This document shows positions 1-47,795 of a stretch of 47,795 nucleotides of DNA, piece after piece. Within the stretch, counting starts at the first letter, position 1; each line of letters opens with the position of its first letter. The notes below the pieces were generated by a model, which saw only the letters and a list, made by a program, of their open reading frames with translations, ran no database searches and was not told the DNA's origin. The position numbers and the translations under genes were made by a program. This DNA is from Pseudorhodoferax aquiterrae (GTDB lineage: Bacteria > Pseudomonadota > Gammaproteobacteria > Burkholderiales > Burkholderiaceae_C). The stretch covers positions 1 through 47,795 of the forward strand of contig NZ_BMYK01000036.1 in the NCBI RefSeq assembly GCF_014652235.1, in the 5' to 3' direction.

Positions 1-49
1 GCTGCCCGCCATCGTCTGGAATGGGTGCCCGCGATCAGTGGAATGCGCA
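1..49. mobile_element. Probable end of an IS21-family insertion sequence (element lies to the left)
   Basis: Two imperfect tandem repeats are visible, one ending at 22 and one at 44. Each begins TGCCCGC(C/G)ATC (from 3 and from 26) and ends TGGAAT. Repeated subterminal blocks of this form, closing in ...GGAATGCGCA, are what I recall for ends of IS21-family elements, whose termini carry several transposase-binding repeats and finish in CA (here 48-49). The transposase genes would lie outside the window. The coding frame of the neighbouring acyltransferase runs through the repeats, which suggests insertion into its last codons. The family assignment is from memory of the motif, not from a search. 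Confidence 0.45.
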
Positions 50-1119
50 CTTATCATCGGCTGCTCAACATATCTATTCAGCAACTCAGAAATTATCAAT
101 GAAACCGGAAGCGAGCAACAAATCAACAAAAATACATAGAGAGGCCTGGAGTCGACTTGCACGACTTCGATAAGGAATTTTGCAACCATGAAAATCACTA
201 TCATATGCACACAATAAAATGCATATGACAGTCGACCCAACCATTCAGAAAGTGGATTGGTTAGAAACCATTTGAAAAACCTATGGACAGGCCCACCCAT
301 AAAATGCAGAACTGAGAAGGTCACACACCAAGCCAATGCACCCAAACCCTGGCGCCAGCGACTTATCGTCATAAGCGCGATGCATCCAAAAATTAGCATT
401 GCCTGGCGCCTCGACATGCGGCCATGAGCGACTTCTCGATATACACAGCAACTAACATAGCCGATAAAAAAAAGATAAAGGTTGCTCAGCAAAAATGAGC
501 CCTGCATCCCATAGCGCGTAAGAAACAAAAGAACCCCGAGTCCAACCACCACAACTGCAATGCCGATTTTGAATCGTTTTGCAAGGAAAAGCAACAAAGG
601 CGCGACAATGTAGAACTGCCACTCGAGCGTCAAGCTCCACGCCTGCCCCACAAATGCATAAGACGTAGAGTTCAAAATACTTTCCGGGACCAATCCATGG
701 AGCAAAAATATATGCAAGACAAGGTGTAGTAGAAAGTTCTTTTTACTTTCAAGCAAATACCGCAACCGCCCCTCCGTTCGCAGTGAATCCCACGGCATAG
801 TCTGCAATACCTGAATGGACCAGTCCAGAATCAGGACCGACACCGCCAGACAGACCAAGTAAACGGGAAACAGTCGGAAAGCGCGCCTTGTCAAATATTG
901 ATAATAGTTATCACGTGACTGCTCGAGATTCAGGGCTATAACAAATCCGCTAATTACGATGAAGACGCCAACTGCGGTATCCCCGTTTGCAAGCACCCAG
1001 CCCCAGCCACTGTGCTTTTGGAACGCAAGGGTGGCCATGGTTGTGACATGCGTCACCCATACCCACAGGGCCAGATAGCCTCGCATACCCTCTAGCCCAT
1101 ACACCTTGTTGCTCATCAT
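1..1119 (-). CDS. Membrane acyltransferase family 3 (OafA/YrhL-like O-acyltransferase), 3' end disrupted or off the window
   Basis: An open frame runs from ATG at 1119 (a second ATG follows directly) to the window edge without a stop, 373 codons, with a good AAGGGGGA ribosome site just upstream. The N-terminus reads EGMRGYLALWVWVTHV, the family's Arg-to-His motif (R13, H24). It is followed by about ten hydrophobic helices, including FIVISGFVIAL and a WSLTLEWQFY block. The C-terminal NRYVEQPM block is the usual family ending. Such enzymes transfer acetyl or other acyl groups to sugars of surface polysaccharides in the inner membrane. The last 16 or so codons fall inside the IS21-like repeats, so the native tail is probably lost. 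GC is only about 40-50% by counting sample lines, against about 70% further right, which fits recent acquisition. Confidence 0.85.
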   Translation of the reverse strand, partial: MMSNKVYGLEGMRGYLALWVWVTHVTTMATLAFQKHSGWGWVLANGDTAVGVFIVISGFVIALNLEQSRDNYYQYLTRRAFRLFPVYLVCLAVSVLILDWSIQVLQTMPWDSLRTEGRLRYLLESKKNFLLHLVLHIFLLHGLVPESILNSTSYAFVGQAWSLTLEWQFYIVAPLLLFLAKRFKIGIAVVVVGLGVLLFLTRYGMQGSFLLSNLYLFFIGYVSCCVYREVAHGRMSRRQAMLIFGCIALMTISRWRQGLGALAWCVTFSVLHFMGGPVHRFFKWFLTNPLSEWLGRLSYAFYCVHMIVIFMVAKFLIEVVQVDSRPLYVFLLICCSLPVSLIISELLNRYVEQPMISAHSTDRGHPFQTMAGS

Positions 1120-1721
1120 TCCCCCTTGTGGTTCAGCAATGCTAACGTCGCTTCGCATCAGCGGGCATGCAGGTTCCGCGCCATCCAGCGATGTGGGCGG
1201 AACCAGGTGCACGACTGTCTGAAGGCGCGTCCGGTAGACGTGAACTGCCCCCCGCAAAGTTCGGTGAATTTAAAGGGGTCATGGGCAGCGATGCAAAAAT
1301 GAGGCGCGGGAACGAGGCCGCATCCCCACCGATATGGACAAGCCTGTCAGGACGGACGGCCATCGAGGACAAGGGCTGCCGCAGTGTGATCGAAGGCGTG
1401 CGCATCTCGCTTGCCAGACAATGCCACGGCATCACCACAATGCTCGACGCCATGATCAGACGGCGCATCGCTATTGAGGCGGCTATCGGGCACATGAAAT
1501 GGACCCGCAACAGGGACACAATCCGTTCAAGGATTATCTTGGCGGCGCGTATCACTGTGTGATATGCGGCGCTGGACGTAACCTGCGCCTGATCATTGCC
1601 ACACTACGGCTCGATTTCGTCCGATTTAGGCCATCGATGCGAGCACCCATGGCAGCGCTGATGGCCCCTCCGCTTGAAAACCGAGCGGCCTTCGACTGAA
1701 AACGGAGTGTTCTGAGCAAAC
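1120..1721. other. Non-coding stretch with transposon debris
   Basis: About 600 bases separate the acyltransferase start from the MBOAT stop. The middle holds a frameshifted IS5-like transposase remnant (1359-1618). At 1241-1262 the sequence TGAACTGCCCCCCGCAAAGT resembles, from memory, the ends of some IS3-group elements; this is weak. A perfect 7-base hairpin (TTCTGAG/CTCAGAA, 1710-1727) overlaps the MBOAT stop codon but has no run of T after it. No intact gene is supported here. Confidence 0.6.
1359..1618 (+). pseudogene. Remnant of an IS5-family transposase C-terminus, frameshifted
   Basis: One frame reads AIEDKGCRSVIEGVRIS and then MIRRRIAIEAAIGHMK, ending near 1499. A second frame continues from 1499 with GHNPFKDYLGGAYHCVICG and AGRNLRLIIATLR. 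Joined, this matches the C-terminal pattern of IS5-family DDE transposases: the [R]RR.AIE..IGHMK block containing the catalytic Glu, then a KG.LGDA..V.CGAG.NLR block. A single frameshift at about 1497-1502 and the missing N-terminus make it non-functional. It marks past insertion between two polysaccharide-modification genes. The family call rests on motif recall. Confidence 0.6.
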
Positions 1722-3131
1722 TCAGAAATTGAAGTAGATGAAGCCCCCGGAGCCGCTCTGGATCGCGAGTAACAGGTAGAAGCATCCAACAAGTGCTCCA
1801 ACCTTAAGTAGGCGCGGCCAAGCCAGCACGGAACGCCGCAGACCAGCCTCCAAGCGATCAGGAACAGCATGCAGCAGTGCAGCCAACACGAGCAGCACGC
1901 ACGCCTGCATTGGCAGGGCCGGCGTGGTGCCACCGCCCGAGAACAGGGCGCTGACGAATTCGACGGCCGAAGAAAGCCCGTCGGCGCGGAACAGGATGCG
2001 CGAGAACGATACGATGCTGAAGGTGAGCACGATGCTCCAGACGACGGCCAACGGGCTGAAACCGGCGACTGCGCCGCTGTTGCGCCGGTAGCGCTCATAG
2101 CCCACCACAAGGCCGTGAATGAGCCCGTACAGTGCGAAATTCCAACCCGCGCCATGCCATATTCCGATCGCCACAAAGGTAATGAGCAGGTTTAAATAGA
2201 CGTTGCCGTACTTGGATCCACCGACAGCGAAGTAGAGGTAGTCACGGAAGAAGCTGGACATCGAAATATGCCAGCGCTGCCAAAATTCGGAGATGGAGCG
2301 CGCAGCGTACGGCCGGTTGAAATTTTCCATCAGCTCGAAGCCGAATATCTTCGCAACCCCACGCGCAATGTCGGTGTATCCAGACAGGTCCATGTAAATC
2401 TGGAACCCGTATGCATAAACCGCCATGACTAGGAACCAGGTGGAATAGCCGTGCGGGCTGGCGAATGCCGGATCGACGATCTGCGAGGCCAAGGCATCGG
2501 CAAAGATGATTTTCTTGGCGAAACCGCGCACCACAAGGAAAAGCCCATCTTCGCACGCAGGCCCGGTGATATTGCCGCCCCGCTCGATCTGAGGAAGCAG
2601 CTGGGCCGCGCGGCTGATGGGACCGGACAGAACCGTGGGAAAGAACGAGACGAACAGTGCGAAATCCCTGAGGGAATGCGTGGCGTCGATCTTGCCGCGG
2701 TAGACGTCCAGCACGTAGGACAGAGACTGGAAGGTATAAAACGAAATACCTATTGGCAGCACCACCCTGAGCAATTGCTGCTCACCCGGCAGGCCGAACT
2801 GCGTCAGGAGGTGGGCGAGCTCCTCCACGAAGAAGTCGGCGTACTTAAAGAAGCACAGTGTCAGCAGCGAAATGCCTACCGCCACTGCCAGCACCAGCCG
2901 GGGATGCCCCGCACCTGAATGCCGGCAACGCGCCAGCGCAGTGCCGGCCCGGAAATTGACCAGGGTCAGCAGCAGCAGGATGGCCGCGAACTGGACATCC
3001 CAGGCCATGTAGAAGTAATAGTTGGCCACGAGCAGGATGTTCTTGCGGGCACCGACCCGGGGGCCGGCCCAGAAACAGGCACACCACGCCACGAGCGCGA
3101 ACACGAAAAATCCCGCCGATTGGAATGTCAT
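1722..3131 (-). CDS. MBOAT family membrane-bound O-acyltransferase (AlgI-like)
   Basis: This 469-residue polytopic protein is the usual size for AlgI-type MBOAT enzymes. It shows the family landmarks: KNILLVANYYFYMAWD near the start, LPIGISFYTFQSLSYVLDVY, an amphipathic SISEFWQRWHISMSSFFRDY block, and WHGAGWNFALYGLIHG carrying the presumed catalytic His. AlgI-type proteins move acyl groups across the inner membrane to periplasmic partners that acetylate polysaccharides. The start overlaps the stop of the upstream SGNH hydrolase gene in an ATGA, so the two are probably translationally coupled and act together, as AlgI does with AlgX/AlgJ-type proteins. The substrate is unknown. Confidence 0.9.
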   Translation of the reverse strand: MTFQSAGFFVFALVAWCACFWAGPRVGARKNILLVANYYFYMAWDVQFAAILLLLTLVNFRAGTALARCRHSGAGHPRLVLAVAVGISLLTLCFFKYADFFVEELAHLLTQFGLPGEQQLLRVVLPIGISFYTFQSLSYVLDVYRGKIDATHSLRDFALFVSFFPTVLSGPISRAAQLLPQIERGGNITGPACEDGLFLVVRGFAKKIIFADALASQIVDPAFASPHGYSTWFLVMAVYAYGFQIYMDLSGYTDIARGVAKIFGFELMENFNRPYAARSISEFWQRWHISMSSFFRDYLYFAVGGSKYGNVYLNLLITFVAIGIWHGAGWNFALYGLIHGLVVGYERYRRNSGAVAGFSPLAVVWSIVLTFSIVSFSRILFRADGLSSAVEFVSALFSGGGTTPALPMQACVLLVLAALLHAVPDRLEAGLRRSVLAWPRLLKVGALVGCFYLLLAIQSGSGGFIYFNF

Positions 3132-4213
3132 GGGCGCTCCACCTTCAGGCCTGCCTGCGCAAGCGCCTCGAACAACAAGCCGCTCACCAATTCCTCTCCA
3201 CGGGGGCTGAAATGCGTGGCGTCACCGAAGAACGCCTCTCCCCGAGGCACACGGCGCGCCAAGTCGAGCAATGGCACTCCGGCCGCCTTGGCGGACTGTT
3301 CGATCACCGTGTTCAGGCTGTCATAGAGTTCGATCAGCCCCGTGGGTGACAGGCAGTTGGCGAAACTGAGGGCTGACCGCGCAAGGCGCGCCTGGGTGGT
3401 TGCATCCTGCTCCGCGCCGAACGCACGCCCGTTGGTCGCTACCAGCACGTGGGGCGCCGCGGTCATCGCCACGCGCAACAGGCTGTCCATCCGCTGGCGA
3501 TATCCAGCGGCGTCGAACCCCTGCACCGGAGCGGCCGATTTGGGGGCTGGCGGCCGCATGAACGACGTGAGGCGCCGGACCGTATTGAAGGACAACCACC
3601 AATCGGGCATCTTGAAGACGGGAACACGCTGTGGGACGGGAGCGTCGGAGCGCGCTCGGGTGCAGAAGTCGGATACGTCGTTGAAACCCGGCAGCACGAC
3701 GATCCAGTCGGGCGCCAGCGGTCGGATCACGCGGTCGATCAGCGTCTGCTGGTTATCCAGGCGATAGCCGGCGATCCCGGCATTCACCACTTCGAACCGG
3801 CTCCCGCCTGCAGCCTCGTTGAGTTTCCTTTCCAGCCGCGCACTGAACATGCTTTCGTTCGTCGCAGCCAGTTCGCCCATCACCGTCGACGCACCCACCA
3901 CCACGATCCGCACCTTGCCGCTTGGGCCAGGGGCCACTGCATTACTGCGGAACCCCAGGCTGTTGATCCGGAATGCCGGGCGCGTAGCGCGCGGATTCAA
4001 GAGTTTCAATCCGGTATCCGCATCGATTCGGTACCGGGTGGTGTCGTTCATGACCGCGATGAGCCCCTGCCCTGTGCGCTGGTATTGGCGCACCTGCAGC
4101 ACCACCTCGACCGACAGCACGACGAGGAGCGTGGCCAGCACCACGAGCACGAAACCCGCCACTCCGCGGCTACCCCTGCCGTCCCCCAACCACGCGCGCT
4201 CACACAGCTTCAT
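3128..4213 (-). CDS. SGNH/GDSL-type hydrolase or acyltransferase, membrane anchored
   Basis: 361 residues from ATG at 4213, which has GGAAGG upstream. An in-frame extension to 4294 exists but would overlap the previous gene. An N-terminal helix (about 19-40) anchors it with the catalytic domain outside. Block I is VVVGAST (nucleophile S109; Ala replaces the Asp of GDS), then NAGIAGY, GFND (N178) and a D331-A-T-H334 dyad. NSLGFRSN precedes the domain, as in several cell-surface SGNH proteins. Coupling to the MBOAT gene suggests the periplasmic half of a polysaccharide O-acylation pair, transferring or removing acyl groups. The exact reaction cannot be read from the sequence. Confidence 0.82.
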   Translation of the reverse strand: MKLCERAWLGDGRGSRGVAGFVLVVLATLLVVLSVEVVLQVRQYQRTGQGLIAVMNDTTRYRIDADTGLKLLNPRATRPAFRINSLGFRSNAVAPGPSGKVRIVVVGASTVMGELAATNESMFSARLERKLNEAAGGSRFEVVNAGIAGYRLDNQQTLIDRVIRPLAPDWIVVLPGFNDVSDFCTRARSDAPVPQRVPVFKMPDWWLSFNTVRRLTSFMRPPAPKSAAPVQGFDAAGYRQRMDSLLRVAMTAAPHVLVATNGRAFGAEQDATTQARLARSALSFANCLSPTGLIELYDSLNTVIEQSAKAAGVPLLDLARRVPRGEAFFGDATHFSPRGEELVSGLLFEALAQAGLKVERP

Positions 4214-4235
4214 GTCCAATGTCCTTCCAGGCCTG

Positions 4236-5249
4236 TCACGGGCGGCTGAACACCGGCGCCAGGGCTTGGGCGATCGCCTCATCACCGAACGCATCGTTCA
4301 GGCGGCGTCCCGCATCGGCAGGTAGTTCATGTGGGGCGTGGGTGCCGATGCGCTGCGCCAATGCGTCCAAGTTCGGCGCCAGGACCAGGAGGTCGTCACC
4401 CACCTTGGGGGCAATCCATCGAAGGAAAGGCGTTTCAACCGCCAGCACAGGCACGGGCAACGACATGGCATAGAAAAACGAACCGCTCACGACCGTGCTC
4501 TCGCCTGCATGTGCGAGCACGATCCCATCGCTTGCGCGGATCAGTGCCTGTGCCTGGGCTTCTTCCAGATACCCAGGCCGGTAGAAGATGTTGGGACGAT
4601 CGACGGCTCCGATCTCGGCGCCATAGGCATCGTCCTTTACGAAGCCGATGATCAGCAGATTCTTGTTGTCCGGAAACGCGCGCGCCATTTCCAGGATCTG
4701 CTTGTACGCGACGATTCTTCCGAACATCACGTAGTACTCGCGCGGGAGATCCCACCCTGCGGCCGCCGCTGCCGATACGCTGCACGCCACACGTCTGTAC
4801 AGCGGGTGGGGAACATAGAGGTACCGCTGCGCGGGCTCGGCGCCGGAATGGCTGATCACCGAATGAAACATCCGCTCATATCGGTCGATCATTCTTTTGG
4901 CGGCATTCTCCTGCCCTCGGTGGATCAGGTGCGGATAAATGTTGTGCCGCACGAAGACCAGCCTGCGTGAAACCAGCCGGGCAAACACTGTTCTCAAAAA
5001 CACGCGGAAAGCCTTGCGGGCGTTTATCTTCCCTGACCCTTCCTCCAGCGCATCGTTCTCGGTCCAGTTGAAGAAGGTAACATCGTAACGCCGCATTTTT
5101 CCGGCCAGGAGCAGGCCCAGGAATTTCTTGATTGGGACCATCTTCTCGACGGAACCAAATCGCGCCAACACGTCCTGCATTCGACTCACATACGCATTGT
5201 TCGGCTCGATATATGGGATGTAGGCAATCCGGCGCTTCGCCTCACGCAT
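4236..5249 (-). CDS. Glycosyltransferase, GT4-like, of the polysaccharide cluster
   Basis: 337 residues. I chose ATG at 5249 because GGGGAGAGG lies just upstream and the more distal in-frame start would sit deep inside the previous gene; the 8-base overlap with that gene is normal. The C-terminal half has the look of a GT-B donor-binding domain: YVMFGRIVAYKQILEMARAF, LLIIGFVKDD, then an AGESTVVSGSFFYAMSLPVP loop in the place of the usual E..G...EA.A.G.PV. HNIYPHLIHRG may contribute to the acceptor site. The family call is moderate and no sugar specificity can be inferred. It probably acts at the cytoplasmic membrane in repeat-unit assembly. Confidence 0.72.
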   Translation of the reverse strand: MREAKRRIAYIPYIEPNNAYVSRMQDVLARFGSVEKMVPIKKFLGLLLAGKMRRYDVTFFNWTENDALEEGSGKINARKAFRVFLRTVFARLVSRRLVFVRHNIYPHLIHRGQENAAKRMIDRYERMFHSVISHSGAEPAQRYLYVPHPLYRRVACSVSAAAAAGWDLPREYYVMFGRIVAYKQILEMARAFPDNKNLLIIGFVKDDAYGAEIGAVDRPNIFYRPGYLEEAQAQALIRASDGIVLAHAGESTVVSGSFFYAMSLPVPVLAVETPFLRWIAPKVGDDLLVLAPNLDALAQRIGTHAPHELPADAGRRLNDAFGDEAIAQALAPVFSRP

Positions 5250-6084
5250 CCTCTCCCCTCCCCCGCCAGATATCGATAGGGAAGGCATCCAGCAACGGCT
5301 TGGGATCGAATCGCGGCCCTGCCATGCCGCCCATTTCCAAAGCCTCCTCAATACTTTTTGCGGCCTCCATTTCCGCACGACCAGTGCCCATCATGTAATC
5401 GTTGTACTTAAATGGTTTCTCGGTTTCGGTATAACGGACGTAGCGGGCAGGAATGCCATACGCCTCGGCAATCACAATCCCATGCAGGGAGCTTGAAATC
5501 ACCAATTCGGCCTGCAGAATTTGCTTAACACAGTTGTTCCAGCTGTCCAAAGGCGATACAAGGTGTTGCACCTTCTCTTCCTGAAGTTTTTTCAGGTCGT
5601 GGAGATTAGGTACTACAGCATATCTTTTCCTGGGATCGGCACGAAACCGTCCTGGAAAGACATGCGGCAGAAGCAGCGCCGGGTCACCATAGATCTCAGG
5701 CACATCAATACCGCGCTGCATCAGGAACTCGCGGGTCAATGGGCCTCGAACCGCCCTCACGTCGAGATCGGCATACCGGTGGTGGGTGTCGTCCGTCGCC
5801 TTGCCGTTGACTCCCGAACCCCAGACCACATCGCCGGTGCGGCCGAAATGCACAACCGATCCGATGGTCAGAAGCCTTCTCGGTGCCGGCACAGATTCCT
5901 CGATCACGTGACCATGATCGGCCAGGATTTTCGTGACAAGGACGCGCGCCAAATGGTCGCCGAAATTCCGATGGCCAGAACTTGGCGACCAGCTGAATAC
6001 CTCAACTTCGGCGTGGTCCGGCGCAGGTTGCTGCGGCGGTTCACGTCTGAATAGGTTGCGAACGCGTTGTTGGAGTGTCTTCAT
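5242..6084 (-). CDS. Polysaccharide pyruvyl transferase family protein (ExoV-like)
   Basis: 280 residues. Typical features of the family are HRNFGDHLARVLV near the start (the N/GD element), GSVVHFGRTGDVVWGSGVNG, VRGPLTREFL, YGDPALLLP, and the C-terminal SSSLHGIVIAEAYGIP block. These enzymes add pyruvate ketals from phosphoenolpyruvate to sugars of exopolysaccharides, giving negative charge. A second, only distantly similar member lies at 8701-9894. A gap of 201 bases with two hairpins precedes the gene, so it may head its own mRNA segment. Confidence 0.87.
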   Translation of the reverse strand: MKTLQQRVRNLFRREPPQQPAPDHAEVEVFSWSPSSGHRNFGDHLARVLVTKILADHGHVIEESVPAPRRLLTIGSVVHFGRTGDVVWGSGVNGKATDDTHHRYADLDVRAVRGPLTREFLMQRGIDVPEIYGDPALLLPHVFPGRFRADPRKRYAVVPNLHDLKKLQEEKVQHLVSPLDSWNNCVKQILQAELVISSSLHGIVIAEAYGIPARYVRYTETEKPFKYNDYMMGTGRAEMEAAKSIEEALEMGGMAGPRFDPKPLLDAFPIDIWRGRGEDA

Positions 6085-6108
6085 AAATATTGCGAAACCA
6101 TTCTCGTT

Positions 6109-6125
6109 CGGGTGTATGACACCCG
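6109..6125. promoter_or_regulatory. Hairpin in the leader of the pyruvyl transferase gene
   Basis: CGGGTGT (6109-6115) and ACACCCG (6119-6125) are perfect 7-base arms around a 3-base loop, ending 24 bases before the start codon at 6084. It could be an operator or an mRNA structure affecting translation. No function is demonstrated. Confidence 0.35.
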
Positions 6126-6227
6126 ATGAGCCCGATGGACGCTGCCCCCGCCCCGACGAGGGGGCGCGTCTGCGTCACCCTCGCGATGCTCCCCAGCACG
6201 CCTGCCAGCATAGAGCGAAGCAAGAGA

Positions 6228-6245
6228 CGGACCGGATTCGGTCCG
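6228..6245 (-). terminator. Possible attenuator or terminator hairpin after the flippase gene
   Basis: CGGACCG (6228-6234) and CGGTCCG (6239-6245) form a perfect 7-base GC-rich stem with a 4-base loop, 41 bases past the flippase stop. On the minus strand it is followed by a pyrimidine-rich stretch (TCTCTTGCTTCGCTCT), not a clean run of T. A partial terminator between two halves of the cluster is plausible. Confidence 0.35.
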
Positions 6246-6285
6246 CTGGCCGCTGGCCTGCATCCACGCACACACGGTGCCGCCA

Positions 6286-7770
6286 TCACCGACGCCGCAT
6301 CTGCCGCAGTGCGGCGAAGCCGCTGCGCAGCCGGAAGAAGCCTTGCGGCCACAACAGGTTGAACAGCAGCCACGTCAGGAAAAAAACCAGCAGCTTAAAG
6401 CCCAGCACCACCACAGCGAGGTGCTGGAATGGGTGCAGCAGACCGCTGGCCAGCAGCACTGCGCCGCCAGCGCCCACGGAGGCGGCAGCAGATTGCGCCA
6501 CAGATCGGCCAAAGTCCTGCATGCAGATGCCCGTGCCGCGGAACGTCAGTCGCAGCGTGGGCCAGAGCAGTGCGTACACGGCGATGCCATAGCCGGTCGC
6601 CACGCCCAGGGGCCCCCAAGGCAAACCCACAGCGAATGCGGTGCAAACCGCCACGGCGTTGATGAAGCCAAGCTTCAGATAGTCACCCGACCGGCCTGCA
6701 GACAACGCGACCAAGCCTCGCAAGCTCGCGACCGGCTGGATGAACGCAGTTGCCGCCAGCACCTGGAAGATCGGCACGACTTCCATCCACCGGGAGCCCA
6801 GCAGCAGTGCGATCACCTCCTCGGCCGCGACGGCCAAAAAAGCGACCAGCGGCATTGACACCATCGCCAGAAGAAAGCTCACCTTGCAGTAGTAGGCTCT
6901 GAAATCCTGCGGGCGGTCTTTCAGATGAACCATGGCCGAGAAGGCCACCGCGTTGATGGGCGCACGCAGGTTGGTGATCGGGAACATCAGTAGCTGGTAC
7001 GCCCGACTGTAGAGGCCCAGGGCCTCGGCCCCCCAGAACCGCCCGATCAGTACATTGTCCAGGTTGCGGTGGAAGTAGTTGACCAACTCGAACGCGGTCA
7101 CATGCCCGCCGAACCGGAGCAGATCGCGCGTGTGCGGATCGCGCCGCGGCCGCTGAACTCGGAGCGGCGACAAGGCCACGGTCAGCAGGCTGGTGGCGGC
7201 GGTGCCCGCGAGCGCCCCCCAGACCAGCGACCAATAGGCGCCCCCGCGGAATGCCAGCACCACCGTCACGGCCAGCGTGAGTGCGGCCCCCACGATATCA
7301 GCGAGCGCCCTGCGGTGAAAAAGCATCAGCCGCTGCAACGTCGCCGCATGCTGATTACCCAGCCCCGCCAAGGCGAACGACAGCGAAAGCGCAAGGGTAA
7401 CAGGCACGGCTTGCGGCGCAGCGAACAGCCAGCCAACGGCGGGCGCGGCAGCGGCGACGATGGCCGTCAGCGCCAGGCCAACCAGGACATTGAGCCAGAA
7501 CAGGTTGCTCGCCTCCACCGGGCCGAGTTGCGCACCTCGCTGCACCGAGGCCGTCGACAGACCGAAGTCCCTGAAGACGCCGACGAAGGCGGTGACCGAC
7601 AGCACCATGGCCAGGACGCCGAAATCGTCGGGCGTCAGCAACCGGGCCAGCACCACCGTGGAGGCCAGGTTGATGAAGACGATGACCATCCGTGCGCCCA
7701 CGGTGACAAGGCCGCCCCGGATGGAGCGCTTGGTGATGTCGCCCATCTCCGCCGAAGGAGCGGCCTTCAT
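6286..7770 (-). CDS. Lipid-linked oligosaccharide flippase (Wzx / MOP superfamily)
   Basis: About 494 residues with some twelve to fourteen membrane helices. The N-terminus (MGDITKRSIRGGLVTVGARM, LARLLTPDDFGVLAMV, FRDFGLSTASVQR) is typical of WzxC-like polysaccharide exporters. Later landmarks are NYFHRNLDNVLIGRFWGAEA and LGLYSRAYQLLMFPI. It flips undecaprenyl-linked repeat units from cytoplasm to periplasm, which implies a Wzx/Wzy-type pathway. Start choice is uncertain: ATG at 7770 leaves 67 bases after the previous stop, a GTG at 7833 would leave 4, and ATG at 7746 is also possible. None has a convincing ribosome site. Confidence 0.88.
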   Translation of the reverse strand: MKAAPSAEMGDITKRSIRGGLVTVGARMVIVFINLASTVVLARLLTPDDFGVLAMVLSVTAFVGVFRDFGLSTASVQRGAQLGPVEASNLFWLNVLVGLALTAIVAAAAPAVGWLFAAPQAVPVTLALSLSFALAGLGNQHAATLQRLMLFHRRALADIVGAALTLAVTVVLAFRGGAYWSLVWGALAGTAATSLLTVALSPLRVQRPRRDPHTRDLLRFGGHVTAFELVNYFHRNLDNVLIGRFWGAEALGLYSRAYQLLMFPITNLRAPINAVAFSAMVHLKDRPQDFRAYYCKVSFLLAMVSMPLVAFLAVAAEEVIALLLGSRWMEVVPIFQVLAATAFIQPVASLRGLVALSAGRSGDYLKLGFINAVAVCTAFAVGLPWGPLGVATGYGIAVYALLWPTLRLTFRGTGICMQDFGRSVAQSAAASVGAGGAVLLASGLLHPFQHLAVVVLGFKLLVFFLTWLLFNLLWPQGFFRLRSGFAALRQMRRR

Positions 7771-7837
7771 CGGTTCGGCCCCGCTTGTCCTTCGCGGCCA
7801 CTCGCGCGGCACCCGCCATGCATAGAGAGGCACCTGC

Positions 7838-8704
7838 TCACTTGCGTTGCTGCACGCGGCGTTCGTACATCTGCAACAGCCTTGCGGCGATCCGGGCCAG
7901 TTGCCAACGCACCACCCCCATTGGCGGGTAGACCCGCTTCAACGTCGGCGACGGCAGGCTGTGGCAGGCGAACTGCGCCTGGCGCACCAGCGCTGGGAAC
8001 TCCGGCAGCATCGCGATCTGCCGCAGTCCCGCCCGGATGCGCCGCCGCTTCTGGAACAGTGCTCGCAAGGTGCTGCGCGCAGGATGCTCGACCACCATGG
8101 CAGGGCTCCATGCGATGCCGTAGCCGTTCGCCAATGCGCGGATGCCGAACTCGTAATCCCCGCCGCTTTGCAACCGCCGGTCGAAGCCGTTCATGGCCTC
8201 GAATGCATCGCGCCGCATGGCCATGTTGGCGGTGGCAGCCCAGCCCTGGCCGGCATAGACGTCTTGGTTCAGGTGCATCCGTGCGTCCAGCAGCTCGACG
8301 ATCGACGGAGGGCTGTGCTCGTACGTCATCACGATGGGACCGGTGATACGCGCATGCGCCTGCGGCTGGCCATGAAAATGGGCACGGATGGCATCGACCC
8401 ACCCACTTGCTGGCACGCACCCGGCGTCGGTGAACGCCAGGATATCGCCGCGCGCCTGTGCCGCGCCCGCATTGCGCGCCGCGTAGCTGCCACGCTCGAG
8501 GCACACCAGCACGCGTACGTTCTGGTGCACATGCTGCCGGGCGAAGTCCTCGACCGGACCGCGGTGCACCGCATCCGAGCCGTTGTCGACAAGCAGGAGC
8601 TCGTCCTGCGCCCCGAGTTGCGCCCGCACGGCCTCGGCGGTCAGCAGTGCGGCCGGTCCGTCCTGGTAGGCCGGGATGACGACCGATATGCAGGACTCGC
8701 TCAT
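7838..8704 (-). CDS. Family 2 glycosyltransferase
   Basis: 288 residues from ATG at 8704, which overlaps the previous stop in ATGA. GT-A features appear in order: ISVVIPAYQDGPAALLTAEA, ELLLVDNGSD, a SYAARNAGAAQARGDILAF stretch, TDAG at the metal-binding position (Asp-Ala rather than a strict DxD), then ANMAMRRDAFEAMNGFDRR and GGDYEFGIR, which supplies the catalytic acid. It should add one sugar from a nucleotide donor to the lipid-linked repeat unit in the cytoplasm. The sugar is not predictable. Confidence 0.9.
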   Translation of the reverse strand: MSESCISVVIPAYQDGPAALLTAEAVRAQLGAQDELLLVDNGSDAVHRGPVEDFARQHVHQNVRVLVCLERGSYAARNAGAAQARGDILAFTDAGCVPASGWVDAIRAHFHGQPQAHARITGPIVMTYEHSPPSIVELLDARMHLNQDVYAGQGWAATANMAMRRDAFEAMNGFDRRLQSGGDYEFGIRALANGYGIAWSPAMVVEHPARSTLRALFQKRRRIRAGLRQIAMLPEFPALVRQAQFACHSLPSPTLKRVYPPMGVVRWQLARIAARLLQMYERRVQQRK

Positions 8705-9894
8705 GGCTGTACCGCGGCAGTCTGCGCAGGGTGCCTGCGGCGCAGCAGTTCGAACACGCTGGCCCACATTGCCTCGCCCAAACTTCGCTGGCGCGCCACC
8801 GCCGCCTGCAGTTGCTTACGCACGGCGTCGTCCTGCGCGGCTCGCTCGAGCAGCGCCAGCTTGCCCGTCCAGCTGGCGCGGTCGGCCATGTCGATGTTGA
8901 GCTCGGGGCAACCATAGTCTGTCATTAAGGCCTGGTACTTGTGCGTCCAGCCGCAGGCCAGCGTAGGCACCGCCGCCGACAGGGCACTGACCAAACCGTG
9001 GAACCGGGAAGAAACGACGGCATGCGCCGCTCCGATGACAGCCTTTGTGACGACCGGGGATGGCTCGTCGATGACTGCGAGGGGCCGCGGGAGCAAAGCG
9101 TTCAGCTCGCGTGCCAGCTGCCGGTCCTGCGCACCTTCGTGCACCAGCACCATCACCTTGCGGCCCATGCCGGCAAGGCTTTCCGCGCAGCAGCACAGGA
9201 AGGCCAGGTAGTCGTCGCGCAGCGGCGCCCGCTCGCCAGCGACCATCTTTTCGTTGGGGATGATCAGGACCGCGCCGCGCACGTGCCCCAGGCGCGCCGG
9301 CAGCTCGGCCTTCAGCAGCGGAGTGAAATCAGGACTCAGGCGGACTGTGTCATGCGGCATTTGTGCCAACACGCCCTGCACGTGCTGCAGCGACAACAGA
9401 TCTCTGGCGAACACCAGGTCGGCCTTGCGCAGCGCGGCGCGAAGCGCCTCGGCGATGCCAGGGCTCTCGAACGGGCCGAACGCCTGCGGCAGCAAAACCA
9501 GGGTCTTGCGCTCCGTCTTCCATTGCCCGGCGGTCCGGCCCAGCCGCCGCTGTAACTTCTGCAGACCCCAGTAGTCGCCGTAGGCGAAGCCGGAGGCATC
9601 GAGCACGACGTCGACATCGTTCGGCGACATGAAGCCGACGCTCCGCCGAAAACCGCGCGGAAGCAGTTCCATGAGCCGCGATTTGTCCAGCCCGCTGCGT
9701 TCGCGCGGGTAGGTGCAATACAGGCCCAGCTCCAGCCGCTGGTCGGACGGCCAGGACGATGGAACCGCCAGGCGTGCCTGCGGCAGTTGCTCCCGAAACT
9801 TCTGCCGGATGGCCTCCAGCATGAGGACGGCGCCCTTGTTGTATGGAGAAATCCCCAGGATCTCGATATTCAGGCGCGTCGAGGATTCGGTCAC
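8701..9894 (-). CDS. Polysaccharide pyruvyl transferase family protein (WcaK/CsaB-like)
   Basis: 397 residues starting with GTG at 9894. GGAAGTGAC lies just upstream, and the GTG is one base from the previous stop. Family features: LNIEILGISPYNKGAVLML at the N-terminus, VLDASGFAYGDYWG, LLPQAFGPFESP, ADLVFARDLLS, a DFTPLL block and SSRFHGLVSALSAAVPTLAC near the end. The family includes ketal pyruvyl transferases and less understood relatives such as WcaK. With the other member at 5242-6084, the cluster may add two pyruvates, or one of the two may do something else. The next gene overlaps its stop. Confidence 0.85.
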   Translation of the reverse strand: MTESSTRLNIEILGISPYNKGAVLMLEAIRQKFREQLPQARLAVPSSWPSDQRLELGLYCTYPRERSGLDKSRLMELLPRGFRRSVGFMSPNDVDVVLDASGFAYGDYWGLQKLQRRLGRTAGQWKTERKTLVLLPQAFGPFESPGIAEALRAALRKADLVFARDLLSLQHVQGVLAQMPHDTVRLSPDFTPLLKAELPARLGHVRGAVLIIPNEKMVAGERAPLRDDYLAFLCCCAESLAGMGRKVMVLVHEGAQDRQLARELNALLPRPLAVIDEPSPVVTKAVIGAAHAVVSSRFHGLVSALSAAVPTLACGWTHKYQALMTDYGCPELNIDMADRASWTGKLALLERAAQDDAVRKQLQAAVARQRSLGEAMWASVFELLRRRHPAQTAAVQP

Positions 9895-9895
9895 G

Positions 9896-11041
9896 TCACT
9901 TCCAGCTCAGCATTTCATGGACGCTCTTCTTTTCCGAGTGCGGCACCAGTCCCGAGGCGCGTGGATAGCCGACGGCGATCAGCATCACCACGCGCTCGAA
10001 GACCGCGAGCCCGAGCAGTTCCGCGATCCTTGCGTCACGCTGCTCCATCTCAGGCCAGTTGATGGCGCACGAAGCCAGCCCCATGGTCTCCAGCGCCAGC
10101 ATGAATTGCATGTTCGCCAGGCTGGCATCGACATAGATCAGGTGGCGGTCCCGCTCGTGCGGGTAGGCGCTCAGGTCGCCGACGACGGCCAGCAGCACAG
10201 GAATATCGTCCGCGTAGCCTGCGGTCCCCATGGGCAGCCGGGCCAACTGCTCCTTGATCGGACCGTCAGCCGCGGCGACGTAGCGCAACGAGTGGCGATT
10301 GCAGGCCGAAGGCGCCTGCGCGGCCGCCGCCACCGCCTGGTCAATCAGGTGGCGCGCAACCGGCCGCGACTCGAAGCTGCGCACCGACGCCCGCCGCTGC
10401 ACCAGCGCGAGGAATTGCGCGTAGCCAACGTCGCTGGCGGGGAGTTGCTCGTAGGGCGCAGGCACGGCCAAGGTGCGCACGGGCAGCGGCGCGTCCGCGG
10501 GCATTTGCGTGCTGAGCCGCGCGAACTCCCGAGGCTGGCGCGCATTCGCAGGCCACACCGTCACGCCGAAGTAGCGGGTGAGTACGTCGTGCGCGTAGCG
10601 CAGCAAGGGTTGGTCGGCCAGTTGGCCTGCCGTGAGCAAGTTGCCGAAGGCGCGCAGTGTCTCGTCGATGTAGTCGAGCGCGAACACCTCCCGCTGCGGC
10701 ACCATGCACAAGCCCTTCTCGATGCGGTGGATGTTGCGGCGCATGACCACAGCCGCCACCCCTGCAGAGGCCTGCCGGCGCGCATGGTGTAGACGCCCAG
10801 CAACGACCGCCTGCTGTTCGCGCGCGAACGCGCTGCTGGCGAAGAAGTAATAAGCCTTGGCCATGAACTGGCTGCGCGCCGCCATCGACAGCAGCGCCAA
10901 ATCGATGCGGTCCAGCGCCAGCCGCGTACGGTGCCGCACGAAGCCCTTTGCCCGGGCGACGAAGGTGCGTCTGACCACGGGCTGGCTAGCTTGCGCAGGG
11001 GCCACAGCGCCCCCGGCGTGCGGGTCACGGGTTGCATGCAT
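9896..11041 (-). CDS. Nitroreductase-family flavoprotein with a long N-terminal extension
   Basis: 381 residues from ATG at 11041, with GAAGGATG upstream. The C-terminal half (about 205-381) is a nitroreductase fold: RRASVRSFESRPV, QAPSACNRHSLR, then IYVDASLANMQFMLALETMG and AVGYPRASG, consistent with FMN binding and a two-electron reductase. Residues 1-205 are not part of that fold and include RRNIHRIEKGLCMVPQREVF, which I recall from similar proteins in capsule loci but to which I can assign no function. It is the first gene of the minus-strand polysaccharide cluster and abuts the pyruvyl transferase gene by one base. The substrate is unknown; a sugar-precursor redox step or a regulatory role are both possible. 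Confidence 0.78.
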   Translation of the reverse strand: MHATRDPHAGGAVAPAQASQPVVRRTFVARAKGFVRHRTRLALDRIDLALLSMAARSQFMAKAYYFFASSAFAREQQAVVAGRLHHARRQASAGVAAVVMRRNIHRIEKGLCMVPQREVFALDYIDETLRAFGNLLTAGQLADQPLLRYAHDVLTRYFGVTVWPANARQPREFARLSTQMPADAPLPVRTLAVPAPYEQLPASDVGYAQFLALVQRRASVRSFESRPVARHLIDQAVAAAAQAPSACNRHSLRYVAAADGPIKEQLARLPMGTAGYADDIPVLLAVVGDLSAYPHERDRHLIYVDASLANMQFMLALETMGLASCAINWPEMEQRDARIAELLGLAVFERVVMLIAVGYPRASGLVPHSEKKSVHEMLSWK

Positions 11042-11141
11042 GCGATTGCATCCTTCATGAAATGGCGAAGCCAGCGTAGATTCTCGATTAGTTTAGTGTT
11101 GTGGTGCGATGCCGCACCGAAGCGTCGGGGCCCGCCGCGGA

Positions 11142-11606
11142 TCAGTCGATGTGCGCCACGGCCTGTCCGGCGACCCGCAGCAGGTCCGCCCGGGTCACCC
11201 GTTCGGGCGCGATCTCGGCCAGCGGCACCAGCACGAACGCCCGCTCCGTCATGCGGGGATGCGGCAGTTGCAAGCGCGGCAAGTCGATCTCGGTGCTGCC
11301 ATACAGCAGCAAATCCAGGTCCAGCGTACGCGGGGCGTTGCGGTAGGGCCGCTCGCGGCCGGCCGCCGTTTCCAGGGCCTGCAACGCGTCCAGCAGCTCC
11401 AGCGGCGCCAGTTCAGTCGCCAACTCGGCCACGGCATTGATGTAGTCCGGCCCGCCGGCATCCATGGGCGCGCTACGGTACAAGGACGAGGCGCGCACCA
11501 ACCGCGTCGCAGGGAGGGCGGCGAGTTGCTCCAGCGCAGCCAGCACGCTTGCGCGCGCCGCGCCCAGGTTCGCCCCCAGGCCGACGAAGGCCGTGACGGC
11601 CGGCAC
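11142..11606 (-). CDS. folK: 2-amino-4-hydroxy-6-hydroxymethyldihydropteridine pyrophosphokinase
   Basis: 154 residues, normal for HPPK. It transfers pyrophosphate from ATP to 6-hydroxymethyl-7,8-dihydropterin in folate synthesis. FVGLGANLG at the start, SSLYRSAPM, DYINAVAEL and the signature RTLDLDLLLYG (about 93-103, with the two magnesium-binding Asp at 96 and 98) followed by LPHPRMTERAFVLVPL are all present. It lies 3 bases after the pcnB stop, so it is the last gene of the hda - HAD - pcnB - folK run. folA and thyA of the same pathway are elsewhere in the window (33166-34509). Confidence 0.96.
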   Translation of the reverse strand: MPAVTAFVGLGANLGAARASVLAALEQLAALPATRLVRASSLYRSAPMDAGGPDYINAVAELATELAPLELLDALQALETAAGRERPYRNAPRTLDLDLLLYGSTEIDLPRLQLPHPRMTERAFVLVPLAEIAPERVTRADLLRVAGQAVAHID

Positions 11607-11609
11607 GGC

Positions 11610-13154
11610 TCAGGCGCCGCTGTCCGGCGCGGGTGCGGCCGCTGCGCGTTCGCCGGCCGGCTTGCGGCGGCGACGCCGTTTTTTGGGCGCCACGGCGAGC
11701 TCGTCGCCTTGCGGCACTTCCGCAGCTTCCGACGCCTCGGCTTCGCGCCTGCCCCCCTTCACCACCCGTACACGCGCCCGCCCCGACTCCTCGCGGGCCT
11801 GCTCCAGCAGGTCCTGCCGCCGCTCGTCGCTGGCCTGGCTGAACTCCTGCCACCATTCGGCCAGCGCCTCGTCGACCTCGCCGCAGTCGGCACGCAGGCG
11901 CATGAAGTCGAACGCGGCGCGAAAGCGCGGCTGCTCAACCAGGCTCCAGGGCGCGCTGCCGGTGCGCTTGTCGAAGCGCGGCTGCATGGTCCAGGTCTCG
12001 CGCATGTCGCCGGCCAGCTTGCCGCGGCCCGAGACGTCGCCGATGCGTGCGCTGAACACATCCTCGATCGCGTCCTGCAGTGCGGGGAACGGCGGCTGGC
12101 GCTTGTGCTCGATGCGCAGCTTCCAGCCGTCGCGCACGTCGGCCCACAGCACGCAAGCCAACAGGAAGCTGGGCGCCACGGGCTTGCCCTCGCCGACGCG
12201 GCGGTCGGTGTCCTGCAGCGCGGCACGCACGAAGGGCTGGTCGGCACGCTCGACCACCAGGTCCAGCAGCGGGTAGATGCCGGTCGCCATGCCCAATTCC
12301 TTGAGCTTCTCGATGGTGGCGATGGAGTGCCCGGTCTGCAGCAGCTTGAGCATCTCGTCGAACAGGCGGCTCTGCGGCACCTCGGCCAGCAGCTTCTGCG
12401 ACTGCACCAGCGGCGCCGCCGTCTTGGGGTCGATCGTGAAGCCCAGCGCGCCGAGCTTGGCCGCGAAACGCACGGCGCGGATGATGCGCACCGGGTCTTC
12501 GCGGTAGCGCGTGGCGGGGTCGCCGATCATGCGGATGCGGCGGCTCTGCACGTCCTTCAAGCCGTCGTGGTAGTCCACCACGATCTGGCGCTTGGGGTCG
12601 TAGTACATCGCGTTGATGCTGAAGTCGCGCCGCGCCGCGTCTTCCTCCTGCGGGCCCCAGACGTTGTCGCGCAGCACGCGGCCGGTGGCGTCCACGGCAT
12701 GCTGCATGCCGGCCAGCTCGGTCTTGCTGGTGCGCTCGTTGCCGGCCACCTGCTCGGCCGCGCTGTTGTCCAGGTAGGCACGGAAGGTGGAGACCTCGAT
12801 CACCTCATGCTCGCGCCCGCGGCCGTAGACCACGTGCACGATGCGAAAGCGCCGGCCGATGATGAAGGCCCGGCGGAACAAGGCCTTGACCTGCTCGGGC
12901 GTGGCGTTGGTGGCCACGTCGAAGTCCTTGGGCTTGAGGCCTACCAGAAGGTCGCGCACGGCACCACCCACGATGTAGGCCTCGTAGCCGGCCTGCTGCA
13001 GCTGGCTGACGACGTTGTTGGCGCGCTCGTCCACGAGGTTCGGGTCGATCTTGTGGACCTCGGCCGGGATCTCCTGGCGCTTGCCGAACTTGGGGCGGCC
13101 GCGGGGGGCGGATGCGCTCTTGCCCAGCAGCTTGTCGATGAGTTTCTTGATCAT
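11610..13154 (-). CDS. pcnB: Poly(A) polymerase I
   Basis: 514 residues. It adds 3' poly(A) tails that promote RNA decay. The class II nucleotidyltransferase core shows GGAVRDLL (63-70), DFDVAT with the metal-binding D77 and D79, RRFRIVHVV, and RRDFSINAMYYD (175-186). The tail from about 480 is basic and low complexity (KKRRRRRKPAGE), as in other PcnB proteins. This together with the basic N-terminus ([11 protein letters not shown]) separates it from CCA-adding enzymes. Its ATG overlaps the HAD phosphatase stop (ATGA), implying coupled translation. Confidence 0.94.
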   Translation of the reverse strand: MIKKLIDKLLGKSASAPRGRPKFGKRQEIPAEVHKIDPNLVDERANNVVSQLQQAGYEAYIVGGAVRDLLVGLKPKDFDVATNATPEQVKALFRRAFIIGRRFRIVHVVYGRGREHEVIEVSTFRAYLDNSAAEQVAGNERTSKTELAGMQHAVDATGRVLRDNVWGPQEEDAARRDFSINAMYYDPKRQIVVDYHDGLKDVQSRRIRMIGDPATRYREDPVRIIRAVRFAAKLGALGFTIDPKTAAPLVQSQKLLAEVPQSRLFDEMLKLLQTGHSIATIEKLKELGMATGIYPLLDLVVERADQPFVRAALQDTDRRVGEGKPVAPSFLLACVLWADVRDGWKLRIEHKRQPPFPALQDAIEDVFSARIGDVSGRGKLAGDMRETWTMQPRFDKRTGSAPWSLVEQPRFRAAFDFMRLRADCGEVDEALAEWWQEFSQASDERRQDLLEQAREESGRARVRVVKGGRREAEASEAAEVPQGDELAVAPKKRRRRRKPAGERAAAAPAPDSGA

Positions 13155-13840
13155 TGCAGTTTTTCGAACAGGTCCAGGATGCGCCAGCCGCGCGCCTGCG
13201 CGATCGCCCGCAGGCGGTCGTCGGGGTTGGTGGCCACCGGGACCTGGACCTTCTCCAGGAGCGGCAGATCGTTGATGGAGTCGGAGTAGAAGGTGCAGTG
13301 CACGCGGTCCCAGTCAAGGCCGCGTTCGGCCAGCCAGGCCTGCATGCGCGTGACCTTGCCCTCGCGCGCCGAGGGCACGCCGCGGATCGCGCCCGTGATC
13401 CAGTCGCCGCTGCCGTCGGGCAAGGGCGCGCGCTCCAGCTCCACGGCGATCAGGTGATCGATGCCCAGCGCCTGGGCGATGGGCCGGGTCACGAACTCGT
13501 TGGTGGCGGTGACCAGCAGCAGCGTGTCGCCGCGCGCGCGGTGCTGCTCCACGAGCGCGCGTGCCACCGGCAGCAGGGCCGGCAGCACCATCTCGCGCAT
13601 GAAGTCGGCATGGGCGGCGGCGGCGGCCTGCGGACCACGCTCGCGCACGGCATCGGTGGCGAAGCGCACGTAGTCGTGGATGTCCAGCGTGCCGGCCTTG
13701 TAGTGCGCATAGAACTCGTCGTTGCGCCGGGCGAAGGCCTCGGGGTCGGTCCAGCCGATGCGGGTGGTGTGGACGCCCCAGGCGTGGTCGGAATCGATCT
13801 GCAGCAGCGTGTGGTCCAGATCGAACAATGCCAGGTTCAA
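13151..13840 (-). CDS. HAD-IB family phosphatase (SerB-like subfamily), TTG start
   Basis: 229 residues. The start is TTG at 13840, overlapping the hda stop as TTGA, with GGAG 5 bases upstream inside the end of hda. No ATG fits, because motif I begins only six residues later. HAD motifs: FDLDHTLL (D7, D9), [12 protein letters not shown], the Lys region GKVTRMQAW, and [11 protein letters not shown]. The N-terminal cap is that of the IB class. Family members hydrolyse phosphomonoesters such as phosphoserine; the real substrate is unknown. A clear paralogue of similar length lies at 45707-46399. Confidence 0.88.
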
Positions 13841-14511
13841 GTGTGCTCCAGCATGGACTTGATCAGCGGAATGGTGATGGCGCGCTGGGTCTGCAGCGCA
13901 TAGCCGTCCAGGTGGTCCAGCAGTTGGACCAGGCTGGCCAGGTCGCGGCTGAAGCGCCGCAACATGAAGTCCATCACCTCGTCGGACAGGAAGATGCCGC
14001 GCGCGTCGGCCTGCTGGCGCAGCACGGCGCGGCGCTCGGCCTCGGACAGCAGCTGCAGCTGGAACACATGGCCCCAGCCGAGCCGCGAGCGCAGGTCGTC
14101 GCGCAAGGGCAGGTCGGCCGGCGGCAGGCTCCCGGCGCCCAGCACCCAGCGCTGCAGGCCCTGGGCGTTGACGAACCAGTTGAAGGCCGCGTGCTGCTGC
14201 ACCGCCGAGTAGTGCTGCACGTCGTCCAGCAGCACGGCGGCCCAGTCCTCGTCGAATTCCGGCGGCTCCGCCACGCTGGGGTCGAGCCAGCCCACCTTGC
14301 CACCCTGGTCGCGCAGCGCCGCGCGCACGGCCTCCAGCAGATGCGTCTTGCCGCAGCCCTCCGGCCCCCACAGGTAGGTCGGCACGGGCGAGCGCGTGGG
14401 GCTGCCGGACCACAGCTGCAGATGCTCCAGCGCAGCCTGGTTCGGCCCGGCGAAGAAGTTCGTGAGCAGGGGGCCGGAGGCCAGGCCGATGTCGAGGGCC
14501 AACTGTTGCAT
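13837..14511 (-). CDS. hda: DnaA regulatory inactivator Hda
   Basis: 224 residues from ATG at 14511 (a TTG one codon earlier is possible). AAA+ domain only, without the DNA-binding domain of DnaA: Walker [13 protein letters not shown] (48-59), Walker [12 protein letters not shown] (91-101), an [12 protein letters not shown] arginine-finger region and a sensor-[20 protein letters not shown] segment. The N-terminal [10 protein letters not shown] resembles the beta-clamp-binding peptide QL.L.. of Hda, which with the clamp stimulates ATP hydrolysis by DnaA and limits re-initiation. It heads the folK-pcnB block and is divergent from purM. Confidence 0.9.
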
Positions 14512-14619
14512 CAAGGGGATGGAGCGGGTAGCGGGGGGAGCCCCCGTAGAATTCGCGCGGATTTTAGTCTCCTACGCGTACCCATTTGCCCCCTGTGCCG
14601 TCGCAGGCACCCTGCCCCC
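14512..14619. promoter_or_regulatory. Divergent promoter region between hda and purM
   Basis: 108 bases. On the plus strand TAGAAT (14547-14552) could be a -10 for purM. On the minus strand TAAAAT (complement of 14561-14566) could be a -10 for hda. Neither has a convincing -35. A 6-base hairpin CGGGGG/CCCCCG (14532-14546) would fall in the hda leader. Confidence 0.35.
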
Positions 14620-15668
<1,049 letters not shown>

Positions 15669-15672
<4 letters not shown>

Positions 15673-16565
15673 GCCGCCTGCCGGCTCTTCACCCAGTCCA
15701 TGAAGGCCCGCAACGCCGGGCTCACCTGGCGCCGGCCCGGGTAGTACAGGTGAAAGCCAGGCTCGGGCGGACACCAGTCCGCCAGTGCCTGCACCAGCTG
15801 GCCTGCCGCCAAGGCCGGCGCCGCCATGGCCTCGTAGATGTAGGCCCAGCCCACGCCGCCCAGTGCGGCACCCAGCGCCAGGCGCTGGTCGTCCACGGTC
15901 AGCGGGCCGGACACATCCAGTGCCTTCGCCACCTCGCCTTGGCGGAACTGCCAGTGGTACAGCGCCCCGCTCGGAAAGCGCTGGCGCACGCAGGGCCGCA
16001 CCAACAGGTCTTCCGGCACCAGCGGCAGGCCCTGGGCCTGCACCACGTCGGGCCGCGCCACCACGCAAAAGCGCTGCATGGGGCCCACGGGAACCGCGAC
16101 CATGCCCTGTGGCAGGGCTTCGGGAAAGCGCACGCCGGCATCGAAACCGCCCGGCACGATGTCGGCCATGGCGTCCTGGCTGCTGACCTCCAGCTGGATG
16201 CCGGGATGGGCGCGCAGGAAGTCGCCCAGCAGCGGCTCCAGCCACAGGCTCGCGGCGCTGCGCGGCAGGTTCAGCCGCAGCGTGCCGCGCACCAGGGCCT
16301 GGAACCGGCCCACGTTGGCCAGCGCACTGTCCAGCCCGGCCAGCAGGGGCTGCAGTTCGGCCAGCAGCGCACGGCCGGCCTCGGTGGGCGCCACGCTGCG
16401 CGTGGTGCGCTGCAGCAGCGGCACGCCCAGCGCCTGCTCCAGCGTGCGCACGGCCTGGCTCAGCGCCGAGGGCGAGACGTTCATTGCCTGAGCCGCGCGC
16501 CGGTAGCTGGACCATTCGGCCACGGCGGCCAGCGCGCGCAGATGCAGGAGTTCGGGAGCGGCCAT
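15669..16565 (-). CDS. LysR-family transcriptional regulator
   Basis: 298 residues from ATG at 16565. The N-terminal winged helix-turn-helix is clear: [20 protein letters not shown], then [20 protein letters not shown] and [18 protein letters not shown]. The effector-binding domain follows (about 90-298, with [20 protein letters not shown]). It lies back to back with the aldo/keto reductase gene, the classic layout in which a LysR protein controls its divergent neighbour and itself. The inducer is unknown. Confidence 0.93.
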
Positions 16566-16575
16566 GGCCACCGAT

Positions 16576-16594
16576 TGTGCAGTTAGGCCGCACA
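16576..16594. promoter_or_regulatory. Inverted repeat, candidate LysR-type binding site
   Basis: TGTGC (16576-16580) and GCACA (16590-16594) flank 9 bases in the 107-base gap between the LysR and aldo/keto reductase genes, 11 bases upstream of the regulator's ATG. Position and symmetry fit a LysR recognition site; binding is not shown. Confidence 0.4.
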
Positions 16595-16672
16595 GTGTGT
16601 GAACATCACTGATGATTGTGCGCCTGCAATTGACGATGGATGATGCAGCCCTCAACGCACAGGGAGCTTTCC

Positions 16673-17686
<1,014 letters not shown>

Positions 17687-19003
17687 TCAGCCCCCGGCGC
17701 TGCCCTCGTCGGCGCTGAGCGGCTGCGCCAGCACCTTGTCGATGCGCCGGCCATCCAGGTCCAGCACCTCGAACACCCAGCCCGCGCATTCGATGCGCTC
17801 GCCTGTCGCTGGCAGGTGGCCCGAGACGGCCATGAGCAGGCCGGCCACGGTGTTGTAGCGGCCGCGGTCTTCCTCGGGCAACTCCTCGATGTCCAGGCGC
17901 GCCTTGAGCTCGCCCACCGGCATCAACCCGTCCAGCAGCCAGGAGCCGTCGCCACGCGCCGTGGCCCAGGCCTCCGTCTGGGTCGCGGGCTGCAGTTCAC
18001 CGGTGATGGCCTCCAGCAGATCGCGCGGCGTCAGCACGCCCTGCACCACGCCGTACTCGTCGACCACGAAGACCATGCGGCCGGCGCGCGCGCGGAACTG
18101 CTCGAGCAGTTCCAGGCCCGACAGGGTCTCGGGCACGAAGGTGGCGGGCAGCGCATGCGCACCGATCGGCGCCTTGGGATCCTGGCCGGCCAGCGCCAGC
18201 AGCCGCGCCACGCTGACGATGCCGACCACGTCTTCCAGCGAACCGCGGCACACCGGATACCAGGAATGGCCGGCATGCTCGGCCTCGCCACCGGCCAGGC
18301 GCAGCGCGTCGAGCACCGGCAGGCCGGCGTCGAGCCAGCCGACCTCGTCGCGCGGCACCATGATGGAGGTCAGCGGCCGCTCGTCCAGGTGGAACAGGTT
18401 GCGCACCATGCGGTGCTCGTGGGCCTCGATCACACCCGCGTCCACGCCTTCCTCCAGGCTGGCGGCGATCTCCTCCTCGGTCACGGCGCGGCCGGCCGCG
18501 GTGTCCACGCGCAGCGCGGCCAGCACGCCCTGGGTGCTCAGCGAGAGCAGGCGCACGAAGGGCTTGGCCACGGTCGCCACCCAGGCCATGGGCCGCGCCA
18601 CCCAGTTCGCCACTGTCTCCGGATACAGCTGGGCGATGCGCTTGGGCACGAGCTCGCCGAACACGATGGTCACGAAGGTGATGGCGGTGACGACCAGGGC
18701 CGTGGCCACGATGTCGGCCACGCGCTCGCCCAGGCCCAGTGCCGCGAGCCAGCCGGCCACCACGCTGCTGAACGCGGCCTCGCCCAGGATGCCGTTGAGC
18801 ATGCCGATCAGCGTGATGCCGACCTGCACCGTCGACAGCAGCTGCGTCGGGTTGGCCAGCAGTGCCAGCGCCGCGGCCGCGCCCTTGTCGCCGCTCTCGG
18901 CCATGGCCACCAGGCGCGCCTTGCGGCTCGTGGCCAGCGCCATCTCCGACATCGCGAACACGCCGTTGAGCGCGGTCAACAGCGCGATCAGCAGAAAGTC
19001 CAT
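17687..19003 (-). CDS. CNNM/CorC-type membrane protein (hemolysin family transporter)
   Basis: 438 residues. Domain order is DUF21 membrane region (about 1-175: ALLTALNGVFAMSEMALATS, VQVGITLIGMLNGILGEAAF, IVFGELVPKRIAQLYPE), a CBS pair (about 205-335: TSIMVPRDEVGWLDAG, MVFVVDEYGVVQGVLTPRDL) and a C-terminal CorC_HlyC domain ending in a VFEVLDLDGRRIDKV segment. Relatives take part in magnesium and other cation transport; the old name hemolysin is misleading. The start codon shares one base with the stop of the upstream membrane protein gene (TGATG). Confidence 0.9.
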   Translation of the reverse strand: MDFLLIALLTALNGVFAMSEMALATSRKARLVAMAESGDKGAAAALALLANPTQLLSTVQVGITLIGMLNGILGEAAFSSVVAGWLAALGLGERVADIVATALVVTAITFVTIVFGELVPKRIAQLYPETVANWVARPMAWVATVAKPFVRLLSLSTQGVLAALRVDTAAGRAVTEEEIAASLEEGVDAGVIEAHEHRMVRNLFHLDERPLTSIMVPRDEVGWLDAGLPVLDALRLAGGEAEHAGHSWYPVCRGSLEDVVGIVSVARLLALAGQDPKAPIGAHALPATFVPETLSGLELLEQFRARAGRMVFVVDEYGVVQGVLTPRDLLEAITGELQPATQTEAWATARGDGSWLLDGLMPVGELKARLDIEELPEEDRGRYNTVAGLLMAVSGHLPATGERIECAGWVFEVLDLDGRRIDKVLAQPLSADEGSAGG

Positions 19004-19488
19004 CAGGGCAGCGGCGTGGGAGCCGGCAGGGGCAGGGCCACGCCGTAGGCCTTGTCCAGTGCCATCCAGGTCACGAGCGCGGCACCCAGCACCATCACGC
19101 CGTACAGCATGCGGTGGATGTCCTCGCGCGGCCGCGCGATCGACCAGATCTCCTGGAACGGACGGCCGAAGTACGCGCGCACGCGGTCCAGCCGGCGCCG
19201 CCCGACCGCGATGGAGATCTGCATGCGCTTGATCGCGAGCAGCCCGTACAGGCAGATGGCCCAGGTGATGGCCACCAGCACCCAGTGGCGCCAGCTTGCT
19301 TCGGTGACCGGATCGACGAGCTGGTGCACGGCGGCCAGCAGCAGCGCGTAGATCACCAGCGCGTAGGCACCGGCCCACCATTGCTGGCGCGTGAAGAGTT
19401 CGATGTCGGCCACGCAGGCGCCGTAGGCCATCTGCAGCTCGGAGCGGTCGAGGTCGCTGAGTTCCCCGAAACCCGAAGTCGAATCCAT
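19003..19488 (-). CDS. Small membrane protein, function unknown
   Basis: 161 residues. An acidic soluble N-terminus (about 1-38, SELQMAYGACVADIELFTRQ) is followed by two strong helices (about 40-60 and 68-85), a basic amphipathic stretch (AIKRMQISIAVGRRRLDRVR), and a third helix near 128-145. I do not recognise the family. It overlaps the CNNM/CorC gene by one base, so the two are surely co-transcribed and may work together. Confidence 0.75.
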   Translation of the reverse strand: MDSTSGFGELSDLDRSELQMAYGACVADIELFTRQQWWAGAYALVIYALLLAAVHQLVDPVTEASWRHWVLVAITWAICLYGLLAIKRMQISIAVGRRRLDRVRAYFGRPFQEIWSIARPREDIHRMLYGVMVLGAALVTWMALDKAYGVALPLPAPTPLP

Positions 19489-19563
19489 GGCTGTCCTCCC
19501 TGATGGCCATGCAATCTACCGCATTCGGCACGTGTAGAGTCGCGCGTCGTTGTTGGAGTACAC

Positions 19564-20406
19564 ATGGCGTCTTATCTGATCGGGGATGTGCAGGGCTGCG
19601 ACGAGCCTTTGGGCCGGCTGCTGCAGGCCATCGATTTCTCCCCCAGCCGCGACACGGTCTATGTGCTGGGCGACCTGGTCAACCGCGGCCCGGCTTCGGC
19701 CGAGGTGCTGCGCCGGCTCATGGCGCTGGAGGGCAGCGCGCGCTGCCTGCTCGGCAACCACGACATGCACCTCTTGGCCTGCGCCTGGGGCGTGCGCCGG
19801 CCGCACAAGCGCGACACGCTGGACGCTCTGCTCGCCGCGCCCGACCGTGCCGCGCTGCTGGACTGGCTGCGCTGCCAGCCGCTGGCCATCCACGAAACCG
19901 TGGGCGGCCGCGAAATGCTGCTGGTGCACGCCGGCGTGCTGCCCCAGTGGACGGCGCAGCAGACGGCCGCGCTGGCCGCCGAACTGCAGGACGTGCTGCG
20001 TGGCCCGCACATCGGCGACTTCCTGCACGGGATGTACGGCAACCAGCCCGACCGCTGGGACGACGCACTGAGCGGCAACGACCGCCTGCGCGTGGTCATC
20101 AACGCGCTCACGCGGCTGCGCTTTTGCAGCGCCGACGGCCAGATGGAATTCGAGACCAAGGAGGGCGCCGGCGCGGCGCCCGCGGGCTTCATGCCCTGGT
20201 TCGAGGTGCCGGGCCGGCGCACGGCCGGTGTGGCCGTGGCCTTCGGTCATTGGTCCACCTTGGGCTGGCTGGACCGCGACGACCTCTACTGCCTGGACAC
20301 GGGCTGCGTCTGGGGCGGCCCGCTCAGCGCGTTGCGCGTGGGCACCAGTGCAGCGCAGCAGGCGCTGGTGCAGGTGGACTGCCCGCAGGCACAGAAGCCG
20401 GGCTGA
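19564..20406 (+). CDS. apaH: Symmetrical bis(5'-nucleosyl)-tetraphosphatase
   Basis: 280 residues, with GGAG 8 bases before the ATG. A metallophosphatase splitting Ap4A into two ADP. Metal motifs: GDVQGC (7-12), GDLVNRGP (36-43), GNHD (64-67) and LLVHAGVLPQW. FLHGMYGNQPDRWD and FGHWSTLGWL are ApaH-specific. The signature separates it from general Ser/Thr phosphatases. Divergent from the small membrane protein and convergent with rhlE. Confidence 0.96.
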   Translation: MASYLIGDVQGCDEPLGRLLQAIDFSPSRDTVYVLGDLVNRGPASAEVLRRLMALEGSARCLLGNHDMHLLACAWGVRRPHKRDTLDALLAAPDRAALLDWLRCQPLAIHETVGGREMLLVHAGVLPQWTAQQTAALAAELQDVLRGPHIGDFLHGMYGNQPDRWDDALSGNDRLRVVINALTRLRFCSADGQMEFETKEGAGAAPAGFMPWFEVPGRRTAGVAVAFGHWSTLGWLDRDDLYCLDTGCVWGGPLSALRVGTSAAQQALVQVDCPQAQKPG

Positions 20407-20419
20407 GCCCGACTCAGCC
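20401..20419. terminator. Hairpin shared by the ends of apaH and rhlE
   Basis: GGCTGAG (20401-20407) and CTCAGCC (20413-20419) are perfect arms around a 5-base loop and include both stop codons. There is no run of T on either side, so it is at best a weak bidirectional terminator. Confidence 0.35.
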
Positions 20420-21970
20420 GGCCGAGGTTTCCGGCTGCGGTGCGGCGACGGGAGCGGGTGCCGGCGCGGGCGCCGGTTCCTTGAACAGGGCCGCCAGCTT
20501 GCGCTTGGGCTTGATGTTGGCCGACACGCCGCTGCGCGCCGCGGGCTTGGCGCCCTTCTCCCAGGACGCCGCGGCATCCTGCGCGCGCGGCTGGGCCTCG
20601 TAGGGCTGGTCAAAGAAGGGATCGACCGGCGCAGCCGCACGGCGCGGACCGCGCTCGCGGCCTTCGGGGCGCGCCCGCTGGCTGTCCATCACGTCGCGCG
20701 GATCGTCGCCACCCCAGGCGCGGCGGCCTTCGTTGAAGCGGCCCTGCTCGCGGATGCGCGGCATGTCCTCGTCGTATTCGAAGGGCTCGATCTCGATCTT
20801 GGTCTTGATGAGCTTCTCGATCTCGGCCACCAGGCGCGCATCGTTGCCGCCACCGGCAAAGCTGACCGCCAGGCCCGAGGCGCCGGCACGGCCGGTGCGG
20901 CCGATGCGGTGCACGTAGTCCTCGGCATTGAACGGGATGTCGAAGTTGAACACCGCCGGCACGTCCTTGATGTCCAGGCCGCGCGCGGCCACGTCGGTGC
21001 AGACCAGGAGGTCGACCTCTCCCTTCTTGAACGCGTCCAGCGCCTTCAGGCGCTCGTCCTGGCTGCGGTCGCCGTGCAGCGCATTGGTCTTGAGGCCTTC
21101 CCGCTCGAGCGCGCGGGCCAGCCGGGCGCAGCCCAGCTTGCTGTTGACGAACACGAAGGCCTGGCGCAGCTGGCGCTGGCGCAGGATCTGCCGCAGCGCG
21201 CGGCGCTTGTTCTCGTCGGGCACGCTGTAGAAGTGCTGCTCCACCGTGGAGGCCGTGGCGTTGGAGCGCGCCACCTCGATGGTGGTCGGGTTCTGCAGGT
21301 AGCTGCCGGCCAGGCGCTTGATCTCGGGCGAGAAGGTGGCCGAGAACAGCAGCGTGGTGCGCTGCTTGGGCAGGTACGACAGGATGCGCTGCAGGTCGGG
21401 CAGGAAGCCGATGTCCAGCATGCGGTCGGCCTCGTCGAGCACCACGTACTCGACCTGGTTCAGCACCGCGTTCTTGGCCTCGATGTGGTCCAGCAGCCGG
21501 CCCGGCGTGGCCACCAGGATCTCCACGCCCTTCTTGAGCTCCAGCGTCTGCGGCTTCATGTCGATGCCGCCGAACACCACGGCGCTGCGCAGCTGGGTGT
21601 ACTTGGCGTACAGCTTGATCTGCTGCGCCACCTGGTCCGCCAGCTCGCGCGTGGGCAGCAGCACCAGGGCGCGCACGGGGTGGCGCGCGGGCGAGGTCGA
21701 TGCGTTCTCGTGGCGCAGCATGCGCTGCAGCAGCGGCAGCGAGAAGGCGGCGGTCTTGCCCGTGCCGGTCTGGGCGGCGCCCATCACGTCGCGGCCCGTC
21801 AGCACCACCGGAATGGCCTGCGCCTGGATCGGCGTCATGCTGCTGTAGCCCATCTCGGCCACGGCGCGCGCCAGGGGCTCGGCGAGGTTCAGCTGCGAGA
21901 AGGAAGCGGTCGGCGGTGCGGAAGCGGCGGGGGTGGAACCCGCCTCGGGAGCGGTGGTGGAGTCGGTCAT
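20414..21970 (-). CDS. rhlE: DEAD-box ATP-dependent RNA helicase, RhlE type
   Basis: 518 residues from ATG at 21970. Motifs in order: Q motif with FSQLNLAEPLARAV and MTPIQAQAIP, Walker A AAQTGTGKTA (65-74), PTRELADQV, TPGRLLDH, DEAD in VVLDEADRMLDIGF, SAT in LLFSATF, ARGLDIKDV and HRIGRTGRAG. Past about residue 395 comes a long basic, Arg- and Ala-rich tail, usual for RhlE. Likely roles are ribosome assembly and RNA decay; pcnB in the window acts in the same process but is not linked. It lies downstream of aroC on the same strand after a 118-base gap. Confidence 0.92.
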   Translation of the reverse strand: MTDSTTAPEAGSTPAASAPPTASFSQLNLAEPLARAVAEMGYSSMTPIQAQAIPVVLTGRDVMGAAQTGTGKTAAFSLPLLQRMLRHENASTSPARHPVRALVLLPTRELADQVAQQIKLYAKYTQLRSAVVFGGIDMKPQTLELKKGVEILVATPGRLLDHIEAKNAVLNQVEYVVLDEADRMLDIGFLPDLQRILSYLPKQRTTLLFSATFSPEIKRLAGSYLQNPTTIEVARSNATASTVEQHFYSVPDENKRRALRQILRQRQLRQAFVFVNSKLGCARLARALEREGLKTNALHGDRSQDERLKALDAFKKGEVDLLVCTDVAARGLDIKDVPAVFNFDIPFNAEDYVHRIGRTGRAGASGLAVSFAGGGNDARLVAEIEKLIKTKIEIEPFEYDEDMPRIREQGRFNEGRRAWGGDDPRDVMDSQRARPEGRERGPRRAAAPVDPFFDQPYEAQPRAQDAAASWEKGAKPAARSGVSANIKPKRKLAALFKEPAPAPAPAPVAAPQPETSAG

Positions 21971-22088
21971 CAATACCTGGGTTCAAGCGCTACCAAGCGG
22001 ATAGCAGGCCGGCCCGCCAGGATGGGGCCGACCGGCGATTATCGCGCAAGGGGGGCAAACCCGTGTGACAGGGGCCGTTTCAGGCCGT

Positions 22089-23183
22089 TCAAGCGCTCGC
22101 CGGGATTGGCCCAACCGCCTGGCGCACGTCACCGCACTGGGCGCGCTGGCGCAGCGCATGCTCCATGACGACCAGGGCCAGCAGGGCCTCGACGATGGGC
22201 GTGGCGCGGATGCCCACGCAGGGGTCGTGCCGGCCCTTGGTCACCACTTCCACGCTCTGGCCGGCGGTGTCGATGGACTCGCGCGGCGTGATGATGGAGC
22301 TGGTCGGCTTGATCGCGATGGACACGTCCAGGTCCTGGCCCGTGCTGATGCCGCCCAGCACGCCGCCGGCGTTGTTGGACAGGAAGCCCTGCGGCGACAG
22401 CGAGTCGCCGTGCGTGCTGCCGCGCTGCGCCACGCTCGCGAAGCCCGCGCCGATCTCCACGCCCTTGACCGCATTGAGGCCCATCATGGCGAAGGCGATG
22501 TCGGCGTCGAGCTTGTCGAACAGCGGCTCGCCCAGGCCCACGGGCATGCCGCTGGCCGTCACGCGCACGCGGGCGCCGCAGGAATCGCCGGCCTTGCGCA
22601 GCTGGTCCATGTAGGCCTCCAGCTGCGAGACATCGGCGATCGGCGCGAAGAAGGGGTTGTTCGGCACATGGTCCCAGCTCTCGAACGGGATCGCGATCTC
22701 GCCGACCTGCGTCATGCAGCCGCGGAACTGCACGCCGTAACGCTCGCGCAGCCACTTCCTCGCCACCGCGCCGGCCGCCACCGTGGGCGCCGTGAGCCGG
22801 GCCGAGGAACGGCCGCCGCCGCGCGGGTCGCGGATGCCGAACTTGTGCCAATAGGTGTAGTCGGCGTGGCCGGGGCGAAAACTCTGCGCGATCGCGCTGT
22901 AGTCCTTGCTGCGCTGGTCGGTGTTGCGGATCAACAGCGCGATCGGCGTGCCGGTGGTCTTGCCTTCGTAGACGCCCGACAGGATCTCGACCCGGTCGGG
23001 CTCGGCGCGCTGGGTCACGTGGCGGCTGGTGCCGGGGCGGCGGCGGTCCAGTTCGACCTGGATGTCGGCCTCGGACAGTTCCATGCCCGGCGGGCAGCCA
23101 TCGATCACGCAGCCGATGGCCGGACCGTGCGATTCCCCGAAGTTGGTGACTGCGAAAAGTGTGCCGAAGGTGTTGCCGCTCAT
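22089..23183 (-). CDS. aroC: Chorismate synthase
   Basis: 364 residues. It makes chorismate from EPSP using reduced FMN, the last shikimate step. Signatures are complete: [14 protein letters not shown] (16-29), [33 protein letters not shown], and later [10 protein letters not shown] and a [19 protein letters not shown] segment. Start ATG at 23183. No other shikimate gene is nearby, as is usual in this group. Confidence 0.97.
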
Positions 23184-23300
23184 GGCGCGATTATCGGCCA
23201 GCCCCTCGCGATGGACGGTGGACAGACTGGGAACGGTTCATGCTTCGCATGCAAGGCACCCCTCACCGGTGTGGAACCCCTTCACAGCGAAAGGCAAGCC

Positions 23301-23723
23301 ATGTTGGACCGCACAAGCACCAAGTTTTCCCACGTCAAGGAGGGCGACACGCCCTACGTGAGCGGCGGATTGCGCGACTTCTTCCTCTACCGCGACCTCG
23401 GCATCGCCGACGCCACGCACGGAAAGGTGATCGCGCACCTCGTGAAGGCCAACATGGCACCAGAGCAGGGCACCGGCTGGCACCGCCATGAGGCGGACTT
23501 CCAGATCGTCATCATGGTCAAGGGCTGGGCGCGCTTCATGTACGAGGACAAGGAGACGCTGGTCGAGGCCGGCGACGTGGTGCACCAGCGCCCCGGCATC
23601 CGCCACTACCTGTTCGACTATTCGCCCGACATGGAGTATCTGGAGATCGTCTCGCCGGCCGACTTCAAGTCGGTCGACGTGGAGCCGGTCTGCGCCGTGC
23701 CGGCGCCCACGCCCTGGAAGTGA
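23301..23723 (+). CDS. Cupin-domain protein
   Basis: 140 residues with AAGG upstream of the ATG. A single small beta-barrel domain: GTGWHRHEADFQIVIMVKGW supplies a His/His/Glu-type metal set, and VEAGDVVHQRPGIRHYLFDY the second cupin motif. Such proteins bind a metal and can be enzymes or ligand-binding proteins; the function here is unknown. It is divergent from aroC and convergent with the glutathione transferase gene. Confidence 0.85.
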   Translation: MLDRTSTKFSHVKEGDTPYVSGGLRDFFLYRDLGIADATHGKVIAHLVKANMAPEQGTGWHRHEADFQIVIMVKGWARFMYEDKETLVEAGDVVHQRPGIRHYLFDYSPDMEYLEIVSPADFKSVDVEPVCAVPAPTPWK

Positions 23724-23752
23724 GGGCCGCGGCGGCCCGGCCGCCGCCCGGC

Positions 23753-24412
23753 TCAGAATTCCGCGTCCAGCTCGTCGATCTCGTCGGGCTCCTTGCGCGC
23801 CTCGGCGATCCATTCCTTGAGCGCGGGCAGCGCCATCATCTGCTTGCAGTAGTCCACGCAGGCCGGCGGCAGCGGCACGTCGTAGGTCAGAAACCGCGTG
23901 ACCACGGGCGCGTACATCGCATCGGCGATGCAGGGCTTGTCGCCGAACAGGTAGGGGCCGCCATAGGTCTCAAGGCACTCGGTCCAGATCTCCAGGATGC
24001 GGTCCACGTCGGCCTGCGCGCGCGACCAGATCTTGAAGCCCGGAAAGTGCGCCTTGATGTTCATGGGCAACGAGGAGCGCAGCGCCGAGAAGCCCGAGTG
24101 CATCTCGCCGCAGATCGCACGGCAGTGCGCGCGTGCCGCCTGGTCGGCCGGCAGCAGGCCGGCCTTGGGCTTGATCTCGTTGAGGTACTCGCCGATGGCC
24201 AGCGTGTCCCACACGTGCACCTTGCCGTGCTGCAGTGCGGGCACGCGCATCGAGGACGACAGCAACAGCATCTCGGCCTTCATGGCCGGATCGTCGGGCG
24301 ACACCACGTGCTCGTGGAACTCCAGGCCGGCGAGCTTGGCCATGAGCCAGCCGCGCAGTGCCCAGGCTCCGTAGTTCCTGCTGCTGATCGTGAGTTGCGC
24401 CTTGCTCGCCAT
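23753..24412 (-). CDS. Glutathione S-transferase family protein
   Basis: 219 residues from ATG at 24412, with a strong GGAGG. An N-terminal thioredoxin-like domain begins LTISSRNYGAWALRGWLMAK, with Ser/Tyr candidates for thiol activation. SSMRVPALQHG (cis-Pro) and DTLAIGEYLNEIKP are the usual glutathione-binding elements. The all-helical C-terminal domain holds PYLFGDKPCIADAMYAPVVT with the N-capping Asp. The length fits. The substrate is unknown. Divergent from phaZ. Confidence 0.92.
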   Translation of the reverse strand: MASKAQLTISSRNYGAWALRGWLMAKLAGLEFHEHVVSPDDPAMKAEMLLLSSSMRVPALQHGKVHVWDTLAIGEYLNEIKPKAGLLPADQAARAHCRAICGEMHSGFSALRSSLPMNIKAHFPGFKIWSRAQADVDRILEIWTECLETYGGPYLFGDKPCIADAMYAPVVTRFLTYDVPLPPACVDYCKQMMALPALKEWIAEARKEPDEIDELDAEF

Positions 24413-24546
24413 GTCGTCGCCTCCAGTGGCGGCATGTTCAGCAAACGCTGTGCCAGCCATGTGACAGCCGGCATGCGAGGGGCCGGCACGATATGGCCCG
24501 CAACTTGCCTGGGCACAGCAGACCGATCGACTCCACGAGACATTGC

Positions 24547-25764
24547 ATGCTGTACCAGGCCTACCAGCTCCAGTCCGACCTCACGTCGCCGATGCGGCTG
24601 CTGGCCCAGTCCCTGGGCGCCTCGCTGTGGTTCGAGGACACGGACCGCAGCCCGCTGCGCTCCTGGGCCGCGGCCTGCACCGTGCTCTCGCGCATGCGCC
24701 TCACGCACAGCCGGCCCGCCTACGGCATCGACCAGGCCATCGTCGACGGTGTGGCCGTGCCCGTCACCGAGGAGGTGGTGCTCAAGAAGCCTTTCGGCAG
24801 CCTGTTGCACTTCCAGCGCGCACTGCAGCCGCACACGCCGGCCCAGCCGCGCATGCTGCTGGTGGCGCCGCTGTCGGGCCACTTCTCCACGCTGCTGCGC
24901 GACACGGCGCGCACGCTGCTGCGCGACCACGACGTCTACATCACCGACTGGCACAACGCGCGCGACGTGGGCCTCAGGCATGGCGCCTTCGGCCTGGACG
25001 ACTACATCGCCTACATGATCGAGTTCATCGCCACGCTGGGCCCGGGCACGCACGTGATGGCGGTCTGCCAGCCCTGTGTGGCCGCGCTGGCGGCCACGGC
25101 CCTCATGGCCGAGGACGACCACCCGGCCCAGCCGCGCAGCCTCACGCTGATGGCCGGCCCGGTGGACTGCCGCGTGAACCCCAGCAGCGTGAACGAACTG
25201 GCCACGAGCAAGCCCATCGAATGGTTCGAGCAGAACCTGATCAGCCATGTGCCGCTGCCGCATGCCGGTTTCATGCGCCGCGTCTACCCCGGCTTCGTGC
25301 AGCTCACGGCCTTCATGAGCATGAACCTGGAGCGGCACCAGCAGCAGTACAAGGACATGTACAAGTACCTGCTGGAAGGCGAGATCGAGAAGGCCGAGAC
25401 CATCCGCGTGTTCTACGACGAGTACCTGGCCGTCAACGACCTGCCGGCCGAGTTCTACCTGGAGACCGTGGAGAAGGTGTTCCAGACCTACGACCTGCCG
25501 CTGGGCAAGCTGACCTGGCGCGGCCGCAAGGTCAACCCCAAGGCCATCCGCCGCACCGCGCTGATGACGGTGGAGGGCGAGCGCGACGACATCTGCTCCA
25601 TCGGCCAGACCCTGGCTGCGCAGGACCTGTGTTCCAGCGTGCGGCCCATGCTCAAGATCCACCATGTGCAGACCGGCGTGGGCCACTACGGCGTGTTCAG
25701 CGGTCGGCGCTGGAACCAGGAGATCTACCCGCGCGTGCGGGACATGGTGTACGCGTTGGAATAG
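24547..25764 (+). CDS. phaZ: Intracellular polyhydroxyalkanoate depolymerase
   Basis: 405 residues from ATG at 24547 (MLYQAYQLQSDLTSPMR). It hydrolyses stored PHB granules. The nucleophile site is a Cys version of the lipase box, VMAVCQPCVAAL (C174), as in the Cupriavidus PhaZ1 type, with the Asp in VEGERDDIC and the His in GVGHYGVFSGRRW. YITDWHNARDVGLRHGAFGL is typical. Length matches the family (about 400-420). Divergent from the glutathione transferase gene and convergent with the ParE-type toxin. A PHA-storing organism is implied. Confidence 0.93.
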   Translation: MLYQAYQLQSDLTSPMRLLAQSLGASLWFEDTDRSPLRSWAAACTVLSRMRLTHSRPAYGIDQAIVDGVAVPVTEEVVLKKPFGSLLHFQRALQPHTPAQPRMLLVAPLSGHFSTLLRDTARTLLRDHDVYITDWHNARDVGLRHGAFGLDDYIAYMIEFIATLGPGTHVMAVCQPCVAALAATALMAEDDHPAQPRSLTLMAGPVDCRVNPSSVNELATSKPIEWFEQNLISHVPLPHAGFMRRVYPGFVQLTAFMSMNLERHQQQYKDMYKYLLEGEIEKAETIRVFYDEYLAVNDLPAEFYLETVEKVFQTYDLPLGKLTWRGRKVNPKAIRRTALMTVEGERDDICSIGQTLAAQDLCSSVRPMLKIHHVQTGVGHYGVFSGRRWNQEIYPRVRDMVYALE

Positions 25765-25775
25765 CGCTCCCGCCC

Positions 25776-26078
25776 TCACCCTGGGGGAGATAGCGCTGCC
25801 CGGATGCGTCCCGGATGCCGCCGGCAGTCGAGGACACGCCACACCTGAATGCTGCTGCCGTCCAGCTTGTAGTAGATCGCAAATGGAAAGCGCTTGGACA
25901 GCGCACGGTAGTAACCGAAACGCCGTTCATGGACGCCGGCATGCAACAGCAAGGCATCGATGTCCGAAAACAGGCTGTCCAGGAAGTACTCACCGAGCCC
26001 TTCCTGTTGCGCTTCGTAGAAATCCCGCCCCTGTTCAAGGTCCTGGACCGCAAGATCCAGGACCCGGATGCGTTTCAC
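25776..26078 (-). CDS. ParE/RelE-superfamily toxin
   Basis: 100 residues starting with GTG at 26078, which overlaps the antitoxin stop (GTGA). The fold is recognisable: VQDLEQGRDFYEAQQEGLGE (first helix pair), FLDSLFSDIDALLLHAG, then strands RRFGYYRALSKRFPFAIYY and IQVWRVLDCRRHPGRI. The R.....FPF.I.Y pattern is common to ParE-like toxins, which poison gyrase or, in RelE relatives, cut mRNA. Target not determinable. Convergent with phaZ, 11 bases apart. Confidence 0.85.
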   Translation of the reverse strand: MKRIRVLDLAVQDLEQGRDFYEAQQEGLGEYFLDSLFSDIDALLLHAGVHERRFGYYRALSKRFPFAIYYKLDGSSIQVWRVLDCRRHPGRIRAALSPPG

Positions 26079-26290
26079 CGCTCGCGCAGCACCTTCTTGG
26101 CGTGCTGCCAGTCGACAAAGGTGGCCGCGCCAGCGGCATGGGCCTGGGCCGCAGCATCCAAGGCCTGGGCGTGCCAGGCCGGCGACGCAAACGCCGGTGC
26201 ATCAGCCGACAAGTCAGACCACAACGCCTCCATGAGCCGCAGCTTCTCCGAACGCGAGAGGTTTTCCAGCATGTGCGTGGCCATGGTCAT
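26075..26290 (-). CDS. Addiction-module antitoxin (partner of the ParE-type toxin)
   Basis: About 71 residues from ATG at 26290 (GTG at 26293 and ATG at 26284 are alternatives). LSRSEKLRLMEALWSDLSAD is the recognisable N-terminal pattern of the small addiction-module component family; the end WQHAKKVLRER fits too. It neutralises the toxin and probably autoregulates. It starts 13 bases after the CBS gene stop, so the pair seems to be transcribed from that gene's promoter rather than one of its own. Confidence 0.85.
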   Translation of the reverse strand: MTMATHMLENLSRSEKLRLMEALWSDLSADAPAFASPAWHAQALDAAAQAHAAGAATFVDWQHAKKVLRER

Positions 26291-26303
26291 CACCCAGGGA
26301 GCG

Positions 26304-26759
26304 TCAGGCCTTGCTGTCTTCGTCCTCGCCCGGCCAGTCGCGGATGTAGGCCTTGAGCATCTTGTTCTCGAAATTCTGGCTGTCCACCACGGCCTTGGCC
26401 ACGTCGTAGAAGCTGATCACGCCCATCAGCATGCGCTTGTCCATCACGGGCATGTAGCGCGCGTGGCGTTCCAGCATCATGCGGCGCACCTCGTCGAGCT
26501 CGGTCTCGGCCGTGCAGGTCAGTGGCGCGTCGTCCATGGCCGTGCGCACCAGCGTCGTGCCCAGCGCACCACCGTTCTTGACGATGGTCTGGATCACCTC
26601 GCGGAAGGTCAGCATGCCGACCAGGTCACCGTGGTCCATGACGACCAGCGAGCCGATGTCCTTTTCCGACATGATGGTCACGGCGCCCGCCAGCTCTTCG
26701 TCCGGCGTGACGGTGTAGAGCGTGTTGCCTTTGACGCGCAGAATGTCGCTGACTTTCAT
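26304..26759 (-). CDS. CBS-domain protein
   Basis: 151 residues made of two CBS motifs (about 1-60 and 75-135): MKVSDILRVKGNTLYTVTPD, EKDIGSLVVMDHGDLVGMLT, then TELDEVRRMMLERHARYMPV and MGVISFYDVAKAVV. A perfect AGGAGG precedes the ATG. Stand-alone CBS pairs bind adenine nucleotides and sense energy state, or modulate partners. The partner is unknown. Divergent from the O-acetylhomoserine sulfhydrylase gene; the toxin-antitoxin pair follows directly. Confidence 0.92.
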   Translation of the reverse strand: MKVSDILRVKGNTLYTVTPDEELAGAVTIMSEKDIGSLVVMDHGDLVGMLTFREVIQTIVKNGGALGTTLVRTAMDDAPLTCTAETELDEVRRMMLERHARYMPVMDKRMLMGVISFYDVAKAVVDSQNFENKMLKAYIRDWPGEDEDSKA

Positions 26760-26860
26760 GGGGCCTCCTGTTGATCATCCGCGACGCGGAACTGTCGAAG
26801 GAATATAGCCCACAATCACGCCCCAAAACCGACCCCGTTCCCCCTGGAGGAGACCCCCGC

Positions 26861-28171
26861 ATGCCCGGTTATTCGGACCCCGGCTTCGACACCTTGGCGC
26901 TGCATGCCGGCGCCGCGCCCGACCCGGCCACGGGCGCGCGTGCCGTGCCCATCCACCTGTCCACGTCCTTCGTGTTCGAGTCCAGCGACCATGCGGCCGC
27001 GCTGTTCAACCTCGAGCGCGCGGGCCATGTGTACTCGCGCATCAGCAACCCGACCAACGCCGTGCTCGAGCAGCGCGTGGCGGCGCTGGAAGGCGGCATC
27101 GGCGCCATCGCCACGGCGAGCGGCCAGGCCGCGCTGCACCTGGCCGTGGCCACGCTGATGGGCGCGGGCGGCCACATCGTCGCGAGCACGGCGCTGTACG
27201 GCGGTTCGCAGAACCTGCTGCACTACACGATGCGCCGCTTCGGCATCGCCACCACCTTCGTGAAGCCCGGCGACATCGACGGCTGGCGCGCCGCGATCCG
27301 GCCCGAAACGCGCCTGCTGTTCGGCGAGACCGTGGGCAACCCGGGCCTGGACGTGCTGGACATCCCCACCGTCTCGGCCATCGCGCACGCGGCCGGCGTG
27401 CCGCTGCTGGTGGACTCCACGCTGACCTCGCCCTGGCTCATCAAGCCCTTCGAGCTCGGCGCCGACCTCGTCTACCACTCGGCCACCAAGTTCCTGTCGG
27501 GCCATGGCACCGTGATCGGCGGCGTGCTCGTCGATGGCGGCAGCTTCGACTGGGCCGCGTCCCATGCTGCGAGCGGTCGCTTCGCCGAACTGGCCCAGGC
27601 CTACGACGGCTTCCACAACATGGTGTTCACCGAGGAGAGCACGGTCGGCGCCTTCCTGCTGCGCGCGCGCCGCGAGGGCCTGCGCGACTTCGGCGCCTGC
27701 ATGAGCCCGCACACGGCCTGGCTGATCCTGCAGGGCATCGAGACGCTGCCGCTGCGCATGGAACGCCACATGGCCAACACACGCAAGGTGGTGGAGTTCC
27801 TGGCCGCCCAGCCCTTCGTGGCGCGCGTGGGCCATCCGCTGCTGGAAAGCCATCCCAGCCATGCGCTCGCCAACAAGCTGCTGCCGCGCGGTGCCGGTTC
27901 GGTGTTCAGCTTCGACCTCAAAGGCAACCGCGAGCAGGGCAAGAAGTTCATCGAGACGCTGAAGATCTTCAGCCACCTGGCCAATGTGGGCGACTGCCGT
28001 TCGCTGGTCATCCACCCGGCCAGCACCACGCACTTCCGCATGAGCGACGAGGCGCTCGCAGCCGGCGGCATCACGCAAGGCACCATCCGGCTCTCGATCG
28101 GACTGGAGGACGCCGACGACCTCATCGACGACCTCAAGCGGGCCCTGAAGGCGGCGGAGAAAGCAGCATGA
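26861..28171 (+). CDS. metY: O-acetylhomoserine aminocarboxypropyltransferase (sulfhydrylase)
   Basis: 436 residues from ATG at 26861, with GGAGGAG upstream. A PLP enzyme joining O-acetylhomoserine and sulfide to homocysteine. FDTLALHAGAAPDPATGARA, VYSRISNPTNAVLEQRVAAL, SGQAALHLA and the PLP lysine in YHSATKFLSGHG (K210) identify the Cys/Met metabolism family. Length and HNMVFTEE suit MetY rather than cystathionine enzymes; O-succinyl specificity (MetZ) is an alternative. Its stop overlaps the alpha/beta hydrolase start (ATGA). Confidence 0.9.
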   Translation: MPGYSDPGFDTLALHAGAAPDPATGARAVPIHLSTSFVFESSDHAAALFNLERAGHVYSRISNPTNAVLEQRVAALEGGIGAIATASGQAALHLAVATLMGAGGHIVASTALYGGSQNLLHYTMRRFGIATTFVKPGDIDGWRAAIRPETRLLFGETVGNPGLDVLDIPTVSAIAHAAGVPLLVDSTLTSPWLIKPFELGADLVYHSATKFLSGHGTVIGGVLVDGGSFDWAASHAASGRFAELAQAYDGFHNMVFTEESTVGAFLLRARREGLRDFGACMSPHTAWLILQGIETLPLRMERHMANTRKVVEFLAAQPFVARVGHPLLESHPSHALANKLLPRGAGSVFSFDLKGNREQGKKFIETLKIFSHLANVGDCRSLVIHPASTTHFRMSDEALAAGGITQGTIRLSIGLEDADDLIDDLKRALKAAEKAA

Positions 28172-28986
28172 TTCTTCAAGTCCAAGGCGCGCCCACCTAC
28201 TGCTACACGGGCGGCAAGCCCTTCGATGCGGCCAGGCCCACCGTCGTCTTCATCCACGGCGTCCTCAACGACCACAGCGTCTGGATCCTGCAGAGCCGCT
28301 ACCTGGCCCACCACGGCTTCAACGTGCTGGCCGTGGACCTGCCCGGCCACTGCCGCAGCGCCGGCGAGGCGCCCGCCTCGGTCGAGCAGGCGGCCGACTT
28401 CATCGCCGCGCTGCTGGATGCGGCCGGCGTGCAGCGCGCCGCGCTGGTCGGCCACAGCTGGGGCTCGCTGATCGCGTTGGAGGCCGCGGCCCGGCTCGGC
28501 GAACGCGTCACGCAGCTGGTGCTGGTCGGCACGGCCTTTCCGATGAAGGTTTCGCAGGCCCTGCTCGATGCCTCGCAGAACGACCCCGAGGCCGCGCTCA
28601 GGATGGTCAACCTGTTCTCGCGCTCCACGCTGGCCGCGCCGCCCTCGGCACTGGGCCCGGGCACCTGGGTCTATGGCGCCAGCCTCGCGCTGGGCCGGCG
28701 CGTGCTGCGCAGCAACCGCGATGCCAACGTGTTCCACCGCGGCTTCCTGGCCTGCGACCGCTACGGCAATGGTGAGGCCGCGATCGCGCAGATCACCTGC
28801 CCGGTGCTGTTCGTGCTCGGCGCCCAGGACCAGATGACGCCGCCCAAGGCTGCCCAAGGCCTGATCGCCAAGGCCCGCGCCGCCGGCAAGACCGTGCAGG
28901 TGGTGCTGCCGCCCGTGGGCCACCACCAGATGACCGAGACCCCCGACGACACCCTCTTCGCGATCCGCGAGTTCCTGTCGCGCTGA
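28168..28986 (+). CDS. Alpha/beta hydrolase
   Basis: 272 residues, coupled by ATGA to metY. VVFIHGVLNDHSVW (oxyanion hole), VLAVDLPGHCRS, nucleophile elbow GHSWGS (S97), then the Asp in VLFVLGAQDQMTPP and the His in LPPVGHHQMTETP. The whole fold is one domain without a signal peptide, so it is cytoplasmic. Coupling to metY suggests a link to homoserine or sulfur metabolism, but it is not MetX-like in length or motifs. The substrate is unknown. Confidence 0.9.
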   Translation: MILQVQGAPTYCYTGGKPFDAARPTVVFIHGVLNDHSVWILQSRYLAHHGFNVLAVDLPGHCRSAGEAPASVEQAADFIAALLDAAGVQRAALVGHSWGSLIALEAAARLGERVTQLVLVGTAFPMKVSQALLDASQNDPEAALRMVNLFSRSTLAAPPSALGPGTWVYGASLALGRRVLRSNRDANVFHRGFLACDRYGNGEAAIAQITCPVLFVLGAQDQMTPPKAAQGLIAKARAAGKTVQVVLPPVGHHQMTETPDDTLFAIREFLSR

Positions 28987-29110
28987 CGGCGGCCCCGTTG
29001 CGCCTGGCGCAGGCTGCGGGGCATGCTGGCCGTCGCGTCCGCGCCGCGGCCGACGCCCAGGCGTTACGATGGCCGCCAGCCCTGCCGCGACAGGGCCAAG
29101 GAGACATCGC

Positions 29111-29446
29111 ATGAGCATTCTTCCCTCGGTCGTGGTCGTCGATCCGCGCCAGTTCAAGAGCTTTGCCGAGTTCTACCCGTTCTACCTGTCCGAGCACCGC
29201 GACCGCACCTGCCGGCGGCTGCATTTCGTGGGCAGCACGCTGGGCCTGCTCTGCCTGGCCGTGCTCGCGGCCACCGGGGACTGGCGCTGGCTCTTCATCG
29301 GCCTGGCCTGTGGTTACCTCTTCGCCTGGATCGGCCATTTCGGTTTCGAGAAGAACAAGCCCGCGAGCTTCAAGCGCCCGCTCTACAGCTTCCTGGGCGA
29401 CTGGGCCATGTACCGCGACATCTGGCTGGGCCGCATCAAGCTGTGA
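29111..29446 (+). CDS. DUF962 (Mpo1-like) membrane protein
   Basis: 111 residues from ATG at 29111, preceded by AAGGAGA. FAEFYPFYLSEHRDRTCRRL, then HFVGSTLGLL and two helices ending FAWIGHFGFEKNKPASFKRP and YSFLGDWAMYRDIW, are the DUF962 signature. Its conserved His residues (EHRDRTCRRLH, GHFGFEKNKP) match the iron-binding positions inferred for yeast Mpo1, which alpha-oxidises 2-hydroxy fatty acids. Bacterial function is unproven. Convergent with the YihY-family gene. Confidence 0.88.
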   Translation: MSILPSVVVVDPRQFKSFAEFYPFYLSEHRDRTCRRLHFVGSTLGLLCLAVLAATGDWRWLFIGLACGYLFAWIGHFGFEKNKPASFKRPLYSFLGDWAMYRDIWLGRIKL

Positions 29447-29457
29447 TGGCACCGGCG

Positions 29458-30696
29458 CTATAGCGCATCACGCAGCCGCAGCGCGTCCCAGCGGCCACGG
29501 TCCCAGAGCCCGGCCAGCGGCGCACTGCGGTCCACCAGCAGCCGCTCGATGAGCGGCGCCAGCGGTGTGCTGTCGGGGTCGGCCAGCAGCACGTAGCGCG
29601 CCTCGGCCGCGCCGTCCGTGCCGTGTGCGGCCTCGTCCAGCCGCGCCACCCAGTCCAGGCCCGCCAGCGCCTGCAGCACGGGCTCCAGCTGCAGCGGGGT
29701 CGTGCCCAGTGCGCGGCCGAGTTCGCCGGCCGACCGCCCATGCGCCTGGCCGCTGCGCGCGCGGTGCAGATGCTGCAGCACCTCGATCGCCAGGTGGAAA
29801 TGCCAGCCGTAGGCGGCCGTGGGCCGCGCCACGCCGGCCAGCAGGCTGGGCAGGTAGGCCGCGATCACGGCGCCCAGCAGCACGATGATCCAGGCCAGGT
29901 AGATCCACAGCAAGAGGATGGGCGCCGTGGCGAAGGTGCCGTACATGGCCGAATAGGTCGGCACCGACCCGATGTACAGGGACAGCAGGCGCTTGGCCAG
30001 CTCGATGCCCACCGACACGAAGATGCCGCCGGCCAGCGCGTGGCCCCACCTCACGTCGGTATTGGGCACATAGCGGTAGACCGCGGCCATGCCCAGCGCG
30101 AGCAGGCCGAACTCCAGGGTGTCCAGCAGCACGCGCACGCCGCCCGGCAGGCTGTCCACCAGACCGCGCGAGGACGAGACCGCGTAAGAAGTCATGGCCA
30201 GGCTGGCGCCCAGCAGCAGTGGCCCCAGCGTGATCAGCGCCCAGTAGATCAGCACGCGCTGGCCCAGCGGCCGCGGCGGCACGCGCCAGATGCGGTTCAG
30301 CGTGCGGTCGATGGTCAGCACCAGCGCCAGCGCCGTGACCAGCACCACCGCCAGGCCCAGGCTGCCGAGCCGGCTGGCCTGGCTCGCGAACTGCGTGAGG
30401 TAGCCCAGCACCTGGCGCGCGATGGTGTGGGGGATCAGGCTTTGCACCAGCCAGCGCTCCAGGCCCTGCTGCAAGGTGCCGAACATCGGGAACACCGTGA
30501 AGATGGCCAGCGCCACCGTGAACAGCGGCACCAGGGCCAGCATGGTGGTGAAGGTGAGGCTGCTGGCGGTCAGCGCGAGCTGGTCCTCGCGGAAGCGCTC
30601 GCGCAGCGTGTGCGCGGTGGTGCGCCAGGGGAAATGCGCCAGATCGCCCAGCAGCGCGTGCAGGCGCTCGGGCAGGTGGCGGGGGGCGGCAGACAT
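29458..30696 (-). CDS. YihY/UPF0761 (BrkB-like) membrane protein
   Basis: About 412 residues from ATG at 30696; ATG at 30708 would add four. FREDQLALTASSLTFTTMLA, LVPLFTVALAIFTVFPMF, then LTIDRTLNRIWRVPPRPLGQ and SVPTYSAMYGTFATAPILLL are family signatures, with six helices. A soluble C-terminal region (about 290-412) resembles a winged helix (RSAGELGRALGTTPLQLEPV, LLADPDSTPLAPLIERLL), as found in longer members. Once named ribonuclease BN by mistake; the true role is unknown. Its start is 21 bases from the divergent DUF2069 gene. Confidence 0.9.
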   Translation of the reverse strand: MSAAPRHLPERLHALLGDLAHFPWRTTAHTLRERFREDQLALTASSLTFTTMLALVPLFTVALAIFTVFPMFGTLQQGLERWLVQSLIPHTIARQVLGYLTQFASQASRLGSLGLAVVLVTALALVLTIDRTLNRIWRVPPRPLGQRVLIYWALITLGPLLLGASLAMTSYAVSSSRGLVDSLPGGVRVLLDTLEFGLLALGMAAVYRYVPNTDVRWGHALAGGIFVSVGIELAKRLLSLYIGSVPTYSAMYGTFATAPILLLWIYLAWIIVLLGAVIAAYLPSLLAGVARPTAAYGWHFHLAIEVLQHLHRARSGQAHGRSAGELGRALGTTPLQLEPVLQALAGLDWVARLDEAAHGTDGAAEARYVLLADPDSTPLAPLIERLLVDRSAPLAGLWDRGRWDALRLRDAL

Positions 30697-30717
30697 GCTC
30701 GGTATCATGCCAGCCCC

Positions 30718-31110
30718 ATGCCTAGCGCCCCCCTGGATCCCACCGTCGCCTGGACCCGCCGCATCGCCGTCGCGAGCCTGCTGGCCATGGTCGCGCTGGG
30801 CCTGGCCTGGGAACTCTGGCTGGCGCCGCTGCGCCCGGGCGGCAGCTGGCTCGCGCTCAAGGTGCTGCCGCTGTGCATCCCGCTGGCCGGCCTGCTCAAG
30901 AACCGCATGTACACCTACCGCTGGCTGAGCCTGCTGATCTGGCTGTATTTCACCGAAGGCGTGGTGCGCGCCTGGAGCGACCCGCTGCCGGCCGGCCGCT
31001 GGTGTGCGCTGGCCGAGTTGCTGCTGTGCCTGCTGCTTTTCGCGGCCTGCGCCATGCATGTGCGGCTGCGCTTTCGCAATGCCCGGCTGGCGGCCGCCGC
31101 CGGCGAATGA
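30718..31110 (+). CDS. DUF2069 membrane protein
   Basis: 130 residues, four hydrophobic segments: IAVASLLAMVALGLAWELWL, LALKVLPLCIPLAGLL, the conserved KNRMYTYRWLSLLIWLYFTE and ALAELLLCLLLFAACAMHVR. This is the usual size and pattern of the DUF2069 family, which is small, proteobacterial and uncharacterised. The FAD-linked dehydrogenase gene follows 16 bases later, so they are probably co-transcribed. Confidence 0.88.
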   Translation: MPSAPLDPTVAWTRRIAVASLLAMVALGLAWELWLAPLRPGGSWLALKVLPLCIPLAGLLKNRMYTYRWLSLLIWLYFTEGVVRAWSDPLPAGRWCALAELLLCLLLFAACAMHVRLRFRNARLAAAAGE

Positions 31111-31126
31111 ACGAGGACTGGACTCC

Positions 31127-32563
31127 ATGACCGCTGCCCTGCTCGACTCCCTGCGCGCCATCGTCGGCGATGCCCATGTGCTCACCGATGGCGACCTCTC
31201 CGCCTGGGAGCAGGACTGGCGCAAGCGCGAGCGCGGCCGCGCGCTGGCCGTGGTGCGGCCCGCCAGCACCGAGCAGGTGGCGGCGGTCGTCAAGGCCTGC
31301 GCGGCGGCCGGCGTCAGCATCGTGCCGCAAGGCGGCAACACCGGCCTGGTTTGCGGCTCCACGCCCGACGCGAGCGGCCGCCAGGTCGTGCTGTCCACCA
31401 GGCGCATGAACGCCGTGCGCGCGATCGACCCGGCCAACCTCACCATCACCGTGGAGGCCGGTTGCGTGCTGCAGTCGCTGCAGGAAATCGCCGAGAAGGA
31501 AGGCTTCCTGTTCCCGCTGAGCCTGGGCGCCGAGGGCAGCTGCACGATCGGCGGCAACCTCTCGACCAACGCCGGCGGCACCCAGGTCGTGCGTTACGGC
31601 AACACGCGCGAGCTGTGCCTGGGCCTGGAAGTCGTGACGGCCGAGGGCGAGGTCTGGAGCGGCCTGACGGGCCTGCGCAAGGACAACACCGGCTACGACC
31701 TGCGCGACCTGTTCGTGGGCGCCGAAGGCACGCTGGGCATCATCACCGCCGCGACCATGAAGCTCTACCCGCTGCCTGCCGTGCAGCTGACGGCCTGGGC
31801 CGCCGTGCCTTCGATGGAGCACGCCGTGGAGCTGCTGGGCCTGGCCCACCGCACGCTGGGCGCGGGCCTCACGGGCTTCGAGGTCATGGGCCGCTTCGCG
31901 CTGAGCCTGGTGGCCAAGCATTTCCCGCAGCAGCGCGTGCCCTTCGTCACCGCCGCAGCGGAGGCCGCCGACGAGACGCCCTGGTGCGTGCTGCTGGAGA
32001 ACTCCGACGACGAATCGGAAGAGCACGCGCGCAGCCGTTTCGAGAAGCTGCTCGAGGTCGCCTTCGAGGCCGGCTGCGTCAGCGATGCCGTGATCGCCGA
32101 GAACCTCACGCAGGCGCGCGCGCTCTGGCACGTCCGCGAGAGCATCACGCTGGCGCAGGTCGAGGAAGGGCTCAACGTCAAGCACGACATCTCGATCCCA
32201 GTCTCGCGCATCCCCGAGTTCGTGCGCACGACCGATGCACTGCTGGCAGAGAAGATCCCCGGCGTGCGCATGGTGGACTTCGGCCACCTGGGCGACGGCA
32301 ACCTGCACTACAACGTGCAGGCGCCCGAAGGCGTCGATGCCAAGGCCTTCCTGGCCGCGCAGGAAGAGCACATCAACACGCTGGTGTTCGACGCGGTCAA
32401 GGCCTTCGACGGCTCGATCTCGGCCGAGCACGGCGTGGGCAGTTTGAAGCAGCACAAGCTGCCGCACTACAAGTCGCCCGTGGCGCTCAAGCTCATGCGC
32501 GCGATCAAGGGTGCGCTGGACCCGGAGAACCGCATGAACCCGGGGCGCGTGCTCGAGGCCTGA
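31127..32563 (+). CDS. FAD-linked 2-hydroxyacid dehydrogenase (GlcD / D-2-hydroxyglutarate dehydrogenase type)
   Basis: 478 residues from ATG at 31127. The FAD-binding domain (about 35-215) holds VRPASTEQVAAVVKACAAAG, VPQGGNTGLVCG, and LGAEGSCTIGGNLSTNAGG. The C-terminal oxidase domain shows a metal-type set HLGDGNLHYNV and EHGVGSLKQHKL. The reaction is oxidation of a D-2-hydroxyacid (D-lactate, glycolate or D-2-hydroxyglutarate) with electrons passed to an acceptor; the sequence does not decide which. No GlcE/GlcF partners follow, which favours a stand-alone D-lactate or D-2-hydroxyglutarate enzyme. Confidence 0.9.
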   Translation: MTAALLDSLRAIVGDAHVLTDGDLSAWEQDWRKRERGRALAVVRPASTEQVAAVVKACAAAGVSIVPQGGNTGLVCGSTPDASGRQVVLSTRRMNAVRAIDPANLTITVEAGCVLQSLQEIAEKEGFLFPLSLGAEGSCTIGGNLSTNAGGTQVVRYGNTRELCLGLEVVTAEGEVWSGLTGLRKDNTGYDLRDLFVGAEGTLGIITAATMKLYPLPAVQLTAWAAVPSMEHAVELLGLAHRTLGAGLTGFEVMGRFALSLVAKHFPQQRVPFVTAAAEAADETPWCVLLENSDDESEEHARSRFEKLLEVAFEAGCVSDAVIAENLTQARALWHVRESITLAQVEEGLNVKHDISIPVSRIPEFVRTTDALLAEKIPGVRMVDFGHLGDGNLHYNVQAPEGVDAKAFLAAQEEHINTLVFDAVKAFDGSISAEHGVGSLKQHKLPHYKSPVALKLMRAIKGALDPENRMNPGRVLEA

Positions 32564-32571
32564 CATGCGCC

Positions 32572-32599
32572 TAAAATCTGCGCATTCCATTTGCGCAGA
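32572..32599 (+). promoter_or_regulatory. Candidate ccdAB promoter -10 and operator palindrome
   Basis: TAAAAT at 32572-32577 is a good -10. Its last base starts a perfect inverted repeat: TCTGCGCA (32577-32584) and TGCGCAGA (32592-32599) around 7 bases, ending 9 bases before the ccdA ATG. A ribbon-helix-helix antitoxin binding here would block its own promoter. No clear -35 was seen in the end of the dehydrogenase gene. Confidence 0.6.
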
Positions 32600-32608
32600 A
32601 ACGATGCC

Positions 32609-32848
32609 ATGCCGCGCTTCGACAACGCTCCCAAGAAGGCCACCAACCTGTCGCTCAACGCCAAGGTGCTGGAGATGGCGCGCGAGCTGGGCATGAACCT
32701 CTCGCAGACCGTCGACGAGCTGCTGGCTGCGGAGGTCAAGCGCCGTTATTGGGAGCGCTGGAACGAGGAGAACAAGGAAGCCGTGGCCGCCTACAACGCC
32801 CGGATCGCCAAGGAAGGCCTTCCGCTCGCCAAGTACCGCAGCTTCTGA
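32609..32848 (+). CDS. ccdA: CcdA-type antitoxin
   Basis: 79 residues. The N-terminal ribbon-helix-helix is KKATNLSLNAKVLEMARELG and MNLSQTVDELLAAEV. The C-terminal toxin-binding arm shows the typical CcdA pattern with WERWNEENKEAVAAYN and EGLPLAKYRSF. It binds CcdB and represses the operon. The toxin gene starts one base after its stop. Confidence 0.95.
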   Translation: MPRFDNAPKKATNLSLNAKVLEMARELGMNLSQTVDELLAAEVKRRYWERWNEENKEAVAAYNARIAKEGLPLAKYRSF

Positions 32849-32849
32849 G

Positions 32850-33164
32850 ATGGCCCGCTTCGACGTCTACCGGCATCCCGATGCCGGACTGCGCAAGTTC
32901 ACGCCCTACCTGCTGGACATCCAGAACGACTACATCGACAGTATCGATACGCGCGTCGTGCTGCCGATGCGCTCCGCCAAGCTGTTCGGCCCGCCCATGC
33001 GCGACCTCAATCCCGGTTTCGAGATCGATGGCATGGCCGTCGTGCTCGACACACCGGCCATCGCAGCGTTCCCTGCCGCGGAATTGCGCCAGCCGGTGCT
33101 GAGCCTGCGGTCGCAGTCCGATGCGATCGTCGGCGCACTCGACACACTTTTCGGCTCGTACTGA
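32850..33164 (+). CDS. ccdB: CcdB-type gyrase toxin
   Basis: 104 residues, the normal length. [10 protein letters not shown] at the start, [20 protein letters not shown], then [19 protein letters not shown] and the C-terminal [19 protein letters not shown] match CcdB; the final helix carries the residues that contact GyrA in the F-plasmid protein (W99, G100, I101 there), which here read LFGSY. Activity is therefore not certain. It sits in a chromosomal context, directly before thyA with one base between genes. Confidence 0.95.
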
Positions 33165-33165
33165 C

Positions 33166-33990
33166 ATGACCATCCCATCCACCTCCCGCCCGATCCGTTC
33201 CCAGTACGAAGACTTCATGCGCCATGTGCACAGCCATGGCGTGGCCAAGGGCGACCGCACCGGCACGGGCACGCAGAGCGTGTTCGGCCACCAGATGCGC
33301 TTCGACCTGTCCGAGGGCTTCCCGCTGGTCACGACCAAGAAGGTGCACCTCAAATCCATCATCGTGGAACTGCTGTGGTTCCTGACCGGTTCGTCCAACA
33401 ACAACTGGCTCAAGGAGCGCGGCGTGTCGATCTGGGACGAGTGGGCGCGGGAAGACGGCGACCTTGGCCCGGTCTACGGCGTGCAGTGGCGCTCCTGGCC
33501 CACGCCCGATGGCGGCCACATCGACCAGATCGCCGAGGTGGTCAAGCAGCTCAAGAGCAACCCCGATTCGCGCCGCATCATCGTGAGCGCCTGGAACGTG
33601 GCCGACCTGTCGAAGATGGCGCTGATGCCCTGCCACGCCTTCTTCCAGTTCTACGTCGCCGAGGGCAAGCTGAGTTGCCAGCTCTACCAGCGCAGCGCGG
33701 ACATCTTTCTGGGCGTGCCCTTCAACATCGCCAGCTACGCGCTGCTCACCCACATGCTGGCCCAGCAGTGCGACCTGGAGGTCGGCGACTTCATCTGGAC
33801 CGGCGGCGACTGCCACATCTACAGCAACCACGTGGAGCAGGTGGAACTGCAGCTCTCGCGCGAGCCGCGCCCCTACCCCCTGCTGAAGATCCTGCGCAAG
33901 CCCGATTCGATCTTCGACTACCGGTACGAAGACTTCGCCATCGAGGGCTACGACCCGCACCCGGCCATCAAGGCGCCGGTGGCCGTCTGA
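33166..33990 (+). CDS. thyA: Thymidylate synthase
   Basis: 274 residues from ATG at 33166. It methylates dUMP with methylene-tetrahydrofolate. Landmarks: [40 protein letters not shown], the catalytic Cys in [13 protein letters not shown] (C156), [20 protein letters not shown], and [13 protein letters not shown]. The C-terminus ends in API-like KAPVAV. It is followed by folA with 9 bases between, so the dihydrofolate made by ThyA is recycled by its operon partner. Its start lies one base after ccdB. Confidence 0.98.
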
Positions 33991-33999
33991 GGCACTGAC

Positions 34000-34509
34000 A
34001 TGCCCACACTGCACCTGATCTGGGCCCAGGCCGAAGGCGGCGTCATCGGCTACCACAACACCCTGCCCTGGCGCCTGCCCGAGGACATGGCGCACTTCAA
34101 GGCCACGACCATGGGCTGCCCGGTGCTGATGGGCCGCAAGACCTGGGATTCGCTGCCGCCCAAGTTCCGGCCGCTGCCGGGCCGCATCAACATCGTGCTG
34201 ACGCGCCACCCCGACTGGCAGGCCGACGGCGCGTTGCGCGCGGCCTCGCTTGAGCAGGCCATGGGCCTGTGCCCGGCAGACGCCAAGGTCTGGGTGACGG
34301 GCGGTGCCGATGTCTATGCGCAGGCGCTGCCGCTGGCCAGCACGGCCGTGGTGACCGAGATCGAGGCGAGCTTCGAAGGCGATGCCTTCGCGCCGCGCCT
34401 GGGCGCCGCCTGGACCGAGGTCGCGCGCGAGCGCCATGTCTCGGCCACGGGCCTGGCCTTCAGCTTCGTGCACTACCGCAACAGCGCGCTCACGGCCACG
34501 GGCCTGTAG
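34000..34509 (+). CDS. folA: Dihydrofolate reductase
   Basis: 169 residues. It reduces dihydrofolate with NADPH. LIWAQAEGGVIGYHNTLPWR, LPEDMAHFKATTMGCPVLMG (acidic D29 in the substrate pocket), RKTWDSLPPKFRPLPGR and VWVTGGADVYAQALPLA are all present. Partner of thyA just upstream. The next gene starts 156 bases later in a stretch where I see no clear terminator or promoter. Confidence 0.97.
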   Translation: MPTLHLIWAQAEGGVIGYHNTLPWRLPEDMAHFKATTMGCPVLMGRKTWDSLPPKFRPLPGRINIVLTRHPDWQADGALRAASLEQAMGLCPADAKVWVTGGADVYAQALPLASTAVVTEIEASFEGDAFAPRLGAAWTEVARERHVSATGLAFSFVHYRNSALTATGL

Positions 34510-34665
34510 TCCCGCTCCGACCTCCACGCGGCGCACGGGCCGCTGGAAACACGCGCACTGCGGGCGCGAGACTGTGCGCACCGCCATCGGCACGCGCAAG
34601 ACCTACTCCAACCAGCGCGCCCGGCCCATCGGCCGAGCAACCGTCGGCACCGCCCTGAATGCCGC

Positions 34666-35127
34666 ATGGACCTGCTCGCCGTCTGGATGCCCTGGATCAA
34701 GTTCGTGCACCTGGCCGCCCTGTTGACCTGGTGCGCCAGCCTGCTGGCGCTGCCTCCCTTGCTGGCGCTGGTTCCATCGACCCACGGCCGCGTCGCGCGG
34801 CACCGGTTGCGCGCGGCCATGCGCTTCGTCTACATCGCACTGGCCTCACCGGCCGCCGTGCTGGCCGTGGTCTCGGGCACGGCGCTGATCCACCTCATGA
34901 ACGTCTACGCGCCCTGGTTCTTCGCCAAGCTCACGCTGGTGGCGGCGATGGCCTTGTTCCACGCGGGTTGCGGCAAGCTGATCCTGGTGCTGCGCGAGCG
35001 GCCGCGTGCCTGGCCGCCGGGGCTGCTGCTGGCCATGGCGGGGCTGCCGATGGCGCTGATCCTCGGCGTGCTGTGGCTGGTGCTGGCCCAGCCCGCGTGG
35101 CCCTTCAGTCTTCCTCGTCTTCGTTGA
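34666..35127 (+). CDS. CopD/HemJ-like four-helix membrane protein
   Basis: 153 residues, four helices. The first carries a conserved-looking His in [20 protein letters not shown] (H15), as in HemJ and CopD proteins, and further on [20 protein letters not shown] and [20 protein letters not shown]. Related proteins bind haem or help copper uptake. Next to an oxidase locus, a role in haem or copper supply is a reasonable inference, no more. Its end overlaps the convergent DUF2231 gene by 23 bases. Confidence 0.75.
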
Positions 35128-35587
35128 GGACGCCCACCCGATGCTCGAACACCAGCGTCCCGCCCAGCCAGCCCGCCACCCCCACCAGCAGCACCCCGAG
35201 GCCGGAGAGGTACATCCCCATGGGCACGATGGCCGCCTCGGCATCGCCCAGCCGCAGGCCCCAGTTGGCCATGCCGACCGACAGCAGCATCACGGCCACG
35301 ACGAAGTGGCTCCAGGCGGCGGCGCGGCGGCGGATGTCGCGCACGACCAGCAGTTCGGCCGTGCCGACCAGGCCGGCCGCGATGCCGCTCAGCGCACCAC
35401 CGCCGGCCAGCCACAGCGACATGCGGGCCCAGAACGGGTCGCTGAAGTACCACCAGGCCAGGTCGCTCGCGAACACGCTGACCAGGAAGGCGATCGGGAA
35501 CGGCACCAGCATCGCGTGCGCGGGATGGCCGAAGAAGTGCACGCTGGTCGTCGTGCCGTGCGGAATGGGGTCGGCGTAGTGCTTCAT
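35105..35587 (-). CDS. DUF2231 membrane protein
   Basis: 160 residues from ATG at 35587. VHFFGHPAHAMLVPFPIAFL is the DUF2231 hallmark (His-Pro, MLVPFPI). Three more helices follow (SLWLAGGGALSGIAAGLVG, WSHFVVAVMLLSVGMANWGL, YLSGLGVLLVGVAGWLGGTL). The family is often found with cytochromes and oxidases but has no established function. It is head-to-head with subunit II, and the two reading frames overlap at their 5' ends if the start at 35579 is right. Confidence 0.85.
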   Translation of the reverse strand: MKHYADPIPHGTTTSVHFFGHPAHAMLVPFPIAFLVSVFASDLAWWYFSDPFWARMSLWLAGGGALSGIAAGLVGTAELLVVRDIRRRAAAWSHFVVAVMLLSVGMANWGLRLGDAEAAIVPMGMYLSGLGVLLVGVAGWLGGTLVFEHRVGVLNEDEED

Positions 35588-36319
35588 GCTGCGCACCACT
35601 GTAGAAGGCGCGCGGCGCGGCGCGCTGCCGGCGCACACGCCGTGGCCCTGTGCGCAACCACCCTGCTGGCCGGTTGCGGCACCAGCGGCCCGCTGTCCGC
35701 GCTGGACCCGGCCGGCCCGGGCGCCGCGCCCATCGCACAGGTCTGGTGGTGGATGTTCTGTAGCGCCAGCGTGCTCACGCTGGGCATGACGGTGCTGGGC
35801 CTGGCCGCCGCGTTGCGGCGCCGGCCCGGCGGGGTGTCCACGCCGCGCGCGGAGCGCGCCTGGCTGCTCGGCGGCGGGCTGCTGCTGCCGGGCCTGGCGA
35901 TCGGGGCGCTGCTGCTGTGGGGCCTGCGCGCCGGCCACGCCTTGCTGCCCTTGCCCGGCGCAGCCCCCGTGTTCACGGTGGAGGTCACGGCGCGCCAGTG
36001 GCAGTGGGACGTGCACTACCCGGCCCATCCGCTCGCATCGACGCAGCCCAACCGCATCGACATCCCGGCCGGCCAGCCCGTGGACGTGCGCGTGCGCACG
36101 GTCGACGTGATCCACGGCTTCTGGGTGCCGCGCCTGGGCGGCAAGATCGACACGATCCCGGGCCGCACCAACGTCGTCCGCCTGCAGGCCGATGCACCAG
36201 GCATCTACCGCGGCGTCTGCGCCGAGTACTGTGGCACGGGCCACGCGCGCATGCCCATGGAAGTGCATGCGCACGCGCCCGAAGCACTGGCCGCACGCAT
36301 GGCCGGGGGGACGCCGTGA
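35579..36319 (+). CDS. Cytochrome c oxidase subunit II, lipoprotein type
   Basis: 246 residues from GTG at 35579; GTG at 35642 is an alternative. The longer form has a good lipoprotein signal: Arg-rich n-region, hydrophobic core and LLAGC (Cys33). Two helices follow (about 54-78 and 98-118), then a cupredoxin domain with ARQWQWDVHYP, VIHGFWVPRLGGKIDTIPGR and the full CuA set in CAEYCGTGHARM (Cys, Glu, Cys, His, Met). It takes electrons from a periplasmic cytochrome c; no c-type haem domain is fused. It overlaps the subunit I+III gene in GTGA. Confidence 0.9.
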   Translation: MLHAAHHCRRRAARRAAGAHAVALCATTLLAGCGTSGPLSALDPAGPGAAPIAQVWWWMFCSASVLTLGMTVLGLAAALRRRPGGVSTPRAERAWLLGGGLLLPGLAIGALLLWGLRAGHALLPLPGAAPVFTVEVTARQWQWDVHYPAHPLASTQPNRIDIPAGQPVDVRVRTVDVIHGFWVPRLGGKIDTIPGRTNVVRLQADAPGIYRGVCAEYCGTGHARMPMEVHAHAPEALAARMAGGTP

Positions 36320-38820
36320 CGCAGCGCTCTCCTCGGCCGGTGGCCCTGCACCGCCGTCTGCAACAGGTCTGGCACAACCCGCCTGGCTGGCGTTCGCTCT
36401 CGGCGGTCAACCACAACATCGTGGGCCGGCGCTTCATCGCCACGGCGCTGCTGTTCTTCTTCGTCGGCGGCCTGCTGGCCATGCTGATCCGGGCCCAGCT
36501 GGCGACGTCGCAATCGGCCTTCCTGGACGACGCGCTGTACGCCCAGGTCTTCACGATGCACGGGACCATCATGATGTTCCTGTTCGCGATCCCGCTGATC
36601 GAGGGCTTCGCGATCTACCTGCTGCCCAAGATGCTGGGCGCGCGCGACCTGGCCTACCCGCGCCTGGGCGCCTTCGGCTACTGGTGCTACCTGCTGGGCG
36701 GGCTGATCCTGCTCGGCGCGCTGGCGGCCGGGCTGGCGCCCGACGGCGGCTGGTTCCTCTACACGCCGCTGTCCAACGCCACGCACACGCCGGGCGTGAA
36801 CGCCGACGTCTGGCTGCTGGGCATCACCTTCGTGGAGATCTCGGCCGTGGCCGCGGCGGTGGAGATCATCGTCACCATCCTGACCATGCGCGCGCCGGGC
36901 ATGCGGCTCGTGGACATGCCGGTGTTCGCCTGGTACATGCTGGTCACGGCCGGCATGATGCTGGTGGGTTTTCCGCCGCTGATTCTCGGAAGCCTGATCC
37001 TGGAGCTCGAACGCGCGGCCGGCTGGCCCTTCTTCGACGCCGCACGCGGCGGCGACCCGCTGCTGTGGCAACACCTGTTCTGGCTGTTCGGCCACCCCGA
37101 GGTCTACATCATCTTTCTGCCCGCGGCGGGCATCGTCTCCACGCTGATCCCCACCTTCGCGCAGCGTCCGCTGGTGGGCCGCAGCTGGGTGCTGGCCAGC
37201 GTGGTGGCCATGGGCTTCATCAGCTTCGGGCTCTGGGTGCACCACATGTTCACGGTCGGCATCCCGCACCTGGCGCTGGTGTTCTTCTCGGCCGCGAGCA
37301 TGCTGGTGGCGATTCCCACGGCGGTGCAGATGTTCGCCTGGATTGCCACGTTGTGGCACGGCCGGCCGAAGCTGGCGCTGCCCATGCTGTGGCTGCTGGG
37401 CTTCCTCGTGGTCTTCGTCTGCGGCGGGCTCACGGGCGTGATGCTGGCGCTGGTGCCGTTCAACTGGCAGGCCCACGACACGCACTTCGTCGTCGCGCAC
37501 CTGCACTACGTGCTGGTCGGCGGCTTCCTGTTCCCGTTCCTCGCGGGCGTGTACTACTGGTTCCCGCACCTGTTCGGCCGCCAGACGCTGCCGCGCCTGG
37601 GCAGCTGGGCGTTCTGGCTCGTCTTCGTCGGCTTCAACACCACCTTTTTCGTGATGCACCTCACCGGGCTGCTGGGCATGCCGCGGCGCGTGGGCAGCTA
37701 TGTGGCCGGGCTGGGCTGGGATCTGCCGAACCTGGTGTCCTCCCTCGGCAGTTTCGTGATGGGAATCGGCTTCTTCCTGCTGCTGATCGACCTGGTGGTG
37801 AGCGCCTACCTGGGCCGCATCGCCCCGCAGAATCCCTGGCGTGCCTCCACGCTGGAATGGGCCATGCCCACACCGCCGACCTTCTACAACTTCGCGAGCC
37901 AGCCGCGCATACCGGGCGCCGAGCCGCTGTGGACGGAACCGGACCTCGGTGCACGCGCAGCGGCGGGCGAAGGCCTGCTGGCCGAGGCGCAGGCGGACGA
38001 GCAGCGCAGCCTGGGGAGCGATCCCGTCAGCGGCGAGCCCACCCACGTGGTCCGCCTGCCGCGCCCCAGCTGGCTGCCGCTGGCGGCCGCCCTGGCCGTC
38101 GGTGGCGTGTTCATGGCTCTGCTGACGAAGAACTACGGGCTCGCGCCGCCGGCGGCGCTGCTGGCGCTCGCGCTGTTCTGGTGCTGGGCGTGGTCCATCG
38201 GGCTGCGGCAGGATCCCGCCGCCGTAGACGTGGGGCCGGGCCTGCAGCTCCCCGTGCACGACGTGGTCGACCGCGCCCCCGGCCGCGCCGGCCTGCTCTG
38301 GACGCTGGTGGCCAATGGCAGCTTCTTCGTCTCCCTGCTGTTCGGCCACGCCTATCTCGCGACCGTGGCGCCGGGCTGGCCGCCGCCCCGCTGGCTGCAC
38401 GCCGGCTGGACCACGCCGCTGGCCGGCGCCGCCGCGCTGGCCCTGGCCTGTGGCGCCATGCACTACGCCGAGCGCGCCAACGCCCGCGGCGATGCGCGCG
38501 GGCGCCAGCTGGCCCTGCTGGCGGCCCTCATCGCCGCGCTGTCCGCCACGCTGCTGCTGCCAACCGGTGTGCTGCCCGGCATGCCCTCGCCACGCGAACA
38601 TGCCTACGGTGCCATGCTGGCCTTCAGCCTGGCCTATGCGGTGCTGCACACGGCCCTGGGCGCGGTGTTCGCGGCCTATGCGCTCGCCCGCGGGCAGACC
38701 GGCTACCTGTCGGCCCGGCGCAGCGTGGAACTGCACAACGCGCGGCTCTGGTGGGACTACACGGCCGCCACGGGCGCCGTGCTGCTGCTGGCCATGCACG
38801 TGCCGGGCTGGAGGCACTGA
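36316..38820 (+). CDS. Fused cytochrome c oxidase subunits I and III
   Basis: 834 residues from GTG at 36316. Subunit I is about 1-530: low-spin haem His in FTMHGTIMMF (H82), CuB and cross-link in GHPEVYIIF (H260, Y264), WVHHMFTVG (H309, H310), HFVVAHLHYV (haem a3 and a ligands) and GMPRRVGSY. A charged linker (about 530-580), two helices and a subunit III-like part (about 650-834, LHTALGAVFAAYALAR near the end) follow. Departures from the mitochondrial pattern: Q338 at the K-pathway Lys (PTAVQMF), I100 and G118 at D-pathway Asn positions though D111 is kept, and NG (667-668) where subunit III has SE. Proton pumping is therefore doubtful. Confidence 0.93.
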   Translation: MTQRSPRPVALHRRLQQVWHNPPGWRSLSAVNHNIVGRRFIATALLFFFVGGLLAMLIRAQLATSQSAFLDDALYAQVFTMHGTIMMFLFAIPLIEGFAIYLLPKMLGARDLAYPRLGAFGYWCYLLGGLILLGALAAGLAPDGGWFLYTPLSNATHTPGVNADVWLLGITFVEISAVAAAVEIIVTILTMRAPGMRLVDMPVFAWYMLVTAGMMLVGFPPLILGSLILELERAAGWPFFDAARGGDPLLWQHLFWLFGHPEVYIIFLPAAGIVSTLIPTFAQRPLVGRSWVLASVVAMGFISFGLWVHHMFTVGIPHLALVFFSAASMLVAIPTAVQMFAWIATLWHGRPKLALPMLWLLGFLVVFVCGGLTGVMLALVPFNWQAHDTHFVVAHLHYVLVGGFLFPFLAGVYYWFPHLFGRQTLPRLGSWAFWLVFVGFNTTFFVMHLTGLLGMPRRVGSYVAGLGWDLPNLVSSLGSFVMGIGFFLLLIDLVVSAYLGRIAPQNPWRASTLEWAMPTPPTFYNFASQPRIPGAEPLWTEPDLGARAAAGEGLLAEAQADEQRSLGSDPVSGEPTHVVRLPRPSWLPLAAALAVGGVFMALLTKNYGLAPPAALLALALFWCWAWSIGLRQDPAAVDVGPGLQLPVHDVVDRAPGRAGLLWTLVANGSFFVSLLFGHAYLATVAPGWPPPRWLHAGWTTPLAGAAALALACGAMHYAERANARGDARGRQLALLAALIAALSATLLLPTGVLPGMPSPREHAYGAMLAFSLAYAVLHTALGAVFAAYALARGQTGYLSARRSVELHNARLWWDYTAATGAVLLLAMHVPGWRH

Positions 38821-38822
38821 GC

Positions 38823-39197
38823 ATGCAGGCCACCACCCCCATCCGCTGGCTGTGGGGCAGCACCGCCGCGCTGCTGGTCTGGGCCAGCTGTTTCGTCGTG
38901 CTCTACGCCGGTCTGACGCTGGGATGCGAAGCCGGCTGGCACGCGCGCCGGCTTGGCGGCGTCAACCTGCTCACAGGCGCATTGGCGCTGGCCTGGTGCG
39001 TGCACCTGCTCGCGCTGGCCGCGTTGTGGTGGTGGTTCGGCCACTGGGCCGAGCCGCTGCGCCGCCTGGCACGCATGCTCACGGTGGTGGCTGCCGCCGC
39101 CACGGTGTGGACCGGCTGGCCGCTGCTGGCCTTGCCGCCGTGCGCCGGCCAGACGCTGGCATCGACCATGGAGGACGCCACATGTTCGAGGACCTGA
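38823..39197 (+). CDS. Small membrane protein of the oxidase locus
   Basis: 124 residues with three predicted helices (about 10-32, 46-72, 85-108). A His and several Trp lie in HLLALAALWWWFGHWAEPL, and a Cys in LLALPPCAGQ. I do not recognise it. It lies 2 bases after subunit I+III and its last 16 bases overlap ctaG, so it is part of the operon; a subunit IV-like role or an assembly role would fit. Confidence 0.7.
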   Translation: MQATTPIRWLWGSTAALLVWASCFVVLYAGLTLGCEAGWHARRLGGVNLLTGALALAWCVHLLALAALWWWFGHWAEPLRRLARMLTVVAAAATVWTGWPLLALPPCAGQTLASTMEDATCSRT

Positions 39198-39928
39198 TCT
39201 CCCTGTGCCTGGCCGGCAGCGCGCCGGCCCTGCCACAGGACTGGTGGCTGCGCTGGAGCCTGGCGCCGGCCACGCTGGCGCCGCTGCTGGGCCTGCTGGC
39301 CTGGCTGCTCGTACGCCGCAGCAGCCTGCGCGCGCTCGCGGGCTGGAGCCTGCTGGCGCTGGCCCTGGTCTCGCCGCTGTGCCGGCTCGCGGCCACACTG
39401 GCCTGGGCCCACATGGCGCAGCTCATGCTGCTGCTGGGCGGCACCGGACTGCTCGCGCTGGAAGCGCCGCCGCGCGCCCGCCTGCCCCAGCCCGGCCCCG
39501 CGGCCGCCGTGCACGGTGCCCTGCTGTGGTTGTGGCACTGGCCACCGCTGTACGCGGCCGTGCTGGCGCATGCGGGCCTGCATCTGTTCGCGCTCGCACT
39601 GCTGCTGGCATCGGCCTGGTGGTTCTGGGGCGCCGTGCTGCTGGCCCCCGTGCCGCAGCGCGGCGTAGCACTGCTCGCGCTGCTGGCCACCATGGCCCAC
39701 ACCGGCCTGCTGGGTGCGCTGCTGACCTTCGCGGGCGAGCCGCTGTACGTCTTGCAGGCGCCGGGGGCGCGCGCCTGGGGCCTGGAGCCGCTGCAGGACC
39801 AGCAACTGGCCGGCCTCTTGATGTGGGTGCTCGGTGCGCTGGGCTACCTGCTGGCCGCCGTGGCGCTGGCGCTGCGCTGGTTCGCAGCGCCGGCCCACCC
39901 AGTCCGGCGCGCGACACCGGCGCATTGA
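39182..39928 (+). CDS. ctaG: CtaG-family cytochrome c oxidase assembly protein
   Basis: 248 residues, about six to seven helices, caa3-type CtaG (not the Cox11 type). WAHMAQLMLLLGGTGLLALE, HGALLWLWHWPPLYAAVLAH, MAHTGLLGALLTFAGEPLYV and a final LEPLQDQQLAGLLMWVLGAL are typical, with His residues likely to bind copper. In Bacillus this family is needed for caa3 oxidase formation, so it probably helps build the CuB centre of the neighbouring oxidase. Confidence 0.88.
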   Translation: MFEDLISLCLAGSAPALPQDWWLRWSLAPATLAPLLGLLAWLLVRRSSLRALAGWSLLALALVSPLCRLAATLAWAHMAQLMLLLGGTGLLALEAPPRARLPQPGPAAAVHGALLWLWHWPPLYAAVLAHAGLHLFALALLLASAWWFWGAVLLAPVPQRGVALLALLATMAHTGLLGALLTFAGEPLYVLQAPGARAWGLEPLQDQQLAGLLMWVLGALGYLLAAVALALRWFAAPAHPVRRATPAH

Positions 39929-39975
39929 GGCACGGGCATACTGGCCCGGCCCACGACCCGGACCACCGCCCCACC

Positions 39976-40635
39976 ATGCAGCTGGATGCAGCGCTTCGCG
40001 ACCAGATCGCCCACCACCTCGCCCGCTTCGAGCTGCACGGCGTGCCGGCCGCCGGGCAGCGCGCCGCCGTCGCGCTGGCGCTGGTCGAGGAAGGCCTGGG
40101 TGCCGAATTTCCGGGGCTGCCGCGCCCCACCGGCTGGAGCCGGGAGGCCGCCGTGCTGCTCACGCGGCGTGCCCTGCACCTGCGCAACCACCCGGGGCAA
40201 TGGGCGCTGCCTGGCGGCCGGGTCGAGTCCGGCGAATCCGCCGCCGACGCGGCGCTGCGCGAGCTGCACGAGGAAGTGGGCCTGGAACTGGCTCCCGATG
40301 CCGTGCTGGGCCTGCTCGACGATTTCCCCACGCGCTCGGGCTTCGCGATCACGCCGGTCGTGGTGTGGGCAGGCCCCGTGCAGACTGCGCTCGCGCCCAA
40401 CCCCGCCGAGGTGGCCAGCATCCACCGCGTGCGCCTGACCGAGTTGCAGCGCGCCGATGCACCCTTGCTCGAGCCGATCGAAGACAGCCCGCACCCTGTG
40501 CTGCGCATGCCGGTCGGCGAGGGCTGGGTGGCAGCGCCCACGGCCGCCCTGCTGTTCCAGTTCCGCGAGGTCTGCCTGGCCGGCCGCGCCACGCGCGTGG
40601 CGCACTACGAGCAGCCGCTGTTCGCGCGCAGTTAG
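39976..40635 (+). CDS. Nudix hydrolase, CoA pyrophosphatase-like
   Basis: 219 residues. A perfect Nudix box runs from G81 to L103 (G-x5-E-x7-RELHEEVGL), binding the catalytic metal. LLTRRALHLRNHPGQWALPG just before it resembles the NudL/CoA-diphosphatase pattern (LR.H.GQ...PGG). The likely reaction is hydrolysis of CoA or a related diphosphate. Its stop overlaps the convergent transporter gene by 4 bases. It follows ctaG after 47 bases but is probably unrelated. Confidence 0.9.
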   Translation: MQLDAALRDQIAHHLARFELHGVPAAGQRAAVALALVEEGLGAEFPGLPRPTGWSREAAVLLTRRALHLRNHPGQWALPGGRVESGESAADAALRELHEEVGLELAPDAVLGLLDDFPTRSGFAITPVVVWAGPVQTALAPNPAEVASIHRVRLTELQRADAPLLEPIEDSPHPVLRMPVGEGWVAAPTAALLFQFREVCLAGRATRVAHYEQPLFARS

Positions 40636-41618
40636 GCCGGCTCACCCAGCCGCCCCAAGCGCGGCATCCAGCGGATGTAGACCAGCTCGGCCACGAGCTC
40701 CACCAGCGTCTGCGCCACCACCACGGCCGGCAGCAGCGGCAGCGCGCCCGGCACGGCCAGGGCCAGCGGCAGCACCACGAGCGAATTGCGCGTGCCCGCG
40801 CTGAAGGCCACGGCACGGGCGGCCGGCACCGGCAGCCGCGCGCGGCGCGCCAGCCACCAGCCCAGCAGCGGCGCCAGCAGCGCGAACAGACCGCAGACCG
40901 GCACGGCGCGCCATGCCGCCGGCCCGGCCTGGCCCAGCTGCGGCAGCACGGACGCCACGACCAGCAGCAGCACGAGCGCCGTGGCCGGCACCGGCAGCAG
41001 CGCAAGCGCCGCGTTCACGCGCGCACCAGCCCAGCGCTGGCAGGCCAGGGCCAGCGCCAGCGGCGCGGCGATGAGCCAGACGAAGGCCTGCACGAAAGGC
41101 CCGGGCCGCACCAGGCCGGCCGCGGCCTCGCCCAGCAGCAGCGCGAGGAACAAAGGCAGCAGCGCCATCTGCAGCAGCAACAGCCAGGGCGTGGCCGCCA
41201 GCAGCAGCCGCGCATCGGCCCGGCCCATCTGGGCGAAGGTGACCACGTAGTCGATGCAGGGGCACAACAGCACCAGCAGCACACCCAGGCGCAGCAAGGG
41301 ATCGGCTGGCAGCAGCGGCAGCAACAGGGCCACCAGCAGCGGCACGGCGACGAAGTTCACGCCCAGCAGCGTGGCCAGGAAGCGCCGCGCCCGCAGCGCC
41401 TGGCCCAGCGACGCCAGCGGCAGCTGCAGGAAGGTCAGGAACAGCATGAGCGCCAGCGCCGGCGCGATGGCCGGCTGCCAGGCCGCCGTGCCGCGCAGGC
41501 CACACGCGAGCGCGGCGCCGAACAGCACGGCGCCGAAGTAGATCGCCACCTGGCGCGTCTCCAGAAGGTCTTTGAAGGCAGGCACCGGGCCGAGCTTAGC
41601 CTGCGCCGTTGGGCGCAT
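40632..41618 (-). CDS. Bile acid:sodium symporter / ACR3-superfamily transporter
   Basis: About 328 residues from ATG at 41618; a GTG near 41585 is possible, and no start has a good ribosome site. Ten helices with the two-part repeat of the BASS fold: LMLFLTFLQLPLASLGQALR, LLGVNFVAVPLLVALLLPLL, a CPCIDYVVTFAQMGRAD segment, and later AFSAGTRNSLVVLPLALAVP. The CPC..Y..T motif recalls the C-P-[C/G]...V Cys of ACR3 arsenite exporters. No arsR or arsC lies nearby, so arsenite efflux is only a possibility. Confidence 0.82.
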   Translation of the reverse strand: MRPTAQAKLGPVPAFKDLLETRQVAIYFGAVLFGAALACGLRGTAAWQPAIAPALALMLFLTFLQLPLASLGQALRARRFLATLLGVNFVAVPLLVALLLPLLPADPLLRLGVLLVLLCPCIDYVVTFAQMGRADARLLLAATPWLLLLQMALLPLFLALLLGEAAAGLVRPGPFVQAFVWLIAAPLALALACQRWAGARVNAALALLPVPATALVLLLVVASVLPQLGQAGPAAWRAVPVCGLFALLAPLLGWWLARRARLPVPAARAVAFSAGTRNSLVVLPLALAVPGALPLLPAVVVAQTLVELVAELVYIRWMPRLGRLGEPA

Positions 41619-41700
41619 ATCGACATGCGCAAAGCTGCGTTCACGCGCATGGCTGCGCTGCCTAGCATGGCCATCCGCTTCACCGCCCAAGGAGTTCCCC

Positions 41701-42609
41701 ATGTCTGCCGTTCTCGAGCGCCCACCCCTGCAGAACGACCGCACCGCGCCCTGGCAGCTGCAGCCCATCGTCGGCGCCGCGCTCGGCGCGCTGGCCCAGG
41801 GCATCGACGCGCGCCAGCCGCTGGACGCGGCCCAGGTCCGCGCGATCCGCCTGGCCCTGCAGCGCCACCGCATCGTGCTGCTGCGCGGCCAGCAGCTTGA
41901 CGACGCGCAGTACCTGCGCCTGGCCAGCTACTTCGGCAGCGTGTTCCAGCCGCCGGCCGACGTGCCCGTGCTGGCCTCCGACCTCTACGGCGGCACCACG
42001 CCTGCCATCGTGAAGGTCGGCAATGTCGAGGAGGGCGTGCTCGGTCACCACGAGCTGGCCGCGCACTCCGACCACCACTGGACGCCGCAGCCCTCCTCGG
42101 GCTCCTTTCTGTACGCGCTGCAGGTGCCGTCCGTGGGCGGCGCGACCACCTGGGTCGACGAGGTCGCGGCCTACGAGGCGCTCGACGGGGCCACGCGCGC
42201 GGAGATCGACGGCTTGCAGCTGATCACCTACAACCCCTTCCTGCGCCGGCTGCACCCGCTGCCCTCGGGCGAGCGGCCGCTGTACCGCACACCCGACATC
42301 GAACCGCTGACGCCGTTCGAGGTGCATCCGCTCGTGCGCACGCATCCCGACACGGGGCTGCGCCTGCTGTACCTGGGCGCGGCGACCGAGGTCGAGGTCG
42401 TGGGCTGGGATGCCGCCCGCGGCCGCGCGCTCATCGAGCGGCTGCGCGCCCATCTCGCGCAGCCGCGCTTCGCCTACACGCACCACTGGCAGGTGGGCGA
42501 CATCGTCTACTGGGACAACCAGGCCACGCTGCATGCGCGCACCGGCTTCGCCGCCGAAGAGACGCGGCTGCTCAAGCGCATCAGCCTGTCGGGCAGCCGG
42601 CCGTTCTGA
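41701..42609 (+). CDS. TauD/TfdA-family Fe(II)/2-oxoglutarate dioxygenase
   Basis: 302 residues from ATG at 41701, with AAGGAG upstream. Iron ligands are in AAHSDHHW (H122, D124) and NQATLHARTG (H278); Arg in ETRLLKRISL should hold 2-oxoglutarate. QRHRIVLLRGQQLDDAQYLR and GGATTWVDEVAAYEAL are typical. The family oxidises alkyl sulfonates, phenoxyacetates, sulfate esters or amino acids. No sulfonate transporter is next to it, so the substrate is open. The amidohydrolase gene follows 22 bases later and could share a pathway. Confidence 0.9.
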   Translation: MSAVLERPPLQNDRTAPWQLQPIVGAALGALAQGIDARQPLDAAQVRAIRLALQRHRIVLLRGQQLDDAQYLRLASYFGSVFQPPADVPVLASDLYGGTTPAIVKVGNVEEGVLGHHELAAHSDHHWTPQPSSGSFLYALQVPSVGGATTWVDEVAAYEALDGATRAEIDGLQLITYNPFLRRLHPLPSGERPLYRTPDIEPLTPFEVHPLVRTHPDTGLRLLYLGAATEVEVVGWDAARGRALIERLRAHLAQPRFAYTHHWQVGDIVYWDNQATLHARTGFAAEETRLLKRISLSGSRPF

Positions 42610-42631
42610 GCTGGCGACGTAGCATGGGCGC

Positions 42632-43462
42632 ATGACCCCGCCCCCTGCGATGCCCATCGTGGACTGCCATGTCCACGTCTTCGACCCCGAACGCTTTCCC
42701 TACGCGGCCGACACGTTTTACCGGCCGACCGCGGCCGAGACCGGCACACCGGCGCAACTGGCCCATGTGCTGGATGCGCACGGGGTGCACCATGCGCTGC
42801 TGGTCGGCCCGAACTCGGGCTACGGCCTGGACAACCGGCTGCTGCTGGACACGCTGGCCCGCGGCGGTGGCCGCTACAAGGGCATCGCCGTGCTGCGCAA
42901 CGATGCCGGCCGCGACGAGCTGCAGGCGCTGAAGGCGCAGGGCGTGGTCGGTGTGGCCTTCAACGTCGCGCTGCTGGGCGTGGACTTCTACCGCGACATC
43001 GGCCCCCTGCTCGAACGCCTGCGCGAACTCGACCTCTGGGCCGATGTGCAGGTCCAGGGCGACCAGCTCGTCGCGCTGGCCCCGCTGCTCGCGGACAGCG
43101 GCGCGCGCCTGGTGTTCGACCATGCCGGCCGCTTCGTGCCGTCCGCGGGCCGCGGCCAGGCCGGCTTCGCGGCCCTGCTCGCGCTGGCCGGCACGGGCCG
43201 GGCGGCGGTCAAGCTCTCGGGCCTGGCCAAGGTCTCGGGCGAGGCCTATCCGCATGCGGACTGCGCGCCCTATGTGCAGGCGCTGGTCGAGGCCTTCGGG
43301 CCGCAGCAACTGGTCTGGGCCTCGGACTGGCCTTTCCTGCGGGCGCCCGCGCGCATCGACTACGCGCCGCTGCTGGCGCTGCTGGAGCGCCAGCTGCCGG
43401 ACGCAGCCGCGCGCCGGCAGGTGCTGTGGGAAACGCCACGGCGGCTGTTCGGCTTCGACTGA
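42632..43462 (+). CDS. Amidohydrolase-related TIM-barrel hydrolase
   Basis: 276 residues from ATG at 42632. VDCHVHVFDPERFPYAAD supplies the first metal pair (H13, H15), VFDHAGRFVP a middle His and VWASDWPFLRAPARIDYAPL the last Asp, all in the order of the amidohydrolase_2 family. YYAADTFYRP-like spacing (FPYAADTFYRPTAAE) resembles 2-pyrone-4,6-dicarboxylate lactonase relatives. Possible substrates are lactones or cyclic esters. Probably co-transcribed with the dioxygenase gene. Confidence 0.87.
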   Translation: MTPPPAMPIVDCHVHVFDPERFPYAADTFYRPTAAETGTPAQLAHVLDAHGVHHALLVGPNSGYGLDNRLLLDTLARGGGRYKGIAVLRNDAGRDELQALKAQGVVGVAFNVALLGVDFYRDIGPLLERLRELDLWADVQVQGDQLVALAPLLADSGARLVFDHAGRFVPSAGRGQAGFAALLALAGTGRAAVKLSGLAKVSGEAYPHADCAPYVQALVEAFGPQQLVWASDWPFLRAPARIDYAPLLALLERQLPDAAARRQVLWETPRRLFGFD

Positions 43463-43474
43463 CCCGCGCCCTGC

Positions 43475-44287
43475 TCACGCGAAGTCGAACGGCCCCTCGA
43501 AATCACCGATGGTGCTGAGGTGGCTGACCATGCCGTCGGCCGCGCTCCACAGGTGCAGCATGCAGGCCGGCGGCGCCATGAACGACGCCGGCCGGGCGTC
43601 GGGCTGCAGGCGCAGCGCGATCTCGGTCGTGGTGCTGGGGCAGCTGCAGACCACGGTGCCGGCCCAGCGCCGCAGCATCAGGCGGTGCACATGGCCGCAC
43701 AGCACGCGCTCCACGTTGTCGAACGCGCCGATCACCTGCGCGAGCCGCTCGGGCGCGCGCAGCGCGTAGCCATCCATGTACGGAATGCCGCTGGCGAACG
43801 GCGGGTGGTGCAGCACCACCAGCGTGGGCTTGGCGCGGTCCGCCGCGAGCGTGGTGTGCAGCCAGTCCAGGCCGGCCTCGTCGATGGCGCCATGGTGCGC
43901 GCCCGGCACGGTCGAATCGAGCGCCACGATGCGCACCGGATGCGTGTCCACGCAGAAATGCAGCGGTCCGGCCGCGGGCAGCCAGGCATGGTCTGCGAAG
44001 GCCGCCCGGAACGCGTCGCGGTGGTCGTGGTTGCCGGGAACCACGAGGCAGGGAATCGCCAGCTCCGCGAGCAGTTCGCGGGCCATGGCGTATTCGTCGG
44101 GGTGGCCTTTGTCGACGAGGTCGCCGGTCAGCAGGACGAGGTCGGGGCGCCGGTCCAGCCCCTGCAGGTGGGCGATGGCCTGGGCCAGCATGCGGTTGGA
44201 ATCGGCGACGCCGTGGTAGCGCTGGCCTTTCGGCCGGATGTGCGTGTCCGAGATCTGGCCGATGAGCAAGCGGGTCTCCTGGTGCAT
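43475..44287 (-). CDS. Class III metallophosphoesterase (CpdA-like)
   Basis: 270 residues. The dimetal site is complete: GQISDTHIRPKG (D14, H16), LLTGDLVDKGHPDEY (D56), VVPGNHDHRDAF (N86, H87), VVLHHPPF and CGHVHRLMLRR. GNHD and the size match CpdA-like 3',5'-cyclic nucleotide phosphodiesterases and the glycerophosphodiesterase GpdQ; the sequence alone does not decide. It has no signal peptide, so it is cytoplasmic. Preceded 44 bases upstream by the TetR gene on the same strand, so it may be co-transcribed with it. Confidence 0.88.
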   Translation of the reverse strand: MHQETRLLIGQISDTHIRPKGQRYHGVADSNRMLAQAIAHLQGLDRRPDLVLLTGDLVDKGHPDEYAMARELLAELAIPCLVVPGNHDHRDAFRAAFADHAWLPAAGPLHFCVDTHPVRIVALDSTVPGAHHGAIDEAGLDWLHTTLAADRAKPTLVVLHHPPFASGIPYMDGYALRAPERLAQVIGAFDNVERVLCGHVHRLMLRRWAGTVVCSCPSTTTEIALRLQPDARPASFMAPPACMLHLWSAADGMVSHLSTIGDFEGPFDFA

Positions 44288-44331
44288 GGGCCGGCAGCCA
44301 TGCAGGTTTCATTCCACACGCGCCTGGCCGC

Positions 44332-44895
44332 TCAGGCCGGCAGCAGCCCGGCCGCGCGGTAACTGCCGACCAGCGCGTCGTACAGCGCGATGTCCGACCG
44401 GCTCCTGGCGACCAATTGCGCGCCGGCGATGGCCGCGAAGATGGCGCGCGCCCGGTCTTCGCCGTCCTCCGCACGGACCAGCGCGCCGGCCACCAGCAGC
44501 TTGGCCAGCCACGCCACGTTGACGTCCGTGAAGGTCTGCACCTGCGTCTTCACGGCCTCGGGCAGGTCGTCGTATTCGGCGGCCATGTAGCTGCACAGGC
44601 ACATGCGGTTGCCGGTTTCGAGCGCCTTGCGGAACACCTCGGGGTAGCGGGCCAGGCACCGGACCGGGTCTGGCGTGTCGGCCCACATGGCGTCCAGCGT
44701 GGCGGCAGTGTCTTCCCAGTAGCGCTGGGCCACGGCCGCACCGAGGTCGGCCTTGGTCGGGAAGTGGTAGTGGATGCTCGCACTCTTGATGCCCACGTCC
44801 TGCGCAAGGTCGCGGAAGTTCAGTCCGCTGTAGCCGTGCGCCTGCGCCATTCGCTTGGCGGCGGCCAGGATGTCCTCTCGTGCGTTCGAAGCCAT
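44332..44895 (-). CDS. TetR-family transcriptional repressor
   Basis: 187 residues from ATG at 44895, with AAGGAGGG upstream. The N-terminal helix-turn-helix is EDILAAAKRMAQAHGYSGLN, FRDLAQDVGIKSASIHYHFP and TKADLGAAV. The rest is an all-helical ligand domain, with Cys residues in NRMCLCSYMAAEYDDLPE that might sense electrophiles (inference). It is divergent from a glutathione transferase gene, and two matching palindromes in the gap are its likely operators. The pairing suggests a detoxification response. Confidence 0.93.
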   Translation of the reverse strand: MASNAREDILAAAKRMAQAHGYSGLNFRDLAQDVGIKSASIHYHFPTKADLGAAVAQRYWEDTAATLDAMWADTPDPVRCLARYPEVFRKALETGNRMCLCSYMAAEYDDLPEAVKTQVQTFTDVNVAWLAKLLVAGALVRAEDGEDRARAIFAAIAGAQLVARSRSDIALYDALVGSYRAAGLLPA

Positions 44896-44918
44896 CTGTC
44901 GGCCCTCCTTGCTCCAAT

Positions 44919-44938
44919 TATCTACCAAGTGATAGATA
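44919..44938. promoter_or_regulatory. TetR operator 1 (candidate)
   Basis: The 20-base sequence TATCTACCAAGTGATAGATA has perfect 6-base arms TATCTA/TAGATA around an 8-base centre. It shares the core CTACCAAnTGATAG with operator 2. It ends 4 bases before the -35 of the GST promoter and sits 24 bases upstream of the TetR ATG, so it can control both directions. Confidence 0.75.
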
Positions 44939-44942
44939 GCTC

Positions 44943-44971
44943 TTGACGCACCCACGCGCACCACCTAGTAT
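44943..44971 (+). promoter_or_regulatory. Sigma-70 promoter of the glutathione transferase gene
   Basis: TTGACG (44943-44948) and TAGTAT (44966-44971) are separated by exactly 17 bases. Transcription would start near 44978, inside operator 2, about 20 bases before the ATG at 44998. Confidence 0.75.
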
Positions 44972-44972
44972 C

Positions 44973-44992
44973 TACCTACCAATTGATAGGTA
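44973..44992. promoter_or_regulatory. TetR operator 2 (candidate)
   Basis: TACCTACCAATTGATAGGTA has arms TACCTA/TAGGTA and a near-symmetrical CAATTG centre. It covers the predicted transcription start, the classic position for repression, and ends 5 bases before the GST start codon. Confidence 0.78.
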
Positions 44993-44997
44993 AACAC

Positions 44998-45729
44998 ATG
45001 AACACCCTGAGCCACCCCGCCGATGCTGCGCCGCAAGCCACCATGACGGTCCACGACTGGCACACGGGCCCCTACCCGGCCCGCGTCCGGATCGCACTGG
45101 CGGAAAAGAACCTCCAGTCGCGCGTGCGCTTCGTCTCGGTCGATCTCTGGAAAGGCGAGCACAAGCAGCCGGGCTTTCTGGCCAAGAACTACTCGGGCAC
45201 GCTGCCGGTGCTCGAACTCGAGGATGGCAGCTGCATCGCCGAGTGCACCGCCATCACGCAATACCTCGATGCCCTGGACGGCGTGCCCACACTGACCGGC
45301 ACGACGCCACGCGAGCAGGGATTCATCCACATGATGAACAAGCGCGCCGAGATCGAGCTGCTCGATGCCGTCAGCGTGTACTTCCACCACGGCACGCCGG
45401 GGCTCGGGCCTGATGTCGAGCTGTACCAGAACGCCGAATGGGGATTGCGCCAGCGCGACAAGGCCGTGCGGGGCATGCGCTACTTCGACACGGTGCTGCA
45501 GCAGCAGCCCTTCGTGGCCGGCGACCGCTTTTCGATGGCCGACATCGCCGTCATCGGCGGCTTGATCTTTGCGGAACTGGTGCAGCTGCCCATCCCCGCG
45601 GACTGCGCGGCGCTGCGCGCGTGGTGGGCCGACATGCAGCAGCGGCCGAGTGTGAGGGACCGGGTGGCGATGTCTGCGCCGGCCAAGGCGCCAGGGCCGG
45701 TGGCCGCTACGCGGCCAGCGATTCGATGA
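44998..45729 (+). CDS. Glutathione S-transferase family protein, TetR controlled
   Basis: 243 residues from ATG at 44998. VHDWHTGPYPARVRIALAEK is the N-terminal thioredoxin-like start; NYSGTLPVLELEDGSCIAEC contains the cis-Pro, followed by TAITQYLDALDG. The C-terminal helical domain has FVAGDRFSMADIAVIGGLIF with the conserved Asp. Likely to conjugate or reduce electrophiles with glutathione. Its promoter carries two operators for the divergent TetR protein. Its 3' end overlaps the convergent HAD gene by 23 bases. Confidence 0.92.
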   Translation: MNTLSHPADAAPQATMTVHDWHTGPYPARVRIALAEKNLQSRVRFVSVDLWKGEHKQPGFLAKNYSGTLPVLELEDGSCIAECTAITQYLDALDGVPTLTGTTPREQGFIHMMNKRAEIELLDAVSVYFHHGTPGLGPDVELYQNAEWGLRQRDKAVRGMRYFDTVLQQQPFVAGDRFSMADIAVIGGLIFAELVQLPIPADCAALRAWWADMQQRPSVRDRVAMSAPAKAPGPVAATRPAIR

Positions 45730-46399
45730 TGGTCCAGCCCTTGGCCTGGGCCACCTGCCGCAGCGCATCGCTGGGGCTGACGGCCACCGGCCGGCTCACC
45801 ACGTCGAGCAGCGGCAGGTCGTTGACCGAATCGCCGTAGAAGCTCACGGACGCGAAGGCGTCCAGCCGCAGGTCCTGCGCGGCCAGCCAGGCGTGCACGC
45901 GGTCCACCTTGCCCACGTGGAAGGACGGGATGCCCAGGATGCGGCCCGTGATGCGCCCCGCGTCTGCGCGCTCCAGCTGCACGGCCAGCACATGGTCGAT
46001 GCCGAAGGCCGCGGCGATGGGCGCGGCCAGGAACTCGTTGGTGCCGGTGACCAGGGCCACGAGGTCGCCGGCCTGCTGGTGCTGCGCCACCAGGCGCCGC
46101 GCCGCCACCGGAATCGCGGGCACGATCACCTCGGCCACGAACTCGGCGCGGATGGCGAGCTGCTCGTCCTCGCCCCGGTCGCGCCAGGGCGCGGTGGAGA
46201 AGTCGATGAAGCGGTGCAGGTCCAGCCGGCCCAGGTGGTGGTCTTCGAGGAAGGCCGCGTTGCGGGCCTGCCAGGCCTGGGCGTCGACCCAGCCGCGGCG
46301 GGCGAGGAACTGGCCGAAGGCCTGGTTGGTGTCCAGCGGCAACAAGGTGCCGTCGAGGTCGAACAGCGCCAGGTGGCGCTTGTCGGGGGGCGTGTCCAT
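45707..46399 (-). CDS. HAD-IB family phosphatase, paralogue of 13151-13840
   Basis: 230 residues from ATG at 46399. Motifs: LALFDLDGTLLPLDTNQAFG, ALVTGTNEFLAAPIAAAFGI, the Lys region GKVDRVHAWLA, and YGDSVNDLPLLD. Motif order, spacing and many residues match the HAD gene in the hda-pcnB block (shared TNEF, GIDH, NDLPLL), so the two are paralogues of one SerB-like group. The substrate is unknown. It shares the gap carrying the dmeR operator on its upstream side. Confidence 0.9.
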   Translation of the reverse strand: MDTPPDKRHLALFDLDGTLLPLDTNQAFGQFLARRGWVDAQAWQARNAAFLEDHHLGRLDLHRFIDFSTAPWRDRGEDEQLAIRAEFVAEVIVPAIPVAARRLVAQHQQAGDLVALVTGTNEFLAAPIAAAFGIDHVLAVQLERADAGRITGRILGIPSFHVGKVDRVHAWLAAQDLRLDAFASVSFYGDSVNDLPLLDVVSRPVAVSPSDALRQVAQAKGWTIIESLAA

Positions 46400-46476
46400 G
46401 CGCGGATTGTCCCAGCCTTCGCACCATGACCGCGTGCGCGCCATGGGCGATGCCCGGCCGCAGGGACGGTCTCGGT

Positions 46477-46499
46477 AATATAGCCCCCCACACTATATT
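46477..46499. promoter_or_regulatory. DmeR/RcnR-type operator upstream of dmeRF
   Basis: Perfect 7-base arms AATATAG (46477-46483) and CTATATT (46493-46499) flank a 9-base centre starting with six C. AT-rich arms around a G/C tract are the known operator form of RcnR, DmeR and FrmR regulators. It lies 15 bases before the dmeR start codon. Confidence 0.82.
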
Positions 46500-46514
46500 G
46501 AGGCCCACCCATCC

Positions 46515-46787
46515 ATGTCCCACACCTTGCGGCAAAAGGAAAAACTGCTGGCCCGCGTGCGCCGCATCCGCGGCCAGATGGAGGGCATCGAGCGCGCGCT
46601 CGAAGGCGGATCGGCCTGCGGCGAGGTGCTGCGCCAGCTGGCCTCCGCGCGTGGCGCCATGGCCGGTCTCAGCGCCGAACTCATGGCCGACCACCTGCAG
46701 GAACACGTGGTCGACGCCGCGACCGAGGCCGAGCGGCGTGCCGGCGGCCAGGAACTGCTGGAAGTGATCCGGACGTACATGAAATGA
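46515..46787 (+). CDS. dmeR: Nickel/cobalt-responsive repressor of the CsoR/RcnR family (DmeR-like)
   Basis: 90 residues, all helical. The metal-site fingerprint of RcnR is complete: H3, C35, H60 and H64. LLARVRRIRGQMEGIERALE is the family's N-terminal helix and DNA-contact region. Apo-protein should repress, and Ni or Co should release it. A fitting operator lies just upstream, and the stop overlaps the dmeF start (ATGA), so regulator and efflux pump are made together. A formaldehyde sensor (FrmR) is less likely, given the partner gene and H60/H64. Confidence 0.92.
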   Translation: MSHTLRQKEKLLARVRRIRGQMEGIERALEGGSACGEVLRQLASARGAMAGLSAELMADHLQEHVVDAATEAERRAGGQELLEVIRTYMK

Positions 46788-47746
46788 GCACCGCACCCCA
46801 CACCCCGTTCCAGGCGCCGCACGCGCATGTCTACCTGGGCCGCGACCACCGTCGCAACGAGCGCCGCGTCTGGTGGGTCATCGCGCTGACGGCCGCCATG
46901 ATGGGCGTGGAGATCGTCGCCGGCACGGTCTACGGCTCGATGGCGCTGGTGGCCGATGGCTGGCACATGGCCACCCACGCGGGCGCCATGCTGATCACGG
47001 CGCTGGCCTACCGCTACGCCCGGCGCCACGCGGGCAACCCGCGCTTCGCGTTCGGCACGGGCAAGCTGGGCGACCTCGCGGCCTTCGCAAGCGCTGTGGT
47101 GCTGGGCTTGATCGCGCTGCTGATCGGCTGGGAGAGCCTGCTGCGCCTGGCCCGCCCCGTGCCGATCGACTTTGCCCAGGCCATGGCCGTGGCCACGGCC
47201 GGCCTGGCCGTGAACCTGGCCAGCGCCTGGCTGCTGCGCCAGGACCACGGTCACCACCACCATGGGCATGGGCACCACGACGACGACCACGACCACCACG
47301 CGCATGGCGAGGGCCCGCGCGACAACAACCTGCGCGCCGCCTACATGCACGTGCTGGCCGATGCGCTGACCTCGGTGCTGGCCATCGCGGCGCTGGCGCT
47401 GGGCCGCAGCCAGGGCTGGCTGTGGGCGGATCCGGCCATGGGCCTGGTGGGCGCACTCGTGATCGCGCGCTGGTCCTGGGGCCTGGTGCGCGATGCGGGC
47501 AGCGTGCTGCTCGATGCGCCCGTCCAGGGGCCGCAGGTGCGCGAGGAGATCCGTCACGCCCTCGCGCCCACGGGCGACCGCATCGAGGACCTGCATGTCT
47601 GGCAGCTCGGTCCTGGCCACTTCGCGGCCATCGTGTCCATCGCTTCGGCGGCGCCGCGCGAGGCGTCGGCCTACAAGGCGCTGCTGGCGCCGATCCACGA
47701 ACTCGCGCACGTGACCGTGGAGACGCAGCGGCTGCCGGCGGCTTAG
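46784..47746 (+). CDS. dmeF: Cation diffusion facilitator, DmeF-type Co/Ni exporter
   Basis: 320 residues. HAHVYLGRDHRRNERRVWWV at the N-terminus is characteristic of DmeF. Six helices follow, with transport-site motifs ADGWHMATHAG (D58, H61 or H65) and MHVLADALTSV. A His/Asp-rich cytoplasmic loop at about 155-178 has some fourteen His. The C-terminal cytoplasmic domain (EDLHVWQLGPGHFAAIVSIA) is the usual metal-binding dimer. It exports divalent cobalt and nickel in exchange for protons. Co-transcribed with dmeR. Confidence 0.95.
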   Translation: MSTAPHTPFQAPHAHVYLGRDHRRNERRVWWVIALTAAMMGVEIVAGTVYGSMALVADGWHMATHAGAMLITALAYRYARRHAGNPRFAFGTGKLGDLAAFASAVVLGLIALLIGWESLLRLARPVPIDFAQAMAVATAGLAVNLASAWLLRQDHGHHHHGHGHHDDDHDHHAHGEGPRDNNLRAAYMHVLADALTSVLAIAALALGRSQGWLWADPAMGLVGALVIARWSWGLVRDAGSVLLDAPVQGPQVREEIRHALAPTGDRIEDLHVWQLGPGHFAAIVSIASAAPREASAYKALLAPIHELAHVTVETQRLPAA

Positions 47747-47795
47747 CCCGGATCTTTCGTGAAGGCAGCGCCGAGGCGGCCACGTGGCTGCGGGG
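47747..47795. other. Window end, no feature seen
   Basis: 49 bases after the dmeF stop. No start codon with a ribosome site, hairpin with T-run or gene end is recognisable. Confidence 0.5.

What the first reader, a model, noticed from the sequence alone, without database searches (positions are those of the whole stretch)
36316..38820. Oxidase subunit I+III with Gln in place of the K-pathway lysine
Aligned by eye to mitochondrial subunit I, all haem a, haem a3 and CuB ligands are kept (H82, H260, H309/H310, HFVVAHLHYV) and so is Y264. The helix VIII Lys of the K-pathway (bovine K319) is Q338 in PTAVQMF. The spacing to the HH pair is the same 28 residues, so the position is secure. In model A-type oxidases, loss of this Lys stops turnover, so this enzyme must load protons another way. 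I recall similar VQ motifs in some other bacterial fused subunits, so it may mark a whole clade rather than this strain alone.
Basis: partly seen in the sequence, partly recalled or inferred. Interest (0 to 1): 0.72.

Follow-up and report, generated by a model that had tools for sequence, protein, structure and literature searches.

The report
Cytochrome oxidase missing its K proton channel
This bacterial gene encodes a cytochrome oxidase (the enzyme that reduces oxygen in respiration) of a widespread lineage in which one of the two standard proton channels has lost its key residues and the other has been rebuilt, so it offers a natural test of how these enzymes take up and pump protons.

Summary
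Window 36316-38820 (+) encodes an intact subunit I+III fusion with Gln338 (CAG, 37327-37329) where P. denitrificans has Lys354; haem and CuB ligands and the active-site Tyr are kept. It marks a clade: of 175 distinct A-family subunits compared, 98 have Gln, 75 Lys, 2 Met, and the Gln rows form one side of a fully supported branch. The clade also lacks the subunit II K-channel entry motif (11 of 11 canonical loci, 0 of 74 here), and its D-channel is remodelled: Asn113 to Ile/Val/Met/Leu, Asn131 mostly to Ser/Thr, Asn199 to Glu, with new Glu at 109 and 190. Asn131 to Ser/Thr decouples pumping in model enzymes (PMC12901375, passages). Best explanation: a working cytochrome c oxidase that takes its substrate protons through the modified D path, with weak or no pumping. 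Function is untested. The fused lineage is known; my searches found no report of this channel state, but key sources were not held. New variant of a known kind.

The parts
36316..38820 (+). Subunit I+III fusion (relatives are annotated ctaD); Gln-type A-family oxidase, 834 aa
   Evidence: TIGR02891 702.1 bits, cut-off 670.75; PF00115 480.5 bits; 2yev_A I+III, TM 0.84/0.89
37327..37329 (+). Q338 codon CAG, place of P. denitrificans K354
37138..37143 (+). S275-T276: places of S291 (kept) and of residue 292 at the K-channel mouth (E/H/D/Q in 68 of 75 Lys-type rows; Thr here)
37318..37320 (+). T335, place of K-channel T351 (kept)
36601..36603 (+). E96, new Glu at the place of G109 (94 of 98 Gln-type rows)
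36613..36615 (+). I100, place of D-channel N113
36646..36648 (+). D111, D-channel entry Asp (D124), kept here
36667..36669 (+). G118, place of D-channel N131 (bovine N98); Ser or Thr in 78 of 98 Gln-type rows, Gly in 9
36835..36837 (+). E174, new Glu at the place of G190 (98 of 98 Gln-type rows)
36862..36864 (+). E183, Glu at the place of D-channel N199 (95 of 98 Gln-type rows)
37099..37107 (+). E262 to Y264 (E278 and Y280), kept
35600..36319 (+). Subunit II (coxB) with CuA ligands, lipobox-like LLAGC and no room for a cytochrome c domain after CuA; start codon not fixed
   Evidence: TIGR02866 143.3 bits, just under cut-off 147.7; PF00116
38823..39197 (+). Small membrane-like protein, 124 aa, no Pfam match; a small gene also follows ctaD in L222
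39182..39928 (+). Caa3_CtaG assembly protein
34666..35127 (+). CopD/UPF0093-like membrane protein
   Evidence: same place annotated CopD family in L222
35105..35587 (-). DUF2231 membrane protein, divergent
   Evidence: same place annotated in L222

Best explanation
It is a CuA-containing A-family cytochrome c oxidase of the subunit I+III (COX operon type a) lineage in which the K-pathway has been given up. Shown by sequence: Lys354 to Gln, the subunit II entry motif lost, polar mouth residue 292 to Thr/Met, 357 to Ala/Val/Cys; in the same clade the three D-channel asparagines are replaced and Glu appear at 109, 190 and 199, while E278 stays and D124 stays Asp or Glu outside the coxN-like branch. 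Inferred: all substrate protons, including those that use the K path in model enzymes during reduction of the active site, enter through the modified D path (D111, E183, E96, E174, E262). Also inferred: without the asparagine gate and with added carboxylates, proton pumping is weak or absent, so the enzyme works mainly as an uncoupled or low-coupling oxidase, usually kept beside a canonical one.
For: Gln in 98, Lys in 75, Met in 2 of 175 distinct rows; the Gln rows are one side of a branch with full local support (66-row mixture-model tree). Motif E-x-x-W-T-x-x-P in subunit II: 11 of 11 canonical loci with a CuA ORF, 0 of 65 Gln-type loci with a CuA ORF, 0 of 4 coxM-type loci, 0 of 5 plasmid loci. 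N113, N131 and N199 are Asn in 75 of 75 Lys-type rows; in 98 Gln-type rows they are I/V/M/L 97, S/T 78 and E 95. E278 is E 96, D 2; D124 is D 83, E 6, other 9. Model literature (PMC12901375, passages): K319M blocks reduction of haem a3; N98D/T/S keep O2 reduction but lose pumping; adding N98D or N98T to the Lys-to-Met mutant restores a step that the single mutant slows. A Ser-to-Asp change at the residue before position 190 abolishes pumping in R. sphaeroides (PMC7341133, passages). In the draft of Thioalkalivibrio thiocyanoxidans ARh2 the Gln-type gene is the only A-family subunit recognised among 4 PF00115 matches, so it is probably active.
Against: No activity or proton measurement exists here. 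The changes arose together on one branch, so their linkage is one event and not a statistical proof of compensation. Some Gln-type rows lack E96 (Gln in 4 of 98) or E183 (Ala/Val in 3 of 98), and 9 of 98 keep Asn at 131, so these changes are not strictly tied to Gln. S291 (78 of 98) and T351 (84 of 98) of the K path persist. The window's own subunit II has a Glu three residues before a Trp (PRAERAWLLGGG) that a weak phmmer alignment (E 4.8) pairs with the entry Glu of R. sphaeroides, although its nearest relative L010 lacks it. Natural Lys-to-Met also occurs in a row with intact D asparagines (L206), so K loss does not need the D changes. PMC12901375 itself argues for pumping by another (H) pathway, in which the decoupling mutants are read otherwise.
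Confidence: 0.5

Rival explanations
1. The K path still works without Lys: Q338, T335, S275 and water carry protons to Y264 from a new entry, as in the Lys-free K-channel of B-family enzymes.
For: T351 kept in 84, S291 in 78 and Y280 in 98 of 98 Gln-type rows; B-type K-channels use Thr, Ser and Tyr in place of these residues (PMC3084760, passages); the window's subunit II has a Glu near the old entry.
Against: The subunit II entry motif is absent in 74 of 74; mouth residue 292 is Thr/Met in 90 of 98 and 357 is Ala/Val/Cys in 92 of 98; 20 of 98 have Ala at S291.
Confidence: 0.3
2. The enzyme is slow, regulatory or decaying, and the channel changes are relaxed constraint.
For: It is usually an extra oxidase: 11 of 12 named genomes also hold a Lys-type A-family subunit; one relative looks disrupted by stops (G109); coxMNOPQ inactivation had no fitness effect in C. 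necator (PMC11540253, passage; whether that enzyme is of this type was not tested).
Against: All six His ligands and Tyr kept in 98 of 98, and the replacements are themselves conserved (E174 in 98, E183 in 95 of 98); assembly and subunit genes stay together; it is the only A-family subunit recognised in one draft genome.
Confidence: 0.12
3. Misalignment or sequencing error at 37327-37329.
For: A single base separates CAG from AAG.
Against: Same residue in 98 distinct sequences from many genera, gap-free alignment with fixed spacing.
Confidence: 0.01

Closest known systems
COX1-3 fusions of COX operon type a / A1 subtype a (Degli Esposti 2014; 2019 paper)
   Same: I+III fusion in proteobacteria beside other oxidases; probably the same lineage (PMC4013037, PMC6431628, passages)
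   Different: The passages I saw say nothing of K354, the subunit II Glu or the D asparagines; I did not compare their listed sequence itself
Thermus thermophilus caa3 oxidase (2yev)
   Same: Same I+III fold over the full length, TM 0.84/0.89, 30% identity
   Different: Cytochrome c domain on subunit II there (recalled); its K-channel residues were not aligned here (recalled as canonical Lys)
P. denitrificans / R. sphaeroides aa3 (A1 type)
   Same: Metal ligands, Tyr280, D124, E278, CuA
   Different: K354, N113, N131, N199 and the subunit II entry Glu (R. sphaeroides E101) are present there and replaced or not conserved in this clade
Archaeal COX1 with lost K-channel
   Same: Family A subunits without a canonical K-channel; seven independent losses follow from one scenario of the authors (PMC8239418, passages)
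   Different: Archaeal; the classification is in a supplementary figure I could not open
Coupling mutants N98D/T/S and Lys-to-Met double mutants of model oxidases
   Same: Same positions changed (PMC12901375, passages)
   Different: Laboratory mutants, not natural lineages; Gln at K and Glu at 109, 190 or 199 are not mentioned in the passages seen

Membership tests
A-family haem-copper oxygen reductase | Six His ligands and helix VI Tyr | tested here: met
A-family haem-copper oxygen reductase | CtaD/CoxA sequence model above curated cut-off | tested here: met
   TIGR02891 702.1 against 670.75 bits
A1 type (Pereira scheme) | D-channel Asp124 and Glu278 | tested here: met
   D111 and E262 in the window; D124 is neither Asp nor Glu in 9 of 98 Gln-type rows
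A1 type (Pereira scheme) | D-channel Asn113, Asn131, Asn199 | tested here: not met
   I100, G118, E183
A type (Pereira scheme) | K-channel Lys354, Thr351, Ser291, Tyr280 | tested here: not met
   Lys354 is Gln; the other three are kept in the window
A type | Subunit II K-channel entry Glu in E-x-x-W-T-x-x-P | tested here: not met
   Motif absent; the window has a nearby, unconserved Glu, so its spatial place is open
Cytochrome c oxidase (not quinol) | CuA ligands in subunit II | tested here: met
   CAEYCGTGHARM and an upstream His
caa3-type I+III fusion | Subunit III fold fused after subunit I | tested here: met
   Full-length Foldseek match to 2yev_A; no Pfam COX3 hit
B family | B-type K-channel with inactive D-channel | tested here: not met
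   D111 and E262 kept; 1ehk chain matches only weakly, E 1.4e-8
Proton-pumping oxidase | Measured proton translocation | not testable with these tools
   -

The most novel reading that the evidence does not exclude
A whole lineage of A-family oxidases runs on a single rebuilt proton path and does not pump; in its coxN-like branch even the D-channel Asp is gone (9 of 98 Gln-type rows: 7 Asn, 1 Ser, 1 His), and all 9 also lack the subunit II entry motif, so those enzymes lack both canonical cytoplasmic entries and may take protons by a third route or from the periplasmic side.
Probability: 0.2. Interest if true: 0.85.

Novelty: new variant of a known kind. Interest (0 to 1): 0.6.

Why it matters
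Whether an A-family oxidase can run without the K path, and what the D-channel asparagines do for pumping, has been studied with impaired laboratory mutants. Here are natural enzymes, conserved across many genera, that carry both kinds of change plus new carboxylates, so models of gating and coupling can be tested on stable proteins. Relatives of the window protein occur on 244 of 72,556 plasmid records at E up to 1e-150 (residue 338 was read in 5 plasmid loci, fetched from this search and, all Gln). Of 20 records listed, 14 name the gene ctaD, 1 cytochrome c oxidase subunit I, 5 show no feature. Genome-based energy budgets that assume full pumping for such genes may be wrong.

Tried and rejected
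Sequencing error and misalignment: rejected by recurrence and gap-free alignment. A relocated Lys: no basic residue reaches 30% in helices VI-IX of Gln-type rows except position 290, which is equally basic in Lys-type rows; new basic residues of the clade lie elsewhere, at 39, 105, 190, 244, 350, 427, 505 and 535. Strain-only oddity: rejected. NO reductase or B/C-family reading: rejected by ligands and model scores. Strict tie of Gln338 with E96, E183 or loss of N131: not upheld. Linkage statistics were not attempted because the package arose once. Alkaliphile link: several hosts bear names of alkaliphiles (recalled), not tested. Distances in the AlphaFold model: coordinates are not given to scripts. 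Literature: ten searches (of these 12, 64, 65 and 68 asked about operon names or mutants) listed no paper that I could recognise as reporting this Gln in this clade; I saw passages of 11 papers and listings of the rest.

An error of mine, mended: to the row for L022 was a wrong-frame ORF, and I took the gene for frame-broken. One search had read it correctly (intact, Gln). One search uses the right reading, realigns all 190 rows (all six His present in each) and replaces the counts. The 66-row tree did not contain L022.
Full report
WHAT IS THERE. The window ORF 36316-38820 (+) is an intact 834-aa fusion of subunits I and III. It scores above the curated cut-off for CtaD/CoxA (TIGR02891, 702.1 against 670.75 bits). 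An AlphaFold2 model (51 sequences, mean pLDDT 87.8, pTM 0.91) matches the Thermus caa3 I+III subunit 2yev_A over its whole length (TM 0.84/0.89). Residues 317-348 form one helix, and block 331-340 has mean pLDDT 90. The neighbours are a CopD/UPF0093-like protein, a divergent DUF2231 gene, subunit II with CuA ligands, a small protein and Caa3_CtaG. A plasmid of Roseomonas mucosa annotates an assembly protein, CopD, divergent DUF2231, coxB, ctaD and a small hypothetical gene in that order. In a clustering of neighbour ORFs over 80 loci plus the window, the cluster with the window's subunit II ORF reaches 79 of 81 loci, that with its CtaG ORF 70 and that with its CopD-like ORF 59; members were not annotated one by one.

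THE OBSERVATION. Q338 (CAG, 37327-37329) aligns with K354 of P. denitrificans. Numbering was anchored through L130, which aligns with 1ar1 almost end to end. All six His ligands and the Tyr are kept. The spacing to the HH pair is 28 in both.

HOW FAR IT REACHES. They lie in many genera of alpha-, beta- and gammaproteobacteria, one planctomycete (L092) and one record titled Bacillus (L020). On a FastTree of the 175, with six trait columns removed, the Gln rows and the Lys rows each need one change, with full local support; the program warned of long branches (L206, L128, L124). A 66-row tree under the C20 mixture model gave the same split: 33 Gln and the Met row L074 on one side, 32 Lys on the other, SH-aLRT 100. 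Actinobacterial aa3 chains, the best sequence hits in the PDB, have Lys in the 5 of 5 alignments shown.

The lineage is patchy. At E up to 1e-150, 5 of 60 genomes of the window's family have a match, the window's own included. In a draw of 150 genomes of the phylum, 10, own included, have a place of this type by score; of the other nine genomes, eight were confirmed by reading nine subunits (all Gln) and one (G109) carries stops. In 79 planctomycete genomes only the one chosen as centre (G209, genome of L092) had a match of this type; the 28 other rows read there from this search were 27 Lys-type rows, one a duplicate, and L206, before counting the duplicate L190. On plasmids 244 of 72,556 records match P0001 at E up to 1e-150.

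THE K-CHANNEL IS GONE AT MORE THAN ONE PLACE. In subunit II the K-channel entry Glu sits in E-x-x-W-T-x-x-P. All 11 canonical loci with a CuA ORF have the motif (L104 and L120, narrow stretches, showed no CuA ORF); 0 of 65 Gln-type loci with a CuA ORF (of 85 searched), 0 of 4 coxM-type loci and 0 of 5 plasmid loci have it. In subunit I, residue 292 is E/H/D/Q in 68 of 75 Lys-type rows but Thr or Met in 90 of 98 Gln-type rows; 357 is Asn or Ser in 73 of 75 and Ala, Val or Cys in 92 of 98. T351 stays in 84 and S291 in 78 of 98. A point against: the window's own subunit II has a Glu close to that place, not shared by L010.

THE D-CHANNEL IS REBUILT. Asn113, Asn131 and Asn199 are Asn in 75 of 75 Lys-type rows. 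In the 98 Gln-type rows they are I 48, V 27, M 12, L 10, G 1; S 58, T 20, G 9, N 9, A 2; and E 95, A 2, V 1. Position 109 is Glu in 94 and Gln in 4; position 190 is Glu in 98 (Gly in 72, Ile in 3 of 75 Lys-type rows). D124 is Asp in 83, Glu in 6, other in 9; E278 is Glu in 96 and Asp in 2. Among the 75 Lys-type rows, 28 lack Glu278 themselves (26 Ala, 2 Val) (all). The best-scoring Lys-type relative (L189, 491 bits) is canonical at these places, so the package belongs to the Gln lineage. It arose on one branch, so co-occurrence is one event.

WHAT IT PROBABLY DOES. From a review seen in passages (PMC12901375): the Lys-to-Met change blocks haem a3 reduction; N98D, N98T and N98S (P. denitrificans N131) keep oxygen reduction but lose pumping; adding N98D or N98T to the Lys-to-Met mutant restores a step slowed in the single mutant. 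The authors themselves favour pumping by an H-pathway. From PMC7341133 (passages): a Ser-to-Asp change at the R. sphaeroides place of bovine 153 abolished pumping, and bovine 153 lies about 10 A from E242; by the N163/N199 equivalence of PMC12901375 this is the residue before position 190. PMC10341450 (passages) states a consensus that K-channel delivery needs K362. The clade combines K loss, N131 mostly Ser or Thr, and extra carboxylates. The simplest reading is a working oxidase that draws its substrate protons through the D side with little or no pumping. Each functional step is inference.

IS IT ACTIVE? Of 12 named genomes, 11 also hold a Lys-type A-family subunit. Thioalkalivibrio thiocyanoxidans ARh2 showed four PF00115 matches: the Gln-type gene, two without the HP-x-V-Y motif (L181, L187) and one below the cut-off, not fetched. 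That draft could be incomplete. The window genome has a canonical ctaD (L001), a second Lys-type A subunit (L002), two matches that look cbb3-like (L004) and B-like (L005) by eye, and a second copy of the Gln lineage cut by contig ends C69 and C49, whose residue 338 is not in the stretches held.

THE coxN-LIKE BRANCH. L099-L102, L218-L221 and L013 have Asn, Ser or His at D124, and all nine lack the subunit II motif (L144-L147 for the first four; L013 and L218-L221), so they lack both canonical entries. Of the three annotated plasmid loci, two show a separate COX3 and a PQQ-type gene, and all three a c-type cytochrome gene upstream of coxB. Degli Esposti links PQQ dehydrogenases to COX operon type a-II (PMC4013037, passages). 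coxMNOP of C. necator and P. pseudoalcaligenes KF707 (PMC11540253, PMC5492768, passages) may belong here; I did not compare their sequences.

NOVELTY. The fused COX1-3 lineage is known, and K-channel losses in archaeal COX1 have been discussed (PMC8239418, passages). A 2011 classifier reports that only 4 of 1216 sequences lacked the channel residues of their type, and places those with B-type enzymes (PMC3084760, passages); this clade is not named there in the passages seen. Ten searches listed no paper I could recognise as reporting this Gln, the subunit II loss or the Asn-to-Glu change, but subscription papers and supplements were out of reach. I call it a new variant of a known kind.

Noticed in passing
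G000 contigs C69 (end) and C49 (start); L224, L223: A second oxidase of the Gln lineage by similarity (to L011) in the window's genome, with its own coxB and a c-type cytochrome ORF, cut by contig ends.
   Followed up: partly
L074 codon for residue 338; L206: Natural Met at the K354 place: L074 inside the Gln clade, and L206 (planctomycete) with intact D-channel asparagines but Ala at S291 and Ile at T351. The same Lys-to-Met change is inactivating in model oxidases.
   Followed up: partly
L099-L102, L013, L218-L221: coxN-like subunits with Asn, Ser or His in place of D-channel D124 in addition to Gln at K354 and no subunit II entry motif.
   Followed up: partly
G000:C15:766-1358 (L007, L008): A ctaD-like stretch in short open frames that lacks a large middle part; looks like a decayed canonical ctaD copy.
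   Followed up: no
G109:C1:2867789-2869992 (L103): A relative with stops inside the match; it looks like a disrupted gene of this lineage.
   Followed up: no
L011, L056; L079, L080, L084, L086, L093, L098: Asp in place of E278 (GHPDVY) in two Gln-type subunits; Glu in place of D124 in six others.
   Followed up: no
L020: Record titled Bacillus sp. 2B10 holds a Gln-type gene whose motifs closely resemble those of the Sphingomonas locus L018; the title may be wrong or the contig foreign.
   Followed up: no
L052, L053, L054, L058, L067, L068: Several hosts are from genera known for alkaline or salty habitats (recalled); whether the lineage is enriched there was not tested.
   Followed up: no
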